From the IMG/VR virus record IMGVR_UViG_3300044691_000429, positions 29,142-93,141 of that record: DNA of 64,000 nt. One strand, 5' to 3'. The notes below the pieces were generated by a model. The model saw nothing but the letters and a program-made list of their open reading frames with translations. It did no database searches and was not told the DNA's origin. The position numbers and the translations under genes were made by a program. The DNA comes from a virus. Shown one piece after another: positions 1 through 64,000 of the stretch (the first letter of the stretch is position 1; each line of letters opens with the position of its first letter).

Positions 1-2
1 AG

Positions 3-260
3 GCCGCCGAACTCCCGGCCGACGACGCCGGGCAGCTGGTGCAGGCCGACACCGAAGGTGGTGAGGACGTATCTCCTGGTACCAGCTCCTCGACATCGTC
101 CGAGAAGCCGCCGCCCTCGCCGCCGACGAGCGAGCCCGAGGCCCCATCGCCTGCCCGCAAGACGGCGAGCCGCTCCTCCAAGGGCCGGACGGCGGCCTCT
201 ACTGCCCCTTCGACAACTGGCGACCCGACGGCACCCAGCTCTGACGGCGACGAGGGCTGA
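3..260 (+). CDS. C-terminal part of an unidentified head-region protein (5' truncated)
   Basis: This frame is open from the window edge to a TGA at 258-260. It encodes a short acidic stretch followed by a Ser/Pro/Thr-rich, probably disordered tail. It fully overlaps the better supported zinc-ribbon frame at 71-244, so either the overlap is real or this tail is not translated. Its position before the connector gene suits a small capsid-associated protein. No family is recognised. Confidence 0.3.
   Translation, partial: AAELPADDAGQLVQADTEGGEDVSPGTSSSTSSEKPPPSPPTSEPEAPSPARKTASRSSKGRTAASTAPSTTGDPTAPSSDGDEG
71..244 (+). CDS. Small zinc-ribbon-like protein of the head module
   Basis: About 57 residues beginning ISWYQLLDIVREAA, with two CP knuckles (ACPQDGEP and YCPFDNW) about 20 residues apart, as in small actinophage proteins encoded beside the head-tail connector. 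There is no ATG, GTG or TTG start between the upstream in-frame TGA at 62-64 and the conserved WYQLL motif. ATC at 71, four bases after a GGTGGTGAGG purine run, is the likely start. Function is unknown; the paired CP motifs suggest metal binding. Confidence 0.55.
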   Translation: MSWYQLLDIVREAAALAADERARGPIACPQDGEPLLQGPDGGLYCPFDNWRPDGTQL

Positions 261-263
261 CGG

Positions 264-479
264 ATGAGCACACCCACACCGCTCAACGGCTACCGCATCA
301 CGTGGGCCTCGGGCGACGGCGACGGTTCCCGCATACACGCCCACGAGGTGCAGGCGACGAACTGGGCAATCGACCCCAGCATCGGCTTCGCCATCTTCAA
401 GAACGCGGACGACACGACTGTCTTCGCGATCAACGTCGAGTTCCTCGTCGCCGTCGAGCGCGTCACCGAGAAGAGCTGA
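264..479 (+). CDS. Small conserved phage protein, unknown function
   Basis: 71 residues starting with ATG, ending 8 nt before the connector gene. The sequence is soluble and mixed alpha/beta, with no cysteine pair and no membrane segment. It may be a head-decoration or completion accessory protein from its location only. Confidence 0.65.
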   Translation: MSTPTPLNGYRITWASGDGDGSRIHAHEVQATNWAIDPSIGFAIFKNADDTTVFAINVEFLVAVERVTEKS

Positions 480-487
480 GGGAGGGT

Positions 488-1543
488 ATGAGCACGGCCT
501 GGTTCGCGACCAGGGAGGACGTGAGGTCCGCCCTGAGCTCGGCTTCGTCTGCGCGTGATGACGCGCAGATCGACCGCGCCCTCGCTTCGGCGACGACCGC
601 GGTCTCCGAGCTGTGCCACCGCGATTTCCAGCCCGTGCTCACCACCCGCACCTTCGACTGGCCCGACGCGCAGACGCCCCGGTCGTGGCGCCAGTGGCTC
701 GACCGCAACGAACTCATCTCCGCCAGCCTCGTCGTGTCCGGCGGCGTCACCATCCCCGCCACCGACTACTACCTGGAACCCAACAACGACGGGCCGCCCT
801 ACGACCGGATCGAGATCCGCCTCGACCGGCAGTCCGCATGGTCCATGGGCTCCACCCACCAGCGCGCCATCTCGGTGACCGGATGGTTCGGGTACCGCGA
901 CGACCAGGCGGCCGCCGGGGCGCTCGCCGCAGCCATTACCTCGACCACCGCCACCACGGCCACGGTCACCGACTCCACCGCGGTGGGCGTCGGCGACCTC
1001 CTGTCCTGCGGCGCGGAGCGCATGACGGTCGCCAACAAGCGCCTGGTCAGCACCGGGCAGACGCTCCAGTCCCCGCTCGGCGCGGCCAAGAACGATGTGC
1101 TCATGAGCGTTGCCGACACCACGGCGTTCGCCGTCGGGGAGACGCTGACCCTCGGCGCCGAGCGCGTCTGGGTGCGGGACATCACCGACACCCTCCTCGT
1201 GGAGCGCGCCTACGACGGAACCCAACTTGACTCCCACAGCGGCGAGACGATCTGGGCCCCGCGGCTGCTGACCCTCACGCGGGGCGCGGCCGGCACGCTT
1301 CCCGCAACGGCGGCCGGCGGGACGGCGCTCACCCGGTGGGCGCCTCCTGGGATGGTCAAGTCGCTGGCTGTCGCAGAGGCCATGTGCACGCTTTACAACG
1401 AGCAGGCCGGCTACGCCCGGACCGTGCGCACGCAGGCAGGCAGCGGCACCCGCTCGGTGGCCGCAGTCACGGTCGAGCGGGACAACCTGCGGGCTCAGGT
1501 CTATTCCAGCCTCGGCCGCCAGGCCCGGATCAGGGCGGTGTGA
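488..1543 (+). CDS. Head-tail connector protein (gp6-like) with a C-terminal extension
   Basis: 351 residues. The start at 488 is chosen because GGAGGG lies directly upstream and the conserved N-terminus WFATREDVRSAL follows. The N-terminal ~150 residues match head-tail adaptors: a helical start, then an SELCHRDFQP segment and a YYLEPNN strand. The remaining part, rich in Thr/Ala and strands, has VGVGDLL and FAVGETL repeat-like turns, so it may carry an added beta domain. It would join portal to tail at the head vertex. Sits in the head completion operon before the gp10-like gene. Confidence 0.75.
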   Translation: MSTAWFATREDVRSALSSASSARDDAQIDRALASATTAVSELCHRDFQPVLTTRTFDWPDAQTPRSWRQWLDRNELISASLVVSGGVTIPATDYYLEPNNDGPPYDRIEIRLDRQSAWSMGSTHQRAISVTGWFGYRDDQAAAGALAAAITSTTATTATVTDSTAVGVGDLLSCGAERMTVANKRLVSTGQTLQSPLGAAKNDVLMSVADTTAFAVGETLTLGAERVWVRDITDTLLVERAYDGTQLDSHSGETIWAPRLLTLTRGAAGTLPATAAGGTALTRWAPPGMVKSLAVAEAMCTLYNEQAGYARTVRTQAGSGTRSVAAVTVERDNLRAQVYSSLGRQARIRAV

Positions 1544-1544
1544 C

Positions 1545-1937
1545 ATGGGAGTCACATACGGCGTCAACGTCCGCCTGAAGGGCCCCATCGTGGAGGGGCG
1601 CGGCAAGATCGCCACGGCGCGCATGACGTCCACCGCGCTGCGCGATGTCGCGGACTACGCCAAGTACGAGGTCAGCATGGACCTGACCAAGGTGCTGCGC
1701 CACCCCACCGGCTACTACGAGTCGCGGATCGTGAAGGAGCTGCGTGGCCCCGGGGTGTACAGCATCAACGACTCCGGCGTGATCTACGGGCCATGGCTGG
1801 AAGGCGTTAGCTTCCGCAACCAGACCAGCAGTTTCAAGGGCTACGCCACGTTCCGCCGCGCCCGCAACCGCGTCTCACGAAAGGCCACCGCCATCGGTGA
1901 GGCCGCCATCGCCCGAGGGGTGGGACTGCTCGGATGA
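1545..1937 (+). CDS. Head-tail joining / HK97 gp10-like protein
   Basis: 130 residues, starting one base after the connector stop. It is basic and mixed alpha/beta, with a YYESRIVKEL segment and an IYGPWLEG motif. Position and size fit the head-closure or neck protein between adaptor and tail terminator in siphophages. The last four bases overlap the next start. Assignment rests on gene order plus general resemblance. Confidence 0.65.
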   Translation: MGVTYGVNVRLKGPIVEGRGKIATARMTSTALRDVADYAKYEVSMDLTKVLRHPTGYYESRIVKELRGPGVYSINDSGVIYGPWLEGVSFRNQTSSFKGYATFRRARNRVSRKATAIGEAAIARGVGLLG

Positions 1938-2395
1938 GCCTCGACGTCACCACCATCCTCGACGCGATCCAGTCCCACGCGCTGGCCAGTGGCTACTTCA
2001 CCAAGGTCAACGGCGCCGAGCCCAAGAGCCCGCCGGACACCTCGGGAATCCTCTGCGCGGTGTGGGTCGAGGAGATCGGCCCCGCCACCGGAGCCTCCGG
2101 CCTGGACTCCACCAGCATCCGCCTCGCCTTCTACGTGCGGCTGTACGCGGGCCTGCTCACGGAGGCCGAGGATGCCATCGACCCGAACCTGATGACCGCC
2201 CTCGACGCGCTGATGGCTGCGTACAGCAGCGACTTCACCTTGGGCGGCCTGGTGCGGCAGGTCGATCTTCTCGGTGCGTTCGGCAATCCGCTGGCGGCCC
2301 GCGCCGGCTACCTCGTTGAGGGCGGCGCCGAGTTTCGAGTCATGACCATCACGCTGCCCGTCGTGGTCAACGACCTCTGGGAGCAGAGCGAATGA
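1934..2395 (+). CDS. Tail terminator protein
   Basis: 153 residues, overlapping its neighbours by 4 nt on both sides. The fold pattern (N-terminal helix, YFTKVNG turn, long strands and a central helix LMTALDALMAAY) and the position before the major tail protein fit tail terminators, which cap the tail tube and dock it to the head. No catalytic motif is expected. Confidence 0.65.
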   Translation: MSLDVTTILDAIQSHALASGYFTKVNGAEPKSPPDTSGILCAVWVEEIGPATGASGLDSTSIRLAFYVRLYAGLLTEAEDAIDPNLMTALDALMAAYSSDFTLGGLVRQVDLLGAFGNPLAARAGYLVEGGAEFRVMTITLPVVVNDLWEQSE

Positions 2396-2691
2396 GCGAT
2401 CCCGTCATCACCGTCACGGCGACCGTCATGGACGGCCAGGTCGCCCGCTGGTACCGCAGTGTCGAGGACGCCACGATCCACCGCGCCGTGCTCAGCGCGT
2501 CCCGAAGCGGGGTCAGCGTCTACGCCGAGTTCCTGACGGACGTGCCGCAGGAGTGGATCGACGCCGCGAAGGCCGCACATGCCGAGCTCGCCGCCGACCG
2601 GAACGCCGACGTGCGGCACCTGGCCACACACAGGAACCGGGGCTTCTCGAACGGCCCGCTGGAACCGGTAGAGAAGGGAGACCAGTCGTGA
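2392..2691 (+). CDS. Small protein between tail terminator and major tail genes, unknown function
   Basis: 99 residues. The first ~30 are beta-like (ITVTATVMDGQVARWY) and the rest is a charged helix. It ends in the purine-rich sequence that also serves as ribosome-binding site for the major tail gene (GAGAAGGGAG at 2671-2680). No family recognised. Confidence 0.6.
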   Translation: MSDPVITVTATVMDGQVARWYRSVEDATIHRAVLSASRSGVSVYAEFLTDVPQEWIDAAKAAHAELAADRNADVRHLATHRNRGFSNGPLEPVEKGDQS

Positions 2692-3425
2692 CCAAGCAGG
2701 GCGGCCTCGGCGACAACTTCTACGTCAGCGGCTTCAACGCGTCCGGCAGCATCAACGCGCTCGGCAACGTCGGGGGCGGTCCGGCTGCGCTGGACCTCAC
2801 GGACATCACGCAGTCCGCGATGGCCCGCCAGGGCGGTGTCAGGGACGGCCGGATCGACTTCACGAGCTTCTTCGACCCTGCGCTCGGCATGACTCACGAC
2901 AAGCTCGCGGCGCTGCCGACGGCGGACGTTCTGTTCACCTACTGCCGGGGTACCACGCTGGGCGCCCCCGCATCGTGCCTGAACGGCAAGCAGATCGACT
3001 ATGCCGGGACCCGCGGCCAGGACGGGTCCTTCACCTTCGCGGTCAACGGGCAGGCCAACGGCTTCGGCCTGGAGTGGGGACTGCTGGGCACCGCTGGCAT
3101 CCGCACCGACACCGCGGCGACCAACGGGACGGCCCTGGACAACGCGGCCTCCAGCGCGTTCGGGTTGCAGGCCTACGTGCAGGTCTTCTCCATCACCGGT
3201 ACCAGCGTGACCGTGAAACTCCAGGACTCCCCGGACAACGTCACGTTCACCGACGTGGTCGGCGGCGCGTTTGCCGCGGCGACCGTGGCCGGGGCGCAGC
3301 GCATCGCCACCTCGAACGCCCAGACCGTGGCCCGCTATGTGCGGGTGGCGACCACCGGGACGTTCACCAACGCGCAGTTCGCCGTCGTGATCTGCCGCAA
3401 CCCGATCGCAGGGGTGACCTTCTGA
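2688..3425 (+). CDS. Major tail protein
   Basis: 245 residues from GTG at 2688, preceded by GAGAAGGGAG. The N-terminus DNFYVSGFNASGSINALGNVGGG and the TFAVNGQANGFGLEWG segment are typical of actinophage tail-tube subunits. The last ~90 residues (VQVFSITGTSVTVKLQDSPDNV to VRVATTGTF) look like an Ig-like or discoidin-like surface domain, often added to tube proteins. The subunit would polymerise around the tape measure. The stop overlaps the next ATG. Confidence 0.8.
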   Translation: MTKQGGLGDNFYVSGFNASGSINALGNVGGGPAALDLTDITQSAMARQGGVRDGRIDFTSFFDPALGMTHDKLAALPTADVLFTYCRGTTLGAPASCLNGKQIDYAGTRGQDGSFTFAVNGQANGFGLEWGLLGTAGIRTDTAATNGTALDNAASSAFGLQAYVQVFSITGTSVTVKLQDSPDNVTFTDVVGGAFAAATVAGAQRIATSNAQTVARYVRVATTGTFTNAQFAVVICRNPIAGVTF

Positions 3426-3862
3426 TGAGCGTGATCGAGCCCCGCATGGGCCCCGAGTCGTACAAGACGTATGCGATCGCCTCGCCGCTGGCGACGCACT
3501 GGCGCCCCGCGTCGTGCGAGGAGATCGACTGCCAGGACTTCCTGAACGGCTGGCGGACCCGCGTTGAGGGCCTGGCCCCCGAGGTGCTGCACGCGGTGCG
3601 GCACCAGAGCGGCCGGAAGTTCACGGAGCTGCCGGTCGTCGAGGGCGAGACGTGGCTGGTCTTCGAGCCGGGTCAGCCGTGCTGGCGGGCCAGTCTGCAC
3701 CGGATCCCCGTCGGCCGGCCGGAGCTGTACGTGGTGCGGGACGGCGACCGGCGCGGTAATCCGCGCGGCACCAAGGACCGGCTGCACGTCAAGCCGGAGC
3801 ACTGGCAAGAGGACTTCGCGACGCACCAGCAGGGGCTCGCGGACGCCATCGAACGCGGATAA
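3425..3862 (+). CDS. Tail-region protein, unknown function
   Basis: 145 residues; the ATG at 3425 overlaps the previous TGA. The sequence contains CEEIDCQDFLNGW and a conserved-looking HRIPVGRPELYVVRDGDRRGNPRGTKDRLHVKPEHWQ tail, in character with a recurrent small actinophage protein encoded between tail-tube genes. Two nearby cysteines (SCEEIDC) could bind a metal. Structural role inferred from position. Confidence 0.65.
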   Translation: MSVIEPRMGPESYKTYAIASPLATHWRPASCEEIDCQDFLNGWRTRVEGLAPEVLHAVRHQSGRKFTELPVVEGETWLVFEPGQPCWRASLHRIPVGRPELYVVRDGDRRGNPRGTKDRLHVKPEHWQEDFATHQQGLADAIERG

Positions 3863-3889
3863 CGGCATTTACAGCAATTCAGAGAGGGA

Positions 3890-4300
3890 GTGAGTCCCAT
3901 TTCGAAAAGCTCGGGATTGGGCTGGAGTACGTGCACGGTGGACGATGCGTCCGGCACGCCGACCATCATCAAGAACGACGTCACCAACCTCCAATTCGCC
4001 ACGCCTCGCGCGGTGCAGGACGTCACGGGTATCGACAAGTCGGCGATGGAGCGGCTGCTGCTGCTCGCCGATGCCAGCATCACGTTGCAGACGGTGTTCA
4101 ACCCGACCGGGGCGCACCTGGTGTTCTCCACGGTGCCGTCCACGTCGGTGGCCCGGACCACGACTCTCACCGTCAGCGGAAAGACGCTGGCGATGGAGAT
4201 CCTGTACACGGACTACCCGTTGCAGCGGTCGAATGCGGGTGACCTCACCGCGTCCATTCCTGGTGTCTTGGCGGACGGAAATGTGCCCACATGGGCGTGA
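3890..4300 (+). CDS. Tail protein, possibly a second tube or tail-completion protein
   Basis: About 136 residues if GTG 3890 is used. That GTG sits inside the Shine-Dalgarno-like AGAGAGGGAG (3881-3890), whereas in-frame ATT at 3899 has ideal spacing and would give the N-terminus SKSSGLGWSTCTVDDASG, so ATT may be the true start. The sequence is beta-rich with ATPRAVQDVTGIDKSAMERLLLLAD, resembling small tail proteins that precede the chaperone genes in actinophages. No catalytic motif. Confidence 0.65.
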   Translation: MSPISKSSGLGWSTCTVDDASGTPTIIKNDVTNLQFATPRAVQDVTGIDKSAMERLLLLADASITLQTVFNPTGAHLVFSTVPSTSVARTTTLTVSGKTLAMEILYTDYPLQRSNAGDLTASIPGVLADGNVPTWA

Positions 4301-4336
4301 GCGAGTAACGGCCCGTTTCGAGCAAGGAGTAACACC

Positions 4337-4744
4337 GTGGGCAGCAGGCGGAATCCGACGCTGTACAAGCTGACGTTCGATGAGACCACCGACGATCCGG
4401 GTTTGGAGATCACCCTCAGGTCGATGTCGATCCGGAAGCTCAAGGAGCTGAGCGGGCAGCGGCGAGACGGCGAGACGGACGACGAGGTGTTTGACCGCCT
4501 GTGCTCGCTGATCGCCTCTCAGCTCGTCTCCTGGAACCGGGAGGACGAGGACGGCAACCCGGTCCCGGCGACGCTTGAGTCCCTGGAGGACGAGGAGCCG
4601 AAGCTCGTCCACGCCATCATCGCCAAGTGGAATAACGCCATGGTGGGCGTCCCGGCCCCTTTGGAAAGCGACTCGCCCTCTGGCGAGCTTTCCCCGGTGG
4701 AATCGATTCTGACGGAAATCCCGTCCGAAAGCCTCGCGAGCTAG
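4337..4744 (+). CDS. Tail assembly chaperone gpG-like
   Basis: 135 residues from GTG 4337. The N-terminal half is beta-like (LYKLTFDETTDDPGLEITLRSMS), followed by acidic helices (DDEVFDRLCSLIASQLVSW). It lies directly before the tape-measure gene, the canonical place for the lambda gpG-type chaperone. A -1 slippery site inside it (4657-4663) allows a longer fusion with the downstream frame. It would bind the tape measure during tail assembly and be absent from the virion. Confidence 0.8.
   Translation: MGSRRNPTLYKLTFDETTDDPGLEITLRSMSIRKLKELSGQRRDGETDDEVFDRLCSLIASQLVSWNREDEDGNPVPATLESLEDEEPKLVHAIIAKWNNAMVGVPAPLESDSPSGELSPVESILTEIPSESLAS
4657..4663 (+). promoter_or_regulatory. Programmed -1 ribosomal frameshift site
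   Basis: The heptamer CCCTTTG is in the correct X_XXY_YYZ phase in the gpG frame (codons GCC CCT TTG). The -1 frame is open from here to 4899 and encodes a chaperone-T-like segment. This layout matches the conserved gpG/gpGT frameshift in tailed phages. Confirmation would be detection of the fused peptide. Confidence 0.75.
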
Positions 4745-4899
4745 AGGACGCCGAGTTCCTGGACGAACTTTGCCGACGGTGGCACGTGCCGCCGTGGGAA
4801 GTCGAGAACGCGCCTGCGGAGTATTTGCAGTACCTAGAAATCCTGCGATTGGGGGTGAATTCCGATGTCGAACCTGGTGGAAATCCTGGTAACGGCTAA
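4657..4899 (+). CDS. gpT extension of the tail chaperone, made by -1 frameshift
   Basis: The -1 frame after the slippery site has no stop until TAA 4897-4899. It contains ELEDAEFLDELCRRWHVPPWEV followed by APAEYLQYLEILRLG, a pattern common to actinophage second chaperones (LDELxxRWxxPP). There is no good independent start codon and no ribosome-binding site, so it should be produced only as the gpGT fusion. Its end overlaps the tape-measure start at 4865. Confidence 0.75.
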   Translation, partial: PFGKRLALWRAFPGGIDSDGNPVRKPRELEDAEFLDELCRRWHVPPWEVENAPAEYLQYLEILRLGVNSDVEPGGNPGNG

Positions 4900-7800
4900 A
4901 GACCTGACGGGCCCGGCGATGGCCGAGGTCAACGCGAAGGTCAACAGTGCATCCAAGGGCATGGCCGTCTTCCACAAGACGGCGCTGCTAGCCGGGGCGG
5001 GTTTCGCGGCCATTGGTTTCGAGGCCGTGAAGATGGCCAGCCGGTTCGACAGCGAAATGACCCTGTTGCAGACGCAGGCCGGGGTGAGCAAGGACAAGAT
5101 CGGCGGCCTCAAGCAAGGCGTTCTCGACCTTGCGGGGAAGGTCGCGCAGAGCCCGGACAGCCTCGCCGAGGCGCTGTTCCACGTCGAGTCGAACTTCGAA
5201 TCGATGGGCATCACCTCGACGAAGGCGCTCGCGCTGACCGAGACCGCAGCCAAGGGCGCCACCGTCGGCCACGCGAACCTCGTGGACGTCACCAACGCCC
5301 TGACCGCCGCCGTCGCCTCGGGAATCCCCGGGGTGCAGAACTTCGACCAGGCCATGGGCATGTTGAACGCCACGGTCGGTGTCGGCGACATGAAGATGTC
5401 CGACCTGGCTTCCGCGTTCAGCACCGGCATGGTCGCCACCGTCAAGGGCTACGGGCTCAGCATCACGGACGTCTCGGCCGCCCTGGCCGTCTTCGGTGAC
5501 AACAACATCAGGGGTACCAACGCGGCGACCCAGCTGCGCATGGCCGTGCAGTATCTGGCCAAGCCCGTGGCCGGCGGTGCGGCTCAGTTGCAGGCTCTCG
5601 GGTTGCAGACGGACACCCTGGCGAAGGACATGCAGAAGGGCGGCCTGAAGCTCGCCCTGGAGGATCTGGTCGGGCATATGCAGGCGGCGGGTATCGCCTC
5701 CGATCAGCAGGGCCAGGTCATCACCAACGCGTTCGGCAAAAAAGCTGGAACCGGGATCAATATTTTGGTCGACCAGCTCGGCCGCATGGAGAGCAAGTAT
5801 CCGGCGCTGGCCGCGGGTGCGATGGGTTTCCAGGACGCGTGGACGGCGACGACGAAGACGGCGGCGTTCCAGGCGAAGGCGCTCCAGTCGTCGTTCGACG
5901 CGTTGATGATCAGCATCGGGGAGAAGCTGCTGCCCCCGTTGCAGTCGCTCCTGAATCTGCTGTCGTCACACAAAGCGATCACCATGGGCGCGACCGTGGC
6001 GACTCTCGGCCTGCTCGGCGCTGTGGTGCTGGTGTCCGCGGCGATGAAGACGGCGGCGGCAGCCACGATGCTGTGGTCTGCGGCGACGAAGGGCGCGGCA
6101 GGCGTAGCGGCCGTGTTCGAGACTGTCGCCCTCAAGGCCATGTACATGAAGGACGCGTCGATCGCGGCCGGTGGTGGCCTGAAGGGTCTCGGTGCCGCGT
6201 TCGGCACGCTGTCCACCGGGGCGAAGCTGGGCGTCGCCGTGGCCGCGATCGGCGCGCTGGTGCTGGTCCTGGACAAGCTGTCGAACTCCGGGAAGCACGC
6301 CCCGGACGTTGACCGGATGGCCACGGCTCTCGGGGATCTGGCGCTGAAGGGCAAGGCGACGGGTGAGCTTTCGAGGACGTTCGGCGCGGATCTCAGCGGC
6401 CTGGGCGACGACATCGCGAAGCTCAGCGGCAAGAAGGACGCGCTCGATCACTTCAACGACGTGATGAACAAGATCTTCACCCTCGGCATGGGGCACTCCA
6501 ACGGGCCGAGGCAGGCGGCGGAGGATATCGGCGCGGTCGACAAGGGCCTCGCGTCGCTGGTGACGTCGGGGCACGCGGACCTGGCAGCGATCGCTCTGGG
6601 CAACCTGCAAAGGGCCGGGACGAAGATCGACCCGAAGTACCTGGACGCCTACACGCACGCGCTCGCCGACACCCAGTACCAGAGTGATCTGACCGCGCAG
6701 GCGCAGGGCAAGTTCGGCAAGCAGGCCCAGGACGTACAGGCCGCGCTCGACGTGCAGAAGGCCGCAGCGGACGGGCTGGCCCTGTCGCTCCAGGCGCTGG
6801 ACCAGATCAACCAGGACTCGTACAACTCGCAGACCAAGTTCGAGGACGCGATCAGCAAGGGCACCGCCGCACTGAAGACCAACGGCGCGACCCTCGATGT
6901 CCACACCGACAAGGGCCGGGCCAACCGGGACGCGCTCGCTGCGATCGCGGCCGGCACGGACGACTACACGGCCAAGCTCGTCAAGCAGGGAGCCACGTGG
7001 GACACGGTCAACGGGGTGTATCAGCGGGGTTACAACTCGCTGGTGAAGTCGGCCATTGCCATGGGCGACAGCCGGCAACAGGCCGAGGCGCTGGCGAACA
7101 GTCTGATCCACATTCCGAAGGAGGTGAAGGTAGGCGGCAATATCTCGGATGTCGAGGCGAAGCTGAAGAAGCTCAACGGGGAACTCAAGACCGCCACCGG
7201 GTCGAGGACGACGAAGGTCAAGGCGGACATCGCTGACGCCGAGAAGAAACTCGCCGACTACAAGTGGCAGTTGGCGCAACTGGGCCCCAAGACCGTCACG
7301 CTCACCACGTTCTTCAACTCGGTGTACTCGGGTCCGAACCTCGGTGGTCTCCCCAAGAGGGCGACCGGTGGCCAGATCAAGGGCCCGGGTACAGGCGCCA
7401 GCGATGACGTGCTGATGTGGGGCAGCAACGGCGAGTACGTCATCAACGCGGAGCAGACGAAGAAGCACAAAGGGCTGCTCGATGCCATCAACGGCGGCCT
7501 CGACGGGTTCGCCGGGGGTGGCCTTATCGGTTACGCCAAGGGCGGGAAGGTCACCGCAGCCCGGAAGGCAGCGCAGAAGGCAACCGCAGCGGAGCAGCAG
7601 GCACGCGGTGACGCACTGAGCCAGCTCGACGTGAGCGGGTACGGGCGGGTGGCCGGGTATTCCGCGTCGCCGTTCGAGCATTCGACGTCGGGTGCGGGCA
7701 GTGTGGACAGTCTCGTTAGCGCGTTGAATGAGTGGAACGGCCGTATCCGGGCGGCGACCCGCGGGGCGACCGAGTCGAAGCTGCTGAACGCGCTGAACAA

Positions 7801-8665
7801 CTTCGGCGCGGGGATGCTCAAGAACGAGAAGGCCCTCGAACGGGTCAACGGGCAGCTCGACGGCGCGCGGGCGAAGCTCACGAGCCTGAAGGACTCCTTC
7901 AATCAGCTGCGGGACTCCGTGGCGTCCTCGGTCACCTCATACGGCTCCATCGCGAAGTCCGGCACCGGCCAGCCGGGCGGGGCGGCGAGCGTCATCAACC
8001 AGCTCCAGACCGATACGACCACGGCGAAACGATTCGCCTCCGACCTGGCGGCGCTGAAGAAGAAGGGCCTGAACGCCCAGTCCCTCACGGAGATCGCGAA
8101 CGCCGGCATCTCGGGCGGCGGCCTGGAGACCGCGGAACGCCTCCTCGGCTCGTCCAAGAGCGACGTGAAGACCATCAACGCCCTGGAGAAGCAGCTCCTC
8201 GCCGCGGGCAACGCAGCGGGCACGACCACCGCGAGCAGCATGTACGGGGCGGGCATCAGCCAGGCGCAGGGCCTGGTGAACGGGCTGGCGAAGCAGCAGT
8301 CGCACCTGAACGCGATCATGGAGAAGGCCGCGGACGCCATGGCCGCGCAGCTCAAGCGGTCCCTGTCCGGCAAGGCGTCCGGCGGCATCGTGGGCGCCGC
8401 GGCGTCCGGAGGCAACCGGTGGGGCCGGACCCTGGTCGGCGAGTACGCGCCGGAACTGGTCGACCTGCCCATCGGGTCGCGGGTGCACTCGGGCCCGGAC
8501 ACCGCGCGGATGCTCTCCGGCGAGGGTGGACGGATGGCTCCGATCCTCGTCCAGGTCGTGATGGACAGCCGCGTCGTCGCGGAGCAGCTGGTCGAGCCCA
8601 CTCGGAACCTGGTGCAGCGCAAGGCCGGCGGGGACGTGCAGAAGTTCTACGGGGGGCGGCTCTGA
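4865..8665 (+). CDS. Tape measure protein
   Basis: 1266 residues, the longest gene in the window. The N-terminal ~330 residues resemble the TP901-type tape-measure core (helical, with GITSTKALALTETAAKGA and FGDNNIRGTNAATQLR). About residues 375-475 hold hydrophobic segments (ATVATLGLLGAVVLVSAA and LGVAVAAIGALVLVL) thought to enter the host membrane at DNA ejection. The rest is Ala/Lys-rich coiled coil, with Gly-rich ATGGQIKGPGTGASDDVL motifs typical of these proteins. It sets tail length and sits in the tail lumen. Its stop overlaps the ATG of the next gene. No lysozyme or peptidase domain was evident. Confidence 0.9.
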   Translation: MSNLVEILVTAKDLTGPAMAEVNAKVNSASKGMAVFHKTALLAGAGFAAIGFEAVKMASRFDSEMTLLQTQAGVSKDKIGGLKQGVLDLAGKVAQSPDSLAEALFHVESNFESMGITSTKALALTETAAKGATVGHANLVDVTNALTAAVASGIPGVQNFDQAMGMLNATVGVGDMKMSDLASAFSTGMVATVKGYGLSITDVSAALAVFGDNNIRGTNAATQLRMAVQYLAKPVAGGAAQLQALGLQTDTLAKDMQKGGLKLALEDLVGHMQAAGIASDQQGQVITNAFGKKAGTGINILVDQLGRMESKYPALAAGAMGFQDAWTATTKTAAFQAKALQSSFDALMISIGEKLLPPLQSLLNLLSSHKAITMGATVATLGLLGAVVLVSAAMKTAAAATMLWSAATKGAAGVAAVFETVALKAMYMKDASIAAGGGLKGLGAAFGTLSTGAKLGVAVAAIGALVLVLDKLSNSGKHAPDVDRMATALGDLALKGKATGELSRTFGADLSGLGDDIAKLSGKKDALDHFNDVMNKIFTLGMGHSNGPRQAAEDIGAVDKGLASLVTSGHADLAAIALGNLQRAGTKIDPKYLDAYTHALADTQYQSDLTAQAQGKFGKQAQDVQAALDVQKAAADGLALSLQALDQINQDSYNSQTKFEDAISKGTAALKTNGATLDVHTDKGRANRDALAAIAAGTDDYTAKLVKQGATWDTVNGVYQRGYNSLVKSAIAMGDSRQQAEALANSLIHIPKEVKVGGNISDVEAKLKKLNGELKTATGSRTTKVKADIADAEKKLADYKWQLAQLGPKTVTLTTFFNSVYSGPNLGGLPKRATGGQIKGPGTGASDDVLMWGSNGEYVINAEQTKKHKGLLDAINGGLDGFAGGGLIGYAKGGKVTAARKAAQKATAAEQQARGDALSQLDVSGYGRVAGYSASPFEHSTSGAGSVDSLVSALNEWNGRIRAATRGATESKLLNALNNFGAGMLKNEKALERVNGQLDGARAKLTSLKDSFNQLRDSVASSVTSYGSIAKSGTGQPGGAASVINQLQTDTTTAKRFASDLAALKKKGLNAQSLTEIANAGISGGGLETAERLLGSSKSDVKTINALEKQLLAAGNAAGTTTASSMYGAGISQAQGLVNGLAKQQSHLNAIMEKAADAMAAQLKRSLSGKASGGIVGAAASGGNRWGRTLVGEYAPELVDLPIGSRVHSGPDTARMLSGEGGRMAPILVQVVMDSRVVAEQLVEPTRNLVQRKAGGDVQKFYGGRL

Positions 8666-11600
8666 TGGCGTTCCCCCTGACCCGGCTGCCCATCACCGTC
8701 GAACTCCAGATCAACGGGACCTGGACCGACATCTCGGGCGACGTCCGCACGCAGGGCGGCACCGACGCGATCAGGACCGACCGCGGCATCAAGGCGTCGG
8801 GCGGCACCGTCGCGGATGCGGCGACGTGCTCGATGACACTGGACAACAACTCCGGGAACTATTCCAACCGCAACCCGACGTCGCCCTACTTCGGGTTCCT
8901 CGGGCGGAACACGCCGCTCCGGGTCGGTGTCGCCTTCGGCACTCCGTGGTTGAACGTCTCCGAAGGCGGCACGGAGCATGCCACGACACCTGATGCCGCA
9001 AACCTCGACATTACCGGAGATATCGATATCCGCCTCGACTTCGAACCCGCCGTATGGGGCGACTATCGCGACCACTCGGGTGGCGTCGGCTTGGGCGACA
9101 CCGACCTGATCGGGAAAGAAGTCCTCACCGGCAACCAGAGATCCTGGCGGCTGCTGCTGACCGACCAAGGGCGACTGAACTTCGGCTGGTCGCCGGACGG
9201 CGTCGCTGTCATCTTTGCGGAGTCCACCACCCCCTTGAGCCTTCCGCCGTACACGCGGCTGTCGGTCCGGGCGACTCTGGACGTCGACAATGGGGCGAGC
9301 GGCAATACGGTCACTTTCTACACGAGCACCACTGCCGGCACGTCCGGTCCGTGGACGCAACTCGGCTCTCCTGTTATCACCGCAGGGACGACGGCGATCT
9401 TCAATAGCACGGCGCCGCTAGAGGTCGGCGACATTGCCGAGACCGCCTTCGTCAGTCTTGCGAAGAAGATATACAAGGCCGAGGTCCGCAGCGGGATCGC
9501 CGGAACAGTCGTCGCCAACCCCAACTTCGAGGGACAGGCGGTCGGTGCGACATCGTTTGCGGACACTGCGCCGTCCCCCCGGACGTGGACGGTCGCAGCC
9601 GGGGCGCTCACCAACGTGTACCGCCGCTTCGTGGGCGAGGTGTCCGAATGGCCGCCGCAGTGGGACACGGGCGGCAAGGACGTCACCACCCCCATCACCG
9701 CGTCCGGGATCCTCCAGCGGTACAACCAGTCCAAGACGGTGCTCCAGTCCACGCTGCGCCGGCGCATCCCATCCCTGGCGACACTGACCGCGTACTGGCC
9801 GATGGAGGAAGGCGCCACCGCCACGCAGGCCGCCAGCCCGATCGCGGGCGTGCAGCCCATGCAGGTCACCGGGTTCACCTGGGCCGCCGACAGCAGCCTC
9901 GCCGGATCGGGGCCGCTTCCGCAGCTCGCCCCGCCGTCCACGATGACGGCCCGGGTCCCATCAGTGGCGCCCGGGGACTGGCAAGTTGAATGCGTCTACA
10001 AGCTCGGCACTCTCCCGGCCGCTCCGACGCTGATGATGCAGGTCAGCCTTTCGGGTGGAACTGGCGCACAGGTGCAGTTCCTGGTCGGAGTTGCAGTAGC
10101 CCGCATTCAGGTTCTTGACTCCACCGGCACTGTCGTGGCAACGGCGGACTCAACGCCCGACCACTTCACGGACAACTGGGGGCGCCTCCAGATCAAGATG
10201 TCTACGGTGACGGGGGTTGTCACTGCCCGGGTGGCGTGGCTTGTCATCGGCGCCAGCACTGCGGGAAACGTTGCAGCGGCTTTCACGGGGACTCCAGGCG
10301 CGGTGACGAAAGTGGCCGGGCTCTGGGATAGCGGCTTCTCAGGGATGAGCATCGGCCACCTGGGTGTCTTCCCGTTCAGCAGCGTCAGCCCCTACGACAG
10401 TGCGGACATCGCGTTCGACGGGGAGACTGCGGCGGCTCGGCTCTCCCGAGTTGCCGTTGAGCAGGCCGTCCCGCTGTCGATCGCGGCCCGTACCGCCGAC
10501 ACCGAACTGGTGGGACCGCAGGCGCAGGACACGTTCCTCAACGTCATCACCAGTGCCGCGCAGACCGACGAGGGGATGCTGCATGAGGCGCGCGAATTCC
10601 TCGGCATCCGCTGCCGGGGCCGCGCTTCGCTGTACAACCAGCCGTCCGCACTGGATCTGCCCTACGTGGCCACCCCGCAGGCGCTGATGGCTCCGCTCAA
10701 GCCCGTTGACGACCTGCAAGGCGTCCGCAACGACTCCACCGTGACGCGTCTCAACGGGTCGTCCGGGCGCAGCGTCGTCACCACAGGCCCGCTGTCCACC
10801 CTTCCCCCGCCACTCGGGATCGGCACCGGCTACGACGAGAACGTCACCCTCAATCTCCACTCGGACGACCAGACCGCACTCCACGCCGGGTGGCGCACCC
10901 ACATCGGCACCTGGGACGAGGCGAGGTTCCCCCAGGTCAACCTCAGCTTGGAGAAGAACCCGGCACTGATCCCCGCCGTGTGCCGCATCGACACGGGCAG
11001 CCGCATGCGGATCACCCCGCCGCTGCTCAAGCAACTGCCGCCGGACGCGATCGACCAGCTCGTACTCGGCTACGAGGAGAACATCAGCCAGTTCTCCTGG
11101 CGGCTCGCGTTCGCCTGCCAGCCCTACGGCCCATACGGGGTCGCGGTCGCCGACGACGCGGTCCTGGGCCGGGCCGATGTCGACGCCAGCCAGGCAAGCC
11201 AGCTCAACGCGGGCATCACCCCGACCGCGACGTCCATGCAGATCGCCACCACCTCGGGCCCGCTTTGGACCACCGACCCCGCGCAGCACCCGCTGCTCAT
11301 CCGCATGGGCGGCGAGACGATCCGAGTCGACTCGGTCGGCGCCACCATCATCAACGCCAACCCGTACCTGGATACCGGCCTCACCGGATGGACCGGAGCA
11401 GGCGCCACCCTCGGCCTGGCCACGACCCCGGTGTACGACATCGCCCAGCACGCCGTGCTCATCACCCCCGACGGGGTGAGCGCGTCCGGCGGCGCCAACT
11501 CCACCCGGTCCGCCGCGGGCACCGTCACGGCAGGCGCCTCGTATGTGGCGTGCCTGTGGGCGTACTCCCCGGGCGGATGGTCGGATCTGCGGCCGTCCGT

Positions 11601-11922
11601 GGACTGGTCGGACGCATCCGGAGTGTTCCTGTCCTCGTCGCTCGGTACCGGGTCCACCGTTCCCGCGGGTGCCTGGACGTTCCTGACGCAGACGTTCACG
11701 GCGCCGGCCAGCGCGAGCATGGCGACGGTGCGCGCCCGCCACGGCGGCACCCCCGCAGCGGCGAACACCTGGAATGCGTGGGGAATTCGCCTCCTGCCTG
11801 TAGCTGCCGCGCCATCGAGTCCGCAGACCGCGGCCGTCACCCGCTCCGTCAACACGGTGGTCAAAGCGCAGACCGCAGGCACCCCCATCACCGTCGCAAC
11901 TGCCGCCATCGCGGCGCTCTAG
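8665..11922 (+). CDS. Large minor tail protein with a concanavalin-like insert
   Basis: 1085 residues; ATG 8665 overlaps the tape-measure TGA. The N-terminus (PITVELQINGTWTDISGDVR) is the usual opening of actinophage baseplate or minor tail proteins. Residues ~95-330 include an LDITGDIDIRLDFEP region and strands that look like a LamG/concanavalin fold, perhaps for carbohydrate binding. A second jelly-roll-like stretch lies near the C-terminus (LWAYSPGGWSDLRPSVDW). It would sit at the tail tip and help in receptor recognition. Confidence 0.75.
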   Translation: MAFPLTRLPITVELQINGTWTDISGDVRTQGGTDAIRTDRGIKASGGTVADAATCSMTLDNNSGNYSNRNPTSPYFGFLGRNTPLRVGVAFGTPWLNVSEGGTEHATTPDAANLDITGDIDIRLDFEPAVWGDYRDHSGGVGLGDTDLIGKEVLTGNQRSWRLLLTDQGRLNFGWSPDGVAVIFAESTTPLSLPPYTRLSVRATLDVDNGASGNTVTFYTSTTAGTSGPWTQLGSPVITAGTTAIFNSTAPLEVGDIAETAFVSLAKKIYKAEVRSGIAGTVVANPNFEGQAVGATSFADTAPSPRTWTVAAGALTNVYRRFVGEVSEWPPQWDTGGKDVTTPITASGILQRYNQSKTVLQSTLRRRIPSLATLTAYWPMEEGATATQAASPIAGVQPMQVTGFTWAADSSLAGSGPLPQLAPPSTMTARVPSVAPGDWQVECVYKLGTLPAAPTLMMQVSLSGGTGAQVQFLVGVAVARIQVLDSTGTVVATADSTPDHFTDNWGRLQIKMSTVTGVVTARVAWLVIGASTAGNVAAAFTGTPGAVTKVAGLWDSGFSGMSIGHLGVFPFSSVSPYDSADIAFDGETAAARLSRVAVEQAVPLSIAARTADTELVGPQAQDTFLNVITSAAQTDEGMLHEAREFLGIRCRGRASLYNQPSALDLPYVATPQALMAPLKPVDDLQGVRNDSTVTRLNGSSGRSVVTTGPLSTLPPPLGIGTGYDENVTLNLHSDDQTALHAGWRTHIGTWDEARFPQVNLSLEKNPALIPAVCRIDTGSRMRITPPLLKQLPPDAIDQLVLGYEENISQFSWRLAFACQPYGPYGVAVADDAVLGRADVDASQASQLNAGITPTATSMQIATTSGPLWTTDPAQHPLLIRMGGETIRVDSVGATIINANPYLDTGLTGWTGAGATLGLATTPVYDIAQHAVLITPDGVSASGGANSTRSAAGTVTAGASYVACLWAYSPGGWSDLRPSVDWSDASGVFLSSSLGTGSTVPAGAWTFLTQTFTAPASASMATVRARHGGTPAAANTWNAWGIRLLPVAAAPSSPQTAAVTRSVNTVVKAQTAGTPITVATAAIAAL

Positions 11923-11934
11923 GAAGGGGGACCG

Positions 11935-12402
11935 ATGGCCTTCACCGCATGGGCTGGCGGAGACAAGCTCACCGCACTGCGCCTCAACGGCATGGTCGGC
12001 ACGCCCACCGCATACACCCCGGTCGTCACCAACGGCGGCAGCGCCACGTTCACGACGAAGACCGGCATCTTCGTCATGGTCGGCCCCCTGACCTGGATCA
12101 ACGTCGACATCACTATTGGCACGGCCGGATCCGGCGCGGGCGTGGTGACGATCTCCATGCCCACCACCCCGGACCGCACGCAGCGGCAGGTCGTCACTAT
12201 GCACACCGAGTCGATCGGCGCCAACGGCAACGCGATCAGCCACATCGGCGGCGGTGAGGCGGTGTTCCTCGCTGGCGGGTCCGGCGCCGCCACCGACCGG
12301 CTCCGCACCGACGAGGGCAGCACCACCGCCCGCGAGAACAACATTCTCGGCGCCGACCTGCTCACCGGCGGCCACATCACCATCCAGGGGTTCTACCTGT
12401 GA
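11935..12402 (+). CDS. Small minor tail / fibre-associated protein
   Basis: 155 residues, GTAC-free beta-rich sequence starting MAFTAWAGGDKLTALRLNGMVGTPTAYTP, a pattern seen downstream of actinophage minor tail genes. A GAGG-type purine run (GGAAGGGGG) precedes ATG 11935. Probably part of the tail tip or fibre. No enzymatic motif. Confidence 0.65.
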   Translation: MAFTAWAGGDKLTALRLNGMVGTPTAYTPVVTNGGSATFTTKTGIFVMVGPLTWINVDITIGTAGSGAGVVTISMPTTPDRTQRQVVTMHTESIGANGNAISHIGGGEAVFLAGGSGAATDRLRTDEGSTTARENNILGADLLTGGHITIQGFYL

Positions 12403-12427
12403 CCCCGCCAGCGCCCCGGGAGGGCAC

Positions 12428-13291
12428 ATGACCATGACGTTCCGCGCGGGTAGGAAGCCCGCGCAGCCGGCCCGACCGCACCTGAAGTTCTCCGCGGTTC
12501 TCGCCGAGGCCCGGGAGAAGTCGACCCTGGAAGTGGCCGCGCCCCCGGTGTCGGCCCTGTACGCCGACGCGTCGATCACCTGGGACATGCTCGGCAACGA
12601 CGCGGTCGGAGACTGCACCTGCGCCGAGGTCGGGCACCAGGTCAACCAGTTCACCTGGTACGGCTCCGGCGCCGAGGTCAAGCCGACTACCGCGCAGGTG
12701 CTCGCGTTCTACTCGGCGATCACCGGCTACAACCCGAACGACCCGAACAGCGACACCGGCGCCTACGTGCAGGACGTCCTCGCGTACTGGCGGAAGGCGG
12801 GCCTGATAGGTCACACGATCGTGGCCTACGCCGCGGTCGACGTGGCGAACGTCATCGAGGTCAAGCAGGCGCTCGCCCTGTTCGGGTCGCTGAACGTCGG
12901 CCTGAGCTTCCCCGGTTCCGCGATGGACCAGTTCAACGCGGGCCAGGACTGGGACGTCGTCCCGGGCGCCACCATCGAGGGCGGCCACTGCGTGATGGTC
13001 GTCGGCTACGACGCGGCCGGGCTGGACCTGATCACCTGGGGTCGCCGCATTCGGATGACCTGGGCTTTCTGGCGGGCCTACGTCGATGAGGCGTGGCTCG
13101 TTCTCGACGCGGACGGGGTGAAGAAGGCGGGCGCGTACTTCACCGGGCTGGCCAGTTTCTACGCGCTCGGGCAGGCGTTCACCGCGCTCACCGGGCAGGC
13201 CAACCCGATCCCCGCGCCGGCTCCGACCGGGGTCACCGGAGCGCAGGTCGCTGCTGGGGTGCGAGCGGCACTGACCAAGCTGGGGGTGTGA
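12428..13291 (+). CDS. Papain-like (C1/C39-type) cysteine-peptidase-fold protein
   Basis: 287 residues from ATG 12428 (12434 is an alternative). A GDCTCAEVGHQV motif puts candidate nucleophiles at Cys63 or Cys65, and EGGHCVMVVGYD gives His187, in papain-like order. The NSWG motif of papain reads ITWG here, so the usual Asn appears lost and activity is uncertain. The C-terminal ~50 residues form an Ala/Pro linker plus a short helix (VTGAQVAAGVRAALTKLGV), like the helical tails of lysins. It lies between tail and lysin genes, so it may be a virion-associated peptidase, a lysin accessory or an inactive binding domain. Confidence 0.6.
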   Translation: MTMTFRAGRKPAQPARPHLKFSAVLAEAREKSTLEVAAPPVSALYADASITWDMLGNDAVGDCTCAEVGHQVNQFTWYGSGAEVKPTTAQVLAFYSAITGYNPNDPNSDTGAYVQDVLAYWRKAGLIGHTIVAYAAVDVANVIEVKQALALFGSLNVGLSFPGSAMDQFNAGQDWDVVPGATIEGGHCVMVVGYDAAGLDLITWGRRIRMTWAFWRAYVDEAWLVLDADGVKKAGAYFTGLASFYALGQAFTALTGQANPIPAPAPTGVTGAQVAAGVRAALTKLGV

Positions 13292-13292
13292 C

Positions 13293-13577
13293 GTGGACGC
13301 CATCTACCGCGAGCGCGCCCACCTCGTAGCGCACCTAGCTGCCATCTACCCGTCACACATCGGGCACACCGACCCCGACGAGCCGGAGTGGGCTGTCGTC
13401 ACTATCAGCCTGCCTACCGGCCAGGCCACGTGGCACGTCGCGCCCGACGACATGGACCTCTTCGGGCACGTCCGCACGGACATCAGCGAACCGTGGGACG
13501 GCCACACCACCGAGCAGAAGTACGCCCGCCTGGACCATGCGACCCGCGTGAAGGCGGCCGGGGAGTGGGTGGCCTGA
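13293..13577 (+). CDS. Small WDGH-containing phage protein
   Basis: 94 residues from GTG. The first half has IYPSHIGHTDPDEPEWAVVTISLPTGQATWHVAPDDMDLFGHV, and the second contains WDGHTTEQKYARLDHATR. Proteins with a WDGH..EKYxRL element are widespread in actinophages, but their role is unknown to me. The stop overlaps the lysin ATG, so they are co-translated. Confidence 0.7.
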   Translation: MDAIYRERAHLVAHLAAIYPSHIGHTDPDEPEWAVVTISLPTGQATWHVAPDDMDLFGHVRTDISEPWDGHTTEQKYARLDHATRVKAAGEWVA

Positions 13578-14509
13578 TGACCGCCATCCCCGGTGTCGAC
13601 TACTCCTCCGGCCGCCCGGGCGGCGCCGCGCTCGCGGCCGCGGGCAAGGCGTTCGCGGCGCGGTACGTGAGCACGCCGGGCAACCCGAAGAACATCACCC
13701 GGGCGGAGGCTGACGACCTCGCCGCGCACGGCGTGTGGTCCGTCGTCGTGTGGGAGACCACCGCCAACCGGGCCGGCGCCGGCCGCGCCGCGGGCATCGC
13801 CGATGCGCACGACGCCGTGGCCCAGGCGACCGCCGCAGGGATGCCGGGCAGCCGTCCGCTGTACTTCGCCGTGGACTGGGATGCCGACCCCGCCACGGTC
13901 GTCCCCTACTTCCAGGGCGTCGCCTCGGTACTCGGGTTGCCCCGGGTCGGCGGCTACGGCGGCTTCAAGGTCATCAAGTACCTGCTCGACCACGGCCTGA
14001 TCACCTACGGATGGCAGACCGCAGCCTGGTCGCAGGGCAAGCGGGACCCGCGCGCGGCCATCTACCAGCCCGCCACCGGCGTGCACATCAACGGCGTGGC
14101 CTGCGACAACGACACCGCGACCGTCACCGACTACGGGCAATGGATGCCCGGCAAAACCCCGGAGGCCCCCGTGCCTGACCTGACCCCGCAGATCGCCGAC
14201 GACACCAAGACCCTGCGCTCCGACCTGACCAAGGTCGCCTCCCTCACCGAAAAGGACGCGGCGGGCCACCCGGCGATCCACCCGGCGTCGTACTACCTCG
14301 CGCACACCCACTACGACGCGGTCCTGCTCAACACCAAGATCGACGGCCTGACCTCGCAGGTCGCCGCCCTGGCCAAGTCCCCGGGCGGCGCCACCCTGAC
14401 GGATGCCCAGGTCTCCGCCATCGCCGCGCAGGTCGCAGCCAGCCCCGTCCTCGCCGCAGCGGTGGCGACGGCCGTCGTCGACATCGAAGCCAAGCGTCTC
14501 CAGTCCTGA
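13577..14509 (+). CDS. Endolysin with a DUF1906 glycoside-hydrolase-like domain
   Basis: 310 residues. The N-terminal ~205 residues match the DUF1906/GH25-like TIM-barrel pattern: GVDYSS with Asp7, FAARYVSTPGNPKNIT, YFAVDWDADPATV with an Asp pair, and GYGGFKVIKYL. Expected role is cleavage of peptidoglycan glycan strands at lysis. After a PEAPVPDL linker, the C-terminal ~100 residues are helical (DDTKTLRSDLTKVASLTEKD, VSAIAAQVAASPVLAAAVATAVV), perhaps for oligomerisation or cell-wall binding. No signal peptide was seen, which fits the downstream holin. Confidence 0.75.
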   Translation: MTAIPGVDYSSGRPGGAALAAAGKAFAARYVSTPGNPKNITRAEADDLAAHGVWSVVVWETTANRAGAGRAAGIADAHDAVAQATAAGMPGSRPLYFAVDWDADPATVVPYFQGVASVLGLPRVGGYGGFKVIKYLLDHGLITYGWQTAAWSQGKRDPRAAIYQPATGVHINGVACDNDTATVTDYGQWMPGKTPEAPVPDLTPQIADDTKTLRSDLTKVASLTEKDAAGHPAIHPASYYLAHTHYDAVLLNTKIDGLTSQVAALAKSPGGATLTDAQVSAIAAQVAASPVLAAAVATAVVDIEAKRLQS

Positions 14510-14544
14510 CCCGACCCGACCCCACCAGCAGAAACGGTTACCCC

Positions 14545-14913
14545 ATGAAGTTCAAGATCTTCGGCTACGAGCCCGCCCTGATCATCGGCGCGCTCTCGGC
14601 CGCCCTGTCCCTGGTCGTGACGCTCGGCCTCGGCCTGACCACCGACCAGGCGGGCGCCTGGGTCGCCGTCATCAGCGGCGTCTTCGCCGTGGTCACCGCA
14701 GTCACGACCCGGCCGATCGCCCCGGCCGCGTTCACCGGGCTCGTCGCGGTCGTCGCCGCGCTGCTGTCGGCCTACCACTTCGGCGTCGCCCCGGGAACGG
14801 TCGCCGCGATCAACACCATGGTGCTCGCCGTCCTGACCCTGCTGACCCGCGGCCAGGTCTCCCCGACCGCGACCGCGAAGGCCCCGGCGGTGTCCGCTCG
14901 GTCTGACGCCTGA
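14545..14913 (+). CDS. Holin
   Basis: 122 residues with four hydrophobic segments (about 12-32, 40-58, 62-82 and 84-105) and a short polar tail. It sits 35 nt after the lysin gene. The N-terminus is MKFKIFGYEPALIIG. Multispan size and position support a holin that releases the lysin across the membrane. Confidence 0.75.
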   Translation: MKFKIFGYEPALIIGALSAALSLVVTLGLGLTTDQAGAWVAVISGVFAVVTAVTTRPIAPAAFTGLVAVVAALLSAYHFGVAPGTVAAINTMVLAVLTLLTRGQVSPTATAKAPAVSARSDA

Positions 14914-14944
14914 CTCGATCTGATGTGCGCGCCCTGGAGATCAC

Positions 14945-15223
14945 GTGAGCACCGCCATGGTTGGGGCCGTTGCCGCACTGCTGGCCTCGGTCCTGACCGC
15001 ACTGGCGGCCATGTACGGCAGCCGGGGCGCGAACCGGGCATCAAGGGAGGGCGGAGCCCTGAACGGCTACAACAATCTCACTGACCAGCTCCAGGAGGAA
15101 CGCAAGGAGTTGCGGGCCGAACAGCGCGCCGAACTCGCCGCAGTCCGGGCGGACCTGGCAGCGGAGCGCCTGGAGTCAGCGAGGCTCCGCCTGATGGTTC
15201 AGCAACTCGGGGGTACGCCATGA
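14945..15223 (+). CDS. Second holin-like or lysis-accessory membrane protein
   Basis: 92 residues from GTG. One N-terminal membrane segment (MVGAVAALLASVLTALAAMY) is followed by a polar coiled coil (LQEERKELRAEQRAELAAVRADLAAERLESARLRLMVQQL). Such single-span coiled-coil proteins accompany holins in actinophages and may act as antiholin or spanin-like factors. The 4-nt overlap with the next gene suggests coupling. Confidence 0.65.
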   Translation: MSTAMVGAVAALLASVLTALAAMYGSRGANRASREGGALNGYNNLTDQLQEERKELRAEQRAELAAVRADLAAERLESARLRLMVQQLGGTP

Positions 15224-15957
15224 CCCGGCTGGAGCGGGCGCTGGTCCGGCGCCGCACGATGCTGTTCGTCGTCGCCGCGCTCCTGTTCCTGGGCAGCGCG
15301 GTGACGGTGGCGTTCATCCTGATCGGCCGCCAGACGGACCGCGCCAACCAGCTCGCCACCGAGGCGGACCTGCGCGGTACCGCGGTGAGCACGCTGGCCG
15401 GGGACGTGCGGGCGCTGCGCTCGCAGGTGCAGGCCGGCGGTCACACCCCCGTCGCGCCCGACCCCAGCAAAGCCGTCAGCAACCTGCCCGCGCGCACCGA
15501 AGTGCCGGTGCCGATCCCGGGGCCGCCCGGACCCAAGGGGGATCAAGGCGCGCGGGGAGCGTCCGGCGCGTCCGCATCCCCGATCCCCGGGCCGAGCGGA
15601 CCCGCAGGCTCGCCGGGCGCGGGCTCCAACGTTCCCGGCCCGGCCGGTTCACCGGGCGGCGCGGGGGTGCAGGGCATACCCGGAGCGCCGGGCGCCCCGG
15701 GCAAGGACGGCACCGATGGCACAAACGGGGCCGACGGCACGAACGGCCGCGACGGAGCAGCCGGTCAACCCCCCGCCGGCTGGACGTACACCGATCCCGC
15801 CGGCCAGTCCTACACCTGCTCGCCGGTCTCCGGGTTCGACCCGTCGGCGCCGCGGTATGCCTGCACGGCCGATGCGGCGCCGTCGCCGAGCCCGTCACCC
15901 AGTCCATCCCCGAGCACGACCCCGCCCGCGCTGCTGTCCACTCGCCGCCGGACCTAA
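15220..15957 (+). CDS. Membrane-anchored collagen-like repeat protein
   Basis: 245 residues. There is one membrane segment (TMLFVVAALLFLGSAVTVAFILIG, about 14-37), then a short linker with heptads. About residues 100-185 are Gly-X-Y collagen-like repeats (PGPPGPKGDQG, PGAPGAPGKDGTDGTNGADG). A cysteine pair (YTCSPVSG and YACTADA) comes next, then a Ser-Pro tail of PSPSPSPSPS. Collagen-like repeats trimerise phage fibres, but the N-terminal anchor is unusual for a virion fibre. It may be surface-exposed in the lysogen. Confidence 0.7.
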   Translation: MTRLERALVRRRTMLFVVAALLFLGSAVTVAFILIGRQTDRANQLATEADLRGTAVSTLAGDVRALRSQVQAGGHTPVAPDPSKAVSNLPARTEVPVPIPGPPGPKGDQGARGASGASASPIPGPSGPAGSPGAGSNVPGPAGSPGGAGVQGIPGAPGAPGKDGTDGTNGADGTNGRDGAAGQPPAGWTYTDPAGQSYTCSPVSGFDPSAPRYACTADAAPSPSPSPSPSPSTTPPALLSTRRRT

Positions 15958-15966
15958 GGAGCTGTC

Positions 15967-18057
15967 ATGGGTTTCCCGGCGAGTGCGCAGACCACCGTTC
16001 TCACGGTCACCGCGACCGCGGCGAACGGTGCGGCGGAGCGCGAGACGATCACGCTGACACCGTCGCCGCCGCAGATCGTGTCCACAACGCTCAACCACAT
16101 CGTGGACGGCGACCCGGTCACCATCACCCCGGACCGCGGCAGCGGTGCGGGCGCCCTGCGCCTGCTGAACACGGACGCCTCCGGGTACAACCCGACGGGG
16201 TGGACGTACACGGTGCAGCGCGGCACCCGGGCCCCGTACTCCGTCAGCATCCCGGCGTCCCTCGGCCCGACCGTGGACCTCGCCGACCTCACCCCGGTCA
16301 CGTCCACCCCGGGGACATATGACCTGCTCATCCACGCCACGGACCTCGGTGGCGCTGCCGCGCTGAACGTCGGCACCGGCGCGGGCACCGTGGCGGCCGG
16401 CGACGACAGCCGGTTCGGGAACTCCAGCCCGTGGCGGTTCAGCATCGCGGACTACGGCGCCGTCAGCGACGCGGTGCTGGTCCACGACGGGGCGGTCACC
16501 GGCGGGGTGGCAGCGGTCACCTGCGCGACCAGCACCCCGTTCCCCGCCGGGCTCACCGGGAAGTCGATTCTGGTCCAGGGCGCCGGCCCGACAGGCGTCA
16601 CCGCGTTCCGGTCAACGATCACGGGGCGCACCAACTCGGGCACGGTCACCCTGGCCGACACTCCACCGACGAGCATCACCGGCGCCATCGTAGCGTTCGG
16701 CACGAACAACTACGCCGCGATCCGCCGGGCCGCAGCAGCCGCCGAGGACTACCTCAACGGCACCGGGGTCGGCGCAGCATCAACGCCCCACACCTACGCG
16801 CAGGTCTACACCCCGCCCGGCGTCTATGCCCTCGACGGGCCGCTGGACACCAGCAAGAGCGGCAACGGGCAGGTGCCGCTCGGGGTCTACCCGACCACCG
16901 GCGTGAAGAAAGTGCCGGACTTCTACGGCGAGGGCTCCGGCGCCGGGGTCCGCCACTGGGAGCAGTTGGTGCCGCAGTTCGGCGGATCGTGCTGGATCTC
17001 GTTCGGGTTCTACACGTCCACGTCGGCGCAGCTCAACGACATCAACGCCAACGGCAACCCAGGCATCATCAGCGGCCCGAACGAGGGCACGGGCAACGGG
17101 CTCGCCTATGGTGCAGCGGCGCGGTTCTCCAACATCATGCCGATGATCAGGAACATGGCGTTCCTCGTGCCGCACACAAGCTTCGGCCTGCCCTACGCCG
17201 CTTGGAGCTTCTTCGGGTGCGCGAACGCCCACGTCGAGAACGTCAGCGTCTCCACGCTGGGCGTTGTGCCCGGCTCGGACTACGCCACCCCGGGGACGTT
17301 CGGCACGGGGCTGAGCATCGGCGCGCTGATGCCCGCGCCCGGCAATAACGACCTGAGCGTCATCCGGAACCTGTCGATCCAGGGCGGTTTCACCTACGGC
17401 CTGTTCCTGTCCGAGCACACCATCGTGGACCGGGTGATGGTCCTGTACTGCTGGGCAGGCCTGTGCCCGGTCGGGAGCTACGCCGGGTCGGTCGGCGCCG
17501 TCCACGCGATCAAGGTCGCTACCGCCAGCATCGAGGCGTGCGGCCGGGAGGTGTACATCATCGGCGCCGGCAGCCAGGGCGTGGGGCCGCGAATCGACAT
17601 CGACCAGCTGCAAACCGAGTCCGGCACGCCGACTTTCGATGGCAACAGCACGGCGGCGCTGGCCAGCGCGGAGGGCCGCATCGTCCTGACGGGGCTGTTC
17701 ACGCCGTCGGGGGTGAGCATCGCGCAGCCATCGGGGATCGAGCTGGTCAACGGGCAGGTCCCGCGCGCCATCACCATCCAGACCGCGAACTACGCGGCCG
17801 GCCCGCTCGACCGGACGGTGCTGATGGACACCACCGCGGGGAACCTGACGCTGTCCCTGCCGGATGCCGACTTCAACCCGGTCGAGTACATCGCCAAGAA
17901 CGTGGGCGCGAACACGCTGACGGTCGCGGCGCTGACCAGCCCGCAACAGAAGATCTACGACACGTCCAGCGCCAACAGCATCAGCCTCGCGGCCGGGGTG
18001 TCCGCCCGGCTGCAGGCGAAGTACAACGGGACCGCCTGGAGTTGGTACCGGGTGTGA
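15967..18057 (+). CDS. Tail spike with a pectate-lyase-like beta-helix
   Basis: 696 residues from ATG 15967, preceded by AAGGAG. Residues ~1-150 are beta-sandwich-like and may bind the virion. FSIADYGAVSDAVLVHDGAV near residue 157 is the usual entry motif of Pectate_lyase_3-type right-handed beta-helices, and repeated short strands follow to about residue 590. A small terminal domain (NYAAGPLDRTVLMDTTAGNLTLSLP) resembles tail-fibre tips. It would bind or degrade host surface polysaccharide. Last gene of the late operon, ending at a bidirectional hairpin. Confidence 0.75.
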   Translation: MGFPASAQTTVLTVTATAANGAAERETITLTPSPPQIVSTTLNHIVDGDPVTITPDRGSGAGALRLLNTDASGYNPTGWTYTVQRGTRAPYSVSIPASLGPTVDLADLTPVTSTPGTYDLLIHATDLGGAAALNVGTGAGTVAAGDDSRFGNSSPWRFSIADYGAVSDAVLVHDGAVTGGVAAVTCATSTPFPAGLTGKSILVQGAGPTGVTAFRSTITGRTNSGTVTLADTPPTSITGAIVAFGTNNYAAIRRAAAAAEDYLNGTGVGAASTPHTYAQVYTPPGVYALDGPLDTSKSGNGQVPLGVYPTTGVKKVPDFYGEGSGAGVRHWEQLVPQFGGSCWISFGFYTSTSAQLNDINANGNPGIISGPNEGTGNGLAYGAAARFSNIMPMIRNMAFLVPHTSFGLPYAAWSFFGCANAHVENVSVSTLGVVPGSDYATPGTFGTGLSIGALMPAPGNNDLSVIRNLSIQGGFTYGLFLSEHTIVDRVMVLYCWAGLCPVGSYAGSVGAVHAIKVATASIEACGREVYIIGAGSQGVGPRIDIDQLQTESGTPTFDGNSTAALASAEGRIVLTGLFTPSGVSIAQPSGIELVNGQVPRAITIQTANYAAGPLDRTVLMDTTAGNLTLSLPDADFNPVEYIAKNVGANTLTVAALTSPQQKIYDTSSANSISLAAGVSARLQAKYNGTAWSWYRV

Positions 18058-18076
18058 CCAGGGCAGCAATTCGCAC

Positions 18077-18092
18077 CCGCCCGAGCGGGCGG
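18077..18092. terminator. Bidirectional hairpin between the converging late and minus-strand operons
   Basis: CCGCCCG and CGGGCGG are perfect inverted arms separated by AG, so in practice a 6-bp stem with a GAGC loop. It lies between the stop of the spike gene and the stop of the converging minus-strand gene at 18095. No U-tract, as is common in actinobacteria. Confidence 0.6.
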
Positions 18093-18094
18093 AG

Positions 18095-18289
18095 TCAGCT
18101 CAGTCCACGCCGCGCCCGGCACCACTGCCGCCCGCAGTCGATCAACTCGGGGTCGGAGTGGTCGGGGACGCCGTCGCCGTCGGCGGCCGCCGTGATGCCG
18201 AGGTCGCCTTCCAGTGTGCGGATCACCAGCGGCCACGCCCGGTCGTGGACATCGCAGCGGCGGGCGATGCGGCGCAGGATGCCGGTCAT
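18095..18289 (-). CDS. Small protein, unknown function
   Basis: 64 residues, the last gene of the minus-strand transfer-region operon. N-terminus MTGILRRIARRCDVHDRAWPLVIRTLEGDLG. It overlaps the upstream gene by 4 nt (ATGA). Basic with two cysteines (DCGRQWC), possible weak metal site. No family recognised. Confidence 0.6.
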   Translation of the reverse strand: MTGILRRIARRCDVHDRAWPLVIRTLEGDLGITAAADGDGVPDHSDPELIDCGRQWCRARRGLS

Positions 18290-18717
18290 GTCCCCTCCTC
18301 CGTCCAGCCCCAGCCCTCCGCGAGGGCGATGAGGGTGTCGCAGTAGCCGCGGCCGTCGACGCGATCGTCCCGCTTGTGGCATGTCCGGCAGCCGAACCGC
18401 GTGATCCTGATGTCGCGGACGTCCCTGGTGATCGGGTGCGCGGCGAGGATCTTCCGGTCGGCCGCGATGCGGCGGAGGACGGCGGCCGGGTCGTGGCGGG
18501 CGATGTGGACGGCATCGGGGAGAGCGTGGTCGCTGCTGGCGCTCACCACCAGGGGGCCGAGCGGCAGACCGCTTCCGCTTCGCTGCCCACTGTCGTGCAC
18601 GACCGCAACATTGTGGTGAGCGTTCCACACAGTCCATGGTCCCGGCCGCGCCGCTTCAGCCTCCTGCTCTACCGCGTCCAGGGTGGCGTGCAGGTAGGCC
18701 AGCGGGGTGGTGGTCAC
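18286..18717 (-). CDS. DUF6221-like protein
   Basis: 143 residues from GTG 18717, overlapping its neighbour by 4 nt. The combination HIARHDPAAVLRRIAADRKIL, a CRTCHKR knuckle and the end CDTLIALAEGWGWTEEG is characteristic of a small family frequent in Streptomyces mobile elements, which I take to be DUF6221. Function unknown; the Cys/His cluster may bind zinc. Confidence 0.65.
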   Translation of the reverse strand: MTTTPLAYLHATLDAVEQEAEAARPGPWTVWNAHHNVAVVHDSGQRSGSGLPLGPLVVSASSDHALPDAVHIARHDPAAVLRRIAADRKILAAHPITRDVRDIRITRFGCRTCHKRDDRVDGRGYCDTLIALAEGWGWTEEGT

Positions 18718-19085
18718 GGGGTCACCGACCCGCTGGCCGGTTCTTCGGCGGTCTCGCGCTGGGCGTCGCGGAGTTCCTTCACCAGGTCGTCCAGCTTGTC
18801 GGACGCGTAGTAGACGTTGCTGGCCTCGAACGGCAAACCGGCAGACCGCAACTCCTGGTACAGGTCGTACAGCTCGCTTGCGTGGGCTTCGGCCTGCTGG
18901 ATGGCGCGCGGCAGGGGCTGCTCCCACGCCGGGGTCTGGCCTGCTGGCACGACAGCGTCGGGGCCTTCGGGCTGGCCGTAGACGAGTCGGTTCGTGACCC
19001 GCTTGATCCGCTGAGCGCCGCAGCCTTCCGCTCGCATCGCGTCCTCGACCTCCGCCATGACGCGGCGCAGTTCCCCATCGTCCAT
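18714..19085 (-). CDS. Helical protein, unknown function
   Basis: 123 residues, largely alpha-helical, including MDDGELRRVMAEVEDAMRAEGCG and SDKLDDLVKELRDAQRETAEE. Overlaps the downstream DUF6221-like gene by 4 nt. No family recognised. Confidence 0.6.
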   Translation of the reverse strand: MDDGELRRVMAEVEDAMRAEGCGAQRIKRVTNRLVYGQPEGPDAVVPAGQTPAWEQPLPRAIQQAEAHASELYDLYQELRSAGLPFEASNVYYASDKLDDLVKELRDAQRETAEEPASGSVTP

Positions 19086-19125
19086 GCGCCCAGTGTCCCC
19101 CCGCCGCCCGACAACGCCGCGGGGG

Positions 19126-19461
19126 TTACTGCGGCAGCGGCACGCCCGCGTGTTCCTCGGCCATGTGGTCGAGGCCGCATTCCCGGGCCTCCCGCTCGTT
19201 GCTGCCGTAGGTCATCTCGGCGGCCAGCCACCGGTCGCAGTGGGGGCACCAGTAGTCGTAGGCATCAGGGCCGTGCTCAGGCTGGGGCCGCACGCGGATG
19301 GTGTCCAACCGCGCCTGGTGGCGCTGGTCGATGTCGCGCATCAACTCACCGGCCAGGTTGCGGCGCTTGGGGCCGAACGGGACGTCCTGGAACGCGAGAG
19401 ACGGCGACGCCAGGAAGCCGGTTCGGTGCGCGATCCGCTTGAGTGTCCAGCGAAGGGTCAT
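19126..19461 (-). CDS. Zinc-finger-like small protein
   Basis: 111 residues. A basic N-terminal helix is followed by a C2H2-like pattern: YDYWCPHCDRWLAAEM and ECGLDHMAEEH, i.e. CxxC with Cys/His about 20 residues later. Possibly nucleic-acid binding. Starts 30 nt before a strong hairpin. Confidence 0.6.
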   Translation of the reverse strand: MTLRWTLKRIAHRTGFLASPSLAFQDVPFGPKRRNLAGELMRDIDQRHQARLDTIRVRPQPEHGPDAYDYWCPHCDRWLAAEMTYGSNEREARECGLDHMAEEHAGVPLPQ

Positions 19462-19492
19462 CCCCCCATCATCCCCTCCACCGGACGCGCGC

Positions 19493-19522
19493 GGGCCCCC
19501 GCCGCGGTGACGGCAGGGGCCC
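19493..19522 (-). terminator. Intra-operon hairpin
   Basis: Arms GGGCCCC (19493-19499) and GGGGCCC (19516-19522), extended by partial pairing inside, in the 100-nt gap between two minus-strand genes. Likely a terminator or attenuator dividing the operon. Confidence 0.5.
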
Positions 19523-19561
19523 GGGGGGATCGGTTCTCCTCTTCGGGAATGCGGACCCCGC

Positions 19562-19768
19562 CTAGTCGATGAAGCGGAACGCGGCGAAGGCGGTGTGACG
19601 CGGGTGGGCGGTGGCGGCGCAGATCCGGTCGGCTTCGTCGACGTCGCCCCGATTGACGGCAGCGGCGGCACGCTTGGCGGCGTCCCAGTCGACGGGGTTG
19701 TCCAGGTCGATCGGCTCGACCTCGCGGGCGGTGGGCTTGCGGCAGAGCAGCGAGCGGAGCAGGGACAC
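19562..19768 (-). CDS. Small protein, unknown function
   Basis: 68 residues (MSLLRSLLCRKPTAREVEPIDLDNPVDWDAAKRAAA, then HPRHTAFAAFRFID). Soluble and helical, with a GAGACC-type purine stretch upstream. Nothing recognised. Confidence 0.55.
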   Translation of the reverse strand: MSLLRSLLCRKPTAREVEPIDLDNPVDWDAAKRAAAAVNRGDVDEADRICAATAHPRHTAFAAFRFID

Positions 19769-19777
19769 GGCGGTCTC

Positions 19778-20041
19778 CTATCGGTCGGGAGTCTGGTACG
19801 CACGGACGGCGTAGACCGGCGGCATCCGGGGCGGGTCGGCGGGTTCGGCGGGTTCGAGGTGTTGGTCGCCGAAGACGTGCAGTCCGCTCACCCGGTCGTG
19901 CCAGGTGAGCCCGGCGACGATGTTCATGCCGTTCTCGTGCTCCCACACGGTGCCGGTGCGGCCGATCAATTGGCGGTGCTTGTGGGGCGGGACGAGGTGG
20001 TCGACGGACAGGACGGTCACGCGGGAACCGGAGGGGTACAT
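19778..20041 (-). CDS. Small beta-rich protein, unknown function
   Basis: 87 residues starting MYPSGSRVTVLSVDHLVPPHKHRQLIGRTGTV, a beta-barrel-like opening similar to KOW/SH3-type modules (strand, LIGRTGTV turn, strand). An AGGAGGC-like site precedes the ATG. Could be an RNA- or protein-binding small barrel; inference only. Confidence 0.55.
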   Translation of the reverse strand: MYPSGSRVTVLSVDHLVPPHKHRQLIGRTGTVWEHENGMNIVAGLTWHDRVSGLHVFGDQHLEPAEPADPPRMPPVYAVRAYQTPDR

Positions 20042-20082
20042 GGGTGCCTCCTATGCAGGTCGGGTGGGATGAGTGCCCCTGG

Positions 20083-20348
20083 TCACCAGATGGCGGCGAG
20101 GCGGGCGTGGGCGCCGCATCCGGTGCAGGTCGTGGCGGCGCGGTGGTTGCCCCAGTTGCAGCGGGCGCAGTCCCAGCCCCGCAAGTCCGCGACAAGCCGG
20201 CCCCGGCGTGTTCGGCGGCTTCCTTCTCCAGGTCGGCCTTGCGGGGGGTGCCGCCGGTGTTGCAGCCGGAGCAAGACCAGCGTGAACCCAACGGCCCCGA
20301 GCGGACCGTGACCTTCTCGCCCATCTGGGTGGGCATGCTGAGGTTCAC
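20083..20348 (-). pseudogene. Zinc-ribbon gene split by an apparent -1 frameshift
   Basis: From ATG 20348 the frame encodes MNLSMPTQMGEKVTVRSG and a WSCSGCN knuckle, then continues without a sensible end. The adjacent -1 frame encodes GWDCARCNWGNHRAATTCTGCGAHARL, a clear RanBP2-type zinc ribbon, ending at 20083. Joined near 20195 they would form one ~88-residue protein with two zinc modules. Either an indel broke the gene or two overlapping genes exist; no convincing slippery heptamer was found. Confidence 0.5.
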
Positions 20349-20352
20349 CGGG

Positions 20353-20541
20353 TCACGCCTCCTGCTTCTGGCCGTAGTAGCCGGAGCGGGGGTTGGTGGT
20401 GTCGGACAGGTGGACGCGGTACCCGTCGGTGGCCAGGACGAGCGGGTCGCTGGCGGTGCCGGGGTGGCCGCAGGCCGCGCAGGTGTTGCGCTGGCCTTTG
20501 TGGTCGCGGGCCTGCTGGGTGGTGTTGATGTAGCCAGCCAC
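20353..20541 (-). CDS. Small CxxC protein
   Basis: 62 residues from GTG: GQRNTCAACGHPGTASDPLVLATDGYRVHLSDTTNPRSGYYG. One CxxC knuckle followed by a conserved-looking HLSDTTNPRSG element that recurs in Streptomyces phage small proteins. Probably metal binding. Confidence 0.6.
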   Translation of the reverse strand: MAGYINTTQQARDHKGQRNTCAACGHPGTASDPLVLATDGYRVHLSDTTNPRSGYYGQKQEA

Positions 20542-20544
20542 GGG

Positions 20545-20721
20545 TCAGCCCTCCTTGATGACGTAGATGGCGCCGTTCGGGTCGATGGCGAGGACGGTGC
20601 CGCAGCCGCCGCACTCGTAGACCCGGTAGCCGTCTCGGCTGCCCTTGTGGGCCATGACCTCTTTGCAGCAGACAGGCGGGTCGTCGGTCATGCGGGAGTT
20701 GGTGACGGTTCGGGATGCCAT
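20545..20721 (-). CDS. Tiny zinc-ribbon protein
   Basis: 58 residues from ATG 20721, stop TGA 20545-20547. CC at residues 18-19 and CGGC at 37-40 (YECGGCGTVLAIDP) form a zinc-ribbon-like pair. It fills what would otherwise be a gap between two tiny genes with 3-nt spacing on both sides. Confidence 0.6.
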   Translation of the reverse strand: MASRTVTNSRMTDDPPVCCKEVMAHKGSRDGYRVYECGGCGTVLAIDPNGAIYVIKEG

Positions 20722-20723
20722 GG

Positions 20724-20918
20724 TCAGTTCTCCTGCTTCTCGCCGAGCCGGACTTCCATGGAGGCGCGGCCGAGTTCGGCGATCTCGCTGCCGTCGGTGG
20801 TGCGAGTGGCGAAGCGTGCGTTGACCTCGGCGACGATGCGGTCGGTGGTCCTGATGTCGCCGCGCCGCTTGGCAGCGACGTACTCGCGGACGGAGTCGTG
20901 CTGGTAGTTGGTGGACAT
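20724..20918 (-). CDS. Small helical protein, unknown function
   Basis: 64 residues: MSTNYQHDSVREYVAAKRRGDIRTTDRIVAEVNARFATRT. A GAAAGGAA ribosome-binding site precedes the ATG. It heads the sub-operon downstream of traB. Confidence 0.6.
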   Translation of the reverse strand: MSTNYQHDSVREYVAAKRRGDIRTTDRIVAEVNARFATRTTDGSEIAELGRASMEVRLGEKQEN

Positions 20919-21053
20919 GGGATTCCTTTCGATCTTGGTTGAGCCGGTCCGGGGCCGGTCGGGACCCGGTCGGTGGGGGTGTTTGCCCTAGTCTGTGCCC
21001 GGACGGAGGCCGGACGGGACTCGCAGCCAGCAGTTCTGGCGGCCAGCCCCCGG

Positions 21054-21068
21054 CCGGGCCGAACCCGG
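21054..21068 (-). terminator. Hairpin downstream of the TraB-like gene
   Basis: On the minus strand CCGGG-TTCGG-CCCGG gives a 5-bp stem with a stable UUCGG-type loop 3 nt after the traB-like stop. The surrounding 150 nt (20919-21071) are very GC-rich with repeated GGCCGG and hold no gene. Confidence 0.45.
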
Positions 21069-21071
21069 GTG

Positions 21072-23135
21072 CTACCCGGCCTGAGACCGGGTCCCGGCCG
21101 GGTCCATCAGCCCTGCGGCGGCCTGTTCGACCGCCGACCGCTCCCAGCCGCGGAGCCGGCCGTTGGCCTCGGTGTCCCGGCTGGCGGTCACGCCCGGCGC
21201 GTGCTTGCGGAGAATCCGGCCAAGGCGCTCCGAATCCATCTCGCCATACCCGGAGTTGTGGAGCGCGGGCAGCAGCGTCTCGGACGTCGGCAGGAAGTCG
21301 GCGGCGCCCAACTCGAACTCCCGCAACAGGATGGCGACCAGCCGTGCATCGTCCACTCCGCCCTGTGAGGCCAGGGCGTCAAGCCGGTCGGCGATAAGGT
21401 CGCCACGCCCGGACGTCGAGAGGTTCGCCCCGGAGCCGATCAGGGTGTCGGCGTCCATGCGGGGCCGGCCCGCCTTGAGACGCTCGGGCAGGGCGGCGGT
21501 GATCTGCGGGCGGGTGTACTGGTTGAACTGGTGGCGGATGGCCCGGGTCAGCGCGCCGCCCATGATCATGGCCTGGCCCGCGTCGTTCGCAACGGGGCCA
21601 ACGGCGGGCTTCATGCGGTCCGGCCGCCAGCCGAGAGCGCCAGCACCCACACCGAACGCAATCTTGACGTCCTCGAAGCGGCAGGCCATCAGTATCCGGT
21701 AGGCGACGATCGCCGCGATGGCGTCACCGAGAGCGTCGGCTGTAGCCTCCTGACCGGCCATGATGAGGTAGATGCCGTACTGGCGGCCCGTCCGCAGGAT
21801 CTTGATCGCGGCGTCCTTGCCCTTGGCACTGAGCTGGATGAACTCGTCGATGTTGATGTACAGGTTCGGGTGCTCCGGGGTGGCGTGCCACCGGTCGCCC
21901 ATCCCCAGGGTGTGCATGAGCTTGCCGCGGGCGGACACGTAGGTCAGGGCCTCGTCCAGCGCTTCCTCGCACTCCTCGGGCCCCCTCGCCCGGCGGGCCA
22001 TGAGGTCGCCGAACTCGGACAGCCCGCCCTTGATCGGGTCCAGGTCCCACACGACGGCGTCCCGGCACGCGGTCAGGGCCTCGTTGATGGTGCGCAGCGC
22101 TCCGAGGCTCTTGCCCGCGCCCATCGCTCCGATGATCAGAGCGCAGAACCCATCGAGGCTGAGTTCGAGGGTGCTCCCGTCCATGGTCCGGCCCATGTGG
22201 ACCACATCGTGCACGGACAGGGAGTTCGGGGGCCGCACCGCGGGCTTCGGCATGTCCGCGAACGGGTTGGACGCGACGAGCCGCACGGTGACCCTGGACT
22301 TGTCGCGACTGTCCGGCTCGGGCATGAACCCGCCGTCGGGCAGGGCGAGATGCCCCTCGATCTGGTCGGACGCGGCCATGACCTTGCCCGGGGTGGCGCC
22401 CTTGAGTTCCAGGGCGATCTCCCAGCCCCAGCCGCGGTAGCCGAGCACGTTGATCTGCCGGGCGCCGATGCCCTCGGCCTTGAGGGCGCGCTGGATGCAG
22501 GTCCGGACCTGCTCGCCGTCCTTGCACCAGGCCAGCGGGAACGGCTCGCCGTCGTCCACCTCGGGCTCCGGGCCGGGTCCGATCGCGGTCGCGACCGGGG
22601 CGGCCTCCAGCGCCCGCCTGATGTTGATGCGCCGCCCGTACCCGGTGACGACAGCCCCGGCGATCGCGGTCTCGGCCGCGGGCGCCGCGAGGAACGCCTC
22701 CCCGGCGGGCATGCCCACACCCAGCACGAGGCCGAGGGATGCCGCAACGGTGAGGACGACCCCGCCCCCGGCGGTGCCCGCGGCGGTGATCCACCGGCGG
22801 TGGCGCTCCTCGCGGATCTTGTCCCAGTCCGCATTGCTGCGGGGCTCCACGGACTCGACGCGATCGGTCGCCCGCACGTACCGCCAGCCCGCGCGGGTCG
22901 TGCCGTGCAGACCCCGCCCGAGCCACCCTCCGCCGGTGCCTGCCGCGCGGGCGGTGTGGCCGAGGCCGCGCCCGGTCGCCCTAGCAGCGACCAGCGCGGC
23001 GGACTGGGTGGTGCGCGGCGCCGGCCGGGTGGTGGGCACGTCCGGCGCCGCGGGCTTCGCGGGGACGTAATCCGGCTTGAGGAAGTCCGGCACGTCGATG
23101 TCGGCGGCCGTGCGGGAGGAGCTGTCGATGGCCAT
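21072..23135 (-). CDS. traB: TraB-like FtsK/SpoIIIE conjugative DNA translocase
   Basis: 687 residues. An N-terminal Pro/Ala-rich tail (1-100) is followed by hydrophobic segments at about 115-165, the membrane anchor. The motor domain has Walker A GAMGAGKS (336-343), VVWDLD (361-366) and a Walker B-like LYINIDE (425-431). The C-terminal ~130 residues look like a winged-helix module (RLDALASQGGVDDARLVAILL, ALHNSGYGEMDSERLGRILRK), the position where Streptomyces TraB recognises its clt repeats. Streptomyces TraB moves double-stranded DNA between mycelial cells as a hexameric pump. It follows the SpdB-like gene by 3 nt. No TGG/clt-like repeat array was obvious nearby. A phage-specific role such as DNA segregation cannot be excluded. 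Confidence 0.75.
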   Translation of the reverse strand: MAIDSSSRTAADIDVPDFLKPDYVPAKPAAPDVPTTRPAPRTTQSAALVAARATGRGLGHTARAAGTGGGWLGRGLHGTTRAGWRYVRATDRVESVEPRSNADWDKIREERHRRWITAAGTAGGGVVLTVAASLGLVLGVGMPAGEAFLAAPAAETAIAGAVVTGYGRRINIRRALEAAPVATAIGPGPEPEVDDGEPFPLAWCKDGEQVRTCIQRALKAEGIGARQINVLGYRGWGWEIALELKGATPGKVMAASDQIEGHLALPDGGFMPEPDSRDKSRVTVRLVASNPFADMPKPAVRPPNSLSVHDVVHMGRTMDGSTLELSLDGFCALIIGAMGAGKSLGALRTINEALTACRDAVVWDLDPIKGGLSEFGDLMARRARGPEECEEALDEALTYVSARGKLMHTLGMGDRWHATPEHPNLYINIDEFIQLSAKGKDAAIKILRTGRQYGIYLIMAGQEATADALGDAIAAIVAYRILMACRFEDVKIAFGVGAGALGWRPDRMKPAVGPVANDAGQAMIMGGALTRAIRHQFNQYTRPQITAALPERLKAGRPRMDADTLIGSGANLSTSGRGDLIADRLDALASQGGVDDARLVAILLREFELGAADFLPTSETLLPALHNSGYGEMDSERLGRILRKHAPGVTASRDTEANGRLRGWERSAVEQAAAGLMDPAGTRSQAG

Positions 23136-23138
23136 GGG

Positions 23139-24482
23139 TCAGGCGTCCTTCGGAGTCGCGGTCTTGGCGGTTATGGCGGCCTGCTTGCGGGCGGCTTCAA
23201 CGAACGGGGCGGTGTCCCCCGGGCGGCGTACTCCACGCACCGGAGGACCGGTAACCGAGCCCCTACGGCGAGTAGGGGGGACTTGCGGATTCACCTGCGC
23301 GTTGCCGATCTTCCACACGGTCTTGTCGGGGGCGTCCGCGCGGGCGTCGAGCATGCGTCGGGCAGCCGCGTTCCGGAGCTGCTGGGCCTCCGCGGAGTCG
23401 CCCGGGTCGGTGCCCTCGACGTCCTTGTGGGCCCGCCTCCAAACGGTCTCGGTGACGGTCGTTTCGCCGAGCGCGGCGGCCAGTTTGACGGCGTGCTCCC
23501 ACACCTTCGGGTACAGCGTTTCGCGGTCCTTCGTGAGCTTCTCGAAGGCCGCCTTCGCCGCCTTCTCGGCGGCCTCCTTCTCGGCCTTCACAGCTGCCTC
23601 GCGGGCGGCCTTCTCGGCAGCAGCCCGCTTCTCCGTGCGCTCCTGATCCTTCCGCTCGCGACCCGTCAGGGCGCCGTCGCGCTTCCGGATCCGGCCGTGC
23701 TCGTGCAGGTCCCACACGCCGGGGCCGGCGACCGAGGCGAAGGCGGTAGCGAGAGCCGTCGCCATCCCGAAGTGCCCCAAACCGTGCGTCAGGTTGATGC
23801 CCGCAGCAACAAACGCCAGCGCCCACGCGATCAGGCGGTAGTGCCAGTGCGGCCGGTGGTCATCGACCGCTGCAGCAGCACCGCGGAGGACAACCCACGC
23901 GCCGCCTTCGAGGAAGAGCGGTGCGGCAACGAGCCAGGGTGCGGCAGGGTTCCAGAACGCGGATGCCTGCACCGGGAGCGCAACAACGGCGCACACGACG
24001 GCGAAGCCGAGGGCGGCACGCTTCCAGGAGGACGCGGACTTGCCGTGCTTGGCCTGCTGCTCGATGTCGGCCTGCCGCTGCGCTGCGGCTGCGAGGCGGC
24101 CGTCCTCGCGTGCCCGGTCGGCCTCATCTCGCTTGCGATTGGATTCGGCGATGCGCGCCTCACTGGCGGCGTCTTCCTCGCGGGCACGCCGGGCGGTCTT
24201 GTCGTTGGCGAGCTGCAGCCGACGGGCTTCCTCTGCCGCCCTGACCTTCTCGGCTTCGGCCTTGCCTTCGGCTTCGATCAGCAGGGCTGCGGCTTCGGCC
24301 TCGGCGCGGGTGCGGATGGCGGCGGCTTCGGCGGCGGCCACCAGGTCCACGGCCGGCCCAGCGGCGGGCGCCGGCTCGGGTGCGGTCTCGGGTTCGGCGA
24401 TGCCGCCGATGCGGATGGGCGTGAACGGCTCCCATGTGGGCACGTGGGGCCGCGTGGTGCCGTTCAGGGTCTGGCCGGACAC
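23139..24482 (-). CDS. spdB: SpdB-like DUF2637 membrane protein
   Basis: 447 residues. Residues ~45-145 are a long Ala/Glu/Arg coiled coil. About 155-260 contain four hydrophobic segments (AALGFAVVCAVVALPVQA through GPGVWDLHEHGR), matching the DUF2637/SpdB pattern of Streptomyces plasmids. A second coiled coil (~275-330) and a helical KVWEHAVKLAAALGETTVTETVWRRAHKD domain follow. In plasmids, Spd proteins assist intramycelial spreading together with TraB. Its location directly upstream of the TraB-like gene supports a transfer complex. Confidence 0.7.
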   Translation of the reverse strand: MSGQTLNGTTRPHVPTWEPFTPIRIGGIAEPETAPEPAPAAGPAVDLVAAAEAAAIRTRAEAEAAALLIEAEGKAEAEKVRAAEEARRLQLANDKTARRAREEDAASEARIAESNRKRDEADRAREDGRLAAAAQRQADIEQQAKHGKSASSWKRAALGFAVVCAVVALPVQASAFWNPAAPWLVAAPLFLEGGAWVVLRGAAAAVDDHRPHWHYRLIAWALAFVAAGINLTHGLGHFGMATALATAFASVAGPGVWDLHEHGRIRKRDGALTGRERKDQERTEKRAAAEKAAREAAVKAEKEAAEKAAKAAFEKLTKDRETLYPKVWEHAVKLAAALGETTVTETVWRRAHKDVEGTDPGDSAEAQQLRNAAARRMLDARADAPDKTVWKIGNAQVNPQVPPTRRRGSVTGPPVRGVRRPGDTAPFVEAARKQAAITAKTATPKDA

Positions 24483-24501
24483 GGTCGGGTCTCCTTCGGG
24501 G

Positions 24502-24777
24502 CTATCGGGTGGGCTGGTTGTAGGCGTCGCGGAACTCTTCGGCGAACGCGGCGGCGAGGACGCCGATCCCGGTCTGCGACAGCGCCGGGTGCCCGGTGCG
24601 GGCGGCGAGCTGCTGCTCGGCGTGGACAGCGGCGGCGGTGGCCACGGTGACGATCACCCGCAGGGTGCGGAGGACCAGCACCAGCACCCCCAGCAGCAGT
24701 TGCGCGACGACCGCGAGGACCGCCAGCACCAGCCGCCGCCATGGGGTCGGGGCGCGGGCCACCAGGACGCGGGGCAT
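24502..24777 (-). CDS. Small Spd-like membrane protein
   Basis: 91 residues from ATG 24777 (a longer frame has no better start). Residues ~15-50 form a strong membrane stretch (RLVLAVLAVVAQLLLGVLVLVLRTLRVIVTVATAAAV), followed by a polar tail. Directly upstream of spdB, so likely one of the accessory spread proteins. Its ATG overlaps the preceding stop by one base. Confidence 0.6.
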   Translation of the reverse strand: MPRVLVARAPTPWRRLVLAVLAVVAQLLLGVLVLVLRTLRVIVTVATAAAVHAEQQLAARTGHPALSQTGIGVLAAAFAEEFRDAYNQPTR

Positions 24778-24944
24778 CAGGCGTACCTCCGGGGGGCTTT
24801 GCCGTCCCGCGCGGACACGGCCCAGGCGCTGGCCCATCGGCCGAGGTCGGGCAGGAGGACGGTCGGCAGCTCCTGCTCGAACTGCTTGCGCACGGGCGCC
24901 GGGCAGGCGGCAATGAGCCCCAGAAGGTCAGACCAGCGCGTCAT
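24777..24944 (-). CDS. Tiny protein, unknown function
   Basis: 55 residues: MTRWSDLLGLIAACPAPVRKQFEQELPTVLLPDLGRWASAWAVSARDG. Helical, coupled to both neighbours by overlap. No family recognised. Confidence 0.55.
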   Translation of the reverse strand: MTRWSDLLGLIAACPAPVRKQFEQELPTVLLPDLGRWASAWAVSARDGKAPRRYA

Positions 24945-25528
24945 GACGCCCCCTTCGCTGCGGTACGGACCAGGCCGAGCGCCTGCTCCCCGGTGGCGCC
25001 CGGCATCTCGTTCCACCGCGGGTACGGCATCGTGATCCCCCGGCTGGCGAGGGCGCCCTGGATCTGCCGCCCCGCCTCGACCGCGGTGTGCTCGGTGCCG
25101 TAGCCGAGGGCGTGCACGGCCCGCTGCGCGCCGAGGATGCAGCGCCCACCGGTCGCAGTGCGGATCCGGCGGCCCGACTTGGCCCACCCCCACCGCTCCA
25201 GGACCAGCGCGGTCAGCTCCAGGTGCTCCGTGGTGGTGATCCGCGCCCGCTGCAGGCCCTCACCCCGACGGGGGCGGAGGACGAGCAGCCGGTCCGGCAG
25301 CACCCGCCACAACCCGCCGGGCAGCTGCGGGCCGGCCGGAGCCGACGGGGCGGGCTCGCTGCCGACCGCCAGCCGCACCAGGTCGGCCGTCGGCAGCGTC
25401 ACGAGCCGGTGCGCGGTCCGCGTCGGATCCGTCAGCCACGCCACAGCCTCGGCCGCCAGCTCGTCGGCGACGCCGTCGAACAGGTCCAGGTCGGGCAGGC
25501 TCGGGATTGCGGTCGTCATGTCAGACAC
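24941..25528 (-). CDS. DUF6197-like protein
   Basis: 195 residues. The second half contains LERWGWAKSGRRIRTATGGRCILGAQRAVHALGYG, resembling the GRxCLxGA signature of DUF6197 proteins common in actinobacterial phages and mobile elements. N-terminal ~75 residues are variable (LPTADLVRLAVGSEPAPS). Function unknown. Overlaps its neighbours by 4 and 8 nt. Confidence 0.6.
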   Translation of the reverse strand: MSDMTTAIPSLPDLDLFDGVADELAAEAVAWLTDPTRTAHRLVTLPTADLVRLAVGSEPAPSAPAGPQLPGGLWRVLPDRLLVLRPRRGEGLQRARITTTEHLELTALVLERWGWAKSGRRIRTATGGRCILGAQRAVHALGYGTEHTAVEAGRQIQGALASRGITMPYPRWNEMPGATGEQALGLVRTAAKGAS

Positions 25529-25889
25529 CCGCCGGGGTGGCGTGGCTGATTACCTCGGCCGGGTCGGGGCCGAAGATGCCGGGCCGGTTGCGCAGTTCCT
25601 GGAACGTCATCAGGCCGCCGGGCTTCCGCTCGTGGATCGGGCCGTAGCCGAGCCACGCACCGGCGGCGGTCATGTGGTCGCAGCGGGCCTCCTGGCCGAT
25701 CCACCGGCCCGGCCGGCTGAACGTCCACTCCATGAGGGCCCGCTTCGGCGCCCCGGGGTACTTCGCGTTGAGGTCCACCACGCTGTAGTAGGTGTGGCCG
25801 GGCTTGACGGTGGCGGCGAAGGTGGCGGCCTCCTTCTGGGCATTGCGACGCGCCACGGTCGCTGGCGCGATCAGGCTGAGCGGGTTCAC
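25521..25889 (-). CDS. Conserved small protein of the transfer operon, unknown function
   Basis: 122 residues. VKPGHTYYSVVDLNAKYPGAPKRALMEWTFSRPGRWIGQEARCDHMTAAGAWLGYGP dominates, with many aromatic residues. No catalytic motif recognised. It begins a sub-operon just after a strong hairpin at 25935. Confidence 0.6.
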   Translation of the reverse strand: MNPLSLIAPATVARRNAQKEAATFAATVKPGHTYYSVVDLNAKYPGAPKRALMEWTFSRPGRWIGQEARCDHMTAAGAWLGYGPIHERKPGGLMTFQELRNRPGIFGPDPAEVISHATPAGV

Positions 25890-25934
25890 GGTGCTCCTTC
25901 GGTTGTGTGGCGGGCGGGGTGTCTGGCGGTTCTC

Positions 25935-25965
25935 CTCACCACCCAGCGCGGGGCTGGGTGGTGAG
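25935..25965 (-). terminator. Perfect 12-bp hairpin
   Basis: Arms CTCACCACCCAG (25935-25946) and CTGGGTGGTGAG (25954-25965) with a 7-nt loop in the intergenic gap. Likely factor-independent terminator or processing site between sub-operons. Confidence 0.6.
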
Positions 25966-25973
25966 GGCAGGCG

Positions 25974-26174
25974 TCAGGCGGCGGGTCCTCGGCGCCACCG
26001 GGGAAGCGGCTTGGCGGCCTGGTTGGCGGCGGCGTTCAGCTCCAGGTATTCGGGCGTCTCGTCGCGGATACCGGCGCGCCTCTCGCGGGCGCTGTTCCGG
26101 TGCAGGGCGGCGTCGGCGGCCTTGGACGCCTTGACGTCCTCGGGGCGGCCGAGGATCTTGTCGCGGATGCTCAT
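25974..26174 (-). CDS. Small basic helical protein
   Basis: 66 residues from ATG 26174 with GAAAGGAACC upstream. MSIRDKILGRPEDVKASKAADAALHRNSARERRAGIRDETPEYLELNAAANQAA. Possible DNA- or RNA-binding role from charge only. Confidence 0.6.
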   Translation of the reverse strand: MSIRDKILGRPEDVKASKAADAALHRNSARERRAGIRDETPEYLELNAAANQAAKPLPRWRRGPAA

Positions 26175-26196
26175 TGGGTTCCTTTCGGGTCGGGGT

Positions 26197-26234
26197 GCCG
26201 GGCCGGCCTGCGGAGGGGTGCTGGCCGGCCCGGC
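26197..26234 (-). terminator. Perfect 12-bp GC hairpin
   Basis: Arms GCCGGGCCGGCC (26197-26208) and GGCCGGCCCGGC (26223-26234), 14-nt loop, between stop 26245 and the next gene's ribosome-binding site. Confidence 0.6.
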
Positions 26235-26244
26235 GGTCGGGGGG

Positions 26245-26412
26245 TCAGATCTCTTCGGCGGGGGCGCGTCCGGCTTCACGCTCGGGGCTGTCGTCGGTCG
26301 GCGTGGCCACGGTGGTCTCCTGGTCGTAGTCGTTGCGGGGGTAGAACGGCCGGTCGTGCTGCGGGCAGAGCAGGTGCGGGTCGTTGCAGGCGGCGACCGG
26401 ATGGCCGGTCAC
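26245..26412 (-). CDS. Tiny Cys/His protein
   Basis: 55 residues from GTG 26412: VTGHPVAACNDPHLLCPQHDRPFYPRNDYDQ then a Pro/Glu tail. The CNDPHLLCPQHD cluster (C-x6-C-x2-H) may bind zinc. Coupled to the upstream gene by a GTGA overlap. Confidence 0.5.
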   Translation of the reverse strand: MTGHPVAACNDPHLLCPQHDRPFYPRNDYDQETTVATPTDDSPEREAGRAPAEEI

Positions 26413-26573
26413 GTCGGCCGGTCGGCCTGGGCCCGCTCCATCGCCTCGCCCATGTCGGTGGCGCGCTCGTCGGGCTCGGGCACGGGCGGCGGGGGGACGG
26501 ACGCGGTGACCCGCCCGTTCGCGGCCAGGGCCTCGGCGGCTGCGGCGTGCTCGGAGGGGACGGTCACGGTCAC
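26409..26573 (-). CDS. Tiny protein, unknown function
   Basis: 54 residues from GTG 26573 (stop 26409-26411): helical VPSEHAAAAEALAANGRV then a Pro-rich linker and DERATDMGEAMERAQAD. Overlaps both neighbours by GTGA. Supported by frame continuity and coupling only. Confidence 0.45.
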   Translation of the reverse strand: MTVTVPSEHAAAAEALAANGRVTASVPPPPVPEPDERATDMGEAMERAQADRPT

Positions 26574-26878
26574 CACCAGCCCTTCTTCTTCGGCTTGGGC
26601 GGGGTGGCGATGGCTTCGTGGCGGGCGGCTTCGGCCAGGTGGCGGGCGGCCAGGTCCTGGTGCCGTCGGCCCTTCTTCGAGGCGTCGGCTGCCTTCTCCG
26701 GGTCGGAGTAGTCCTTGCCCTCGCGGCCGTAGACGTCGACAACCATCTGCTGCCGCTCGGCCTCGTCGTGGTGCTTGCCTGCGGCTTCACGGGCACGCTG
26801 CGCGGCGGCACCGGCCTGGCGGCGGACGTACTCGGCTTCGGGGGACTCCATGTCGCGGAACTTGCGGCCCACGGTCAC
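26570..26878 (-). CDS. Charged helical protein with a Lys-rich tail
   Basis: 102 residues from GTG 26878. Mostly one long Ala/Arg/Glu/His helix region (YVRRQAGAAAQRAREAAGKHHDEAERQQ), ending ATPPKPKKKGWW. Possibly a nucleic-acid-associated protein. Overlaps the upstream gene by GTGA. Confidence 0.55.
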   Translation of the reverse strand: MTVGRKFRDMESPEAEYVRRQAGAAAQRAREAAGKHHDEAERQQMVVDVYGREGKDYSDPEKAADASKKGRRHQDLAARHLAEAARHEAIATPPKPKKKGWW

Positions 26879-27030
26879 CACCCCCTCGTCTGTACGCCGC
26901 GCCGGTGCGCGGTCGGGTCGGTCAGGTCGGACGGGAGCGGCGGCAGGGTGACCGGCTTGGCGACGATCACGCGGGCGAGCGCCTCGTCCGCCTGGCTCCG
27001 CTGCTCGCGGGGCTCCGGGCGGGCGGTCAC
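26875..27030 (-). CDS. Tiny protein, unknown function
   Basis: 51 residues from GTG 27030: REQRSQADEALARVIVAKPVTLPPLPSDLTDPTAHRRG. Coupled by GTGA overlaps on both sides. Nothing recognised. Confidence 0.45.
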   Translation of the reverse strand: MTARPEPREQRSQADEALARVIVAKPVTLPPLPSDLTDPTAHRRGVQTRGW

Positions 27031-27491
27031 TTCGCACCCCCGACCGGGCAGACGTCGTCCGGGTTGGCGTGGGTGTGGTTGGCGCCGCTGCGGGCGGGCC
27101 GGGCGATCCACTGCTGCGGCCCGGCGACCGTGTCCGCCCAAGCGCGGGCCTCCGGCTCGCCGTTCGGCGGGGCACCGACCGGGAAGCCGACCAGCGTGTC
27201 GATCAGCCGGCCCCGGTAGCGGAGCTGCCACCCGTACACGACCCCGTGGAGCAGGCCCCACATCAGGGTCAGGTCCGCGTTCGGGCAGAACCACGCCGGG
27301 GTGAACGGGGCCGCGGGGGAGGGCGCCCGCTGATCGGCCCCGTCCGCGGCGTCCAGCTCGGCGCACTCCCGGTACAGGTCCAGGAACGAGGTGCCGTCGG
27401 GGGTCTGCATCGCGCCGAGAACCTGTTCGATCTCCGCGTCGGTGGCGGGCCGGCCCTCGGGGCTGTCGCCGTCGTGGATGGTCGAGATCAC
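27027..27491 (-). CDS. Conserved transfer-operon protein, unknown function
   Basis: 154 residues. N-terminus MISTIHDGDSPEGRPATDAEIEQVLGAMQ; central FCPNADLTLMWGLLHGVVYGWQLRYRGRLIDTL looks amphipathic, with one hydrophobic helix; ends with NPDDVCPVGGAK. Two isolated cysteines. No family recognised. Confidence 0.55.
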   Translation of the reverse strand: MISTIHDGDSPEGRPATDAEIEQVLGAMQTPDGTSFLDLYRECAELDAADGADQRAPSPAAPFTPAWFCPNADLTLMWGLLHGVVYGWQLRYRGRLIDTLVGFPVGAPPNGEPEARAWADTVAGPQQWIARPARSGANHTHANPDDVCPVGGAK

Positions 27492-27709
27492 GACTGCCTC
27501 CCGTTCCGGTCGTCGCGGGCGACGATGACGTCCAGGCAGCCGTCGGGAAGGCCCACCACCCAGTCGAAGTCGGCGAGGGTGATGCCGTGACCGGCTGCGG
27601 CGGCGAGCATGTCCGTCAGCAGGGCGGTCGCTGCGGCGCGCTGCCCGTCGGTGGCCGGAGGGCCGTTGCGGTGCACGGCCGCGATACGGGCGGCGGGGTC
27701 CTGGGTCAC
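27488..27709 (-). CDS. Small helical protein
   Basis: 73 residues from GTG 27709. DGQRAAATALLTDMLAAAAGHGITLADFDWVVGLPDGCLDVIVARDDRNG, two helices plus a strand. Coupled to its neighbours by 4-nt overlaps. Function unknown. Confidence 0.5.
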   Translation of the reverse strand: MTQDPAARIAAVHRNGPPATDGQRAAATALLTDMLAAAAGHGITLADFDWVVGLPDGCLDVIVARDDRNGRQS

Positions 27710-27867
27710 GACTTCCTCCCGTGGGTGTGCGGCGCGGCGGTGATGGTCTCGGGGGTGTCCGTGTTGCGGCCGGCGTAATCGGCGGCCGCGGCCTCGACCG
27801 TCGCCGGCTCGGCGACGACCGTGGACGGCTGTGGCGGGGCGGGCGGCCGGTGGGTGGACTCGGTCAC
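27706..27867 (-). CDS. Tiny protein, unknown function
   Basis: 53 residues from GTG 27867: Pro/Thr-rich start, then PATVEAAAADYAGRNTDTPETITAAP. GTGA overlaps with both flanking genes are the main support. Confidence 0.45.
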   Translation of the reverse strand: MTESTHRPPAPPQPSTVVAEPATVEAAAADYAGRNTDTPETITAAPHTHGRKS

Positions 27868-27992
27868 GACTGCCCCCGCAGCTGCTCGGCCTGCTGGCGG
27901 GCGGCTTCGGCGAGACGCGAGGCCTCGGCGGCATCCGCGATGTGCTGCTGCGCGATGGCGTCCGCGGCCTGCTGCTCGGCGATGGCGCTCAT
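27864..27992 (-). CDS. Tiny Ala/Gln helical protein
   Basis: 42 residues from ATG 27992, essentially one helix (MSAIAEQQAADAIAQQHIADAAEASRLAEAARQQAEQLRG). Overlaps its neighbours by 4 nt each way. Likely a coiled-coil peptide, perhaps a partner of the small membrane protein encoded just upstream. Confidence 0.45.
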   Translation of the reverse strand: MSAIAEQQAADAIAQQHIADAAEASRLAEAARQQAEQLRGQS

Positions 27993-28204
27993 GCCGCACC
28001 GCCCGACTCGGTCTCAGCCGTCTCGTCCACGCGGGGCCCGGTCAGGCGCCCCGTGAAATCCAGGGCCGTGTACGCGGTGGCGCTGGTCGCGATCACGGCC
28101 AGAGTCACCGGAACACCGGGCTGGGCCGCCAGCACCGCAACCTGAGCCGTGGCGGCTGCCGTGGCCACCCAGCCCACCGTGCGGGCCAACGACGGGCGGT
28201 TCAT
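27989..28204 (-). CDS. Small membrane protein, Spd-like candidate
   Basis: 71 residues from ATG 28204 with two hydrophobic helices (VGWVATAAATAQVAVLAAQ and VPVTLAVIATSATAYTAL) and a polar acidic tail. Streptomyces spread genes are typically small membrane proteins in the tra operon, which this fits by size and location. Confidence 0.55.
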   Translation of the reverse strand: MNRPSLARTVGWVATAAATAQVAVLAAQPGVPVTLAVIATSATAYTALDFTGRLTGPRVDETAETESGGAA

Positions 28205-28434
28205 GCCGCACCGCCCGGCGTCCGGCAGTCGCTGGCGTGGGCCTTGGCGTCGTCGCGGCAGTACGGCAGCACGCTGTAGCGCTGCTCGGCGTAGTGCCCG
28301 GCGGTGCACGTCCAGTCGTAGGGGATGCGGCTGCCCAGGATCGCCGTGACGGTGACCGTGGCACCGGACGGAGTCGGGTACGTCATGGGCCGACCGTCGG
28401 AGACAACGGGGACCGGCTCCGGCTGCGCCTTCAT
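28201..28434 (-). CDS. Small cysteine-containing protein
   Basis: 77 residues from ATG 28434. Beta-rich MTYPTPSGATVTVTAILGSRIPYDWTCTAGHYAEQRYSVLPYCRDDAKAHASDCR, three Cys and three His, so possible zinc binding. Coupled to neighbours by ATGA overlaps. Confidence 0.55.
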   Translation of the reverse strand: MKAQPEPVPVVSDGRPMTYPTPSGATVTVTAILGSRIPYDWTCTAGHYAEQRYSVLPYCRDDAKAHASDCRTPGGAA

Positions 28435-28682
28435 GCCGCCACCCACGCCTCGTACTCGGCGAGGCCCTGGCTGGTGGCGTCCCAGGCGGCCTCGATCTCC
28501 AGCCGCTGGACAGCGCTGGTCGCCCGCTCCAGCGCGGCCCGGCCCTTCGGCGACAGGTGCGAGGCCGACTCGTGGGCGGCCTGGTCGGCGGGGGACATCG
28601 GGACCGGCCGGTAGGACGCGGCGATACGGTCCGCGACGTGGGCGGGGAAGGTGGGCGGGGTGATCTTGCGGATACTCTGCAC
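28431..28682 (-). CDS. Helical protein, first of the coupled array
   Basis: 83 residues: MQSIRKITPPTFPAHVADRIAASYRPVPMSPADQAAHESASHLSPKGRAALERATSAVQRLEIEAAWDATSQGLAEYEAW. Helical. Separated from the upstream HTH gene by an 80-nt gap with a hairpin. Function unknown. Confidence 0.55.
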   Translation of the reverse strand: MQSIRKITPPTFPAHVADRIAASYRPVPMSPADQAAHESASHLSPKGRAALERATSAVQRLEIEAAWDATSQGLAEYEAWVAA

Positions 28683-28722
28683 TTCGGCTCCCGTTGGGCT
28701 TAGCGGCTTCGGGTGGTCATGG

Positions 28723-28753
28723 CCCCGGTCGGCGTTCGCAGCGCCGGTCGGGG
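28723..28753. terminator. Hairpin after the HTH gene
   Basis: CCCCGGTCGGC and GCCGGTCGGGG pair over 11 bp with two G-U wobbles. On the plus strand it is followed by TTTTT (28754-28758). On the minus strand it sits just after the HTH gene stop and could attenuate transcription into the array. Confidence 0.5.
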
Positions 28754-28762
28754 TTTTTGCTG

Positions 28763-29008
28763 TTAGGCGGCGTCGTCGGCGGAAATCTGCGACGCCCGGA
28801 GGAACTCGGCCACGGCCGACTCGGGGATGCGCAGTCCGCGCTTCCGCAGTCGCCCTTCGCCGATCCGGTGGGCGCGGATGCGCCCGGAGTCGGCGAGGCG
28901 GTACACGGTGGACACGTGGACGTCGAGGCGGTCCGCGACCTGCTGCGCCCGCAGCAACGGCTCAGCAGTGGCGGGGGCCGTAGTCGGGGCAGTCGGGTCG
29001 TGGCACAC
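28763..29008 (-). CDS. Excisionase-family helix-turn-helix protein
   Basis: 81 residues from GTG 29008, chosen for its AGGAGA site five bases upstream. LLRAQQVADRLDVHVSTVYRLADSGRIRAHRIGEGRLRKRGLRIPESAVAEFLRA is a MerR/excisionase-type winged helix that binds DNA. It is the first gene of the minus-strand transfer operon and is preceded by two KorSA-type palindromes, so it is probably repressed by the adjacent GntR protein. It may be an operon activator or an excisionase for the cassette; a second such protein lies near the integrase. Confidence 0.7.
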   Translation of the reverse strand: MCHDPTAPTTAPATAEPLLRAQQVADRLDVHVSTVYRLADSGRIRAHRIGEGRLRKRGLRIPESAVAEFLRASQISADDAA

Positions 29009-29043
29009 GGAATCTCCTAGGGCATGGGCAGCGGGGCGCACAT

Positions 29044-29090
29044 CTTCTTCGAAGAGGCACCTCTTCAGTGAAGCTGAGTTCTTCGAAGAA
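29044..29090. promoter_or_regulatory. Operator cluster with TTCTTCGAAGAA palindromes
   Basis: A perfect 12-bp palindrome TTCTTCGAAGAA lies at 29079-29090. A near-perfect copy (TCTTCGAAGA core) is at 29046-29055, and an imperfect CTTCAgTGAAG element at 29063-29073 lies between them. They sit upstream of the HTH gene in the gap after the GntR gene. An identical 12-mer occurs in front of the GntR gene, so these are most likely operators of that repressor. Confidence 0.7.
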
Positions 29091-29143
29091 GGCAAGCTCT
29101 TCTAGCTCGCACAGCAGCAGGCCGCGTCGGACACGCAAAGAAG

Positions 29144-29171
29144 CCCCCCGCTGCCGAAGCAGCGAGGGGCG
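29144..29171 (-). terminator. Terminator of the GntR gene
   Basis: On the minus strand GCAGCG-type arms (29144-29155 with 29160-29171, one mismatch) close a 4-nt TTCG loop and are followed by TTCTTTG. This is one of the few classical intrinsic terminators in the window. Confidence 0.7.
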
Positions 29172-29185
29172 GAGGACTTCGCAGG

Positions 29186-29935
29186 TCAGGAGGAGAAGAC
29201 GTACTCCAAGATGTAGTTGGACCCGTCGAGCGTCATCTCATTGACTTCTACGAGGCGGTCATTCTGGTCCGCCGCGATGCGGATGATCTGGAAGACGGGA
29301 GTGCCAGGGCCCAAACTGAGATCGGCCGCCTCCTGGGGGGTGGGCATCCTAGTCCTCACCTCCTCCTTGAACCGCGTGGGCGCATGGCCACTCTCGGCGA
29401 GTCGGGCGTACATACCGCCGGGGCCAGTGTCCTGCTGAGTGATGGCCGTGCCAGCCGCCAAGCTCATTGGCACATACGAGACGGCGGTCTGAATGAGCCG
29501 CTCCTCCACATAGAAGCGCCGGCTCCGGCGGCACATGCGCTCGTCAGACTCCAGGAGTTGAGCCACGTGATCGGGCGCATCGACCTCGTTGACGTCCACC
29601 TCGACGCGACGCGGGCGGTCCTCCAGGTCAACGTCCCAGATCGACCGCCCGGCATGCCACACCTCCGAAGAGAGGCGCTGCACTGCGGGCCGTCTGATTG
29701 GGCGGAAGGCGCGGACGGTGACGCCGACCCCCTGCCTGCTCTCAACGAGGCCTTCTGCGCGAAGGGCGTCCAGGGCCTGCCGCACGGTGGACCGAGCGGC
29801 CGCATGCCGCTCCATGAGGCCGTTCTCGCCTTCGATCTTCGACCCCGGCGCCAGCTCGCCGCCGAGGATCTTCGCGCGCAGCTCGTCCGCGATCTCCTGA
29901 TGGCGGCGCGGCCCGCGCTCGGGCTTGCTGGGCAA
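29186..29935 (-). CDS. GntR/HutC-family repressor, KorSA-like
   Basis: 249 residues. The N-terminal winged helix is RRHQEIADELRAKILGGELAPGSKIEGENGLMERHAAARSTVRQALDALRAEGLVESRQGVGV. About residues 85-245 form a UTRA-type effector domain (ERLIQTAVSYVPMSLA, PGTPVFQIIRIAADQNDRLVEVNEMTLDGSNYILEYVF). This matches the GntR regulators (KorSA, TraR) that silence tra/spd genes of Streptomyces plasmids and AICEs. Identical TTCTTCGAAGAA palindromes lie in its own promoter region (30015) and before the HTH-led transfer operon, suggesting autorepression and control of transfer. A ligand may bind UTRA. Confidence 0.8.
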   Translation of the reverse strand: MPSKPERGPRRHQEIADELRAKILGGELAPGSKIEGENGLMERHAAARSTVRQALDALRAEGLVESRQGVGVTVRAFRPIRRPAVQRLSSEVWHAGRSIWDVDLEDRPRRVEVDVNEVDAPDHVAQLLESDERMCRRSRRFYVEERLIQTAVSYVPMSLAAGTAITQQDTGPGGMYARLAESGHAPTRFKEEVRTRMPTPQEAADLSLGPGTPVFQIIRIAADQNDRLVEVNEMTLDGSNYILEYVFSS

Positions 29936-30014
29936 GGCATTCCTCCTAGATCGGCTTCTTCAGAGATGTTAGCTACCGACCGGTTGACGTGCGAACTCTG
30001 CGAATCCCTTGCGG

Positions 30015-30026
30015 TTCTTCGAAGAA
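30015..30026. promoter_or_regulatory. TTCTTCGAAGAA operator in the gntR/GIY-YIG divergent region
   Basis: Perfect 12-bp palindrome in the 165-nt gap between the diverging GntR (start 29935) and GIY-YIG (start 30101) genes. A related half-site CTTCTTCAGAG lies at 29955-29965, close to the GntR start. It could repress both directions. Confidence 0.7.
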
Positions 30027-30100
30027 GTGGTCAGAATCAATGCTACGCAACGCCGCTTCACGAACGGAAGTGGCCACCCTGCGTAGCCGAGGGGATACGT

Positions 30101-30661
30101 ATGCCCGATGAGGGGCGCACCGCGCTCTACCGCCTCTACGACGCCGACGAACGCCTGCTGTACGTCGGGATCACCGCCGACCCCGAGTACCGCTGGACGC
30201 AGCACGCGAAGGACAAGGAGTGGTGGCCGTCCGTAGCAAGAAAGAGCGTCGAGTGGTTCGAGGCGCGAGGGAGGGCCGCCAGCGCGGAAATCTCCACGAT
30301 CCGCCAGGAACTCCCGCAGTACAACCGACAGCACGCCTCCTGGCCGGTCGATGACGCACTGCGACACCAGGTGCGGACGATCGGGGTCCTGGAGCTTGCG
30401 AACAACCTCCCCGCCATCATCGGCCACGTTCTAGTGACGGGAGCGCCGGTCCGCGTGACGCGGCACTGGAAACCGACCGTCGTGATCATCCCGCACTGGG
30501 CCGCCGACGAATCCGTTGTCCCGCCCTCGAAGCAAGGCGCCTTGGCTGAAATCCCGATCGAGAAGCCACGGGTTGCGGCGGAAGTACTTCACCAGCGCAT
30601 GAGCAAGAAGGACTTGGTCACCCTGACTCAGGCACTCGTGGCGCTGGTCGCCAAGGGCTGA
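30101..30661 (+). CDS. GIY-YIG nuclease-like domain fused to a Phd-like antitoxin domain
   Basis: 186 residues from ATG 30101 (GAGGGGA upstream). N-terminal ~90 residues: ALYRLYDADERLLYVGITADPEYRWTQHAKDKEWW, the GIY-YIG signature in degenerate form (LYR...YVGIT), with R and conserved E/N later (SAEISTIRQELPQYN). C-terminal part, from ~95, reads RTIGVLELANNLPAIIGHVL then APVRVTRHWKPTVVIIPHW, closely matching Phd/YefM antitoxins that bind DNA and neutralise toxins. Divergent from the GntR gene and sharing its operator. It may nick DNA, regulate transcription, or both. Confidence 0.7.
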   Translation: MPDEGRTALYRLYDADERLLYVGITADPEYRWTQHAKDKEWWPSVARKSVEWFEARGRAASAEISTIRQELPQYNRQHASWPVDDALRHQVRTIGVLELANNLPAIIGHVLVTGAPVRVTRHWKPTVVIIPHWAADESVVPPSKQGALAEIPIEKPRVAAEVLHQRMSKKDLVTLTQALVALVAKG

Positions 30662-30749
30662 GCCGCAACTGGACACGCCGACCGGCCTCGCACCAAGACC
30701 TACGACGACGCCACCGCAGCCTTCTGCCGCTTCCACTGAGCAGCAGAAA

Positions 30750-30777
30750 GGCCGACCGGGTTGGAGCCCGGCCGGCC
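30750..30777 (+). terminator. Hairpin after the GIY-YIG gene (first of three related hairpins)
   Basis: GGCCGACCGGG (30750-30760) and CCCGGCCGGCC (30767-30777), one mismatch, 6-nt loop. A second small hairpin CAGCGG/CCGCTG lies at 30785-30802. The gap 30662-30840 holds no gene. Confidence 0.55.
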
Positions 30778-30840
30778 AGGTGACCAGCGGTACCAGCCGC
30801 TGATCGTGAACCATCCCCCGCGAAGAGAACGGATTCGTCA

Positions 30841-31362
30841 ATGAGCTTATCGCCCCGGCCTGCCCCCGCCCACGCGTCGGAAGGCGCTGTGCCCACCGTC
30901 ACGCCCCGCCCCCAGCGTCGCCGGGCGGTGTGCGCCGGCTGCCAGGTCCACCAGTACGTGCGTCGGGACGGGCTGGTGTGCAAGCACCGGTCGCGGGCGA
31001 CGAACGGGCGGTGCGCGGGCAGTGAGACGGTTCCGATCCCCGTGCCCACACCGAACTACAACCTGTCGCCTGAGCACCGGCACGACGGCAAGCTCCTGGA
31101 CCGGTGGGATTTCCTCTCGATGCCGCTGATCGTCCTGCAACAGGTGACCCGCGCGCACCCCTGCGAGATCGCGGCCCCGGACTTGGGTTTCCGCGGGTCC
31201 ATCCGCGCCGTGCGGGGCGACTACTGGGTCAACTGGGTGCTGTCCATGCCGATCGGCATGGACCCGATGGAACGCGACCTGACGGCCCGTGGCCTGCTTG
31301 CTGCGGCCCACGGGATCGACGTCAGTGACTGGCCGATCGAGATGGAGATTCGGCCAGCCTGA
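30841..31362 (+). CDS. Zinc-ribbon-containing protein, unknown function
   Basis: 173 residues. A disordered N-terminus is followed by VCAGCQVHQYVRRDGLVCKHRSRATNGRCAGS, a Cys/His cluster suggestive of a zinc finger, then a globular domain (DRWDFLSMPLIVLQQVTRAHPCEIAAPDLGFRG to DVSDWPIEMEIRPA). Seems to stand alone in its transcript between hairpins. Nothing recognised. Confidence 0.6.
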   Translation: MSLSPRPAPAHASEGAVPTVTPRPQRRRAVCAGCQVHQYVRRDGLVCKHRSRATNGRCAGSETVPIPVPTPNYNLSPEHRHDGKLLDRWDFLSMPLIVLQQVTRAHPCEIAAPDLGFRGSIRAVRGDYWVNWVLSMPIGMDPMERDLTARGLLAAAHGIDVSDWPIEMEIRPA

Positions 31363-31369
31363 ACACCCC

Positions 31370-31401
31370 ACGGCCGGGCGGTCCAAATCCCGCCCGGCCG
31401 T
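31370..31401 (+). terminator. Perfect 12-bp hairpin (second of three related hairpins)
   Basis: ACGGCCGGGCGG and CCGCCCGGCCGT with an 8-nt loop, beginning 8 nt after the previous stop and followed by TTC. It belongs to the GGCCGG hairpin family repeated at 30750 and 31765. Confidence 0.65.
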
Positions 31402-31443
31402 TCTACAGATGGACCTACCGACCCCGATCAGGAAGGCGCTTCC

Positions 31444-31752
31444 GTGGGCGTACAAGACGGACCGGACCCGCAGGCGACACCGCCAGACGATGACGACGAC
31501 TTCCCGTGGGATGCCCCGATCCACGTCGTCCGCTCAACACCGCAGAACGACTTGCCTGCCGAGTGGGCGCAGGATCGGACGCTGAGCCTGGGCGCCCGGG
31601 GCCTGCTCGCCGAGATCATGGCGCACGGCGGCGAGTGGGACATCGACGCGGAAGGGCTGGCCGAACTGAGGCCGACCGAAGACGTTGACGCCATCCGCGG
31701 CTACATCGCCGAGTTGGAGCGGGCCGGCTACCTGGACCCGTCAGGCGACTAG
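31444..31752 (+). CDS. Single-domain winged-helix protein
   Basis: 102 residues from GTG 31444. An acidic start (PPDDDDDFPWDAPIHVV) is followed by RTLSLGARGLLAEIMAHGGEWDIDAEGLAELRPTEDVDAIRGYIAELERAGYL, a winged-helix pattern strikingly parallel to the N-terminal domain of the next gene. Likely DNA binding or a replication/regulatory accessory. Confidence 0.6.
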   Translation: MGVQDGPDPQATPPDDDDDFPWDAPIHVVRSTPQNDLPAEWAQDRTLSLGARGLLAEIMAHGGEWDIDAEGLAELRPTEDVDAIRGYIAELERAGYLDPSGD

Positions 31753-31764
31753 CCGGACATAGCA

Positions 31765-31798
31765 ACGGCCGGAGGGATATGGAGTCCCGCCCGGCCGT
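31765..31798 (+). terminator. Hairpin (third of three related hairpins)
   Basis: ACGGCCGG (31765-31772) pairs with CCGGCCGT (31791-31798), with a further GGG/CCC pairing inside. Lies 13 nt after the stop at 31752. The rest of the gap to 31921 contains no gene beyond a possible TTG extension from 31864. Confidence 0.55.
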
Positions 31799-31920
31799 CG
31801 GCGAACCAGCAGGCAGCCACCCGCTCGGTTCGGACACAACGCATCGCCCTGCAAGAGAGAAGGTTGCTCGTTGAAGGTACAAGGCTGCGCCCGATGCTGC
31901 CAGCAGGCGGGGGGTCTCCG

Positions 31921-32715
31921 GTGAGGACGTTTCGCATGATGCCGCCGGAGGGCTGGGTGCCGACGGCAAACGTGACAGCTCAGAACTCTCGGTTGAGCTG
32001 GCGGGCGAAGGGGCTGCTCCTCGACCTGCTCAGCTACCCGGACGGTTACAACGTCACGTTCGACTCGCTGATGAAGGAAGCGAAGCGGGCTGGCGACCCG
32101 GACGTTGAGGGCCGGGACGCGATGCGCAAGGCGATGCAGGAGCTGGAGCGCAAGGGCTACCTCGCTCATCGCCGGGTCGCAGTGATGGATCCGGCGCCCG
32201 GAGCGCAGAAGTGGCGCACAGAGACCGCGATCTCGGATCTGCCCATCTTCGCAGGTCGGCCCGGAACTACGGGTTCCCAGTACCACCAGGATTCAGTACC
32301 TCCAGACTTCAGTACTTCCAGTGATCAGGAGGTCTTTAACAACACGGGGTTTAACAAGAAGAACCAGCAGCAAGATGAAGCGGGCAAATCCTCCTCCGCA
32401 CTCGCTGCCGCTCGTGCGGGCCAGGGAGCCAGCGCGCAAAAGCTGCGGCCGGACATGCAGGGCTGGTACGACGCGGCGGACAAGCTCTCCGATGACCGAC
32501 TGCGGCGCCACCTGCTCGCGTTCGAGCGGAAGCGCCCGCAGATCTACCGCGAGTGCCGTCAGTCGGCGCTCGTCCAGATCGGCGGGAAGCCGGGCGGCAA
32601 GGAGTTGATGGCCGGCCGGGACGGCGTTCGCGTGATCGACATGCTCAGCTTCAAGTACGCCCTGCTGCACTACGTGGACCGCATGCCGGACTGGCTGATC
32701 AAGCTGCCGCGCTAG
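31921..32715 (+). CDS. Winged-helix replication-type protein
   Basis: 264 residues from GTG 31921 (GGGGGG at normal spacing); TTG 31864 would add 19 residues. The N-terminal ~95 residues form a winged helix (NSRLSWRAKGLLLDLLSYPDGYNVTFDSLMKEAKRAG, MRKAMQELERKGYLAHRRV). A Ser/Asn/Gln-rich linker contains repeated STSSDQE-type sequence. The C-terminal ~110 residues are helical (LRPDMQGWYDAADKLSDDRLRRHLLAFERKRPQIYRECRQSALVQIGGKPGG). The layout resembles DnaD/initiator-like proteins, here on the accessory strand. Confidence 0.6.
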   Translation: MRTFRMMPPEGWVPTANVTAQNSRLSWRAKGLLLDLLSYPDGYNVTFDSLMKEAKRAGDPDVEGRDAMRKAMQELERKGYLAHRRVAVMDPAPGAQKWRTETAISDLPIFAGRPGTTGSQYHQDSVPPDFSTSSDQEVFNNTGFNKKNQQQDEAGKSSSALAAARAGQGASAQKLRPDMQGWYDAADKLSDDRLRRHLLAFERKRPQIYRECRQSALVQIGGKPGGKELMAGRDGVRVIDMLSFKYALLHYVDRMPDWLIKLPR

Positions 32716-32738
32716 CCACCGAACGAGAGGTGACGACC

Positions 32739-33614
32739 ATGACCGACATACGACCCCAAGACCTGCCCGAGCTGCGGGCCGGCCTTGTCGAGTCGCGCCA
32801 AACTGGAAGCCCGTCCCGACTGCCTGTCTACCAAGCATGCGGACTCACTGAGAACGATGTTGACCAAGCAAGAGCCGAAGCTCTTTCTGTCGCAGATCTG
32901 TTCTATGTCGCGCCAGCCATGGGCGAGCTGGCGTCCATAGCAAGGCTGACCCTCCCTCCCACTCCTCTCGCCTCGCAGGACATGCCCAGCACGTGCGGGC
33001 TTCTGTTCTTCGACCAACCGCCGGAGACGCTGACGTTCGGCGGCGTAGATGGAGCAACGGTCATCGCTGGGGCGTTGTGGAACGTTGTCGTCGGAGCGAA
33101 GGGGCAGAGCTACGCTCTCCTCTTTGGAATCGTGGATCTACACGCTTCCACGCGTCGCAGGGGAGGCGAGCCTCGCCCCGGACTGGCGCGGTTTGCCTAT
33201 CGGCGGACAGCGATCCCGGTCGCGATGGGCAACGAGGAACCGCCCCTCCCTTATGCAAATAGCCATACGTCGGGGGTCGTAGAAATCGTGCGAACTGCAT
33301 GGTTGCTGATGCAGCAGCCGCTTGCCGCCCTCTCGGTGACCGAGCCCGATCGCGCAGCAAAGAAGCGCCTGCGCCGTGCTGGCCAGGAGCCGAAGTCGGT
33401 TCGCGTGATCGAACTGCGCCGCCCGAAGTCCTCTGGCGAGCAGGGCGACGGCGAGTCGAACTACCACCACCAGTGGATCGTGCGCGGGCACTGGCGGAAT
33501 CATTGGCACCCGAAGCGCGAAGTTCACCGCCCCGTCTGGATCGCACCGCACGTCAAGGGCCCGGAAGGGGCGCCGATGATCGGCGGCGAGAAGGTCTACG
33601 CCTGGAAGCGGTGA
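32739..33614 (+). CDS. Conserved mobile-element protein, unknown function
   Basis: 291 residues from ATG 32739 (GAGAGG eight bases upstream; GTG 32730 possible). The last ~60 residues are basic and rich in His/Trp: HHQWIVRGHWRNHWHPKREVHRPVWIAPHVKGP, a signature I associate with proteins common on Streptomyces mobile elements. The central part is mixed alpha/beta (GVVEIVRTAWLLMQQPLAALSVTEPDRAAKKRLRR). No catalytic motif identified. Confidence 0.6.
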   Translation: MTDIRPQDLPELRAGLVESRQTGSPSRLPVYQACGLTENDVDQARAEALSVADLFYVAPAMGELASIARLTLPPTPLASQDMPSTCGLLFFDQPPETLTFGGVDGATVIAGALWNVVVGAKGQSYALLFGIVDLHASTRRRGGEPRPGLARFAYRRTAIPVAMGNEEPPLPYANSHTSGVVEIVRTAWLLMQQPLAALSVTEPDRAAKKRLRRAGQEPKSVRVIELRRPKSSGEQGDGESNYHHQWIVRGHWRNHWHPKREVHRPVWIAPHVKGPEGAPMIGGEKVYAWKR

Positions 33615-33712
33615 GCGCGAGGGGCTGGCCGACGGCTGACCCACCCTGTCCGGTTCCCCCCTCGCCGCGCCCGCCCCGGTGCGGCAGGCTGTCCCCGACC
33701 GAGGGGGTTGGA

Positions 33713-34042
33713 GTGTTCTGTCCGAGCAAGGACTGCGGGTCAACGAACGTGGAGCTGCTGTCGCACTACTGGTCGGGCTTGTCGCCCGATTCGCCGTCGT
33801 CGCGGCGGTACGCCCCGCCGGCCGAGCCCGAGACCCGCAACCGCCTGCTCCTCGCGGCCCTGGCGGTCGCCGGCCTGGTGCTGGCGGTGACGGGCCAGGT
33901 CGCGGTGGGCCTGGTGGCGCTGGCCGTGGGTGCGGTCGGCGCCGTCGTGGCGCACGGGCGGATCGAGGCGGTCGAGGCGGCGCGGGCTGTGTGGGAGCGG
34001 CGGAGGATATGCCTGGCGTGCACGCATCTTTGGGAGGCGTAG
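33713..34042 (+). CDS. Two-span membrane protein with Cys motifs at both ends
   Basis: 109 residues from GTG 33713 (GAGGGGG upstream). It opens VFCPSKDCGSTNVELLSHYWSG, has two adjacent hydrophobic helices (LLLAALAVAGLVLAVTG and VAVGLVALAVGAVGAVVAHG) and ends RRRICLACTHLWEA. The N- and C-terminal Cys pairs could form one cytoplasmic zinc ribbon. Such proteins could act as lysogenic-surface or superinfection factors; inference only. Confidence 0.6.
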   Translation: MFCPSKDCGSTNVELLSHYWSGLSPDSPSSRRYAPPAEPETRNRLLLAALAVAGLVLAVTGQVAVGLVALAVGAVGAVVAHGRIEAVEAARAVWERRRICLACTHLWEA

Positions 34043-34069
34043 GCGCCGACCCCGACCCGCCCTCGGCGC
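34043..34069 (+). terminator. Hairpin after the membrane protein gene
   Basis: GCGCCGA (34043-34049) and TCGGCGC (34063-34069) begin immediately after the stop. An additional inverted repeat GTGACACCGGTCAC at 34100-34113 may be an operator for the next gene cluster. Confidence 0.5.
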
Positions 34070-34191
34070 TTCGGCCCGGGGGGCTTCGTCAAGCCCGCCG
34101 TGACACCGGTCACGCCATCTGACCTGCGGTGATGCGGCGTCAACTCGGGTGCGGGGATGGCGGTTGGGGGGCGGATGCGAGACAATCAGGT

Positions 34192-34518
34192 ATGACAAAC
34201 CAGGAGGAAGCGACCGACAAGCCCGCGCTGCCGAGCCGCATGTTCGACCCGTTCCCGCGCATCGCCGTCGACACCGGCGACGGCAGCCCGTTCCGTCATC
34301 TCCTCGGGCTGGCCATCAGTGCCGCTCACGGCTGGACGTTCGGCCCCGACGGTCCGTACAAGTCGCCGGGGCAGACCGGGGCGGAGGTCACCCGGATGGA
34401 GGTCTCCGAGGCGCTGCTGCACCTGCTGGAGCTGGGGTTCATCGACATCGACACGGAGCGGATGAAGTCTGCCCCCGGGTGGCCCATGAAGCGCGAGACC
34501 GGGGAGGAGGCATCATGA
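34192..34518 (+). CDS. Small protein heading the accessory cluster, unknown function
   Basis: 108 residues from ATG 34192. Contains FDPFPRIAVDTGDGSPFRHLLGLAISAAHGWTFGPDGPYKSPGQTGAEVTRMEVSEALLHLLELGFIDID, the last part resembling a wing of a helix-turn-helix. The first gene of six tightly coupled plus-strand genes. Confidence 0.55.
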   Translation: MTNQEEATDKPALPSRMFDPFPRIAVDTGDGSPFRHLLGLAISAAHGWTFGPDGPYKSPGQTGAEVTRMEVSEALLHLLELGFIDIDTERMKSAPGWPMKRETGEEAS

Positions 34519-34898
34519 CCGCAAACCACACCACCGCCGGCGCGATCGGCGTCGGGATGCCCGGGATGCTGCACCTGGAAGCGTTCGGCCGGGAGATCCG
34601 CGATGCGTTCGGACACTTCCCGTATCTCGTGGGCAGCGCCGCCGTCAGCAAGGAGTGGCGGGACGTGGACGTGCGGCTGATGCTGCCCGACGACACCTTC
34701 GATGACATGTTCCCCAAACACCGCAAGCCGGACCGACAGGACGGCAAGTGGGGGCTGCTGTGCGCCGCCCTGTCCGAACTCGCCCGCGTCCGCACCGGGC
34801 TCCCGGTGGACTTCCAGATCCAGCGCACCAGCTGGGCGAACGATCGCTACGACGGGCCCCGCCACGCCCTCGGGCTTCACGACAGGAACGGCCAGTGA
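34515..34898 (+). CDS. Minimal nucleotidyltransferase-fold protein
   Basis: 127 residues from ATG 34515. FPYLVGSAAVSKEWRDVDVRLMLPDDTF shows the nucleotidyltransferase pattern GS-x(8)-R-DVD, and VDFQIQR about 90 residues later supplies a third acidic residue. The family includes MNT-type antitoxins, aminoglycoside and RNA nucleotidyltransferases. No HEPN partner is visible beside it. It might modify a host or competing-phage target; substrate unknown. Confidence 0.55.
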   Translation: MTANHTTAGAIGVGMPGMLHLEAFGREIRDAFGHFPYLVGSAAVSKEWRDVDVRLMLPDDTFDDMFPKHRKPDRQDGKWGLLCAALSELARVRTGLPVDFQIQRTSWANDRYDGPRHALGLHDRNGQ

Positions 34899-35293
34899 CC
34901 GCCCCCGAGTCCCCCGCCGCCCTGCTGCTGCGCGCAGCCGCCCACCTGGACGAGCTGGCAGCCAACGCCACGAAGGGCCCCTGGGCCGACCACGACCCGA
35001 ACTCTCGGTGGGGCGCCAACTACGACCATCTCCTCGTCGGCGGCGGCAAAATCATCGGCACCCTGAACACCGAGCACAACGGGCCGCTCAACGCCGCGTA
35101 CATCGCCGCCGTGGACCCGCTGGCGGGCAGGGACTTCGCCGCGATGCTGCGCGCGGCTGCCGAGGACGCGGCTGCGTGCGACCGGCAGAACGCCCGCCAC
35201 TCGGACATCGACGGGAAGACCCGCGTCATGTACCACCCGATGACCGTGGCCGCGATCAGCGCGGCGCGCAACGTGCTGAAGGAGGCGTCCTGA
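34895..35293 (+). CDS. Small protein with SWAG-like helical start, unknown function
   Basis: 132 residues from GTG 34895 (GTGA overlap). Helix AALLLRAAAHLDELAANATKGPWADHDPNSRWGANYDHLLVGGGKIIGTLNTEHNGPLNAAYIAAVDPLAGRDFAAMLRAAA. This LRAAAxxLxELAxxATxGPW pattern recurs in Streptomyces phages as small proteins of unknown function. Confidence 0.6.
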   Translation: MTAPESPAALLLRAAAHLDELAANATKGPWADHDPNSRWGANYDHLLVGGGKIIGTLNTEHNGPLNAAYIAAVDPLAGRDFAAMLRAAAEDAAACDRQNARHSDIDGKTRVMYHPMTVAAISAARNVLKEAS

Positions 35294-35496
35294 TGCGGAT
35301 CGTCCACCGCAACACCATCCCCGGGTCGGAGCGCGTCCACGTGGAGATCGCCGCCGACGACATGCCCGGCCTGATCGGGGATCTGGCCTGCTCGGAGTCA
35401 CTGGCGGGACGATGGCTGGTGCGGGCGCTGATGGCCGAGCTAGCCGGGCGCAGGGCCGAAGCCGACGGGATACGGAAGCGGGGCGAGGGGGCGTGA
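35293..35496 (+). CDS. Small protein, unknown function
   Basis: 67 residues; ATG overlaps the previous stop. Sequence MRIVHRNTIPGSERVHVEIAADDMPGLIGDL then a helix rich in Ala/Arg. No family recognised. Confidence 0.5.
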   Translation: MRIVHRNTIPGSERVHVEIAADDMPGLIGDLACSESLAGRWLVRALMAELAGRRAEADGIRKRGEGA

Positions 35497-35843
35497 CCGA
35501 CACCGGCAGCCACATGTGCGTGGGCCCGTCGTGCTGGACGTGCGGCGAGCCGTCCGAACTCCGGGAACTGCGCCAGCAGCAGATCATGCCCGCCCTCTAC
35601 GAGCTGCGGAAGGAACGCCCGGGGGCGGACCATCACGCCCTGGCCAAGGCCGCCGCGCAGGCGATCCGCCCGGACATCATCCGCGCCCTCACCGACCGCG
35701 GTCTGCTCATCGAGGCACTGCGATCGCTGGACATGACCCACAAGGCCCTCAACGGCTCCCACGACATCGACGGCCCGGACCACACCTGCGCCGGCTGCGC
35801 CCTCGTCGCCCAGATCCGCGACCACCTCACGAGGCCGCGGTGA
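35493..35843 (+). CDS. Cys-rich helical protein
   Basis: 116 residues from GTG 35493. MCVGPSCWTCGEPSEL near the start and HTCAGCALVAQ near the end give five cysteines in zinc-ribbon-like spacing around a helical middle (LRELRQQQIMPALYELRKERPG). Possibly a small zinc protein. Confidence 0.55.
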   Translation: MTDTGSHMCVGPSCWTCGEPSELRELRQQQIMPALYELRKERPGADHHALAKAAAQAIRPDIIRALTDRGLLIEALRSLDMTHKALNGSHDIDGPDHTCAGCALVAQIRDHLTRPR

Positions 35844-36040
35844 CGACCGCCCCGGACGACGCCGTGGTGGTCGAGCTGACCGTCGAGGAGTTCCACGCGG
35901 CGGCCCGGCGGACCCTGGCCGGCCTCGGGCTGACCTACGCGGAGCTGGCCGAGCAGGCACGCGGGCAGCGGCTCGACAGCGCGCAGGCCTGCATGGTCTG
36001 GTCGTGCATCGGCGACACGCTGCCGGAGGATTTCGCCTGA
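35840..36040 (+). CDS. Small acidic helical protein
   Basis: 66 residues from GTG 35840. VVVELTVEEFHAAARRTLAGLGLTYAELAEQARGQRL, last of the plus-strand cluster. Its TGA abuts the stop of the converging minus-strand gene at 36041, leaving no terminator space. Confidence 0.5.
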   Translation: MTTAPDDAVVVELTVEEFHAAARRTLAGLGLTYAELAEQARGQRLDSAQACMVWSCIGDTLPEDFA

Positions 36041-36259
36041 TCAGCCGTCGAACAGCCCGTCCTGCGCCGCCGGGAACCGGTTGGGCCTGGGCGCGGACCG
36101 TATCCCGAGCTTCAACGCGCAGTCCTCGCCCCATCCGAGCAGCCTCGCGGCAGGGTCGCTCAACGGCCGATGGCACTCGCGGCACTCCACGACGGCGCGG
36201 CCCGCTGCCAAGTCGGCGTCCGTGGCCGAGCCGGGCAGCGGGGTCGCGTTCTCGGTCAC
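36041..36259 (-). CDS. DUF6011-like zinc protein
   Basis: 72 residues from GTG 36259. VECRECHRPLSDPAARLLGWGEDCALKLG matches the CxxC-x-RxL...GxGxxC arrangement of DUF6011, common in actinophages. Probable zinc binding. Last gene of the long early operon. Confidence 0.65.
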   Translation of the reverse strand: MTENATPLPGSATDADLAAGRAVVECRECHRPLSDPAARLLGWGEDCALKLGIRSAPRPNRFPAAQDGLFDG

Positions 36260-36474
36260 CCCTCCGCCGCCGCCGCCTTGTGGCACCGACACTCACAACG
36301 GGCGTCGCAGAATTTGCACTTAGCCGGCGCCTTCGCCCCGACCCGCCCGGTCTTGCCCTGGCAGTAGGCGTGCTCGCCGTGGAGGCAGCCAGTGGACAGG
36401 TAGTGGTGGGTGCCGCACCGGTGGGCGAGGCGGGTGAGGAAGACGGCGAGCCGCCCGAGGATGCGGGTGGTCAC
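36256..36474 (-). CDS. Cysteine-rich small protein
   Basis: 72 residues from GTG 36474. Nine cysteines, in RCGTHHYLSTGCLHGEHAYCQ and AKCKFCDARCECRCHK, in two clusters suitable for two zinc sites. Coupled to both neighbours by 4-nt overlaps. Confidence 0.6.
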   Translation of the reverse strand: MTTRILGRLAVFLTRLAHRCGTHHYLSTGCLHGEHAYCQGKTGRVGAKAPAKCKFCDARCECRCHKAAAAEG

Positions 36475-37148
36475 GGGGTGGGCTCCTTGTCGAGGGCGTC
36501 GAGGATGCGTGCGGCGGCGTTGCAGACGTCGGTGCCGATGGCGTGGCACTCGGCCCGGCCGCGGGCGAGCGCGGCCTCGGCCTGCTCTGCGCGCTGCACC
36601 GCAAGGGCGCGTTCGGTTTCGGACCTGTTGGACGTGTCGTGCGCCACGCGGAGAAGATCCTCGGCCCGTTCGGCGCGGGTGCGTTCGTCGGCGAGTTCGC
36701 AGCGGAGGTCGGTGATCTGTCGGGCGAGCTTGAACCCTTCGGTATAGGCGCGCTCAAGGCGCTCGCGGAGACGGGCGGTGCGCGGGGTGGCCCCGTGTTC
36801 GGCCAGCACGCCGCCGAGGTGCGCGTACAGCTCCCGCGCCTTGGCGAGCGGGATCTCGACGGGCACCGGTTCGTCGTGGCCGGGCGCGTGGACGTCGATG
36901 TCCACGGTCGCGGTCGGGCCGATGCCGTGCGAGGCGACGGACTCCGCCCAGGTGAAGGCGGGCGTGCCAACGGAACCGCCGGTTTCGTTTGGGGCGTCCG
37001 GCGCGGGGTTGCCACGGCAGAGGGACGGTCCGGCCATTCCCCGGTGCGCGGGGTGCGGGTCGGGGTTGCCGCAGCGGTAACTGGGCCAGGACGCGACCGG
37101 CGTGGACATGGCTGCGTCGGGCTCGTCGCGGGGCTGGTCGGTGGTCAC
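36471..37148 (-). CDS. Coiled-coil protein with N-terminal Cys/His motif
   Basis: 225 residues from GTG 37148. YRCGNPDPHPAHRGMAGPSLCRGN is a short Cys/His motif; the middle has ATVDIDVHAPGHDEPVPVEIPLAKARELYAHLG. Residues ~130-210 form a long coiled coil (LARQITDLRCELADERTRAERAEDLLRVAHD). Role unknown. Confidence 0.55.
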   Translation of the reverse strand: MTTDQPRDEPDAAMSTPVASWPSYRCGNPDPHPAHRGMAGPSLCRGNPAPDAPNETGGSVGTPAFTWAESVASHGIGPTATVDIDVHAPGHDEPVPVEIPLAKARELYAHLGGVLAEHGATPRTARLRERLERAYTEGFKLARQITDLRCELADERTRAERAEDLLRVAHDTSNRSETERALAVQRAEQAEAALARGRAECHAIGTDVCNAAARILDALDKEPTP

Positions 37149-37354
37149 TGACTCTCCTGGTGGCGTTGCCGGTAGTCGTCGAGGAGGTGCTGTTCGTCGA
37201 GCGCGCCGAGGGCGTAGCGGGCGGTGGCGTCGGGGTACGGGCGGCCCTGGCTGAACGCGGCGGAGCGGCCGACGCTGACGTGCATGGCGACCTTGACGAG
37301 CCGGTCGAACGCGGCAAGCGGGATCGTGATGGTGGGCGGGGGTTCGGTGGTCAC
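37145..37354 (-). CDS. Small helical protein, unknown function
   Basis: 69 residues: MTTEPPPTITIPLAAFDRLVKVAMHVSVGRSAAFSQGRPYPDATARYALGALDEQHLLDDYR. A beta strand followed by helices. Coupled array member. Confidence 0.5.
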   Translation of the reverse strand: MTTEPPPTITIPLAAFDRLVKVAMHVSVGRSAAFSQGRPYPDATARYALGALDEQHLLDDYRQRHQESQ

Positions 37355-37614
37355 TGGTCACTCCCGGAGGTTGCTCGTTCGGTCCATGCCGGTAGCCGCT
37401 CATCGAAGGGGCCCGGCATGGTCTTGCCTTCGCCGAGCAGTTCGTGGCGCATGTAGTAGGCGGTTCCGCGCCAGCGCTCCCGGACTTCGGGGGCAAGGTC
37501 CCGGTTGTTGCCAGCGTCTTCGGCTTTGGCGATGGCGTAGAGGATGCGTTCGCGGGCCCACGCGATGGCCTGGGGGTCGGCGTCGTAGGGGCTGGGTCCA
37601 GGCGGAACGGTCAC
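37351..37614 (-). CDS. Small helical protein, unknown function
   Basis: 87 residues from GTG 37614: DPQAIAWARERILYAIAKAEDAGNNRDLAPEVRERWRGTAYYMRHELLG. Two helices; GTGA overlap with the neighbours. Nothing recognised. Confidence 0.5.
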   Translation of the reverse strand: MTVPPGPSPYDADPQAIAWARERILYAIAKAEDAGNNRDLAPEVRERWRGTAYYMRHELLGEGKTMPGPFDERLPAWTERATSGSDQ

Positions 37615-37973
37615 TGGGTCTCCTCGGGCACGGTGGCTTCGTAGTCGTCGCATCCGCACGTCTCGCCGTAGGGGAGCTTGCCGACGCAGCGCCCGCCCTT
37701 GGGGTGGTGCGCCTGCGTGTGCCCGCAGGTGTCGCAGGGCGTCGCGTTGCGGGGTGTCCCGGCCACGGCGGCGTCGGTCCATTCGATGCGCGCCCCGTGC
37801 ATCGGGTGCTGCGGGGGCAGGTCGTTGAGGAGCCCGTCGGTCGAGACGGCGACGGTGAACCAGTCGCGCTCGTCGGGATGGTTGACGGCCACGTGGCCGG
37901 AGGGGAATTCGACGCCGGGCCAGACGCGGCCGTCGGCGAGGTGGAGATGGAAGCGGCGGGACTGGTCAGGCAT
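37611..37973 (-). CDS. Small protein with C-terminal zinc motif
   Basis: 120 residues. A beta-rich N-terminal half (FHLHLADGRVWPGVEFPSGHVAVNHPDERDWFTVAVS) is followed by PCDTCGHTQAHHPKGGRCVGKLPYGETCGCDDYE, where CxxC...C...CGC suggests zinc binding. Confidence 0.6.
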   Translation of the reverse strand: MPDQSRRFHLHLADGRVWPGVEFPSGHVAVNHPDERDWFTVAVSTDGLLNDLPPQHPMHGARIEWTDAAVAGTPRNATPCDTCGHTQAHHPKGGRCVGKLPYGETCGCDDYEATVPEETQ

Positions 37974-38190
37974 GGTCGGCTCCTTCGGGTGCGGCGGGGT
38001 CGGGTCCGGCGCCGTGGACGTCGGCCCGGTACGCGCGGACGGATGCCAGGACGGCGAACGCCGCGACGTGGCAGGGGCGGCAGGGGTGCGCGGTGTCGTG
38101 GGTGCACAGGGCGCGGGCCCCGGCGCACTGGTCCAGGGCGGTCACGTCGAAGGGGATGGTCCGGGCGAGGGCGGCGGCGCGGTCAGGCAC
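37966..38190 (-). CDS. Small Cys/His protein
   Basis: 74 residues from GTG 38190: LDQCAGARALCTHDTAHPCRPCHVAAFAVLASVRAYRADV. Four cysteines and three histidines in 20 residues suggest one zinc site ahead of a helix. Confidence 0.5.
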   Translation of the reverse strand: MPDRAAALARTIPFDVTALDQCAGARALCTHDTAHPCRPCHVAAFAVLASVRAYRADVHGAGPDPAAPEGADHA

Positions 38191-38530
38191 GGGGGGCCGC
38201 CTCGGGCGGGGCTGTCGGGGCGGTGCTGTCGGCCCAGTCGGTGAGCTGGGCGGCGAGATACCGGGCCTGGTCGGGGCCGAGGAGGACGACCGGGTCATTC
38301 CCGCAGTCGTCCAGGGCGAGGCGCAGCCACGGCCACGGGGCGCCGTCGTCCGGGCCGTGATCCCGGCCGTCGCGGGTGATGTGCGACGGGATCAGCGCGA
38401 GGCCGACCGTGCCGCCGCGCGGGCCGCTCTCACCGGGCAGGACGTGCGAGCCGAGGTAGCGCCACGGCTGGCCGATGGTCCCCGGGTCGCCGTCGCCGCC
38501 GATGCCCTCGATGGTCGCGTAGATGCTCAA
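38183..38530 (-). CDS. Small beta-rich protein, unknown function
   Basis: 115 residues from TTG 38530, chosen because GAGGAGC precedes it and the sequence reads LSIYATIEGIGGDGDPG. Other features: WRYLGSHVLPGE, WPWLRLALDDCGNDPVVLLGPDQARYLAAQLTDW, a pattern I have seen in Streptomyces phage small proteins. Role unknown. Confidence 0.6.
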   Translation of the reverse strand: MSIYATIEGIGGDGDPGTIGQPWRYLGSHVLPGESGPRGGTVGLALIPSHITRDGRDHGPDDGAPWPWLRLALDDCGNDPVVLLGPDQARYLAAQLTDWADSTAPTAPPEAAPRA

Positions 38531-38551
38531 GTCGTGCTCCTCGGGTAGGGG

Positions 38552-38581
38552 TCCCGGCCCGGCTGGGCGGCCGGGCCGGGA
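38552..38581 (-). terminator. Perfect 12-bp GC hairpin
   Basis: TCCCGGCCCGGC (38552-38563) and GCCGGGCCGGGA (38570-38581) with a 6-nt loop, between two minus-strand genes. Confidence 0.6.
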
Positions 38582-38597
38582 AGGGGTTGGTGACGGG

Positions 38598-38870
38598 TCA
38601 GGGGGTGGGGGTGATCGCGTACCCGATAGCAGCGGCGATTTCGGCGTTGTGATCGGCAAGGTCGCGGGCATCGGCGGCGCACGGCGGACAGAGCGTCGGG
38701 CGAAGCGACCACCCGTTGGCCTCGGCCCACTCACGGGCGGCGCGCTCGCTGTCGAAGTAGCGGCGGTACCCGTCCGTGTCGAGCGTGGATTCGATGCCCT
38801 CATCGTTGGGGCACTCGGTGTTGTCGCAGGTGAGCACATACACGGGCTGGTCGTACTGGGTGACGGGCAT
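38598..38870 (-). CDS. Zinc-ribbon small protein
   Basis: 90 residues. VLTCDNTECPNDEG near the start and LRPTLCPPCAADA near the end give two CxxC-like knuckles about 45 residues apart, with a helix between (SERAAREWAEANGW). The layout resembles small zinc-binding actinophage proteins. Confidence 0.6.
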   Translation of the reverse strand: MPVTQYDQPVYVLTCDNTECPNDEGIESTLDTDGYRRYFDSERAAREWAEANGWSLRPTLCPPCAADARDLADHNAEIAAAIGYAITPTP

Positions 38871-38910
38871 CAGAGGCTCCTTCGTGGTCCGGTGGTGGGG
38901 TCGTGCATGG

Positions 38911-39294
38911 TCACGTGCACCACCCGATGTGGCGGAACGTGACGCCATGCTCGGTCTCCAGCTCCCGCCGGGAGATCGCCGTGCCCTCGTCCCAGAAGAG
39001 GCGGACCAGTTCGTCGCCGGGCGGCACCGTGCGGTAGTCGGTGTACAGGAAGCCCTCGTCGTCGACGTACACCCGGTCGTGCCTGTCGGTGGGCGGATTG
39101 TCGGCGGGGATGAGCCCGGCGCGGATCGCGGCGTGCAGGTAGTTGAGGGCGTCGAGGCGGGACATCTCCTGCTCGTGGGCGGTGAGTTCGTCCCAGGTGG
39201 GGTTGAACATTCCTTCGTGGGAGATCTGCTGGCGGGCCTTGGCGAGAGCGAGGGCACGGGGATCGTCAAGGTCGGGGCGGTCGGTGGTGATCAT
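38911..39294 (-). CDS. Conserved phage protein, unknown function
   Basis: 127 residues. DPRALALAKARQQISHEGMFNPTWDELTAHEQEMSRLDALNYLHAAIRAGLIP, then strands (DRVYVDDEGFLYTDYRTVPPGDELVRLF) and a C-terminal ISRRELETEHGVTFRHIGWC. Mixed alpha/beta; no recognised domain. Confidence 0.55.
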   Translation of the reverse strand: MITTDRPDLDDPRALALAKARQQISHEGMFNPTWDELTAHEQEMSRLDALNYLHAAIRAGLIPADNPPTDRHDRVYVDDEGFLYTDYRTVPPGDELVRLFWDEGTAISRRELETEHGVTFRHIGWCT

Positions 39295-39313
39295 CGGTTC
39301 TCCTTGGTGGCGG

Positions 39314-39514
39314 TCAGGCGGGCGAGGGGGCGGCGGGCTTCTGTCCGGCGCCGGGGCAGCGCGGCAACCCGTAACCGGTCCACGTGCCGGGCTGGCGGGG
39401 CTTGAGGTGGTGGCGGACCAGGCCCTTCTTCGTCAGGTCGAACGGGCGCCCGCACGAGGCGCAGATGCCGCGTCCGTAGGGCGAGAAGTCGGCGATCTCA
39501 GCGGGAGTGGTCAC
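39314..39514 (-). CDS. Zinc-finger-like small protein
   Basis: 66 residues from GTG 39514: GRGICASCGRPFDLTKKGLVRHHLKPRQPGTWTGYGLPRCPG. CxxC, HH and a later Cys form a plausible C2H2/C3H site. Common type in actinophages. Confidence 0.6.
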   Translation of the reverse strand: MTTPAEIADFSPYGRGICASCGRPFDLTKKGLVRHHLKPRQPGTWTGYGLPRCPGAGQKPAAPSPA

Positions 39515-39590
39515 GGTGCTTCCTTCCGGGTCGTCCCCGCCGGCCGGGCGGCACGGCGGGGGTGGGTGGTGTGGTGGGATCGGCGGCCGG

Positions 39591-39617
39591 GGCCGGCCCG
39601 TTAGCGGCGGGCCGGCC
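39591..39617 (-). terminator. Perfect 10-bp hairpin
   Basis: GGCCGGCCCG (39591-39600) and CGGGCCGGCC (39608-39617), 7-nt loop, just downstream of the stop of the 39630 gene on the minus strand. Confidence 0.55.
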
Positions 39618-39629
39618 TTCCGTGCGGGG

Positions 39630-39962
39630 TCACGGGATGACGTCGGGGGCGGTGGTCGGATCGAAGTCGTCGTCCTCGTAAGGGAGCGGCGTCCACCCGC
39701 CCGGGTCGCAGCCGCAGGGCCGGCGCTCTTCGCACTCGGCGCACCAGTCGGGGCTGGTCTTGCCGCGGTGGACCTTCTCGTCCCAGCACTTGGGGCAGAT
39801 GTCGCGGCCGTCCGCGGTGCGGTGCCAGCCCTGGAACTTCCAGAACCGGCGGATCTTGGTGGCGGTGTTGTGCCGCGGGATGGCGGCGCCGGCGGACGAC
39901 GGGCATTTCGTACCGTCGCCTCCGGGTTGGCCATCGCACTGGATGACGGTCTGGGCGCTCAC
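39630..39962 (-). CDS. Double zinc-ribbon protein
   Basis: 110 residues. VIQCDGQPGGDGTKCPSSAG, then DICPKCWDEKV, then DWCAECEERRPCGCDPGG. The Cys pairs could hold two metal sites. The centre is basic (ATKIRRFWKFQGWHRT). Probable zinc-dependent nucleic-acid or protein binder. Confidence 0.6.
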   Translation of the reverse strand: MSAQTVIQCDGQPGGDGTKCPSSAGAAIPRHNTATKIRRFWKFQGWHRTADGRDICPKCWDEKVHRGKTSPDWCAECEERRPCGCDPGGWTPLPYEDDDFDPTTAPDVIP

Positions 39963-40029
39963 GGTCGACCCCCGTTCGCCCGGTCTGCACCCCGATCGGT
40001 CTGCGCCCCCACGGGGCGCCGGGGCGCGG

Positions 40030-40506
40030 TCACGACGCGGCCTCCCAGAGCGTGCGCGGGATCTCTTCGGTGCCCCGGAGCGTGCGCGGCCGGGACGGCC
40101 GGTCCCAGCCGGGCGCGGCCGGGCGTTCGGCGATGACCCGCCACCCGGAGGCGCGCAGCGAAGCCCCGGTCTCCCCGGCCTGCGTGTACGTGATCAGCCG
40201 CGTGTAGCCCAGCGCCCGTGCCGCACGCCAGCACGCCCCGTACAAGAGGCTGTTGGCGTTGCGGGTGCCGTCGGTCGCGGTGCGGGTGACCTCCAGCGTC
40301 TGCCCGTTGTCCAGCAGCCGGGCCACCGGGCGGCCGACGATGGCGACACCGCGCAGTACCCCGTCGTCGGTGGCGGCGCCGATCGCGAAGATCTGGCCGA
40401 CGGGGGGCGCGTGGTGCCGATGCCACATGGCGACGTAGGCGCGGGCCTCACGGGACCGCACCGGGACCAGGTGCAGCGGCACGGTGGTGGCAGTGCTGCC
40501 GCTCAC
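40030..40506 (-). CDS. XF1762-family acetyltransferase-like protein
   Basis: 158 residues from GTG 40506 (AAGGGGAG five bases upstream). HLVPVRSREARAYVAMWHRHHAPPVGQIFAIGAATDDGVLRGVAIVGRPVAR and NSLLYGACWRAARALGYTRLITYTQAGETGASLRASGWRVI are diagnostic of the XF1762 family, related to GNAT acyltransferases and widely spread on phages and plasmids. Substrate unknown. An in-frame upstream GTG at 40854 is coupled to the previous gene and would add a 116-residue Pro/Ala tail. Confidence 0.75.
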   Translation of the reverse strand: MSGSTATTVPLHLVPVRSREARAYVAMWHRHHAPPVGQIFAIGAATDDGVLRGVAIVGRPVARLLDNGQTLEVTRTATDGTRNANSLLYGACWRAARALGYTRLITYTQAGETGASLRASGWRVIAERPAAPGWDRPSRPRTLRGTEEIPRTLWEAAS

Positions 40507-40850
40507 GGTGCTCCCCTTCGGCCGGTTATCGGCCTGCCCCCGCGCCCCCACGTGCCCGTCTGAGCCTCCGCCAGCCCCGTCCCGGTCCCGGGCGCCCCCG
40601 GACGGCCGAGCGGCGCTGTGAGCGGCGCGGGGCGGGCACGGCGGGGCGGCTGGGGGTGACGCGGGGACAGCGGGGCGCGGGTCGGGGGCAGTTGAGGCGC
40701 GGGTGGTGACCGGAGGCGCTACGTGCCCGCCTGCGGCCACGGGAGCGGTCGCGGCGGGAATTCCTCCACCGGAGCCGTCAGCGGCCCCCAGGGCCCCCGC
40801 CACGCCCCACGACGGGGGTAGCGCGGGCGAGACGGACGGGACGGGGCGCG
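40507..40850 (-). other. 344-nt stretch without an assigned gene
   Basis: Extremely GC-rich. The minus strand is open in the frame of the XF1762-like gene from GTG 40854, which overlaps the previous stop by GTGA. It encodes a low-complexity Pro/Ala/Gly sequence (GVAGALGAADGSGGG, PAVPASPPAAPPCPP). It is therefore either a disordered N-terminal extension of that protein or a real spacer. No hairpin or other site stood out. Confidence 0.4.
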
Positions 40851-41132
40851 TCACGGGGTCACCCCGGCGAGGATCGCGTCGGCCAGGGCCAGGGTCTCCG
40901 GGCCGCCGACGCGGTGGATCAGGTCCGGGTCCCGCTCTGCGGCCCACGCCCACTCTTCGAACACGGCGGCGAGGCCAGTCCGGATATCGCTGGGGATCTC
41001 GGCGGTGGCGTCCCACTGGGCGTCGGTCATGGACAGGGGCAACTGCGCGCGTTCGCCAGAGCGGTACTGGTCCACGGCGGTGAGCACCCCGGCGGCTGCG
41101 CGGAGGCGGTCGGCGGGCGCGGGGGCGGTCAT
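40851..41132 (-). CDS. Small helical phage protein
   Basis: 93 residues: APADRLRAAAGVLTAVDQYRSGERAQLPLSMTDAQWDATAEIPSDIRTGLAAVFEEWAWAAERDPD. Resembles the LRAAA-type family of small Streptomyces phage proteins (compare 34895). Coupled to its neighbours by 4 nt overlaps. Confidence 0.55.
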   Translation of the reverse strand: MTAPAPADRLRAAAGVLTAVDQYRSGERAQLPLSMTDAQWDATAEIPSDIRTGLAAVFEEWAWAAERDPDLIHRVGGPETLALADAILAGVTP

Positions 41133-41371
41133 CGGGTGGCCCCGGTCTGCGCGGCAGCCTGCGGGTGGGCGGCGGTCCAGTCGCGGACGATCCGTTCGAT
41201 CTCCAGCAGTGCCGCGTTGCCCTTCGTGATGGCGGCGAGGTTCTCCGGGCTGTCGCTCGCGGTGCGCCAAGCCTTGCGTACCGCGGCCTGGTAGGTCTTC
41301 GTCGGGGCTTCGAGGTCGGTCATGAGGCGCATGACGGCGATATGGCGTTCGGTGGTGTTGCCGCTGGGCAT
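41129..41371 (-). CDS. Small helical protein, unknown function
   Basis: 80 residues: MPSGNTTERHIAVMRLMTDLEAPTKTYQAAVRKAWRTASDSPENLAAITKGNAALLEIERIVRDW. All-helical. Overlaps the downstream gene by ATGA. Confidence 0.55.
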   Translation of the reverse strand: MPSGNTTERHIAVMRLMTDLEAPTKTYQAAVRKAWRTASDSPENLAAITKGNAALLEIERIVRDWTAAHPQAAAQTGATR

Positions 41372-41437
41372 GTCGGTCTCCTGGTCGGGTTGCGGTTCCG
41401 GGCGGGTGCGGTGTCGGGGCGGGGCGCGTTTTCAGGG

Positions 41438-41453
41438 CTAAGCGGGCGCTTAG
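41438..41453 (-). terminator. Terminator overlapping the stop of the DUF4326 gene
   Basis: CTAAGCG and CGCTTAG (41438-41444, 41447-41453) form a perfect 7-bp inverted repeat with a 2-nt centre. The stop codon of the 41450 gene lies in the stem. On the minus strand the region beyond is CCCTGAAAACG. Confidence 0.5.
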
Positions 41454-41812
41454 GCGGGGGTGGGGTTGGCGAGGGCGAGGAGCACGTCGGCGTGACACGG
41501 CTGGTCGGGCGGGCACCAGCAGGCGAGGTCCCGGCCGGCCAACTCCCGGCGGACGAGGGCGAGCAGCGACTCCTGCTTCGGGTCGCCGATCCAGTGCCGG
41601 TACAGCTCGGTGGCGTAGCGGCGGGCCTCGGCGCCGTCGGCGGGCCAGGTGCCGACATCGCCGCCGGTGGCGCCGAACCGGATGACGATGCCGTGGGGGG
41701 CCCGGACGATCCGGGCGGGGTTGCCCCATCGCGTCGGACGCCCGACGTAGACCGCGCCGGGCGGCATGCCGGGGACTCCGGCCTTGCGGGTGCGCTGGAC
41801 ACGGTTTGGCAT
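41450..41812 (-). CDS. DUF4326 protein
   Basis: 120 residues from ATG 41812. VQRTRKAGVPGMPPGAVYVGRPTRWGNPARIV and LAGRDLACWCPPDQPCHADVLLALAN are the two signatures of DUF4326, a family very frequent in actinophages. Probable zinc binding (CWCP, CHADVLL). Biochemical role unknown. Confidence 0.8.
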   Translation of the reverse strand: MPNRVQRTRKAGVPGMPPGAVYVGRPTRWGNPARIVRAPHGIVIRFGATGGDVGTWPADGAEARRYATELYRHWIGDPKQESLLALVRRELAGRDLACWCPPDQPCHADVLLALANPTPA

Positions 41813-42126
41813 CACGCCGCCTCGCCTTCGCCGCGCGCCTGCCACTGCGGGCAGCCGCTGACGGGCCGGTGGTCCTCGCCGAGGTCGAGCCCGGCACCGC
41901 ACGACGGCAGTACCGGCCCGGACGCGCCCCAGTTGCAGCCGGGCTCGCACCCGCAGGCGTCACCCCCCGCGTCGTGCTGCACGCACGTCAGGCACGAACG
42001 GGTCTCCGGGTTGTGCCAGCAGCGGGCGATGTGGGCGGTCGTGGTGGCCTTCTTCGACCGGGAGCGGGTGCAGAACGGGCACCGGAAACGGGTCACGCGC
42101 AGGGCGATCGGGGCGGCGGGCATCAC
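41812..42126 (-). CDS. Cysteine-rich zinc protein
   Basis: 104 residues from ATG 42126 or 42123. RCPFCTRSRSKKATTTAHIARCWHNPETRSCLTCVQHDAGGDACGCEPGCNWG has at least eight cysteines and a His, enough for two or three metal sites. Overlaps the DUF4326 start by one base. Confidence 0.6.
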   Translation of the reverse strand: MMPAAPIALRVTRFRCPFCTRSRSKKATTTAHIARCWHNPETRSCLTCVQHDAGGDACGCEPGCNWGASGPVLPSCGAGLDLGEDHRPVSGCPQWQARGEGEAA

Positions 42127-42383
42127 GCCTCGCTCCCGTCGGCGTGCTGGACGAGCCGGTAGCCGGTACGCCGCGTGGGCGAGTTGTGGAGCTGGCGGAC
42201 AGCGATCATGCGGAGGCGGAGGTACCGGTCCCCGTCGACCGTGACGACAGCGACCCGGCCCCTGCCGAACACCCCGGGAACGGTCGGGCCGGCCACCCGG
42301 ATGCGCAGGGTCGTGTTTTCGGCGGCGTTGTGCGACTCGTACTCCTGGCCGGGTTCGATGCGGTGGTCATCGGTGCTGGTCAT
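42123..42383 (-). CDS. Small beta-rich protein
   Basis: 86 residues. VRIEPGQEYESHNAAENTTLRIRVAG-type strands, RVAVVTVDGDRYLRLRMIAVRQLH. Looks like a small OB- or SH3-like barrel; no family recognised. Confidence 0.55.
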   Translation of the reverse strand: MTSTDDHRIEPGQEYESHNAAENTTLRIRVAGPTVPGVFGRGRVAVVTVDGDRYLRLRMIAVRQLHNSPTRRTGYRLVQHADGSEA

Positions 42384-42448
42384 AGCGGCGGGTCCTTTCA
42401 GGCGGCGGCGTGTGGGCGGGGGGTGGGGTCAGGCGCGGAGGTGGCGGG

Positions 42449-42832
42449 TCACGCGACGTCTTCGGCGGCGGGGTCGTGGTCCTGGTAGGCGGCGGCCGAG
42501 CGGGGGGTGAACCTGCGCTCGAACACCGCGCTCTGGTCGGCGAGTTCGGCGGCGAGCCGGTAGATCGCGCCGGTCGCGGGGTGCCCGAGCGGAGTGGTCT
42601 CGCAGACCTCACGGACGAGGCTGAAAGCGGCGAACGGGCTGAACGCGGGCGGGCTCTGCGTGCACGGCCGGTGCGTGCCGCGGTCGAGCTGCCCCAGTTC
42701 CAGGCGGGCACGTTCGAGGCGGGACACGTTCGCGACGGGCCGGCTCGCCCCGCGGTTCGCGCGGATCACGGCGTCGAGGATCTGGCGCATCGCCGGGTAG
42801 ACGGCGGACCAGGCGGCGGGTGGCTGGGTCAT
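42449..42832 (-). CDS. Conserved small protein, unknown function
   Basis: 127 residues from ATG 42832. Helical opening (AWSAVYPAMRQILDAVIRANRGASRPVANVSRLERARLELGQL), centre CTQSPPAFSPFAAFSLVREVCETTP. Nothing recognised. Confidence 0.5.
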   Translation of the reverse strand: MTQPPAAWSAVYPAMRQILDAVIRANRGASRPVANVSRLERARLELGQLDRGTHRPCTQSPPAFSPFAAFSLVREVCETTPLGHPATGAIYRLAAELADQSAVFERRFTPRSAAAYQDHDPAAEDVA

Positions 42833-42869
42833 GCGGTGTCTCCTTGGGTCAGGCAGGCGGGCGGGTTGG

Positions 42870-43139
42870 TCAGGGTCGGGGCGGCTGGGTTGCGGCGCGA
42901 ATGTTGATCTGCGCGACGAGGTCCTCAAGCCCGACCGGGTCAGCCGGCGGCAGTGGGGGCTGCGGGCCGGCCTGCACTCCCCAGCTGCACGTCCAGGTGT
43001 GGCCGCAGCCGGGGCAGCGGTAGGCGGCTATGAGTCCGCCGTCCCCGTCGGGCAGCGCCATGGCGGGTCGGGCAACGATGCGAGTGCGCTCGGAGAGGCA
43101 GCTCTCGCAGGTGTCGCTGTACGGCGGGTAGGTGATCAC
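42870..43139 (-). CDS. Zinc-ribbon protein coupled to the helicase gene
   Basis: 89 residues from GTG 43139 (GTGA overlap with the helicase stop). YSDTCESCLSERTRIVAR and YRCPGCGHTWTCSWG form a classical two-knuckle zinc ribbon. Could assist DNA or protein binding in replication, judged from location. Confidence 0.6.
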   Translation of the reverse strand: MITYPPYSDTCESCLSERTRIVARPAMALPDGDGGLIAAYRCPGCGHTWTCSWGVQAGPQPPLPPADPVGLEDLVAQINIRAATQPPRP

Positions 43140-44449
43140 CAGATCGCTCCTGTCGGTGAGTGGCCTGTGATGTCGTCGAAGTCGATGGGCCGGTACGAGG
43201 TCCAGGGCCAGTCCTCGCCCTGGCGGATGAAGCCGGGCCACGCGCGTTCGTCGCGCATGCCGCGCCAGGGCAGGAAGCGCCGGCCGCGGGCGCCGTCGGC
43301 GTTGGACGCGGACTTCTCGTCCTCGACGGGGCGCAGGCCGAACCCGAACTCCGGCCAGCGCATCCACAGCGAGGAGCCGAGGGGGCGCAGGTTGCGGTGC
43401 GCGGACTGCCCGTTGTGGTGGGGCGCGTGGGCTTCCATGAGGACGGCGCAGTCGGTGGTGGCGCGGGCTTCGTCGATGACCGCCGAGACCTTGCGGGCCA
43501 GCTCTTCGGAGTTGGGGTCTCCGGCGTGGAGCCGGTAGATCGGTCCGACGATCAGCAGTTCGGGCTTGAGCTTCTCGACACGCCGCATGAACCAGGCGCG
43601 GTCTGCCGGCCGGGTGAGGTCGAGCCCTTCCGGGCGGCACTCGATGTGGAACATGCCGCGCTCCAGCGGCCGGTGCCCCTTGTTGGCAGCGGCGGCGAGC
43701 AGCGGACGGAACTTGCGGCGGGAGACGGGCGCGCCGTTCTCGCAGTCGAGGACGAGGACGCGGTGGGGGTCGATGTACTCCCACGGCTTGAAGGGGTGCA
43801 GGCCGGACGCGATGGTGACCGCGATCTGCCGGAGCAGCGTTGACTTGCCGCCGCCCTCCGTCGCGGTGAGGATCAGCCGGTCGCCGTACTCCAGGAGGTC
43901 TGGGACCAGCCAGTTGTACGCGTCCTCAACGTTGACGAAGTCGAGGAGATCCATCGTCGGCAGGTCGGCGTTGGCCTGGCCGCGGTCGCGAATGTCGCGC
44001 GCGCGGGCGACGGCGTGCTCAACGAGGTCGAAGGTGGCGCCGGACGGATCGAGGGCGGTGCGGGCGGTTTCCTCGCCGTGCTCGGCGAGAGCCCGGCGCA
44101 GCGCGCGGTCGACGATGATCGCCGCGTATTCGTGGGCGAAGATCGTGTCGGCCTGGCCGGAGATGGTCCAGATGTACTGCTGGCCGCCGACGAGGTCGAG
44201 TTGCCCCTCGTCGGCGAGGTGCTTGATCAGGGTGATCGTGTCGACAGCCGCACCGGCGGCGAACATGGCGGCGAGCGCGGTGTAGATCGGGCCGTGGGTG
44301 CTGCCCCAGAAGTCGTGGGGTCCGACGACTTCGAGGGTCTCGGCGAGGACGCGGCGGCTGTTCATGCAGGCACCGAGGAGCGAGCGCTCGGCGGGCAGGT
44401 CGTGCGGGGGGAGCCGGTCCGGGGGGCGCTCGTCGTCATCGAAGGTCAT
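43136..44449 (-). CDS. DnaB_N plus RepA-like AAA helicase
   Basis: 437 residues. Residues ~12-110 match the DnaB N-terminal domain (LPPHDLPAERSLLGACMNSRRVLAETLEVVGPHDFW). After a linker comes a RecA/RepA-type ATPase with Walker A TATEGGGKST (195-204), VLVLDCEN (231-238) and PELLIVGPIYRL. The C-terminal portion has AHAPHHNGQ. It probably unwinds phage replication forks as the replicative helicase. Neighbouring genes supply a loader-like protein and initiator-like proteins. Confidence 0.8.
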   Translation of the reverse strand: MTFDDDERPPDRLPPHDLPAERSLLGACMNSRRVLAETLEVVGPHDFWGSTHGPIYTALAAMFAAGAAVDTITLIKHLADEGQLDLVGGQQYIWTISGQADTIFAHEYAAIIVDRALRRALAEHGEETARTALDPSGATFDLVEHAVARARDIRDRGQANADLPTMDLLDFVNVEDAYNWLVPDLLEYGDRLILTATEGGGKSTLLRQIAVTIASGLHPFKPWEYIDPHRVLVLDCENGAPVSRRKFRPLLAAAANKGHRPLERGMFHIECRPEGLDLTRPADRAWFMRRVEKLKPELLIVGPIYRLHAGDPNSEELARKVSAVIDEARATTDCAVLMEAHAPHHNGQSAHRNLRPLGSSLWMRWPEFGFGLRPVEDEKSASNADGARGRRFLPWRGMRDERAWPGFIRQGEDWPWTSYRPIDFDDITGHSPTGAIW

Positions 44450-44691
44450 CAGAAGATGCCCTTCTCGGTGTTCGTGTCGTAGCCGGGGGTGGGCTTGACC
44501 CGCTGGACGATGTCGGCGGGCATGACGCGGCGGGTGGTCGCCCGGTAGTGGTCTCGAAGCGCGCCAATTGCGGCGTCGAGGGTGATGTCGTGGAGGACCA
44601 TCTGCCAGGCCTGGACGTCGGCGTCGCCGATGGTGCGCTGGTCAATGCCAGCGGCTACGGCGAGGAGGCGGGCTGCCTCGGAGCGGGTCAC
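44449..44691 (-). CDS. Small helicase-loader-like protein
   Basis: 80 residues, all-helical: MTRSEAARLLAVAAGIDQRTIGDADVQAWQMVLHDITLDAAIGALRDHYRATTRRVMPADIVQ. This is the pattern of G39P/loader-and-inhibitor phage proteins. It directly precedes the helicase gene, sharing one base, so it is a natural candidate to load or restrain that helicase. Confidence 0.6.
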   Translation of the reverse strand: MTRSEAARLLAVAAGIDQRTIGDADVQAWQMVLHDITLDAAIGALRDHYRATTRRVMPADIVQRVKPTPGYDTNTEKGIF

Positions 44692-45770
44692 GCGGACTCC
44701 TGCGGTTGGATCGGGGCGCCTTCAAGTGCGGCGCGCTCTTCTTCGGCGCGGTACTTCTCGGCGAGCGCAAGGCCGGCGGCGACACGGGCGTCCGTGGTGG
44801 ACGGGCGGATCGGCGTGACGTTGCTGGCGGCGCGGATCTCGGCGAAGGCGAACTGGAGCGTGCCGGGGGTGACGGGCTTGGACAGCCCGCCGATCCGGAC
44901 GAGGGCCGCCCAGAGTTCGTCGGGGTCGGTTCCGTTGCCGAGCGCCTCGTCCACGACCTGGCGGACTTTGCGACTGCCGTAGGAGTTGCCGCGGGCAAAG
45001 CGCTTCATGAAGGCCCCGGTCATCCGGTCCGGGATTCCCCCGCCCGTCTGCACGACGGTGGGTCGGTTCGACTCGGGCGCAGCCGATGGGGGTTTAACCC
45101 CTTGCTCCCTTGCTCCCTTGCTCCCTTGCTCAGGGGCGAAAGAATCCGGAGCGTTTCCGGAGCCGTTCGCGAGAGATTCCGGAGCCTCTTCATACCCGCC
45201 TTGACCTGCTGGTTCGTCGGACCACGACTCTTCCGGGACACCTTCGCCACTGGGCGCGTACACGTCACGCGGCGAGGGGTCAGAAACGGCCCGCGGAGGC
45301 ACTCCGGAAGGGGTCTGAGAGGTGCCGGGGAGACCTTCCGGGAAGCTCTCGAATCCCTCCCGAGACTTTCGCGAGCGATTCCGGAGGCGCTGCGGGTTCC
45401 TCGCCCGCCACGTCTTGAAGTCCTCCGGCTCGTCCTCCGGGCACGGCGGCACCTTCGAGCGCGTCGGGTGCGACGGCTTCTGGTGCTCACGCCAGTTCGG
45501 GGCGTGCAGGTACCGCCGGCCGTCGACCTCGTACCGGCACACGGGGCCGGAGTCGGCGATCAGCTCCAGCCACGCGTCGACGCGCTCGGGGGTGATGTCG
45601 CGGTCCCGCGGGAAGCAGTCGGAGGCGATGAGCAGTTCGTCGTCCACGCCGCGGCCGTAGTCGTCGAGGTAGCCCCACAGCAGGATGAAGAAGTAGCGGA
45701 CCTCGCGCGGCCACAGCGACACCGTGATGGACGTGCGCATCTCGGGCTTGATCGAACGGATGCGGGCCAT
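44688..45770 (-). CDS. Phage replication initiator/organizer-like protein
   Basis: 360 residues from ATG 45770. N-terminal ~110 residues form a winged-helix initiator domain: MARIRSIKPEMRTSITVSLWPREVRYFFILLWGYLDDYG, then APNWREHQKPSHPTRSKVPPCP, typical of actinophage initiator/replisome proteins. Residues ~115-245 are low complexity and contain an 8-bp DNA tandem repeat. The C-terminal ~110 residues are helical (SYGSRKVRQVVDEALGNG). Likely binds the phage origin, perhaps within its own gene as in O-type initiators. Confidence 0.7.
   Translation of the reverse strand: MARIRSIKPEMRTSITVSLWPREVRYFFILLWGYLDDYGRGVDDELLIASDCFPRDRDITPERVDAWLELIADSGPVCRYEVDGRRYLHAPNWREHQKPSHPTRSKVPPCPEDEPEDFKTWRARNPQRLRNRSRKSREGFESFPEGLPGTSQTPSGVPPRAVSDPSPRDVYAPSGEGVPEESWSDEPAGQGGYEEAPESLANGSGNAPDSFAPEQGSKGAREQGVKPPSAAPESNRPTVVQTGGGIPDRMTGAFMKRFARGNSYGSRKVRQVVDEALGNGTDPDELWAALVRIGGLSKPVTPGTLQFAFAEIRAASNVTPIRPSTTDARVAAGLALAEKYRAEEERAALEGAPIQPQESA
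45099..45130. repeat. Four perfect copies of an 8-bp tandem repeat inside the initiator gene
   Basis: CCCTTGCT x4 on the plus strand, encoding a KGAREQGSKG-type stretch on the minus strand. Because 8 is not a multiple of 3, gain or loss of one unit would shift the frame of the 360-residue protein. Could also be an iteron-like initiator-binding array. Confidence 0.75.
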
Positions 45771-46408
45771 CAGACGCGCGCCCCCTTCCGGGTGTTGCAG
45801 GTGGTGCAGAGCACTTGGAAGTTGTCGAGCGAGTCGGGGCCGCCCTTGGAGCGCGGGTGAACGTGGTCGATCTCCAGTCCGCGGTACAGCGGGCGCCCCG
45901 TCGGGGCGGTCGGCACCGGATCTCCCGGCGACCACCCGCAGCCGACGCACTGCCACCCGTCGCGGCGCAGCACCTCGGCGCGCAAGCCTCGGGGGCCTTG
46001 CACGGGAGGCGCCCCTGCGACGACTTCGGAAAGCTCACTGGACGCCACCGCACGCAGGAGGAAAGACGGGGAGCGGGTGATGGCGTCGTAGGCGCCCGCG
46101 ACTACTCGTGGCTGGTTGCCGACGCCGGCATGCCGGAAGTACCCGCAGACGTACAACTCGTCTTCGGCGTGGTCGGGGACGACGAAGCCGCGGGCTTCGA
46201 GGCTGTCGACTCCGCACCGAAGATCTCCTTCCACCGCGCCGCGTGCAGCGTTCGCCCAGCGAGCGAAGGTCATCGGCAGCAGCCCCGCGTTGGTCAGTTG
46301 GGGCTGGCTGACGAGAAACAGGTACAGGCGCTGTTCCTCCTGGGTGAGCGCGATGAACTCGGCGTCCCTCCAGATGCTGGTGAGGATGCGGCTGTGGCCA
46401 CGAGCCAT
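45770..46408 (-). CDS. Initiator-type winged helix fused to an HNH endonuclease domain
   Basis: 212 residues. The first ~95 residues (MARGHSRILTSIWRDAEFIALTQEEQRLYLFLVSQPQLTNAGLLPM) resemble phage replication initiators. Residues ~140-212 carry an HNH motif: GWQCVGCGWSPGD, then LEIDHVHPRSKGGPDSLDNFQVLCTTCNTRKG, with CxxC pairs for zinc and the His/Asn catalytic cluster. It starts the early sub-operon and abuts the next initiator gene (stop 45770). It may nick DNA for replication or act as a homing-type fusion. Confidence 0.75.
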   Translation of the reverse strand: MARGHSRILTSIWRDAEFIALTQEEQRLYLFLVSQPQLTNAGLLPMTFARWANAARGAVEGDLRCGVDSLEARGFVVPDHAEDELYVCGYFRHAGVGNQPRVVAGAYDAITRSPSFLLRAVASSELSEVVAGAPPVQGPRGLRAEVLRRDGWQCVGCGWSPGDPVPTAPTGRPLYRGLEIDHVHPRSKGGPDSLDNFQVLCTTCNTRKGARV

Positions 46409-46587
46409 GTCGGTTCTTCTTTCGAAAGGTGCTGGTCAGGGGGCTTCGAACATGCGGAACCAGGCCCTTACGGCGGTATAGCGCGAACGTCCTTGACGTG
46501 ACTATCATAGCTGTTAATCGCGCGTTCGTAGCTAAGAAGACTAAGGGAGCTGAGTAGGGCATGGGGTGCGTCAGTTACGCTTTGCAC
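46409..46587. promoter_or_regulatory. Divergent promoter region, early operon and antitoxin
   Basis: 179 nt between the minus-strand initiator-HNH gene and the plus-strand Phd-like gene, unusually AT-rich for this window. A CTATCATAG palindrome lies at about 46502-46510; on the minus strand it contains TATGAT, a good -10 hexamer. GAAAG lies just upstream of the HNH gene start. This is the best candidate for the main early promoter of the 36-46 kb operon; a cognate -35 is not clear. Confidence 0.45.
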
Positions 46588-46905
46588 ATGAGCGAGCAGC
46601 CGAAGGAGCACCGCGCCCAGATCGCCGAGGCCCGCAATGTGCTGGGCGAGGTGATCGCCCGCGCACGCTTCGGCGGCGAGCCGACGATCCTCATCAACCG
46701 CGGCAAGGAAGCTGCCGCGATCGTCTCCATGGACTTCTACGAGCGAGCGCGCCGCGACCGGGCCCAGCTCCAGGCAATGCGGGACCGCCTCGACGAGCTG
46801 GCCGGCCAGCCGCAGACGGGGGACGTCAAGAACGTGTGCCGCGTCGTCAGCGAAGCCCTGGACCTCGCTGACCGCCGCGCCGCGGAGAACATCGCGCGTT
46901 CCTGA
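46588..46905 (+). CDS. Orphan Phd/YefM-like antitoxin
   Basis: 105 residues from ATG 46588 (9 codons of an in-frame extension exist). AQIAEARNVLGEVIARARFGGEPTILINRGKEAAAIVSMDFYERARRDRAQLQAMRDRLDELAG is the Phd/YefM fold: DNA-binding N-terminal half, then a helical C-terminal toxin-contact tail. It is the only plus-strand gene between 36.0 and 61.4 kb and has no toxin gene beside it. It could autoregulate the divergent early promoter, serve as an anti-toxin against host TA modules, or have lost its partner. Confidence 0.7.
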   Translation: MSEQPKEHRAQIAEARNVLGEVIARARFGGEPTILINRGKEAAAIVSMDFYERARRDRAQLQAMRDRLDELAGQPQTGDVKNVCRVVSEALDLADRRAAENIARS

Positions 46906-46907
46906 CC

Positions 46908-47120
46908 TCACCCCTCCGCCCCCGTCCGGTACGCGGGTATCCCGGGCCCGGCCACCGGCTCGGGCTGTCCGGCGAGCGCGGCGGGGGTGCGCGCACCGCA
47001 GCGGTGGCCGACCTGGAAGTACCGGACGCCCCCGGTGGCGCGGCAGTAGCGCAGCTCGGCCCCCACCCAGTGCGTGCAGCTGCCGTTCGTCGGCCTGGTG
47101 TCGGCCTGAGCCCCGTTCAC
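46908..47120 (-). CDS. Small Cys/His protein
   Basis: 70 residues: MNGAQADTRPTNGSCTHWVGAELRYCRATGGVRYFQVGHRCGARTP. C-H, C, H-C pattern suits one zinc site. Last gene of a minus-strand sub-operon converging on the antitoxin gene. Confidence 0.55.
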   Translation of the reverse strand: MNGAQADTRPTNGSCTHWVGAELRYCRATGGVRYFQVGHRCGARTPAALAGQPEPVAGPGIPAYRTGAEG

Positions 47121-47302
47121 AGCCGCGCCCCGATCCGCCGGAGGTCGGCGCGCGCCCGTGCGAGGCCGCTAGACCGGGGGGTGGCGGCGAGGGTGACGGT
47201 GTCGCCGCCCGGCGACGTCACCCGGTAGTGGCCCGTGCCGCCGACGCGGACGGCGAAGCCCTGCTTGCGGACCCGCTTCAGCAGCTGCTTGACGTCGTTC
47301 AC
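47117..47302 (-). CDS. HicA-like dsRBD-fold protein
   Basis: 61 residues from GTG 47302. VKQLLKRVRKQGFAVRVGGTGHYRVTSPGGDTVTLAATPRSSGLARARADLRRIG matches small HicA/YcfA-type proteins, with the catalytic-position His in GTGHYRV. HicA toxins are mRNA interferases, but phage versions often lack a HicB partner, and none is seen here. RNA binding is likely in any case. Confidence 0.65.
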   Translation of the reverse strand: MNDVKQLLKRVRKQGFAVRVGGTGHYRVTSPGGDTVTLAATPRSSGLARARADLRRIGARL

Positions 47303-47601
47303 GCCGCCACCTCCCCGTCTCCCGCGCCCCAGCCGCCCCGCGCCGCCTGTAGCAGCGCCATGTGGATGCCGCGGGCCGGGACGCCGTGAACGGCCGGGCT
47401 CACACCGTTGAGCAGCAGGAACGTGCTGGCGATCTCCTCGGCGACCCGGGCGGTGATGCGGCGGGCGCGGCCGGACCTGAGGCACGTCAGGGTGTTCGTG
47501 GACAGCAGCGAGTAGTCGCCGAGCCAGTTGATGGGGTAGCCCTGAGCGGCCAGGGACCGGAGCTGATCGCGGGCCACGGCGGCGGCCGAGGTGGGCGTCA
47601 T
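47299..47601 (-). CDS. Helix-turn-helix-like phage protein
   Basis: 100 residues from ATG 47601. MTPTSAAAVARDQLRSLAAQGYPINWLGDYSLLSTNTLTCLRSGRARRITARVAEEIASTFLLLNGVSPAVHGVP; the helix order suggests a DNA-binding HTH, related in style to the next upstream gene's product. Coupled by overlaps on both sides. Confidence 0.6.
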   Translation of the reverse strand: MTPTSAAAVARDQLRSLAAQGYPINWLGDYSLLSTNTLTCLRSGRARRITARVAEEIASTFLLLNGVSPAVHGVPARGIHMALLQAARGGWGAGDGEVAA

Positions 47602-48452
47602 GCCGCCACCTGCTTCCCGGCGGCCTTCTCGGCGTGGATCTTCGCGATCCGCTCTTTGGTGTCCTTGAGGGGCAGGCCTACTTGCTTGGCGATCTCCCAG
47701 TCGGCCATGCCGAATCCGGCGAGGTGCCGGATCTCGTCGTTGCGGAGGTCGTCGCGCTTGCGGATGGCCGGGATGCGGCCGATGCCGGTTGTGTCGGGCT
47801 GGGCGGCGGGGTCGTCGATGTTCCCGTCCCATGCGAGCGGCCCGACCCAGCCCTTGGCGATGGCGTTGTTGCGGGTACGGCTGGTGAAGCGATCGAATCC
47901 CGGCGCCTGGTACGCGAGTTGCCGGTATGCGGCGGCGATCCGGTCGGCGACGGCTTTCCGCACGGTGGGCTGGCCGTCGGCGATGAGGTGGATGCGGGTG
48001 TCGGTGGAGCGCGAGGCTTCGGCGATGGCCCGGTAGGAGTGGCCGATGCACTGCATGGCCTGGATGCGGCGACGGCTGGGGGTGGCGTCGACGTAGAGCG
48101 TCTGGCCGGGCTCGGCGGCCGGCTGCACGGCCATGATCTTGACGTGGGTGGTGCGGGTGACCTGGGCCTGGGCGCCGCGGTAGATCGCGACGAGGTTCCT
48201 GTCGTCGCATCCGGTGGCTTCGGTGAGGATCCGCCAGCACATGGTCCGGTGGAGCAGGATCAGGTGTTCGCGGACCGGGGTGGCGTCGATGAGGGCGGGG
48301 CGGCCGAGTTGGCGGAGCACTTTGCGGCGCTTACGGACCGCGCGGATGGCGAGGACGCACGGTTCGCACTTGCATGGCGGTCGGCCGCCGTGGACTCCGT
48401 TGCCGCGGGCCGGCGTTCCGTGCTCGGGCGGCTGCTTGACGGCGGTGCTCAC
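47598..48452 (-). CDS. Multi-HTH actinophage regulatory protein
   Basis: 284 residues from GTG 48452. N-terminal Cys motif HGGRPPCKCEPCVLAIRAV, then RRRIQAMQCIGHSYRAIAEASRSTDTRIHLIADGQPTVRKAVADRIAAAYRQLAY, an HTH pattern, and ending in GMADWEIAKQVGLPLKDTKERIAKIH, a second HTH. Similar multi-HTH proteins are common in actinophage early regions. Probable transcriptional regulator; target unknown. Confidence 0.65.
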   Translation of the reverse strand: MSTAVKQPPEHGTPARGNGVHGGRPPCKCEPCVLAIRAVRKRRKVLRQLGRPALIDATPVREHLILLHRTMCWRILTEATGCDDRNLVAIYRGAQAQVTRTTHVKIMAVQPAAEPGQTLYVDATPSRRRIQAMQCIGHSYRAIAEASRSTDTRIHLIADGQPTVRKAVADRIAAAYRQLAYQAPGFDRFTSRTRNNAIAKGWVGPLAWDGNIDDPAAQPDTTGIGRIPAIRKRDDLRNDEIRHLAGFGMADWEIAKQVGLPLKDTKERIAKIHAEKAAGKQVAA

Positions 48453-48757
48453 AGTTCCCCTCCCGGGCTGTCGGGCCAGATGTCGAGGCATTGGCTGAGC
48501 AGGTGTTCGTCGGTGCCGATCCGTGGGTCTTCGAGCCCGACCGGTGACTGCGGCTGGTACGGGGGCGGCAGCGGCACGTCGGGCCACCGGTCCCCGGCGG
48601 GCTGCGTGTCCTCGGCCGCCAGGTCGGCGTGCTGGCGCCAGGCGAGTGCGGTGAGCTGCCCGTCGGCCCACGCGGCGACCGAGCGGCACAGGTGCCAGGC
48701 GCCGTACACGGCCAGCCCGCAGACGGCCAGCTCGGCGAGCGATGCGGCGAGGGTCAC
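48449..48757 (-). CDS. Membrane-anchored small protein
   Basis: 102 residues from GTG 48757. One hydrophobic N-terminal segment (LAASLAELAVCGLAVYGAWHLC) and an acidic/Pro-rich cytoplasmic tail (GDRWPDVPLPPPYQPQSPVGLEDP). Coupled to the HTH gene. Confidence 0.55.
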   Translation of the reverse strand: MTLAASLAELAVCGLAVYGAWHLCRSVAAWADGQLTALAWRQHADLAAEDTQPAGDRWPDVPLPPPYQPQSPVGLEDPRIGTDEHLLSQCLDIWPDSPGGEL

Positions 48758-48861
48758 GGCCGCCTCCGGTGCTCGCGCCCGGCGCAGATGACCGCGGCGA
48801 CGATGAGGGCCACGGCGACGGCACCGATTGCGGCGAAGGCCCAGGCGAGGTGGGTGGTCAC
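48754..48861 (-). CDS. Tiny membrane peptide
   Basis: 35 residues from GTG 48861: one membrane segment (LAWAFAAIGAVAVALIVAAVICAG) with a basic tail (REHRRRP). It fills the space between the methyltransferase and the next membrane gene exactly, with GTGA overlaps on both sides, which supports translation. Confidence 0.55.
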   Translation of the reverse strand: MTTHLAWAFAAIGAVAVALIVAAVICAGREHRRRP

Positions 48862-49607
48862 GACGCCTCCAAGGTCAGCTGCGACAGGCGGAGGCGGGCG
48901 GCTTCGCAGTAGCGTTCGTCGGCCTCGATGCCGATGGCCCGGCGGCCGGACTGGCGGGCCGCGTCGAGCGTGCTGCCGCTGCCCGCGAACGGGTCGAGGA
49001 CCAGGCCGCCGGGCGGGCAGGCGTAGGTGATCAGCGGGGTGAGGATGCCGAGGGGCTTCTCGGTGGGGTGAATGCTGCGGCTGTGCATCGACCGGACCCG
49101 CTGGACGGAACGGGAGATCCGCATGCCGTCGTCCGCGTACTGACTCGGGGCGATCTTCCCGGTGTGCGGCGTAGTGGCGGCAACCGCGAGTCCAGTTCTT
49201 TTGGTTGGGTTGCCTCGCTCCCGGGGAACTTCGTGGTGCACGTTCTTCCAGTCACCCCTGTACCAGTGGGCGGCGATCTCGTGAACCCGCTTGAAGCGGT
49301 CGGCGGCGAACCCGCTGCCGTTGTGCTTCTCCCACACCACGTCCTGCGAGAGCTTCCAGTCGGCGAACTCGTCGCGCCGGTCGAGGAACATGCGCATCGA
49401 CCCGAAGCACCACATCGATCGGGCGACGGTCGCGGCGAGCGCGGGCCACCCGTCGGGCCACCGGTCCCAGGCGAGGCTCGTTTCCGAGTAGGGCGGATCT
49501 GCCACGACCAGATCGGCCTGCAGCCCGAGCGCGGGCAGCACCTCCCGCATGTCCCCCAGGTACAGGGTGATCCCGGCGTCGGCGTCCTGGTAGTACGGGG
49601 TGGGCAT
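48858..49607 (-). CDS. DNA methyltransferase (N6-A or N4-C, beta class)
   Basis: 249 residues from ATG 49607. ADPPYSETSLAWD gives the DPPY catalytic motif at residues 37-40, HPTEKPLGIL is at 180-189, and LDPFAGSGST (204-213) is the SAM-binding motif. The order DPPY before FxGxG is typical of beta-class enzymes. No restriction endonuclease is adjacent, so it is an orphan phage methylase that may protect phage DNA from host restriction. Confidence 0.8.
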   Translation of the reverse strand: MPTPYYQDADAGITLYLGDMREVLPALGLQADLVVADPPYSETSLAWDRWPDGWPALAATVARSMWCFGSMRMFLDRRDEFADWKLSQDVVWEKHNGSGFAADRFKRVHEIAAHWYRGDWKNVHHEVPRERGNPTKRTGLAVAATTPHTGKIAPSQYADDGMRISRSVQRVRSMHSRSIHPTEKPLGILTPLITYACPPGGLVLDPFAGSGSTLDAARQSGRRAIGIEADERYCEAARLRLSQLTLEAS

Positions 49608-49972
49608 CACGCCGCCGCCTCCGCCCCGTGGTAGCGCTCGGCGGCGAGGCGGTGCCCGTGCCCCGTCAGCGCCCAGATGCGGATCTCGTGGCCGTGCGTG
49701 GAGCGGAGCGTGGACGGGACGCCACCGGGTACGCGCCGGGTGATCCCCGCGGCGCGCAGCCCGCTTATCGCCGCGCCGAGGAACCCGCGGCCCTGCTCGG
49801 GCAGGAGGTCGCGCAGCTCGTTCGCGGTCCACGTGTCGTGGGTGCTCCCGTACAGGAGGACCACCTGCATCACGACGTACCGGTCCCACTCGGACCCGGC
49901 GACGATCTCCGCGAGGGTCGCGTCACGGTGGCGGGCGGCGAGCTGCTCGGCGAGGGAGAGAGGGCGGGTCAC
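49607..49972 (-). CDS. Winged-helix-like protein
   Basis: 121 residues from GTG 49972. LAEQLAARHRDATLAEIVAGSEWDRYVVMQVVLLYGSTHDTWTANELRDLLPEQGRGFLGAAISGLRAAGITRRVP is a winged-helix pattern. Likely regulatory; coupled between methylase and antirepressor genes. Confidence 0.6.
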   Translation of the reverse strand: MTRPLSLAEQLAARHRDATLAEIVAGSEWDRYVVMQVVLLYGSTHDTWTANELRDLLPEQGRGFLGAAISGLRAAGITRRVPGGVPSTLRSTHGHEIRIWALTGHGHRLAAERYHGAEAAA

Positions 49973-50661
49973 AGCGCACCGCCGTTGAAGTTGCCGTAGA
50001 CGATGCTGCCGACCGGGAAGGGCAGCGACATCTGCAAGTTGCGCTCCGCCAGTGCCAGTTCGCGCTGCAACTGCGCGGCGAAGTAGATGAGATGCGGAAG
50101 GACGAAGGAACGGATCTCCCAGCGCCGGCACTGGGGTACCGGCCAGAACAGGTGCTCCCACTTCTTATGCGGGGCGCCGTTCCGCGTGGTCAGCACCCCT
50201 CCGGATATGAGGAGTTCCTTGAAGTCGTGCGCGTCGACCCTCAGCCCTTGACTGCGCGCGACGGCGGCGGCGTGCTCCCAGGGCACGGTCCCGGCTCCGA
50301 TCCCCAACGGCGGAGCCCCCGCGTCGAACCGGCCCGTCTCGCGGATCTGCTTGAGGATCGCTTTGACTTGCTTCTTGATGACCTTGGCGCCAGGGAGAGT
50401 GCTGCGGAAGATCAGCTCCCACATGCCGTCCTCGTAGATGACGGCGAGGCGCTGCCTTCCTCCAAGGGTTTCGGTCTGAGCGAAACCCTTCTCGTCCTCG
50501 TCCAGCAGGTCGAGAGCGTTCTTGGTCTGGCGGTACCCCATGGCCGCCGAGAAGTCCGCCGCCACCGAGTAGGGCGTGCTGTCCTCGGTCTGACCGAAGC
50601 GGATGTCGGTTCCGGAGACGTTGAACGCCTTCAGTGCCGTGGGCTCGTTGAACGGCTGCAT
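49969..50661 (-). CDS. BRO-N/antirepressor-type protein
   Basis: 230 residues. The N-terminal ~105 residues fit a BRO-N domain: KAFNVSGTDIRFGQTEDSTPYSVAADFSAAMGYRQTKNALDLLDEDEKGFAQTETLGGRQRLAVIYEDGMWELIFRSTLPGAKVIKKQVKAILKQIRETG. The C-terminal domain (WEHAAAVARSQGLRVDAHDFKELLISGGVLTTRNGAPHKKWEHLFWPVPQ) fits an antirepressor or KilA-type C-terminus. Such proteins often counteract prophage repressors, so it may be linked to the immunity region at 61 kb. Confidence 0.7.
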   Translation of the reverse strand: MQPFNEPTALKAFNVSGTDIRFGQTEDSTPYSVAADFSAAMGYRQTKNALDLLDEDEKGFAQTETLGGRQRLAVIYEDGMWELIFRSTLPGAKVIKKQVKAILKQIRETGRFDAGAPPLGIGAGTVPWEHAAAVARSQGLRVDAHDFKELLISGGVLTTRNGAPHKKWEHLFWPVPQCRRWEIRSFVLPHLIYFAAQLQRELALAERNLQMSLPFPVGSIVYGNFNGGAL

Positions 50662-50693
50662 CGGGTCCTCCTGCGGTGTGTTGTGCTGGTGGT

Positions 50694-50724
50694 GGCCGCC
50701 CGCGCATTCGGGGCGCGGGCGGCC
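50694..50724 (-). terminator. Perfect 12-bp hairpin upstream of the antirepressor gene
   Basis: GGCCGCCCGCGC (50694-50705) and GCGCGGGCGGCC (50713-50724) with a 7-nt loop between two minus-strand genes; may also give the antirepressor its own transcriptional unit. Confidence 0.55.
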
Positions 50725-50732
50725 GGAGTGGG

Positions 50733-50912
50733 TCAGGCGGTCTGTCGTCCGCGCGACCGGAACTCGGTCCCGACGGTGGCGAGCAGCCGGCGGGTGTAGC
50801 CGTAGGAGCGGTCGAGGTCTGCGGCGATGGCAGCGATGGAGGCGCCGTCGTAGTACCGGCGCTGCGCGTCCCGGGCTGCGGTCAGGCGGGCCTCGCCGGT
50901 CTCGTAGGTCAC
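50733..50912 (-). CDS. Tiny helix-turn-helix protein
   Basis: 59 residues from GTG 50912. RLTAARDAQRRYYDGASIAAIAADLDRSYGYTRRLLATVGTEFRSRGRQ is a homeodomain/resolvase-like HTH (GASIAAIAADLDRSYGYTRRLL). Probably a small DNA-binding regulator. Starts by GTGA overlap with the upstream gene. Confidence 0.6.
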   Translation of the reverse strand: MTYETGEARLTAARDAQRRYYDGASIAAIAADLDRSYGYTRRLLATVGTEFRSRGRQTA

Positions 50913-51265
50913 GGGGTGGCCCCCTCGGTGGCGGCGCAGATCGCCTTGCAGGTAGCGAGGTCCCGTTGTGCGGGGGTGAGGATTTCCCCGTCCGGGCCCC
51001 AGGTGCGGGTGCGGGGCTCGTGCTCGTCGAACACGACGAGCCCGTGTTCGACGTGGAAGGGCCGGCCGTGGACGCGGCAGGTTTCGGCTCGGCTCCAGTC
51101 GGGGGCGCAGAGCCAGGCGCCGTCGGTGGCCCAGTACGGCGGGCAGGGTTCGGCCCAGATGGGTTCGCCGTTGTCGTACCGCAGGTCGTAGGGGAAGACG
51201 GGGCGGACCTGCTGGCAGTGCTGGCAGCGGCCGACGCGTTGGGGTGTGTATCCGAGGTTGCTCAT
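50909..51265 (-). CDS. Zinc-ribbon protein, unknown function
   Basis: 118 residues. RCQHCQQVRPVFPYDLRYDNG near the start, then AWLCAPDWSRAETCRVHGRPFHVEHG, with further cysteines at the C-terminus (DLATCKAIC). Probable zinc binding. Confidence 0.55.
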   Translation of the reverse strand: MSNLGYTPQRVGRCQHCQQVRPVFPYDLRYDNGEPIWAEPCPPYWATDGAWLCAPDWSRAETCRVHGRPFHVEHGLVVFDEHEPRTRTWGPDGEILTPAQRDLATCKAICAATEGATP

Positions 51266-51735
51266 GCCGTCACCGCCGGGTTGCGCATGACGGTGACCTC
51301 GACCGCGCCGGGCTCACCGGCGGCCACGTACACGAGGCGCCAGGTGCCGTCCCATTCGCAGGCGCACGGTTCGTCCGGGCGGGGGTGGCGGATGAACACG
51401 GCGTGCAGGCGCTTGGGGATCTGCGGCCGGTTCGGCGCGGGGACGGGCTGCTTGGTGTCGGGGTCGGGGTACAGGTCAGGGACGCCGTGGACGCTCAGCA
51501 TGTACGCGGTGGCGGCGAGCCAGAGCGCCCGCCATGTGTGGCCGTGGCCGAGCGCCACGAACTCGCTGGGCGGCTCGTCCTCATCGCCTACGCCGATGAC
51601 GACCAGGCCGCCGTGTGCGATGAAACCCGCCTTGACCGCGTCCTCCGGCGTCGGGGTCCACAGGGCCTCGGCGGGGTGGACGGTGCCGGACTCGTCCTCG
51701 GTCGTGGCCAGGGTGTAGGGGGTTGCGGTGGTCAC
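51262..51735 (-). CDS. Conserved phage protein, unknown function
   Basis: 157 residues. EDAVKAGFIAHGGLVVIGVGDEDEPPSEFVALGHGHTWRALWLAATAYMLSVHGVPDLYPDPDTKQP and RLHAVFIRHPRPDEPCACEWDGTWRLVYVAAGEPG; mixed alpha/beta fold with strands. No family recognised. Confidence 0.55.
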   Translation of the reverse strand: MTTATPYTLATTEDESGTVHPAEALWTPTPEDAVKAGFIAHGGLVVIGVGDEDEPPSEFVALGHGHTWRALWLAATAYMLSVHGVPDLYPDPDTKQPVPAPNRPQIPKRLHAVFIRHPRPDEPCACEWDGTWRLVYVAAGEPGAVEVTVMRNPAVTA

Positions 51736-51754
51736 TTGTGGTCTCCTTTGGGGA

Positions 51755-51783
51755 GACCGCCCCGGATAGCCCCCGGGGCGGTC
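51755..51783 (-). terminator. Perfect 11-bp hairpin after the Sak4-like ATPase gene's upstream neighbour
   Basis: GACCGCCCCGG (51755-51765) and CCGGGGCGGTC (51773-51783), 7-nt loop, located just past the stop of the ATPase gene on the minus strand (ATPase ends at 51799). Confidence 0.65.
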
Positions 51784-51798
51784 GTCTGCCGGGGGTGG

Positions 51799-52788
51799 TT
51801 ACTGCGGGGGCTGCGGCGCAGCGGCCTTGAGGGCAGTGCCGCGTTCGCGGATGAAGTCGCCGAGGTTGGTGGGCTTCCCGGTCTCCGGGTGCATCAGTGG
51901 CGTTGCGAGCGCACTGGCCGCCTCGACGTCGCGGTACAGGGTGAGCAGGCTGTCCGCCGTGGCCTTCGTCGAGCTGGCCGCGTTGATCCACGTCTTCGGG
52001 TCGATCTCGTTGGCGCCGGAGCGGAGCCAGTCCAGGTAGGGCTTGGCGATGTCGCGGGCGCCGTCCGGCTGATTGAGCTGCACACCCCTGAAGGCGGGGC
52101 AGCGGGACTTGATGAACCGAAGTCGGTTCGCCTCGTCCATTTCTGCCGCGACGCCGAACTCGAACTCGATGCCCCGGCGCTGTTCGGCGCGCATGCCCTG
52201 GTTGGTGGGTTTCTTGTCCACGAGGACCCAGTCGACGTAGGACCGCATGGTCACAACGACGTGCCCTGGATAGGACATGAGAGCGTCGATCATTTCGTTC
52301 TGGATCTTGCCGCCGTCCTTCCAGCCCGCGAACTTGTTGCCGCCATAGCGGGCCTGGGCCGCCATTTCGACCTGGTCGAGGGTTCCGTCGGCGCCCTTCC
52401 AGAAGTGGCTGAGCGAGTCGACCATCGCGACCGGGTATCCGGCGTCGGCCGCAGCAGCGAGCGCCTTCTGCAGGTCGCGAGGGTCGTAGCGGTGCATCGG
52501 CAGCGTGTCGAATGCGGCGTCGAGGTCGTTGACGTACAGGGCGGCGGCGCCGCGCTCGGTGTCGATGACCGCGAAGCGCCGCCCTTCGGCCAGCCCGCTG
52601 GCGACGGAGAGGCCGGTCCAGGTCTTGCCGGAGCCGGAGACGCCCTGGATGGACACGCGGGCTTTCGCGCCGTCCTTGGTGGCGGGACGGAACACGAACT
52701 CGTCCTCGGCGAAGTCGTCCTGAACAGACGTCCCACTCGGGCGTTGGGCCATCTGCTGGCCGGCGCGCTGAATCGGGTTGGTGGCCAT
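51799..52788 (-). CDS. Sak4-like RecA-fold ATPase (single-strand annealing/recombinase partner)
   Basis: 329 residues. Walker A GVSGSGKT at 49-56, then VIDTERGAA and a Walker B VAMVDSLSHFW about 60 residues later, then a helical C-terminal half. This is the AAA_24/Sak4 type of phage ATPase, often replacing RecT/Redbeta. Its C-terminal region (ASSTKATADSLLTLYRDVEAA) may bind single-strand DNA or SSB. It neighbours the exonuclease gene, as expected for a phage recombination pair. Confidence 0.7.
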   Translation of the reverse strand: MATNPIQRAGQQMAQRPSGTSVQDDFAEDEFVFRPATKDGAKARVSIQGVSGSGKTWTGLSVASGLAEGRRFAVIDTERGAAALYVNDLDAAFDTLPMHRYDPRDLQKALAAAADAGYPVAMVDSLSHFWKGADGTLDQVEMAAQARYGGNKFAGWKDGGKIQNEMIDALMSYPGHVVVTMRSYVDWVLVDKKPTNQGMRAEQRRGIEFEFGVAAEMDEANRLRFIKSRCPAFRGVQLNQPDGARDIAKPYLDWLRSGANEIDPKTWINAASSTKATADSLLTLYRDVEAASALATPLMHPETGKPTNLGDFIRERGTALKAAAPQPPQ

Positions 52789-52801
52789 GAGGTGCGGCTC
52801 C

Positions 52802-53671
52802 TTAGTTGAAGAGGCGTTCGATGTACGGGGGCAGCGAGATCAGCTCGGTGGTCTCCGAGTAGCCGGGCCAGTGATCGGCCTCACGGCAGTTCGCGAATAG
52901 CTGCATGGCGGCCTGGTTGAGGTCGTGGCCGATGCGCATGGCGAGCGGGTCGAGACGAGCGACAGTCACCACGTAGGGGGCGGTCTTCTCCTGGAAGATG
53001 AAGGTGAACGGGGTGTCGTCGTTCGCGTAGCCGAGAGCCTTGAGGCCGTCCAGATACCAATCGGCCTGTACGTGGTAGCCGTGTTCGAAGACGGCTTTCG
53101 AGACGGCTTCGAGGTCGGCTGACCTGGCAGTCTTGTAGTCGACTGCCTGGCCGTCGTAGCGGAGCCAGTCGACGCGGGCGCGGCGGGTGATGCCGAGTTC
53201 GCGCTCTTCCCAGAAGAGGGACTGTTCGGCGCCGCCGCTTGCGGGATCGAGGAGCGGCCCGGCTTCCGGGTGTTTACGCAGCGCTTCGGCCATGGCGTTG
53301 ACCGTGTCGAGTTCGTGCTGCTTCAGCGGGACGTTGCCTGCGGCCCGAATCTCGGTGAGTTGCTCTTTGACCTCGTTGGTGTCCCACCTGGCCCGGTCGA
53401 CGAGGACCAGTTCGGGCCCGTCGTTGAGCACCAACTTGTGGGCGGCGGTGCCGATGTCCCAGACCTTCTTGGGTGCTTCGCCGTGGTCCTGGTCGTGCCG
53501 AAACTTGGCCGGGCAGGAGGGGGCGAGGAGCTTGCGGGCGCCGGTCGAGGAGAGTGAGCCGCCGGGCACGATGTCGCGGTGGTAGTCGGCGGCATCCAGG
53601 TCCGGGTACAAGCCCGGCCCCTGCCACAGCGGGTCCACCGCCACCTCGGGCGCCTCGACCACGGCCGTCAC
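52802..53671 (-). CDS. PD-(D/E)XK exonuclease (RecE/lambda-exo-type)
   Basis: 289 residues from GTG 53671. SSTGARKLLAPSCPAKFR is the opening typical of phage exonucleases with this fold; GTAAHKL places a catalytic-support His near 78. ITRRARVDWLRYDGQAVDYKTARS gives the core D168, D178-x-K180, and HGYHVQADWYLDGL supplies the Q/Y motif. It probably processes DNA ends for annealing by the Sak4-like ATPase gene 13 nt downstream. Confidence 0.8.
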   Translation of the reverse strand: MTAVVEAPEVAVDPLWQGPGLYPDLDAADYHRDIVPGGSLSSTGARKLLAPSCPAKFRHDQDHGEAPKKVWDIGTAAHKLVLNDGPELVLVDRARWDTNEVKEQLTEIRAAGNVPLKQHELDTVNAMAEALRKHPEAGPLLDPASGGAEQSLFWEERELGITRRARVDWLRYDGQAVDYKTARSADLEAVSKAVFEHGYHVQADWYLDGLKALGYANDDTPFTFIFQEKTAPYVVTVARLDPLAMRIGHDLNQAAMQLFANCREADHWPGYSETTELISLPPYIERLFN

Positions 53672-54012
53672 GCGGCACCGCCGGGCAGGCAGTCCTCGCA
53701 GCGGCCGGTGTTCAGGTCGAACGGTCCGGCCGTGTCGCCGCAGCTGGGGCAGGCGTGCGGGCCCTCGCCGCCCGCGAGCTTCGTCAGCCACGCGAGGGCG
53801 TCGCGGTCGTACTGCATGCCGATGACCGCCGCGGTGTAGCCCGGGAATCCGAGGGCGAGCCGCGCCATGTTCTGCATGTCGGCGGCGGCGATGGTGGAGA
53901 TCAACTGGGTCGTGAAGTTCCCCGCCTGGTAGCCGCCGCGCCCGTAGTGGAACAGGACGTGGTTGGCGATCTCCGGTGTGATGGCGGGTGCTGCCGTGTC
54001 GGTGCGGGTCAT
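53668..54012 (-). CDS. Small protein with a zinc-ribbon C-terminus
   Basis: 114 residues. PEIANHVLFHYGRGGYQAGNFTTQLISTIAAADMQNMARLALGFPGYTAAVIGMQYD, then PHACPSCGDTAGPFDLNTGRCEDCLPGG, where two CxxC pairs form a zinc ribbon. The N-terminal part is a recurrent actinophage motif near recombination genes. Role unknown. Confidence 0.6.
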   Translation of the reverse strand: MTRTDTAAPAITPEIANHVLFHYGRGGYQAGNFTTQLISTIAAADMQNMARLALGFPGYTAAVIGMQYDRDALAWLTKLAGGEGPHACPSCGDTAGPFDLNTGRCEDCLPGGAA

Positions 54013-54038
54013 CTCTTCCTGCTTTCGGGTGTGTTGGT

Positions 54039-54083
54039 CCCGGCCGCCGCACCGTCAGGGGGGTGTCGGGTGCGGCGGCCGGG
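54039..54083 (-). terminator. Perfect 15-bp hairpin downstream of the clamp-like gene
   Basis: CCCGGCCGCCGCACC (54039-54053) and GGTGCGGCGGCCGGG (54069-54083), 15-nt loop, in the 178-nt gap (54013-54190), which otherwise holds no gene. Strongest stem in the window; ends the clamp transcript or insulates the exonuclease operon. Confidence 0.7.
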
Positions 54084-54190
54084 TGGCCGGCGGAGCGGGG
54101 GGAGCGCTCGACGCCGACCGGCTCGGGTGGCTCTTTTGGCCGGCGGCCGGGGCGGGTTGTGGTCAGCCCGGACCGCCGGTCGTCAGTGGG

Positions 54191-55240
54191 TCAGGCCGCT
54201 GCGGTGTCGGCGGCCTTCTTGGCGGCGAGCGCCTTGACGTGGGCCTCGTAGTCGTCGTGCCACTGCTGCGGGTTGTGGCCCGCCTTCTCGGCCTCGTCCC
54301 ACGCCCACTCGCCGACCTCGCCGGACTCCAACTGCTCGTCCGTGTCGGCGAGGACGGTCCGCAGCAGGTCCGGGTCGGCCATCTGCAGGGCCTTCAGGAG
54401 GCGGTACGCGGTCCAGCCGTTGAGGACGGCCATGATGTGCGCGTAGAACTCGGCCGGGTCGCTGGCCGACTTGCCGTGCATGTCCGTGGTCGAGCGGAGC
54501 ACCTGCTTCAGCAGGTCTTCGGCGTGCTGGCCGATGGCGTTGTCGCGGTCTTCGAGTTCCTGCGGCTCGTGGGTGTCGAGGTCGTCGTCCATCTCGACCG
54601 GCGTCGCCTTGGCGAAGCTGTCGGCCCAGGTGGCGATGTCGTCGGCGATGTTCGGACCGGTGTTGTTGTCGGTGAAGCGGGCGGGCATCTGGATGCCGAG
54701 GAAGTCGTTGCCGACGACGACGATGGGCTTGCTGGCGCTGGCCTGCCAGGTGCAGACCCGGTTGCCTGCCGCCTCCCAGCGGGCCAGCAGCGACGACGTC
54801 ACCAGGCTGTACGGGGCCTCTCCGACGGGGTTCTCCATGGAGTGACGGAGGACGCCCCGCCACTCGGGATAGGGGCCGTTCATGGCCGGGAGGGTCAGGC
54901 CGGTGGTGTAGTCGCCCTCGGTGAAGGTGACGTCGTACTCGCCGGGGGTGATGTGGACGTTGCGCGCGTTGCCGTCGGCGCTGCGGGCCTTGAGCCAGGC
55001 GGCGAGGGCGTCGACGTTGGGGCCGTGCAGGGTGTGGGCCCACGCCGGGTCGCTGCTGCGGGTCTTCTGGCGGGCGACGGCCATGGTGTAGCGGTCGGTG
55101 GCGATGGCGTGGAGGTGGCGGCCGTCGTAGTCGAGGCGGACGCCCTGGATGGGGCCGTAGCCGGCGTTGCGGCCGACGTGGGGCTCGACCTTCCGGAGCA
55201 GTTCGGCGAGCTGGTAGGCGGTGAGGGTCGTGGTCGTCAC
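54191..55240 (-). CDS. DNA polymerase III beta-sliding-clamp-like protein
   Basis: 349 residues from GTG 55240 (CAGGAGAC upstream). TLTAYQLAELLRKVEPHVGRNAGYGPIQGVRLDYDGRHLHAIATDRYTMAVARQ is strongly clamp-like (GVRLDYDGxxLxAxATDRYxxAxAR). The middle has ENPVGEAPYSLVTSSLLARWEAAGNR and PIVVVGNDFLGIQMPARF in domain-like order; the C-terminal ~100 residues are more helical than in bacterial clamps. It likely acts at replication forks or as a clamp mimic for host polymerase. No phage polymerase gene is visible in the window. Confidence 0.75.
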   Translation of the reverse strand: MTTTTLTAYQLAELLRKVEPHVGRNAGYGPIQGVRLDYDGRHLHAIATDRYTMAVARQKTRSSDPAWAHTLHGPNVDALAAWLKARSADGNARNVHITPGEYDVTFTEGDYTTGLTLPAMNGPYPEWRGVLRHSMENPVGEAPYSLVTSSLLARWEAAGNRVCTWQASASKPIVVVGNDFLGIQMPARFTDNNTGPNIADDIATWADSFAKATPVEMDDDLDTHEPQELEDRDNAIGQHAEDLLKQVLRSTTDMHGKSASDPAEFYAHIMAVLNGWTAYRLLKALQMADPDLLRTVLADTDEQLESGEVGEWAWDEAEKAGHNPQQWHDDYEAHVKALAAKKAADTAAA

Positions 55241-55309
55241 GGTCGTCTCCTGGCATGGTTGGGGTTGGCCGTGCCCGCTAGCTCCGGGCACGGCTTCGTC
55301 GTGAGCCGG

Positions 55310-55555
55310 TCAGTGGGGGTGGTGCCGGAGGTGCTCGCTGTGGCGCTGCCGGAGCCAGGTGGTCCCGGCGGTGCAGGCGCAGACCTCGGCGGGGAACCCG
55401 TAGTCGGCCAGGGCGCAGTACGCGGCGTGCTCCGGGGTCGGGCCGGTGGGGATGAGGCGGGCGCCCCAGCCCTCCGCGTACAGCCCCGGCCCGGCGGCGA
55501 CCACCATTGCGTCGTCCGCGGTCGCCCAGTCCAGATCCGGCAGCAGCGCGGTCAT
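55310..55555 (-). CDS. Small protein, unknown function
   Basis: 81 residues from ATG 55555. LLPDLDWATADDAMVVAAGPGLYAEGWGARLIPTGPTPEHAAYCALADYGFPAEVCACTAGTTWLRQRHSEHL. Contains CAC near the end; no family recognised. Confidence 0.5.
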   Translation of the reverse strand: MTALLPDLDWATADDAMVVAAGPGLYAEGWGARLIPTGPTPEHAAYCALADYGFPAEVCACTAGTTWLRQRHSEHLRHHPH

Positions 55556-55974
55556 CTCGCACCCGCCAGTTCCCCGGCGCCGACGGTGCGGAGTTCGGTG
55601 GTCGTCTCGTTGTCCGGCCAGACGGGCAGCGGGTGCTCCCCGGTGACCTCCGTGTAGATCGGCGACGGGGTGTGGCGGGCTTCGACATACGGCCCGGCGA
55701 TCCGCTCCAGCTCGCGGACCTTGCGGTTCGCGTCGTTGAGCGCCGCCCCGAGGCGCTGGTTCGCGGCTGCGGCGGCGTTGGCCCGGGCGTGCTCCGTCTC
55801 CCAGTTGTCGTGGAACCAGTCGTGCCGGACCGCGAGTTCGGCGATCATGTCGTCGGCCATTGCGAGCCGCTTGTCGCGGTCGGCCACCTGCGCGCCGAGC
55901 CGGATCACGTCCGCGCTCAGCGCGCACAGTTCCCGGCTGCGGTCCTTGCGGGCTGCGAGGAAGTGGAGTCTCAT
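55552..55974 (-). CDS. Coiled-coil protein, unknown function
   Basis: 140 residues from ATG 55974. RLGAQVADRDKRLAMADDMIAELAVRHDWFHDNWETEHARANAAAAANQRLGAALNDANRKVRELERIAG is a coiled coil; the rest is beta-like with TPSPIYTEVTGEHPLPVWPDNETTTELR. Coupled to both neighbours by ATGA overlaps. Confidence 0.5.
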   Translation of the reverse strand: MRLHFLAARKDRSRELCALSADVIRLGAQVADRDKRLAMADDMIAELAVRHDWFHDNWETEHARANAAAAANQRLGAALNDANRKVRELERIAGPYVEARHTPSPIYTEVTGEHPLPVWPDNETTTELRTVGAGELAGAR

Positions 55975-56237
55975 GCGGCACCGCCCTCGGGCGTGGTCGT
56001 GAGCGCTTTGGCCCACTGCGCACCCGCGTCGTCGATGTGGGCGATGGCGATGTGCGGGCGGGTGACGAACGCGGCGGTGAGGGCGAGCGTCGCGTGGACC
56101 TGCGCTTCGGCCGTCAGCGCGTCGGCGATCCGGTGGCGCTCGGCGTCGTCCTGCCAGTCGCCGTTCTCAGTGATGCGGTGCTTCAGCGCTCCGGTGAGCA
56201 GCTGCTCGGCTTCGCGGTAGTGCTCGGGTCCGGTCAT
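55971..56237 (-). CDS. Small helical protein, unknown function
   Basis: 88 residues from ATG 56237. GPEHYREAEQLLTGALKHRITENGDWQDDAERHRIADALTAEAQVHATLALTAAFVTRPHIAIAHIDDAGAQWAKAL. All-helical, resembling small actinophage repeats. Role unknown. Confidence 0.55.
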   Translation of the reverse strand: MTGPEHYREAEQLLTGALKHRITENGDWQDDAERHRIADALTAEAQVHATLALTAAFVTRPHIAIAHIDDAGAQWAKALTTTPEGGAA

Positions 56238-56482
56238 CGGGTCCCCCTGGTGGTGGTCTGGTCTGTGTCGATGCCGAGTGCGTCGAGGAGTTTGAGCAGG
56301 TCGGCGCATGCGCGGCGGTCGTAGGCGACGGAGCGTCCGGCGCTGACCGGGTCGGTGTCGTCCAGCGGGTGCGGGTACTTCGCGGCGACGTGGTCGGCGA
56401 CCCGGATGGCGGCCGCGCGTTCCTCGGTGTGGCTGCTGCGGCTGCTGGCCCGGGTGGTGACCACGTCGGGGTCGAGGTTCAC
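56234..56482 (-). CDS. Small helical protein, unknown function
   Basis: 82 residues from GTG 56482. TEERAAAIRVADHVAAKYPHPLDDTDPVSAGRSVAYDRRACADLLKLLDALGIDTDQTT. Coupled array member; no family recognised. Confidence 0.5.
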   Translation of the reverse strand: MNLDPDVVTTRASSRSSHTEERAAAIRVADHVAAKYPHPLDDTDPVSAGRSVAYDRRACADLLKLLDALGIDTDQTTTRGTR

Positions 56483-56718
56483 GACGCCCCCTTGGCCACG
56501 TAGTACTGACCGCCGGGCCGGTTGTGCTGGTCGAGCAGGCCCATCCGGTGCAGGCGTCGCAGGTCCGCGGCGTGCGTGGTGCCCTTGGGGGCGTCGTAGC
56601 CGTGGTCGCGGTAGGTCCGGCCTACGCGGGCCGGTCCCCACTCGCCGCTGTCCGGGGTGATCTCGCCGCGCAGGAACGCCAGGCGCGGCGGGAGGGCGGT
56701 GGTGGTCGTGGCGCTCAT
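56479..56718 (-). CDS. Small protein with an HTH-like C-terminus
   Basis: 79 residues. LPPRLAFLRGEITPDSGEWGPARVGRTYRDHGYDAPKGTTHAADLRRLHRMGLLDQHNRPGGQYYVAKG; the LRRLHRMGLLDQ..GGQYYV end resembles the wing of a winged helix. Possible regulator. Confidence 0.55.
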   Translation of the reverse strand: MSATTTTALPPRLAFLRGEITPDSGEWGPARVGRTYRDHGYDAPKGTTHAADLRRLHRMGLLDQHNRPGGQYYVAKGAS

Positions 56719-57260
56719 CGCTGACCACCAGCCGGGGTGAGCTTCGAGGCCCAGACGTGCAGCTCGTGGAAGTCGTCGTCCACGAGACCGAGGCGCGGGT
56801 CGACGTGGTGGAGCAGCGCGGGCCCGGCGTGGTGGGCGGCGACGTAGGCCCGGTCTTTTTCGCCCATCTCGTCATCGACCCAGGCGAACGGGCGGCCGTC
56901 GGCGTACTCGACGAGCTGGTGGGTCTTCCAGTAGGTGTCGTCTTCCATCCGGTCGGACACCGGGCGGCGTTCCAGGTCCCAGTCCACGAACGGCAGCTCG
57001 GGCAGGCCGATGTGCGGGCTGATCCACTCGTTGGCCTCGGCCGCCCACGTCGTGCCCCACACCAGCTCGAACGGCAGCGCGATCAGGTAGGAGCCGTGCG
57101 CCGGGTTGAGCCACACCCGAAGCGGCTTCTGCCAGGGCTGCTCCCAGCCGGACGGGCGCATCCGGTGCGTCACATAGCCCTCGGGGCGGCGGCTGGGCTT
57201 GGCGGCGTAGGGGTTGAGGGGGCCGTCCACGTCGAGGAACAGCAGGGGTCGGGCGTTCAC
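56715..57260 (-). CDS. HAD-superfamily enzyme of the SAK RNA-repair type
   Basis: 181 residues from GTG 57260. RPLLFLDVDGPLNPYAA holds the nucleophile motif DxDGxxNP of HAD-fold proteins linked to Swiss-army-knife RNA-repair systems; PFAWVDDEMGEKDRAYVAAHHAGPALLHHVDPRLGLVDDDF provides the later acidic motif. It may remove phosphates from RNA ends and restore cleaved tRNA after host defence. The partner ligase or kinase is not seen here. Confidence 0.65.
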   Translation of the reverse strand: MNARPLLFLDVDGPLNPYAAKPSRRPEGYVTHRMRPSGWEQPWQKPLRVWLNPAHGSYLIALPFELVWGTTWAAEANEWISPHIGLPELPFVDWDLERRPVSDRMEDDTYWKTHQLVEYADGRPFAWVDDEMGEKDRAYVAAHHAGPALLHHVDPRLGLVDDDFHELHVWASKLTPAGGQR

Positions 57261-57481
57261 TGGTCGTCTCCGTTCGGTCCGTGGTCGTCGTCCCGCATGC
57301 GGCAGTAGCGGGTGCAGTAGGTGATGCGGTTGGAGGGGAGCGGGTAGCCGCAGTACTCGCAGTCGTTCGGGAGCGGGGCGGGCTGGCAGCGGGCGAGGTA
57401 GCGGCCGATTGCGAAGCCGAGCCCGACCTCGGCCACGAACGCGGCGGCGATGCAGCCAAGGACCCACAGGGCGGCGGTCAC
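57257..57481 (-). CDS. Small membrane protein with zinc motif
   Basis: 74 residues from GTG 57481. One N-terminal membrane segment (ALWVLGCIAAAFVAEVGLGFAIGRYLA) followed by NDCEYCGYPLPSNRITYCTRYCRMRDDD, a CxxC...CxxxC zinc site. GTGA coupling to both sides. Confidence 0.6.
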   Translation of the reverse strand: MTAALWVLGCIAAAFVAEVGLGFAIGRYLARCQPAPLPNDCEYCGYPLPSNRITYCTRYCRMRDDDHGPNGDDQ

Positions 57482-57798
57482 GACCCCTCCCCCGGCGCCT
57501 CGGCGGCTTCGATGCGGGCGGCCCACTGCTCGGGCGTCTCCGTGTGGCCGTCGTGGATGGTGCGGGCGAAGTCGGCGGCCTCGTCCGGCTCCTGGGTCAG
57601 CGGTGCGGCACCGGTCAGCCGGCGCAGGCCCGGGATATGGGCGGAGCACAGGGCCAGTCCGGCGAGGACCAGCGCGACGGGCAGCGCGATCACCGGCAGG
57701 AGCGTCAGCACGGGGTGCCCCCGGTCGGGGGCTTGGGGTACGGCTTCGGCTGCGGCCTGATCGTCGGGAGCCAGGGGGCGCGGATCACGAGGGATCAC
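57478..57798 (-). CDS. Membrane protein, single span
   Basis: 106 residues from GTG 57798. VLTLLPVIALPVALVLAGLALCSAHI is the membrane segment (~30-55), followed by an acidic helical tail (DEAADFARTIHDGHTETPEQWAARIEAAEA). Overlaps the upstream gene by 14 nt. Role unknown. Confidence 0.55.
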   Translation of the reverse strand: MIPRDPRPLAPDDQAAAEAVPQAPDRGHPVLTLLPVIALPVALVLAGLALCSAHIPGLRRLTGAAPLTQEPDEAADFARTIHDGHTETPEQWAARIEAAEAPGEGS

Positions 57799-58426
57799 CG
57801 GCCTCGGTGGGCCACGCGATGGGCAGGCCCAACTGCTCGGCCAAGACCCGGCGGGCTTCCGCATGCCCCTGCCAGCGGTTGTAGTCAGCCGAGTCGTCCG
57901 GGTGGCAGTTGCGGATCGCGGTGATGACCTCGGCTCGCTGCGCGACGAACGCGGCGACCTTCTCGACCCCCGTCTCCAGCTCGGCGACGCGGCCCCGGAG
58001 GGTGATCAGTTCGGCTGCGGTCCGGTCCTGGTGCTGCTGCGCGTCGTGCTCCGGGGTGAACACCTCGTTGCCGTGCTCGGTGGCGGCGGCGCACGGCCAT
58101 GCGGACGTCCAGCCCTCACCCCAGCACACCGAGCACACCCAGGCTTTCGGGGTGCACGTGTCCATGAACACCGGCACGTGGAACCGGGGCGGCAGTGCCG
58201 TCAGCTCCTCCGCGGACATGCCCGCGAGCAACTCGTAGCCCGGGTGATCCGGCGCCCCCAGCAACACGGCACGCTGCGCGCACCCGTCGTGTTCCACGCG
58301 TTCCAGGTGCTCCACCCGGTCCTTGCAGGCGCCGCACGCCGACGGGTCCGCGTTCTGGCCACGCTCGGCCACGGCGCGGGCGCGCTGCTCAGCCCAGAAG
58401 GCGTCGTCCTCGGTCGGGGCGGTCAT
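57785..58426 (-). CDS. Conserved phage protein with Cys motifs, unknown function
   Basis: 213 residues. ACGACKDRVEHLERVEHDGC near residue 30, CSVCWGEGWTSAWPCAAATEH near residue 97, and a C-terminal helical half (AAELITLRGRVAELETGVEKVAAFVAQRAEVITAIRN). A zinc-ribbon pattern is likely. No catalytic motif. Confidence 0.55.
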   Translation of the reverse strand: MTAPTEDDAFWAEQRARAVAERGQNADPSACGACKDRVEHLERVEHDGCAQRAVLLGAPDHPGYELLAGMSAEELTALPPRFHVPVFMDTCTPKAWVCSVCWGEGWTSAWPCAAATEHGNEVFTPEHDAQQHQDRTAAELITLRGRVAELETGVEKVAAFVAQRAEVITAIRNCHPDDSADYNRWQGHAEARRVLAEQLGLPIAWPTEAGDPS

Positions 58427-59181
58427 GAGGCCACCGCCTCAGCCGGCGCGGCCTTCATGGCGTCGTACTGCGAGATGCCCCAGACGGCGGAGTTGCAGGC
58501 CCACAGGTAGTGGTAGGTGAGGGAGCGGACGTTCCACTCTTCGAAGCCGTCGAAGTCGAACCCGGCGGTCTGGCGGATGCTGACCTTGTGGCCGTCGCCC
58601 TTGTCCTTGTGGACCAGGACGTTCCAGCAGACGGCGGAACTCCGCGAGTCGTGGTCTTCGCTGGCCCCGCAGGAGCATTCGGTGCGGTAGGTGGCGCCGT
58701 GTTCGAACTCGCTGACCAGGCGAAGCGCGTTCTGCTGGTCGTCCAGCCAACCGCTGTCGAGGATCTCCTCGCGGACTGCGGCGCGCAGGCCCTTGGGGGC
58801 CCACTTGTCCCGGACGGCCTCGGCGACGCGCTCCTTGACCTCCTTCTCCAGGAGGCTCCGGTCGTACTCGGTGACGGAGTCGCGGCCGTTGACGAGCTTG
58901 CTGGCCCACGAAGACGGGTTGACGCGGCTGCCGCGCAGCCAGTTGAACATGTCCTCGGTGTCGTCGCCGTACCGCTGGAAGTGGAAGGAGCCGTGGCTGC
59001 CAGCGACCAGGAGGTTGTACGGCCAGACGACGAGGATGACGTGGGTGAAGCCCTGCTGCGCGACGAACTCCACGTGCCGGAACAGGCCGTCCTCGCGGAG
59101 CGCCACGAGCTTGTAGTCCTTGACGTCGTTCTGGAAGTGCCGGGCCGCGTCCTTCTCGGCCTTGGTGCGGTAGTCGGTCAT
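58423..59181 (-). CDS. Phage protein with internal zinc motif, unknown function
   Basis: 252 residues from ATG 59181. KAEKDAARHFQNDVKDYKLVALREDGLFRHVEFVAQQGFTHVILVVWPYNLLVAGSHGSFHFQRYGDDTEDMFNWLRG is a globular domain resembling proteins of actinophages; ECSCGASEDHDSR and a VCWNVLVH segment follow. The C-terminus includes SLTYHYLWACNSAVWGISQYD. Role unknown. Confidence 0.6.
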   Translation of the reverse strand: MTDYRTKAEKDAARHFQNDVKDYKLVALREDGLFRHVEFVAQQGFTHVILVVWPYNLLVAGSHGSFHFQRYGDDTEDMFNWLRGSRVNPSSWASKLVNGRDSVTEYDRSLLEKEVKERVAEAVRDKWAPKGLRAAVREEILDSGWLDDQQNALRLVSEFEHGATYRTECSCGASEDHDSRSSAVCWNVLVHKDKGDGHKVSIRQTAGFDFDGFEEWNVRSLTYHYLWACNSAVWGISQYDAMKAAPAEAVAS

Positions 59182-59570
59182 GCGACGGCCTCCTTGGCCT
59201 CGGCGGGGACGGTCCAGGCGCAGACGGCCCAGGGCAGTTCGCGGGCGCCGGGGCACAGGCGCTGCACGACGGGGAAGTGCTCGTGGCCGTTGCGGAGGTG
59301 GCGGACGACCGTGCCGTCCAGGCGAAGGGCCCGCTCCTCCCAGCAGTGGTCGCACCAGCCGCGGGGGCGCGGAGGGAGCGGAAGCACCGGGTAGGCGATG
59401 GCCCAGGTGGGGTGGGTGACCACGGCGCGCTTCGCACCCTGCGGGAGGAGGCGCACGTACTGGCGGTGGCCGCCGAGGATTACGGCGGGCTTCCCCTGGT
59501 ACGTGATCGTGGTGCCCACGAACGCGGGCACGTTGTAGTTGCGGCGGACCCACTTCAGGCTGCGGCTCAT
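59178..59570 (-). CDS. Conserved phage protein, unknown function
   Basis: 130 residues. SLKWVRRNYNVPAFVGTTITYQGKPAVILGGHRQYVRLLPQGAKRAVVTHPTWAIAYP is a small barrel-like start; CDHCWEERALRLDGTVVRHLRNGHEHFPVVQRLCPGA carries a Cys/His motif. A zinc protein with a barrel is likely. Confidence 0.55.
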   Translation of the reverse strand: MSRSLKWVRRNYNVPAFVGTTITYQGKPAVILGGHRQYVRLLPQGAKRAVVTHPTWAIAYPVLPLPPRPRGWCDHCWEERALRLDGTVVRHLRNGHEHFPVVQRLCPGARELPWAVCAWTVPAEAKEAVA

Positions 59571-59773
59571 GCGGGATCACCGGCCTGCTCGGCGGCGTGC
59601 TGGATGAGTACCCGCCCGCCGTCGGCCACCTCGTCGGTGAACATGGCGTAGGTCTGGAGCGCCCGGTTGATGATGTCGGTCCTGGTGTCGCCGGTGGCCT
59701 CCGCGGCGGCCTTCAGCGCGGCAGATGAGGCGGCCGTGAGGATGACCGTCACGCGCTCGAACTGGGCGCTCAT
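59567..59773 (-). CDS. Ribbon-helix-helix DNA-binding protein
   Basis: 68 residues from ATG 59773. FERVTVILTAASSAALKAAAEATGDTRTDIINRALQTYAMFTDEVADGG: one strand and two helices, the standard ribbon-helix-helix pattern. Probably a small transcriptional regulator of the early region. Confidence 0.7.
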   Translation of the reverse strand: MSAQFERVTVILTAASSAALKAAAEATGDTRTDIINRALQTYAMFTDEVADGGRVLIQHAAEQAGDPA

Positions 59774-60147
59774 GCCGCCACCTGCGTCCCGGCCTGCGCC
59801 TGGTCGGGGTGGAACACGCGGTGGACGCGCTCGATCAGCAGCACGTACCCGATCTCCTCCAGCGGCGACCACTCGGTGGCCGGGCCGTGCACGTCATCGA
59901 ACTTGCGGTCGGCCTCGGCCAGAGCGTTCTGCTCCAGGTCGGCGAACTCGGCCTCAAGCGGGTCGGGGGCCACCGTCAGCGGCCCGAACCAGCGGGTCAC
60001 GGTCGGCAGCGTCCACGGGAAGGACGGGCCGTCACCCCGGTCGGCGGGGTTCTGCGGGTAGGAGCACGCCAGCAGCTGCTCGCCCGCGCGGTCCACGCCG
60101 TTGGGCCGCCACACCTCGCCCTCGCGGTCGATCCACACGGTGCTCAT
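59770..60147 (-). CDS. Phage protein, unknown function
   Basis: 125 residues from ATG 60147. MSTVWIDREGEVWRPNGVDRAGEQLLACSYPQNPADRGDGPSFPW then helix FADLEQNALAEADRKFDDVHGPATEWSPLEEIGYVLLIERVHRVF. Overlaps both neighbours by ATGA. Nothing recognised. Confidence 0.5.
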   Translation of the reverse strand: MSTVWIDREGEVWRPNGVDRAGEQLLACSYPQNPADRGDGPSFPWTLPTVTRWFGPLTVAPDPLEAEFADLEQNALAEADRKFDDVHGPATEWSPLEEIGYVLLIERVHRVFHPDQAQAGTQVAA

Positions 60148-60356
60148 CGCGCCACCCCCTTGTGGGTGTGGGCGAACGGCGGGTACTCGCGGTGCGCGAT
60201 GTCCGGGTCGATCGTCAGGAACTCGTGCACCTGATCGATCAGCTCGGGCGACGGGTGGCCGGCCATCAGCCGGGCGTGCAGACGGTCCAGGTCGGCCAGC
60301 ACCTCGCCCACCGGCACGTCCAGGGAGGCGATCGTCGGGGGGGCGGAGGGGGTCAT
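60144..60356 (-). CDS. Small helical protein, unknown function
   Basis: 70 residues from ATG 60356: PVGEVLADLDRLHARLMAGHPSPELIDQVHEFLTIDPDIAHREYPPFAHTHKG. Helical. Coupled to its neighbours. Confidence 0.5.
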   Translation of the reverse strand: MTPSAPPTIASLDVPVGEVLADLDRLHARLMAGHPSPELIDQVHEFLTIDPDIAHREYPPFAHTHKGVAR

Positions 60357-60679
60357 CGGGTGCCGCCCATGTCGCAGGGCTTGATGCCACCGCTGCACGA
60401 GCACAGGCCGTCCCGGGCGATGTAGACGGCCTGACCCCAGTTCAAGGTGTCGGACGCCTTGCCCTGCCGGACGAAGTCCTCGGCGATGGACTCGCGGACC
60501 TTGGCCTCGGTCGAGGCGTTCTCCGCCGTCAGCCGCTCGATCTCGCGGGCCTGCTCGTCCACGCGCCGCTTCAGGTCGGCCGTGTCGAAGGTGTACGCCC
60601 GCTGCACGCGGTCGATCTCGCTGAGCTGCTCGGGTGTCAGGGTCCCGGCCAGTGCGGCCGGGATAGTGTTGGGAGCCAC
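60353..60679 (-). CDS. Coiled-coil protein with C-terminal Cys motif, early operon leader
   Basis: 108 residues from GTG 60679, with a strong GAAAGGAGGGA ribosome-binding site. TPEQLSEIDRVQRAYTFDTADLKRRVDEQAREIERLTAENASTEAKVRES is a coiled coil; ends GLCSCSGGIKPCDMGG. First gene of the leftward early block. Confidence 0.6.
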   Translation of the reverse strand: MAPNTIPAALAGTLTPEQLSEIDRVQRAYTFDTADLKRRVDEQAREIERLTAENASTEAKVRESIAEDFVRQGKASDTLNWGQAVYIARDGLCSCSGGIKPCDMGGTR

Positions 60680-60767
60680 GTGGCTCCCTCCTTTCGTGAG
60701 CTGTGAGGGTTGCTGCGTAGGGCTGGCCGTCGGTGTGTCAGAGCCCGGCGGCTGGCCCGCATGCCGC

Positions 60768-60992
60768 TTAGGCGGCGGCGGCGCGGGGCTGGGCGTGCAT
60801 CCCGGCACGCTCGTGGGCCTCTACTTCGCCCAGCGGAAACATCAGGTTTCGGCCGCGCTTGAAGCACGGGGGCGCGGTCCCCAGGGACCGCATGTTGTAG
60901 ATCGCCTTCTTCGTGGTCTGCCAGCGATCTGCGAGCTGCGCGACCGTGAGGTGGGGGGACTCAGCGGTCAGGGGCTTCGGGGTGATCATCAC
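60768..60992 (-). CDS. xis: Excisionase-like helix-turn-helix protein
   Basis: 74 residues (ATG 60992 or 60989). SPHLTVAQLADRWQTTKKAIYNMRSLGTAPPCFKRGRNLMFPLGEVEAHERA is a MerR/excisionase-family winged helix. Located between the XRE repressor and the early operon, near the integrase, so it may be the phage excisionase. Its start overlaps the end of the repressor gene, so the two are co-transcribed from the immunity region. Confidence 0.7.
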   Translation of the reverse strand: MMITPKPLTAESPHLTVAQLADRWQTTKKAIYNMRSLGTAPPCFKRGRNLMFPLGEVEAHERAGMHAQPRAAAA

Positions 60993-61218
60993 GTCCCTCG
61001 TTTTCGGGTTGGGCGATCTCTGCGATCGCGGCCCTGGCTGTTCGTTCTCGGTGGAGGACGAGAGCTATGCGCTTGAGCACGCCAGGGCTGGGGTTGGCTT
61101 GGTCTGTTTCGATCCGGGAGAGCCACGAGACGGAGATGCCTGCCTGATCAGCGAGCTGCGTCAGGTTGAGGCCGCACTCCTCGCGCTTGCGCCGGATCGT
61201 CGTTCCCCGGAACTGCAC
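60961..61218 (-). CDS. XRE-family regulator (minus-strand member of the immunity switch)
   Basis: 85 residues from GTG 61218. GTTIRRKREECGLNLTQLADQAGISVSWLSRIETDQANPSPGVLKRIALVL is a Cro/C1-type helix-turn-helix. It faces away from the second XRE gene at 61397, with operator-like repeats between. By orientation toward the early region it is probably the Cro-like member or an early activator; which of the two is the lysogenic repressor cannot be decided from sequence. Confidence 0.7.
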   Translation of the reverse strand: MQFRGTTIRRKREECGLNLTQLADQAGISVSWLSRIETDQANPSPGVLKRIALVLHRERTARAAIAEIAQPENEGRDDHPEAPDR

Positions 61219-61396
61219 AAGGGAGAGACTAGGAGATATTGAGAGATCTAGCAAGCGAAAGTAGGCGGCAACGAGAGATATTAGGAGATCGCAGGTCAGC
61301 GGCTTGATCATGACTGTCCGGCGCTGCAAACGGCGGGGTAACTTGTTTCCTGTCGTTGCTTCTCGTTGCTTCTGATCACCATGTGGAGACCTGGCT
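61219..61396. promoter_or_regulatory. Immunity operator/promoter region
   Basis: 178 nt between divergent XRE genes. A 16-nt element GAGATATTGAGAGATC (61233-61248) is repeated as GAGATATTAGGAGATC (61275-61290), 42 bp apart, about four helical turns. CGTTGCTTCT is repeated in tandem at 61354-61373. On the minus strand TTGCTA and TAGTCT are spaced 17 nt apart upstream of the 61218 start, giving a plausible promoter covered by the first repeat. Confidence 0.65.
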
Positions 61397-61963
61397 ATGA
61401 CCTCCGACCCCAAGCGGTGGGCGATCCTCGGTCGCGCGCTCCGCGACTCCCGCACTCGCCAGGGACTGAGCGCCGAGCAGCTTGTCGAACGCGCACGGGA
61501 GCAAGGCGGCTCAGTCGCGGGACGCACGATCTACGCGTTCGAGCGCGCAGAGACGACGCCCACTCGGAAGCCGCAGAAGCTGGAACAGGTAGCCGCCGCG
61601 CTCGGCTGGCAACCCGGCTACGTCGACCGCATCCTCGACGGCGAAGATCCGAATAGCGTCCTCGGCCAGCCGGGCACGCCCCCCTCCGCGCCCGACGAGG
61701 GGTCGCCAGCCCGGCAGGCGGCGCTCGAACTACTCCCCGCCGTCTACGAGTTCGGCCGTGCAGCCGAAGCGGCCGGCGGCGACGCCGCCCTCCGCGATGA
61801 GCTTGAGTCCGCAGCCCAGAGCCTCATCGCATCCATCCCGGGTCGAACTATGCCCAATAGGTCGACATATGGGCTTGTCGCCTACGGTCCCCACCGTCCC
61901 GGCGAGCCCGTTCCCGATGACGATGCCGAGCGCATCGAGCGGGCGCTGAAGGACGACCAGTGA
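61397..61963 (+). CDS. XRE-family repressor candidate (plus-strand member of the immunity switch)
   Basis: 188 residues from ATG 61397. RWAILGRALRDSRTRQGLSAEQLVERAREQGGSVAGRTIYAFERAETTPTRKPQKLEQVAAALGWQPGYVDRIL is an extended XRE HTH; the remaining ~100 residues are an Ala/Glu-rich helical domain (AALELLPAVYEFGRAAEAAGGDAALRDELESAAQSL), possibly for dimerisation. It is followed by the metallopeptidase and integrase genes, the usual lysogeny operon, so it is the best candidate for the lysogenic repressor. Confidence 0.7.
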   Translation: MTSDPKRWAILGRALRDSRTRQGLSAEQLVERAREQGGSVAGRTIYAFERAETTPTRKPQKLEQVAAALGWQPGYVDRILDGEDPNSVLGQPGTPPSAPDEGSPARQAALELLPAVYEFGRAAEAAGGDAALRDELESAAQSLIASIPGRTMPNRSTYGLVAYGPHRPGEPVPDDDAERIERALKDDQ

Positions 61964-62121
61964 GGCGTACACCTCTCCCCGCCTGCACGGTGCCCGAGTC
62001 TGCGCGGTCGCCTGCCGCTGGCGAGGGCTGGCTGTCTCCGCATGCCATCAATCGGCCGCATGGGAAACGGGAGGAAAGATTTCTTCACGATTCCTACCCA
62101 CGACCGGCCGCAAGGGGGTAG
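61960..62121 (+). CDS. Possible tiny coupled ORF
   Basis: 53 codons from GTG 61960, overlapping the repressor stop by GTGA and ending at TAG 62121. The sequence (SARSPAAGEGWLSPHAINRPHGKREERFLHDSYPRPAARG) is of low quality and no family is recognised. The 206 nt from 61964 to 62169 may instead be a promoter or leader region for the next gene. Confidence 0.3.
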   Translation: MRRTPLPACTVPESARSPAAGEGWLSPHAINRPHGKREERFLHDSYPRPAARG

Positions 62122-62169
62122 AACTGTCCATCTCGGACGCTTCCCACGTCAACAACCCATGGGGGGCGT

Positions 62170-62622
62170 ATGTCCGAGTCCGCAGGACGACTGGAAACGC
62201 ACGTCGGACTCCAGTACAACCCCGAGATCACCCTCGACCGGCTCGGGATAGCCGTCGTCCGCATCTGGCTGCGGGACACCTGGGCGGCATGGTCGGCGTC
62301 CAACCGGACCGTAGTCCTCGCTTCGGGGCTGACCCGCATCCAGGAGCGCTGCGTCCTCGCCCACGAGGTTGAGCACATCGCGGGCGGCGACTTCGACTGC
62401 AGCAACAGGCGCCTGTCGATCCGCCAGGAGCGCCGCGCCGACATCGGCGCCGCACGTAGGCTGATCGCCATCTCGGACCTGGCGGAGATCGCTCAGTGGG
62501 CCGACGATGTGTCCACCGCCGCCCTGGAACTGAACGTCACCGAACGCATGTTGCAGGTGCGGCTCAACGACCTGGCGGGAGAGGGGTGGCCGTGGCCGGC
62601 TGGATCGAAGATCGCTGGTTGA
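62170..62622 (+). CDS. ImmA/IrrE-like metallopeptidase
   Basis: 150 residues from ATG 62170. The zinc-peptidase motif HEVEHIAGG (HExxH at 65-69) is followed by the conserved downstream RQERRADIGAARRLIAI segment. ImmA/IrrE enzymes cleave XRE-type repressors in response to signals, switching prophages from lysogeny. Genetic neighbourhood (XRE repressor 200 nt upstream) suits that role. It overlaps the integrase start by 37 nt. Confidence 0.75.
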   Translation: MSESAGRLETHVGLQYNPEITLDRLGIAVVRIWLRDTWAAWSASNRTVVLASGLTRIQERCVLAHEVEHIAGGDFDCSNRRLSIRQERRADIGAARRLIAISDLAEIAQWADDVSTAALELNVTERMLQVRLNDLAGEGWPWPAGSKIAG

Positions 62623-63965
62623 AGAAGACCAAGGACCCGGTGACGGGCGAGCGGGAACGCACGGACCTGTGGGGCAGCAAGACGAAGCGGTACCGGGTGT
62701 GCGGGATTCCGGGGGTACGGAAGAAGTCGTTCAAGACGGCGGCCGGAGCGAAGAAATGGCTGAGCGACGCCTCCACGGATGCGAGCCGCGGCAGCTTCTA
62801 CGACCCGCGCCGCGGTGAGATGACGCTACGGAAGTACGTGGAGGAGACGTGGTGGCCGGGCCTGAGCATGCCCCCGACCTCTCTGCAGTCGATGCGGCCG
62901 AGAATCTTCAAACACGTCCTCCCTCATCTGGGCAGCATGTCGCTCAACAGGATCGGGCACGAGGAGATCCGCGCCTGGGAGAAGCGTGCTAGCGAGGACA
63001 TCGACGCGGGCACGCTGGCTGTCGCATGGCAGAACTTCGGCTCCATCATGCAGGCCGCGTTCAAGGCCAAGCGGATTCCCGAGAACCCGTTCCGGGACGA
63101 CGACTTCAAGGCGCCGCAGCCGCCGAAGACGAAGGCGAGGGCGTGGTCGCAGGAGCGGGTGTCCGCCGTGTACCAGGCCATGCTGGAGCGCTACCGGATC
63201 ACCGTCAGTCTCGGCGTGGGCGCCGGCCTGCGACAGGGTGAAGTCCTCGGGTTCTCCCCGGGCGACATCGACGGCGACGTCATCCACGTCACGCGGCAGA
63301 TCATCGTCGTCGGCGGGAAGCTGGCGTTCTCGCCGCCGAAGCGCAACAAGGAGCGGGATGCGCCGTGTCCTCCGGAGTTGGCGGCGGCCGTCAGGGAGTA
63401 CGGGAAGAAGTTCCCGGCGGTCGAGGTCACCCTGCCGTGGGTGGACCCGCTGCGCCCCAACCTGCCCTGGGGGGAGCGCCCGATGCGGACGGTCCGGCTT
63501 CTGGTCACGACGCCCAACAGGACGCCGGTCCACCGGAACATCTACGACGTCAACCACTGGAAACCGTCGCTGGTGCGGGCCGGCGTCATCCCCCCGCCGG
63601 TCACCACGAAGGTGGTGGGCAAGACCGGGAAGATTTGGCGGCGCGTGGAGTGGGAGATGGACCGCGAGGACGGTTTCCACGTCACGCGGCACACGTTCGC
63701 TAGCATCGTGCTGGCCGAAGGTGAGACGATTGGCCAGCTGGCGGCGTGGCTGGGCCATTCCGACCCCGCGTTCACGCTGAGGGTCTACGTGCATTTCCTG
63801 CCGAAATCCGGGCGACACGCCATTCAGGCGCTCGGGCGCTGGGTGACAGCGACCGCCGATGCGGGCTCCCCCGGGGTGGTACCGCCGCAGAAACCCCCTC
63901 AGCACCCCCTTGGTCCGACGATCAGTACGTTCAAAGGGGTTCCGATGCAGGTCAAGAGGCTGTAG
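62586..63965 (+). CDS. int: Tyrosine-family site-specific integrase
   Basis: 459 residues from GTG 62586 (purine run GGGAGAGGG upstream). N-terminal AP2/SAM-like arm-binding region followed by a core with GAGLRQGEVLG (Arg216), an FHVTRHTFAS box (His365, Arg368), LGHSDP (His391) and the nucleophile Tyr401 in LRVYVHF. All five conserved residues are seen, so it should be active. It is the last gene before the window edge. The 35 nt after the stop (63966-64000) are the expected neighbourhood of attP or an attachment junction, but no core can be identified without the other end. Confidence 0.9.
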   Translation: MAVAGWIEDRWLKKTKDPVTGERERTDLWGSKTKRYRVCGIPGVRKKSFKTAAGAKKWLSDASTDASRGSFYDPRRGEMTLRKYVEETWWPGLSMPPTSLQSMRPRIFKHVLPHLGSMSLNRIGHEEIRAWEKRASEDIDAGTLAVAWQNFGSIMQAAFKAKRIPENPFRDDDFKAPQPPKTKARAWSQERVSAVYQAMLERYRITVSLGVGAGLRQGEVLGFSPGDIDGDVIHVTRQIIVVGGKLAFSPPKRNKERDAPCPPELAAAVREYGKKFPAVEVTLPWVDPLRPNLPWGERPMRTVRLLVTTPNRTPVHRNIYDVNHWKPSLVRAGVIPPPVTTKVVGKTGKIWRRVEWEMDREDGFHVTRHTFASIVLAEGETIGQLAAWLGHSDPAFTLRVYVHFLPKSGRHAIQALGRWVTATADAGSPGVVPPQKPPQHPLGPTISTFKGVPMQVKRL

Positions 63966-64000
63966 CGGTCATCTCGTTGTAGTACTGCATGTTGAGCCAC

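Follow-up and report, generated by a model that had tools for sequence, protein, structure and literature searches.

A shortened beta-clamp relative encoded beside recombination genes of a Streptomyces-type phage

The gene at positions 54191 to 55240 of the window, i.e. the whole stretch of 64,000 nucleotides that was analysed, encodes a relative of the bacterial beta clamp, though not a whole clamp, since it has no domain I and its domain III is short by about 60 residues. Our favoured reading, to which we give a probability of roughly 0.55, is that the product is a ring-less pocket module by which host enzymes that bind clamps are recruited, or diverted, in phage recombination. According to this reading, the phage clamp would keep the two regions that jointly form the pocket for clamp-binding motifs, namely domain II and the C-terminal half of domain III. 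It would have discarded domain I and the half of domain III that bears the interface, so that no ring would form and its oligomeric state would presumably not be that of a closed clamp. It would be made together with the phage exonuclease and single-strand-annealing protein (SSAP) cassette. The pocket would probably bind the motif peptides of host proteins (polymerase, ligase or repair enzymes), and the captured enzymes would be brought to phage recombination intermediates. An appended tether may replace the grip of the ring on DNA, namely an acidic helical domain here and a basic tail or FtsK-gamma domain in relatives. What the computations themselves establish is the clamp fold, the loss of segments, a partly conserved pocket and the association of genes.

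The virus record to which the window belongs has 93,141 bases, and the carrier of the gene is a Streptomyces-type phage. A predicted tRNA-Asn gene lies amid its phage structural genes (12288 to 12372, minus strand). The sequence-only reading had given coordinates for the clamp gene that are exactly those of the open frame, with the strand missing; we found the gene on the minus strand, with GTG at 55240, a stop codon ending at 54191, and 349 amino acids.

54191 to 55240, minus strand: coding sequence of the putatively ring-less clamp (translation, list of open reading frames, upstream AGGAG, phrog_12598 at 1.6e-22, 31-member alignment A4).
55247 to 55251, minus strand: AGGAG, resembling a ribosome-binding site, 6 bases before the GTG of the clamp gene (read from the sequence).

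Scans of sequence collections gave homologues at 29 viral loci and 9 genome loci, the titles of the latter naming Streptomyces (8) and Kitasatospora (1). Alignment A4 consists of 31 of the 39 clamp sequences, the window protein counted in, and its members have 31-57% identity to the window protein. Excluded were L030 and L031 (look-alikes of L029), L037 (a fragment), L040 to L043 (near copies of aligned sequences) and L047, whose frame diverges at the C-terminus.

The likeness to clamps is weak for the single sequence but solidly above chance across the family and in the AlphaFold model. The window protein alone matches PF02767 (clamp domain II) with an E-value of 0.0017, which is under the Pfam cut-off, and its phmmer matches against the PDB have E-values of 0.66 or worse. 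Across A4, PF02767 was found in 26 of the 31 members (best 1.7e-12), and with the A4 profile PDB clamps were matched over the central domain at 2.6e-9. Of the 31 members, 27 matched phrog_947, a processivity-factor family of PHROG, and all 31 matched, over the core, the profile of the shortened phage clamp group, phrog_12598. Alignment by hhalign to three Streptomyces-type DnaN sequences paired A4 columns 16-137 with DnaN 136-260 (probability 82). Besides the PF02767 search, one member showed a weak match to PF00712; we read this match, together with two structural-alignment rows that place the model on clamp domains I-II, as cross-matching of related domains. The sequence-only reading had called the protein clamp-like and proposed predicting its structure. 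The family profiles uphold that description, and the prediction, presented below, returned a clamp fold.

The databases offer two names for this protein. GenBank already names relatives 'DNA polymerase III sliding clamp', and the kind of protein is therefore already known. RefSeq copies (Gordonia, Mycobacterium, Rhodococcus and Burkholderia AH2 phages) and the PHROGs families phrog_12598 and phrog_3007 carry the name 'RusA-like Holliday junction resolvase', and the match of every A4 member to phrog_12598 would favour a resolvase. However, none of the 31 members matched a RusA family in Pfam at E<=0.01, the only Pfam matches being to clamp families, the fold is that of a clamp, and in Tortellini and Lamberg a RusA gene is annotated separately. 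A resolvase is thus ruled out by the Pfam results and the fold, its probability being practically nil, and the name is wrong for the phrog_12598 members examined, which are clamp-fold proteins. It is the shortened, putatively ring-less architecture and the link to recombination that we found without description: in the open-licence PubMed Central literature we found no paper describing a phage clamp that is ring-less or has half a domain, or an association with annealing proteins.

The AlphaFold2 model of the window protein has a mean pLDDT of 83.6. Residues 1-189 superpose on residues 125-366 of the E. coli clamp over about 175 residues at about 2 Å, with Z between 16 and 19.8. Residues 1-125 form two beta-alpha-beta-beta-beta units, equal to one complete clamp domain, and residues ~145-184 form one further unit (strands 145-148, 161-166, 173-177 and 180-184), with helices from 198 onward. 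The corresponding parts of the gene are as follows.

54851 to 55240, minus strand: residues 1-130, one complete clamp domain, the counterpart of domain II (PF02767 at residues 8-125; hhalign to host DnaN 136-260; model secondary structure).
54674 to 54823, minus strand: residues ~140-189, the second half of domain III with the final pocket strand FLGIQMPAR (model strands; structural alignment stopping at E. coli 366; spacing).
54194 to 54649, minus strand: residues 198-349, an acidic all-helical C-terminal domain (separate model with pLDDT 87.2; net charge -21; without confident fold match).

Domain I is absent: in most of the rows listed, model residue 1 falls on E. coli 125, and nothing precedes it within the coding sequence. 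Because residues 1-189 cover E. coli 125-366, about 60 residues are missing inside domain III. The spacing of conserved residues in the sequences, a measure independent of the model, agrees with an internal loss of this size. The equivalents of P242 and M362 are 59-61 residues apart in 31/31 members of A4, compared to 125 in Streptomyces DnaN and, by residue numbers, 120 in the E. coli clamp; by this spacing a complete domain III is not present in any of the 31. Spacing read from the motif positions is about 62-68 in Jace, Lamberg, HannahD, Horus and REQ2, and the first motif is missing from the Tortellini protein. A protein missing half of one domain might be a decaying clamp remnant without function. 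This we consider very improbable, given that the truncation is the same within two residues in all 31 members in spite of their divergence, that the equivalents of M362 and P363 are invariant, and that the added domain is conserved.

The missing segments can be compared to functional residues of the E. coli clamp. As given in excerpts of the review PMC11139829, its pocket residues fall within 152-177, 242-247 and 320-365, and its dimer-interface residues are I78, R103, F106, I272, L273, E298 and E304. Pocket positions were mapped by hand from the alignments and structure elements. All pocket residues listed in those excerpts map to segments kept in the phage protein, and all seven interface residues named there map to segments that it lacks. 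In A4, the equivalents of both M362 and P363 are retained in 31/31 members, position 174 is Arg in 30/31, as in the host, position 175 is Tyr or Phe in 30/31, and the equivalents of P242 and R365 are retained in 29/31 and 27/31, respectively. Several positions of subsite II have drifted, the equivalents of V344, N320 and M364 differing from the host. As a set, the pocket positions are modestly more conserved than the remaining positions (permutation p 0.042). Judged from the alignment, the clamp-binding-motif pocket thus appears partly conserved.

Among the roles proposed from the sequence alone, replacement of the host clamp at phage forks is disfavoured as far as a canonical ring is meant, since the protein lacks domain I and the half of domain III with the interface, and clamp mimicry is compatible with the architecture. 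A processivity ring might still be closed through a new interface, from several copies or mixed with host DnaN, loaded by the host and serving host DNA polymerase III. The clamp fold is clear from both the structure and the PDB profile, and the model shows three beta-alpha-beta-beta-beta units in each chain; however, the published interface residues lie within the missing segments and both domain III sheets would be incomplete, so that we hold such a ring to be unlikely. Its users would be host enzymes, since neither a phage polymerase nor a loader was matched. Specifically, the earlier observation that no DNA polymerase is visible holds for families A, B and C in the whole 93,141-base record and in 28 related records (no match in 29/29, although the records may be fragments), and the clamp-loader family PF13177 likewise had no match in 29/29. 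Prim-Pol was matched in 2/29 records and had no match in the window's own record.

The C-terminal helical domain is conserved in the family, with a net charge of -6 to -21 across all 31 members. Foldseek returned nothing at E<=0.001 (best 0.23), the best Pfam match was 0.037, and PHROG gave none at E<=0.1. Its best structural alignment has Z 7.6 over about 71 residues. Such weak results do not establish a new fold. Because the domain is acidic, DNA tethering by it is unsupported in the window family. Relatives carry other additions. The shortened clamps of REQ2, Tortellini, Lamberg and Horus have lysine/arginine-rich tails, and gp56 of Gordonia phage HannahD (L009:11950-13002) joins the shortened core to an FtsK_gamma domain (1.8e-17), a fusion which explains its annotation as an FtsK-like translocase. 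The Jace clamp has neither. Lysine/arginine/proline-rich tails, resembling DNA-binding tails, are seen at one end of the shortened clamps at L069:8968-9768, L068:8998-9699, L008:14884-15624 and L067:8914-9630.

These additions bear on whether the protein could act as a decoy. It would then be a soluble pocket that sequesters clamp-binding proteins of the host, and host replication or mismatch repair would be blocked as a result. Retention of the pocket with loss of the ring parts agrees with a decoy, as does the acidity of the window protein, which makes its presence on DNA unlikely. Excerpts of two reports describe inhibited mycobacterial growth upon overexpression of phage proteins, i.e. Waterfoul gp48, 376 aa and named sliding clamp (PMC9339283), and Adephagia gp35 (PMC11373665). 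However, gp48 is full length and gp35 is a poor clamp match (18.4 in the table of the latter paper), hence neither is equivalent, and the DNA-binding additions on other actinophage relatives fit recruitment better than sequestration. We therefore consider a general decoy unlikely. Another decoy, which we think quite improbable, would act against mismatch repair, the soluble pocket, made along with the exonuclease/annealing cassette, keeping NucS off mismatched heteroduplexes that arise from phage strand annealing; if so, diverged phages could recombine. NucS is a clamp-activated mismatch endonuclease that docks on the clamp via the five residues at its C-terminus (EYRLF in M. smegmatis) and acts, as excerpts of PMC11551767 and PMC11109965 state, through the host clamp. 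It was present in 8/8 host genomes searched, and in the open-licence PubMed Central literature we found no paper on a phage protein acting against it.

The favoured reading, recruitment to phage recombination, draws on the genes that follow the clamp gene.

53668 to 54012, minus strand: small conserved neighbour directly after the clamp gene (phrog_15317; homologues in 16/36 loci).
52802 to 53587, minus strand: nuclease of the RecE/exonuclease VIII type, DUF3799 (PF12684 at 4.7e-24; phrog_412 at 3.1e-82); the scanned part, start codon not fixed.
51799 to 52788, minus strand: AAA_24 ATPase, which we take to be of Sak4 type (PF13479 at 1.7e-17; phrog_1366 at 6.8e-63).

The Pfam and PHROG matches confirm the exonuclease and Sak4-type neighbours reported earlier as real. 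The association recurs in the 29 records, a partly redundant set whose members are not independent of each other (the proteins of L029, L030 and L031 look alike). RecT was found in 13/29, AAA_24 in 6/29 and phrog_3657 in 4/29, never two together, so that 23/29 have exactly one of the three, usually 1.2-2.4 kb downstream. RecT is 1.19-1.60 kb downstream of the clamp gene on the same strand in 13/13 cases. By arithmetic from coordinates, the distance downstream is about 1.5 kb for the AAA_24 match of the window and 1.3-2.4 kb for the four phrog_3657 matches; outside the window, 4/5 AAA_24 matches are 1.29-1.60 kb downstream, the exception being about 6.7 kb upstream (G002). Six records have none of the three; four of them (G001, G006, G018 and G019) end less than 1.1 kb past the clamp gene, which is not the case for G026 and G028. 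The DUF3799 exonuclease was found in 10/29 records, and the record of L026 (G017) has two such genes about 63 kb apart (24678-25355 and 87441-88118).

Among named phages, the order in Tortellini is exonuclease, phrog_3657 protein, clamp. In Lamberg RecE begins about 1.4 kb past the clamp and is followed by RecT, in Jace RecE/RecT are about 10 kb from the clamp gene, and in HannahD RecE/RecT are absent from the stretch read. Genes of phrog_3657 (L026:12227-13198, L014:8154-9107 and L068:7982-9001) stand in the place of RecT or Sak4 beside the exonuclease. We think phrog_3657, present in 4/29 records and in Mycobacterium phage Tortellini, is likely an unrecognised single-strand annealing protein.

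The earlier suggestion that the clamp recruits the Sak4/exonuclease pair is borne out as far as the gene association is real and repeated; the search it advised for clamp-binding motifs in the neighbouring proteins gave nothing above chance as a docking link. The pentapeptide was absent from the exonuclease (0/13), Sak4 (0/8), RecT (0/14) and the small neighbour (0/16 loci). A longer pattern was seen in 2/13 exonucleases (QAAMQLF and QALFLY), equal to the shuffle maximum of 2, and in none of the Sak4, RecT or small neighbour proteins. The gene at 45770 to 46408 (minus strand) combines an HNH nuclease domain with the N-terminal portion of a phage replication initiator (phrog_3171). QRLYLF occurs in 6/11 homologues of this initiator (shuffle maximum 2), and because of its fixed place there we read it as part of the initiator N-terminal domain. 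Elsewhere in the window (43136 to 44449, minus strand), an AAA_25 (RepA-like) ATPase domain is linked to a DnaB N-terminal domain.

Besides the modest pocket conservation, the drifted subsite II positions and the lack of docking motifs above chance, other points count against the favoured reading. The genes could lie together because the phages are related temperate ones with a compact early region, and a DNA polymerase is present in Burkholderia phage AH2, which has a small clamp-like protein, gp20, matching phrog_3007. Sliding clamps are defined by their ring, and here a phage group without the ring-forming parts seems to retain much of the docking pocket. If recruitment by a ring-less module is true, the two jobs of the clamp, topological hold and partner docking, would be separable in a widespread phage group, clamp chemistry would be linked to phage strand-annealing recombination, and the protein would offer a small soluble reagent for clamp-binding proteins.

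Among known systems, phage Twort Gp168 is likewise of phage origin and targets the clamp system of the host; it differs in that it binds the DNA channel of the clamp, and the excerpts of PMC11139829 do not report it as clamp-like. With bacterial DnaN the phage protein shares the fold and sequence of domain II and, as mapped by hand, many residues of the clamp-binding-motif pocket; unlike DnaN, it is without domain I, half of domain III and the published interface residues, and it adds a C-terminal helical domain. Gordonia Lamberg gp43, Horus gp57 and Jace gp60, Mycobacterium Tortellini gp57 and Rhodococcus REQ2 Orf51 have the same shortened core, as seen from alignment and spacing; for Jace and REQ2 a match to the phrog_12598 profile was seen as well. 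These named actinophage clamps differ in that basic tails, FtsK-gamma (HannahD) or almost nothing replace the acidic helical domain. T4 gp45, PCNA and the herpesvirus proteins UL42 and UL44 are also clamp-fold proteins, and UL42 and UL44 function without a closed ring. In all of these a chain comprises two complete domains, and the protein serves a polymerase of its own system, whereas the phage protein departs from the PCNA/gp45 layout in having one full and one half domain.
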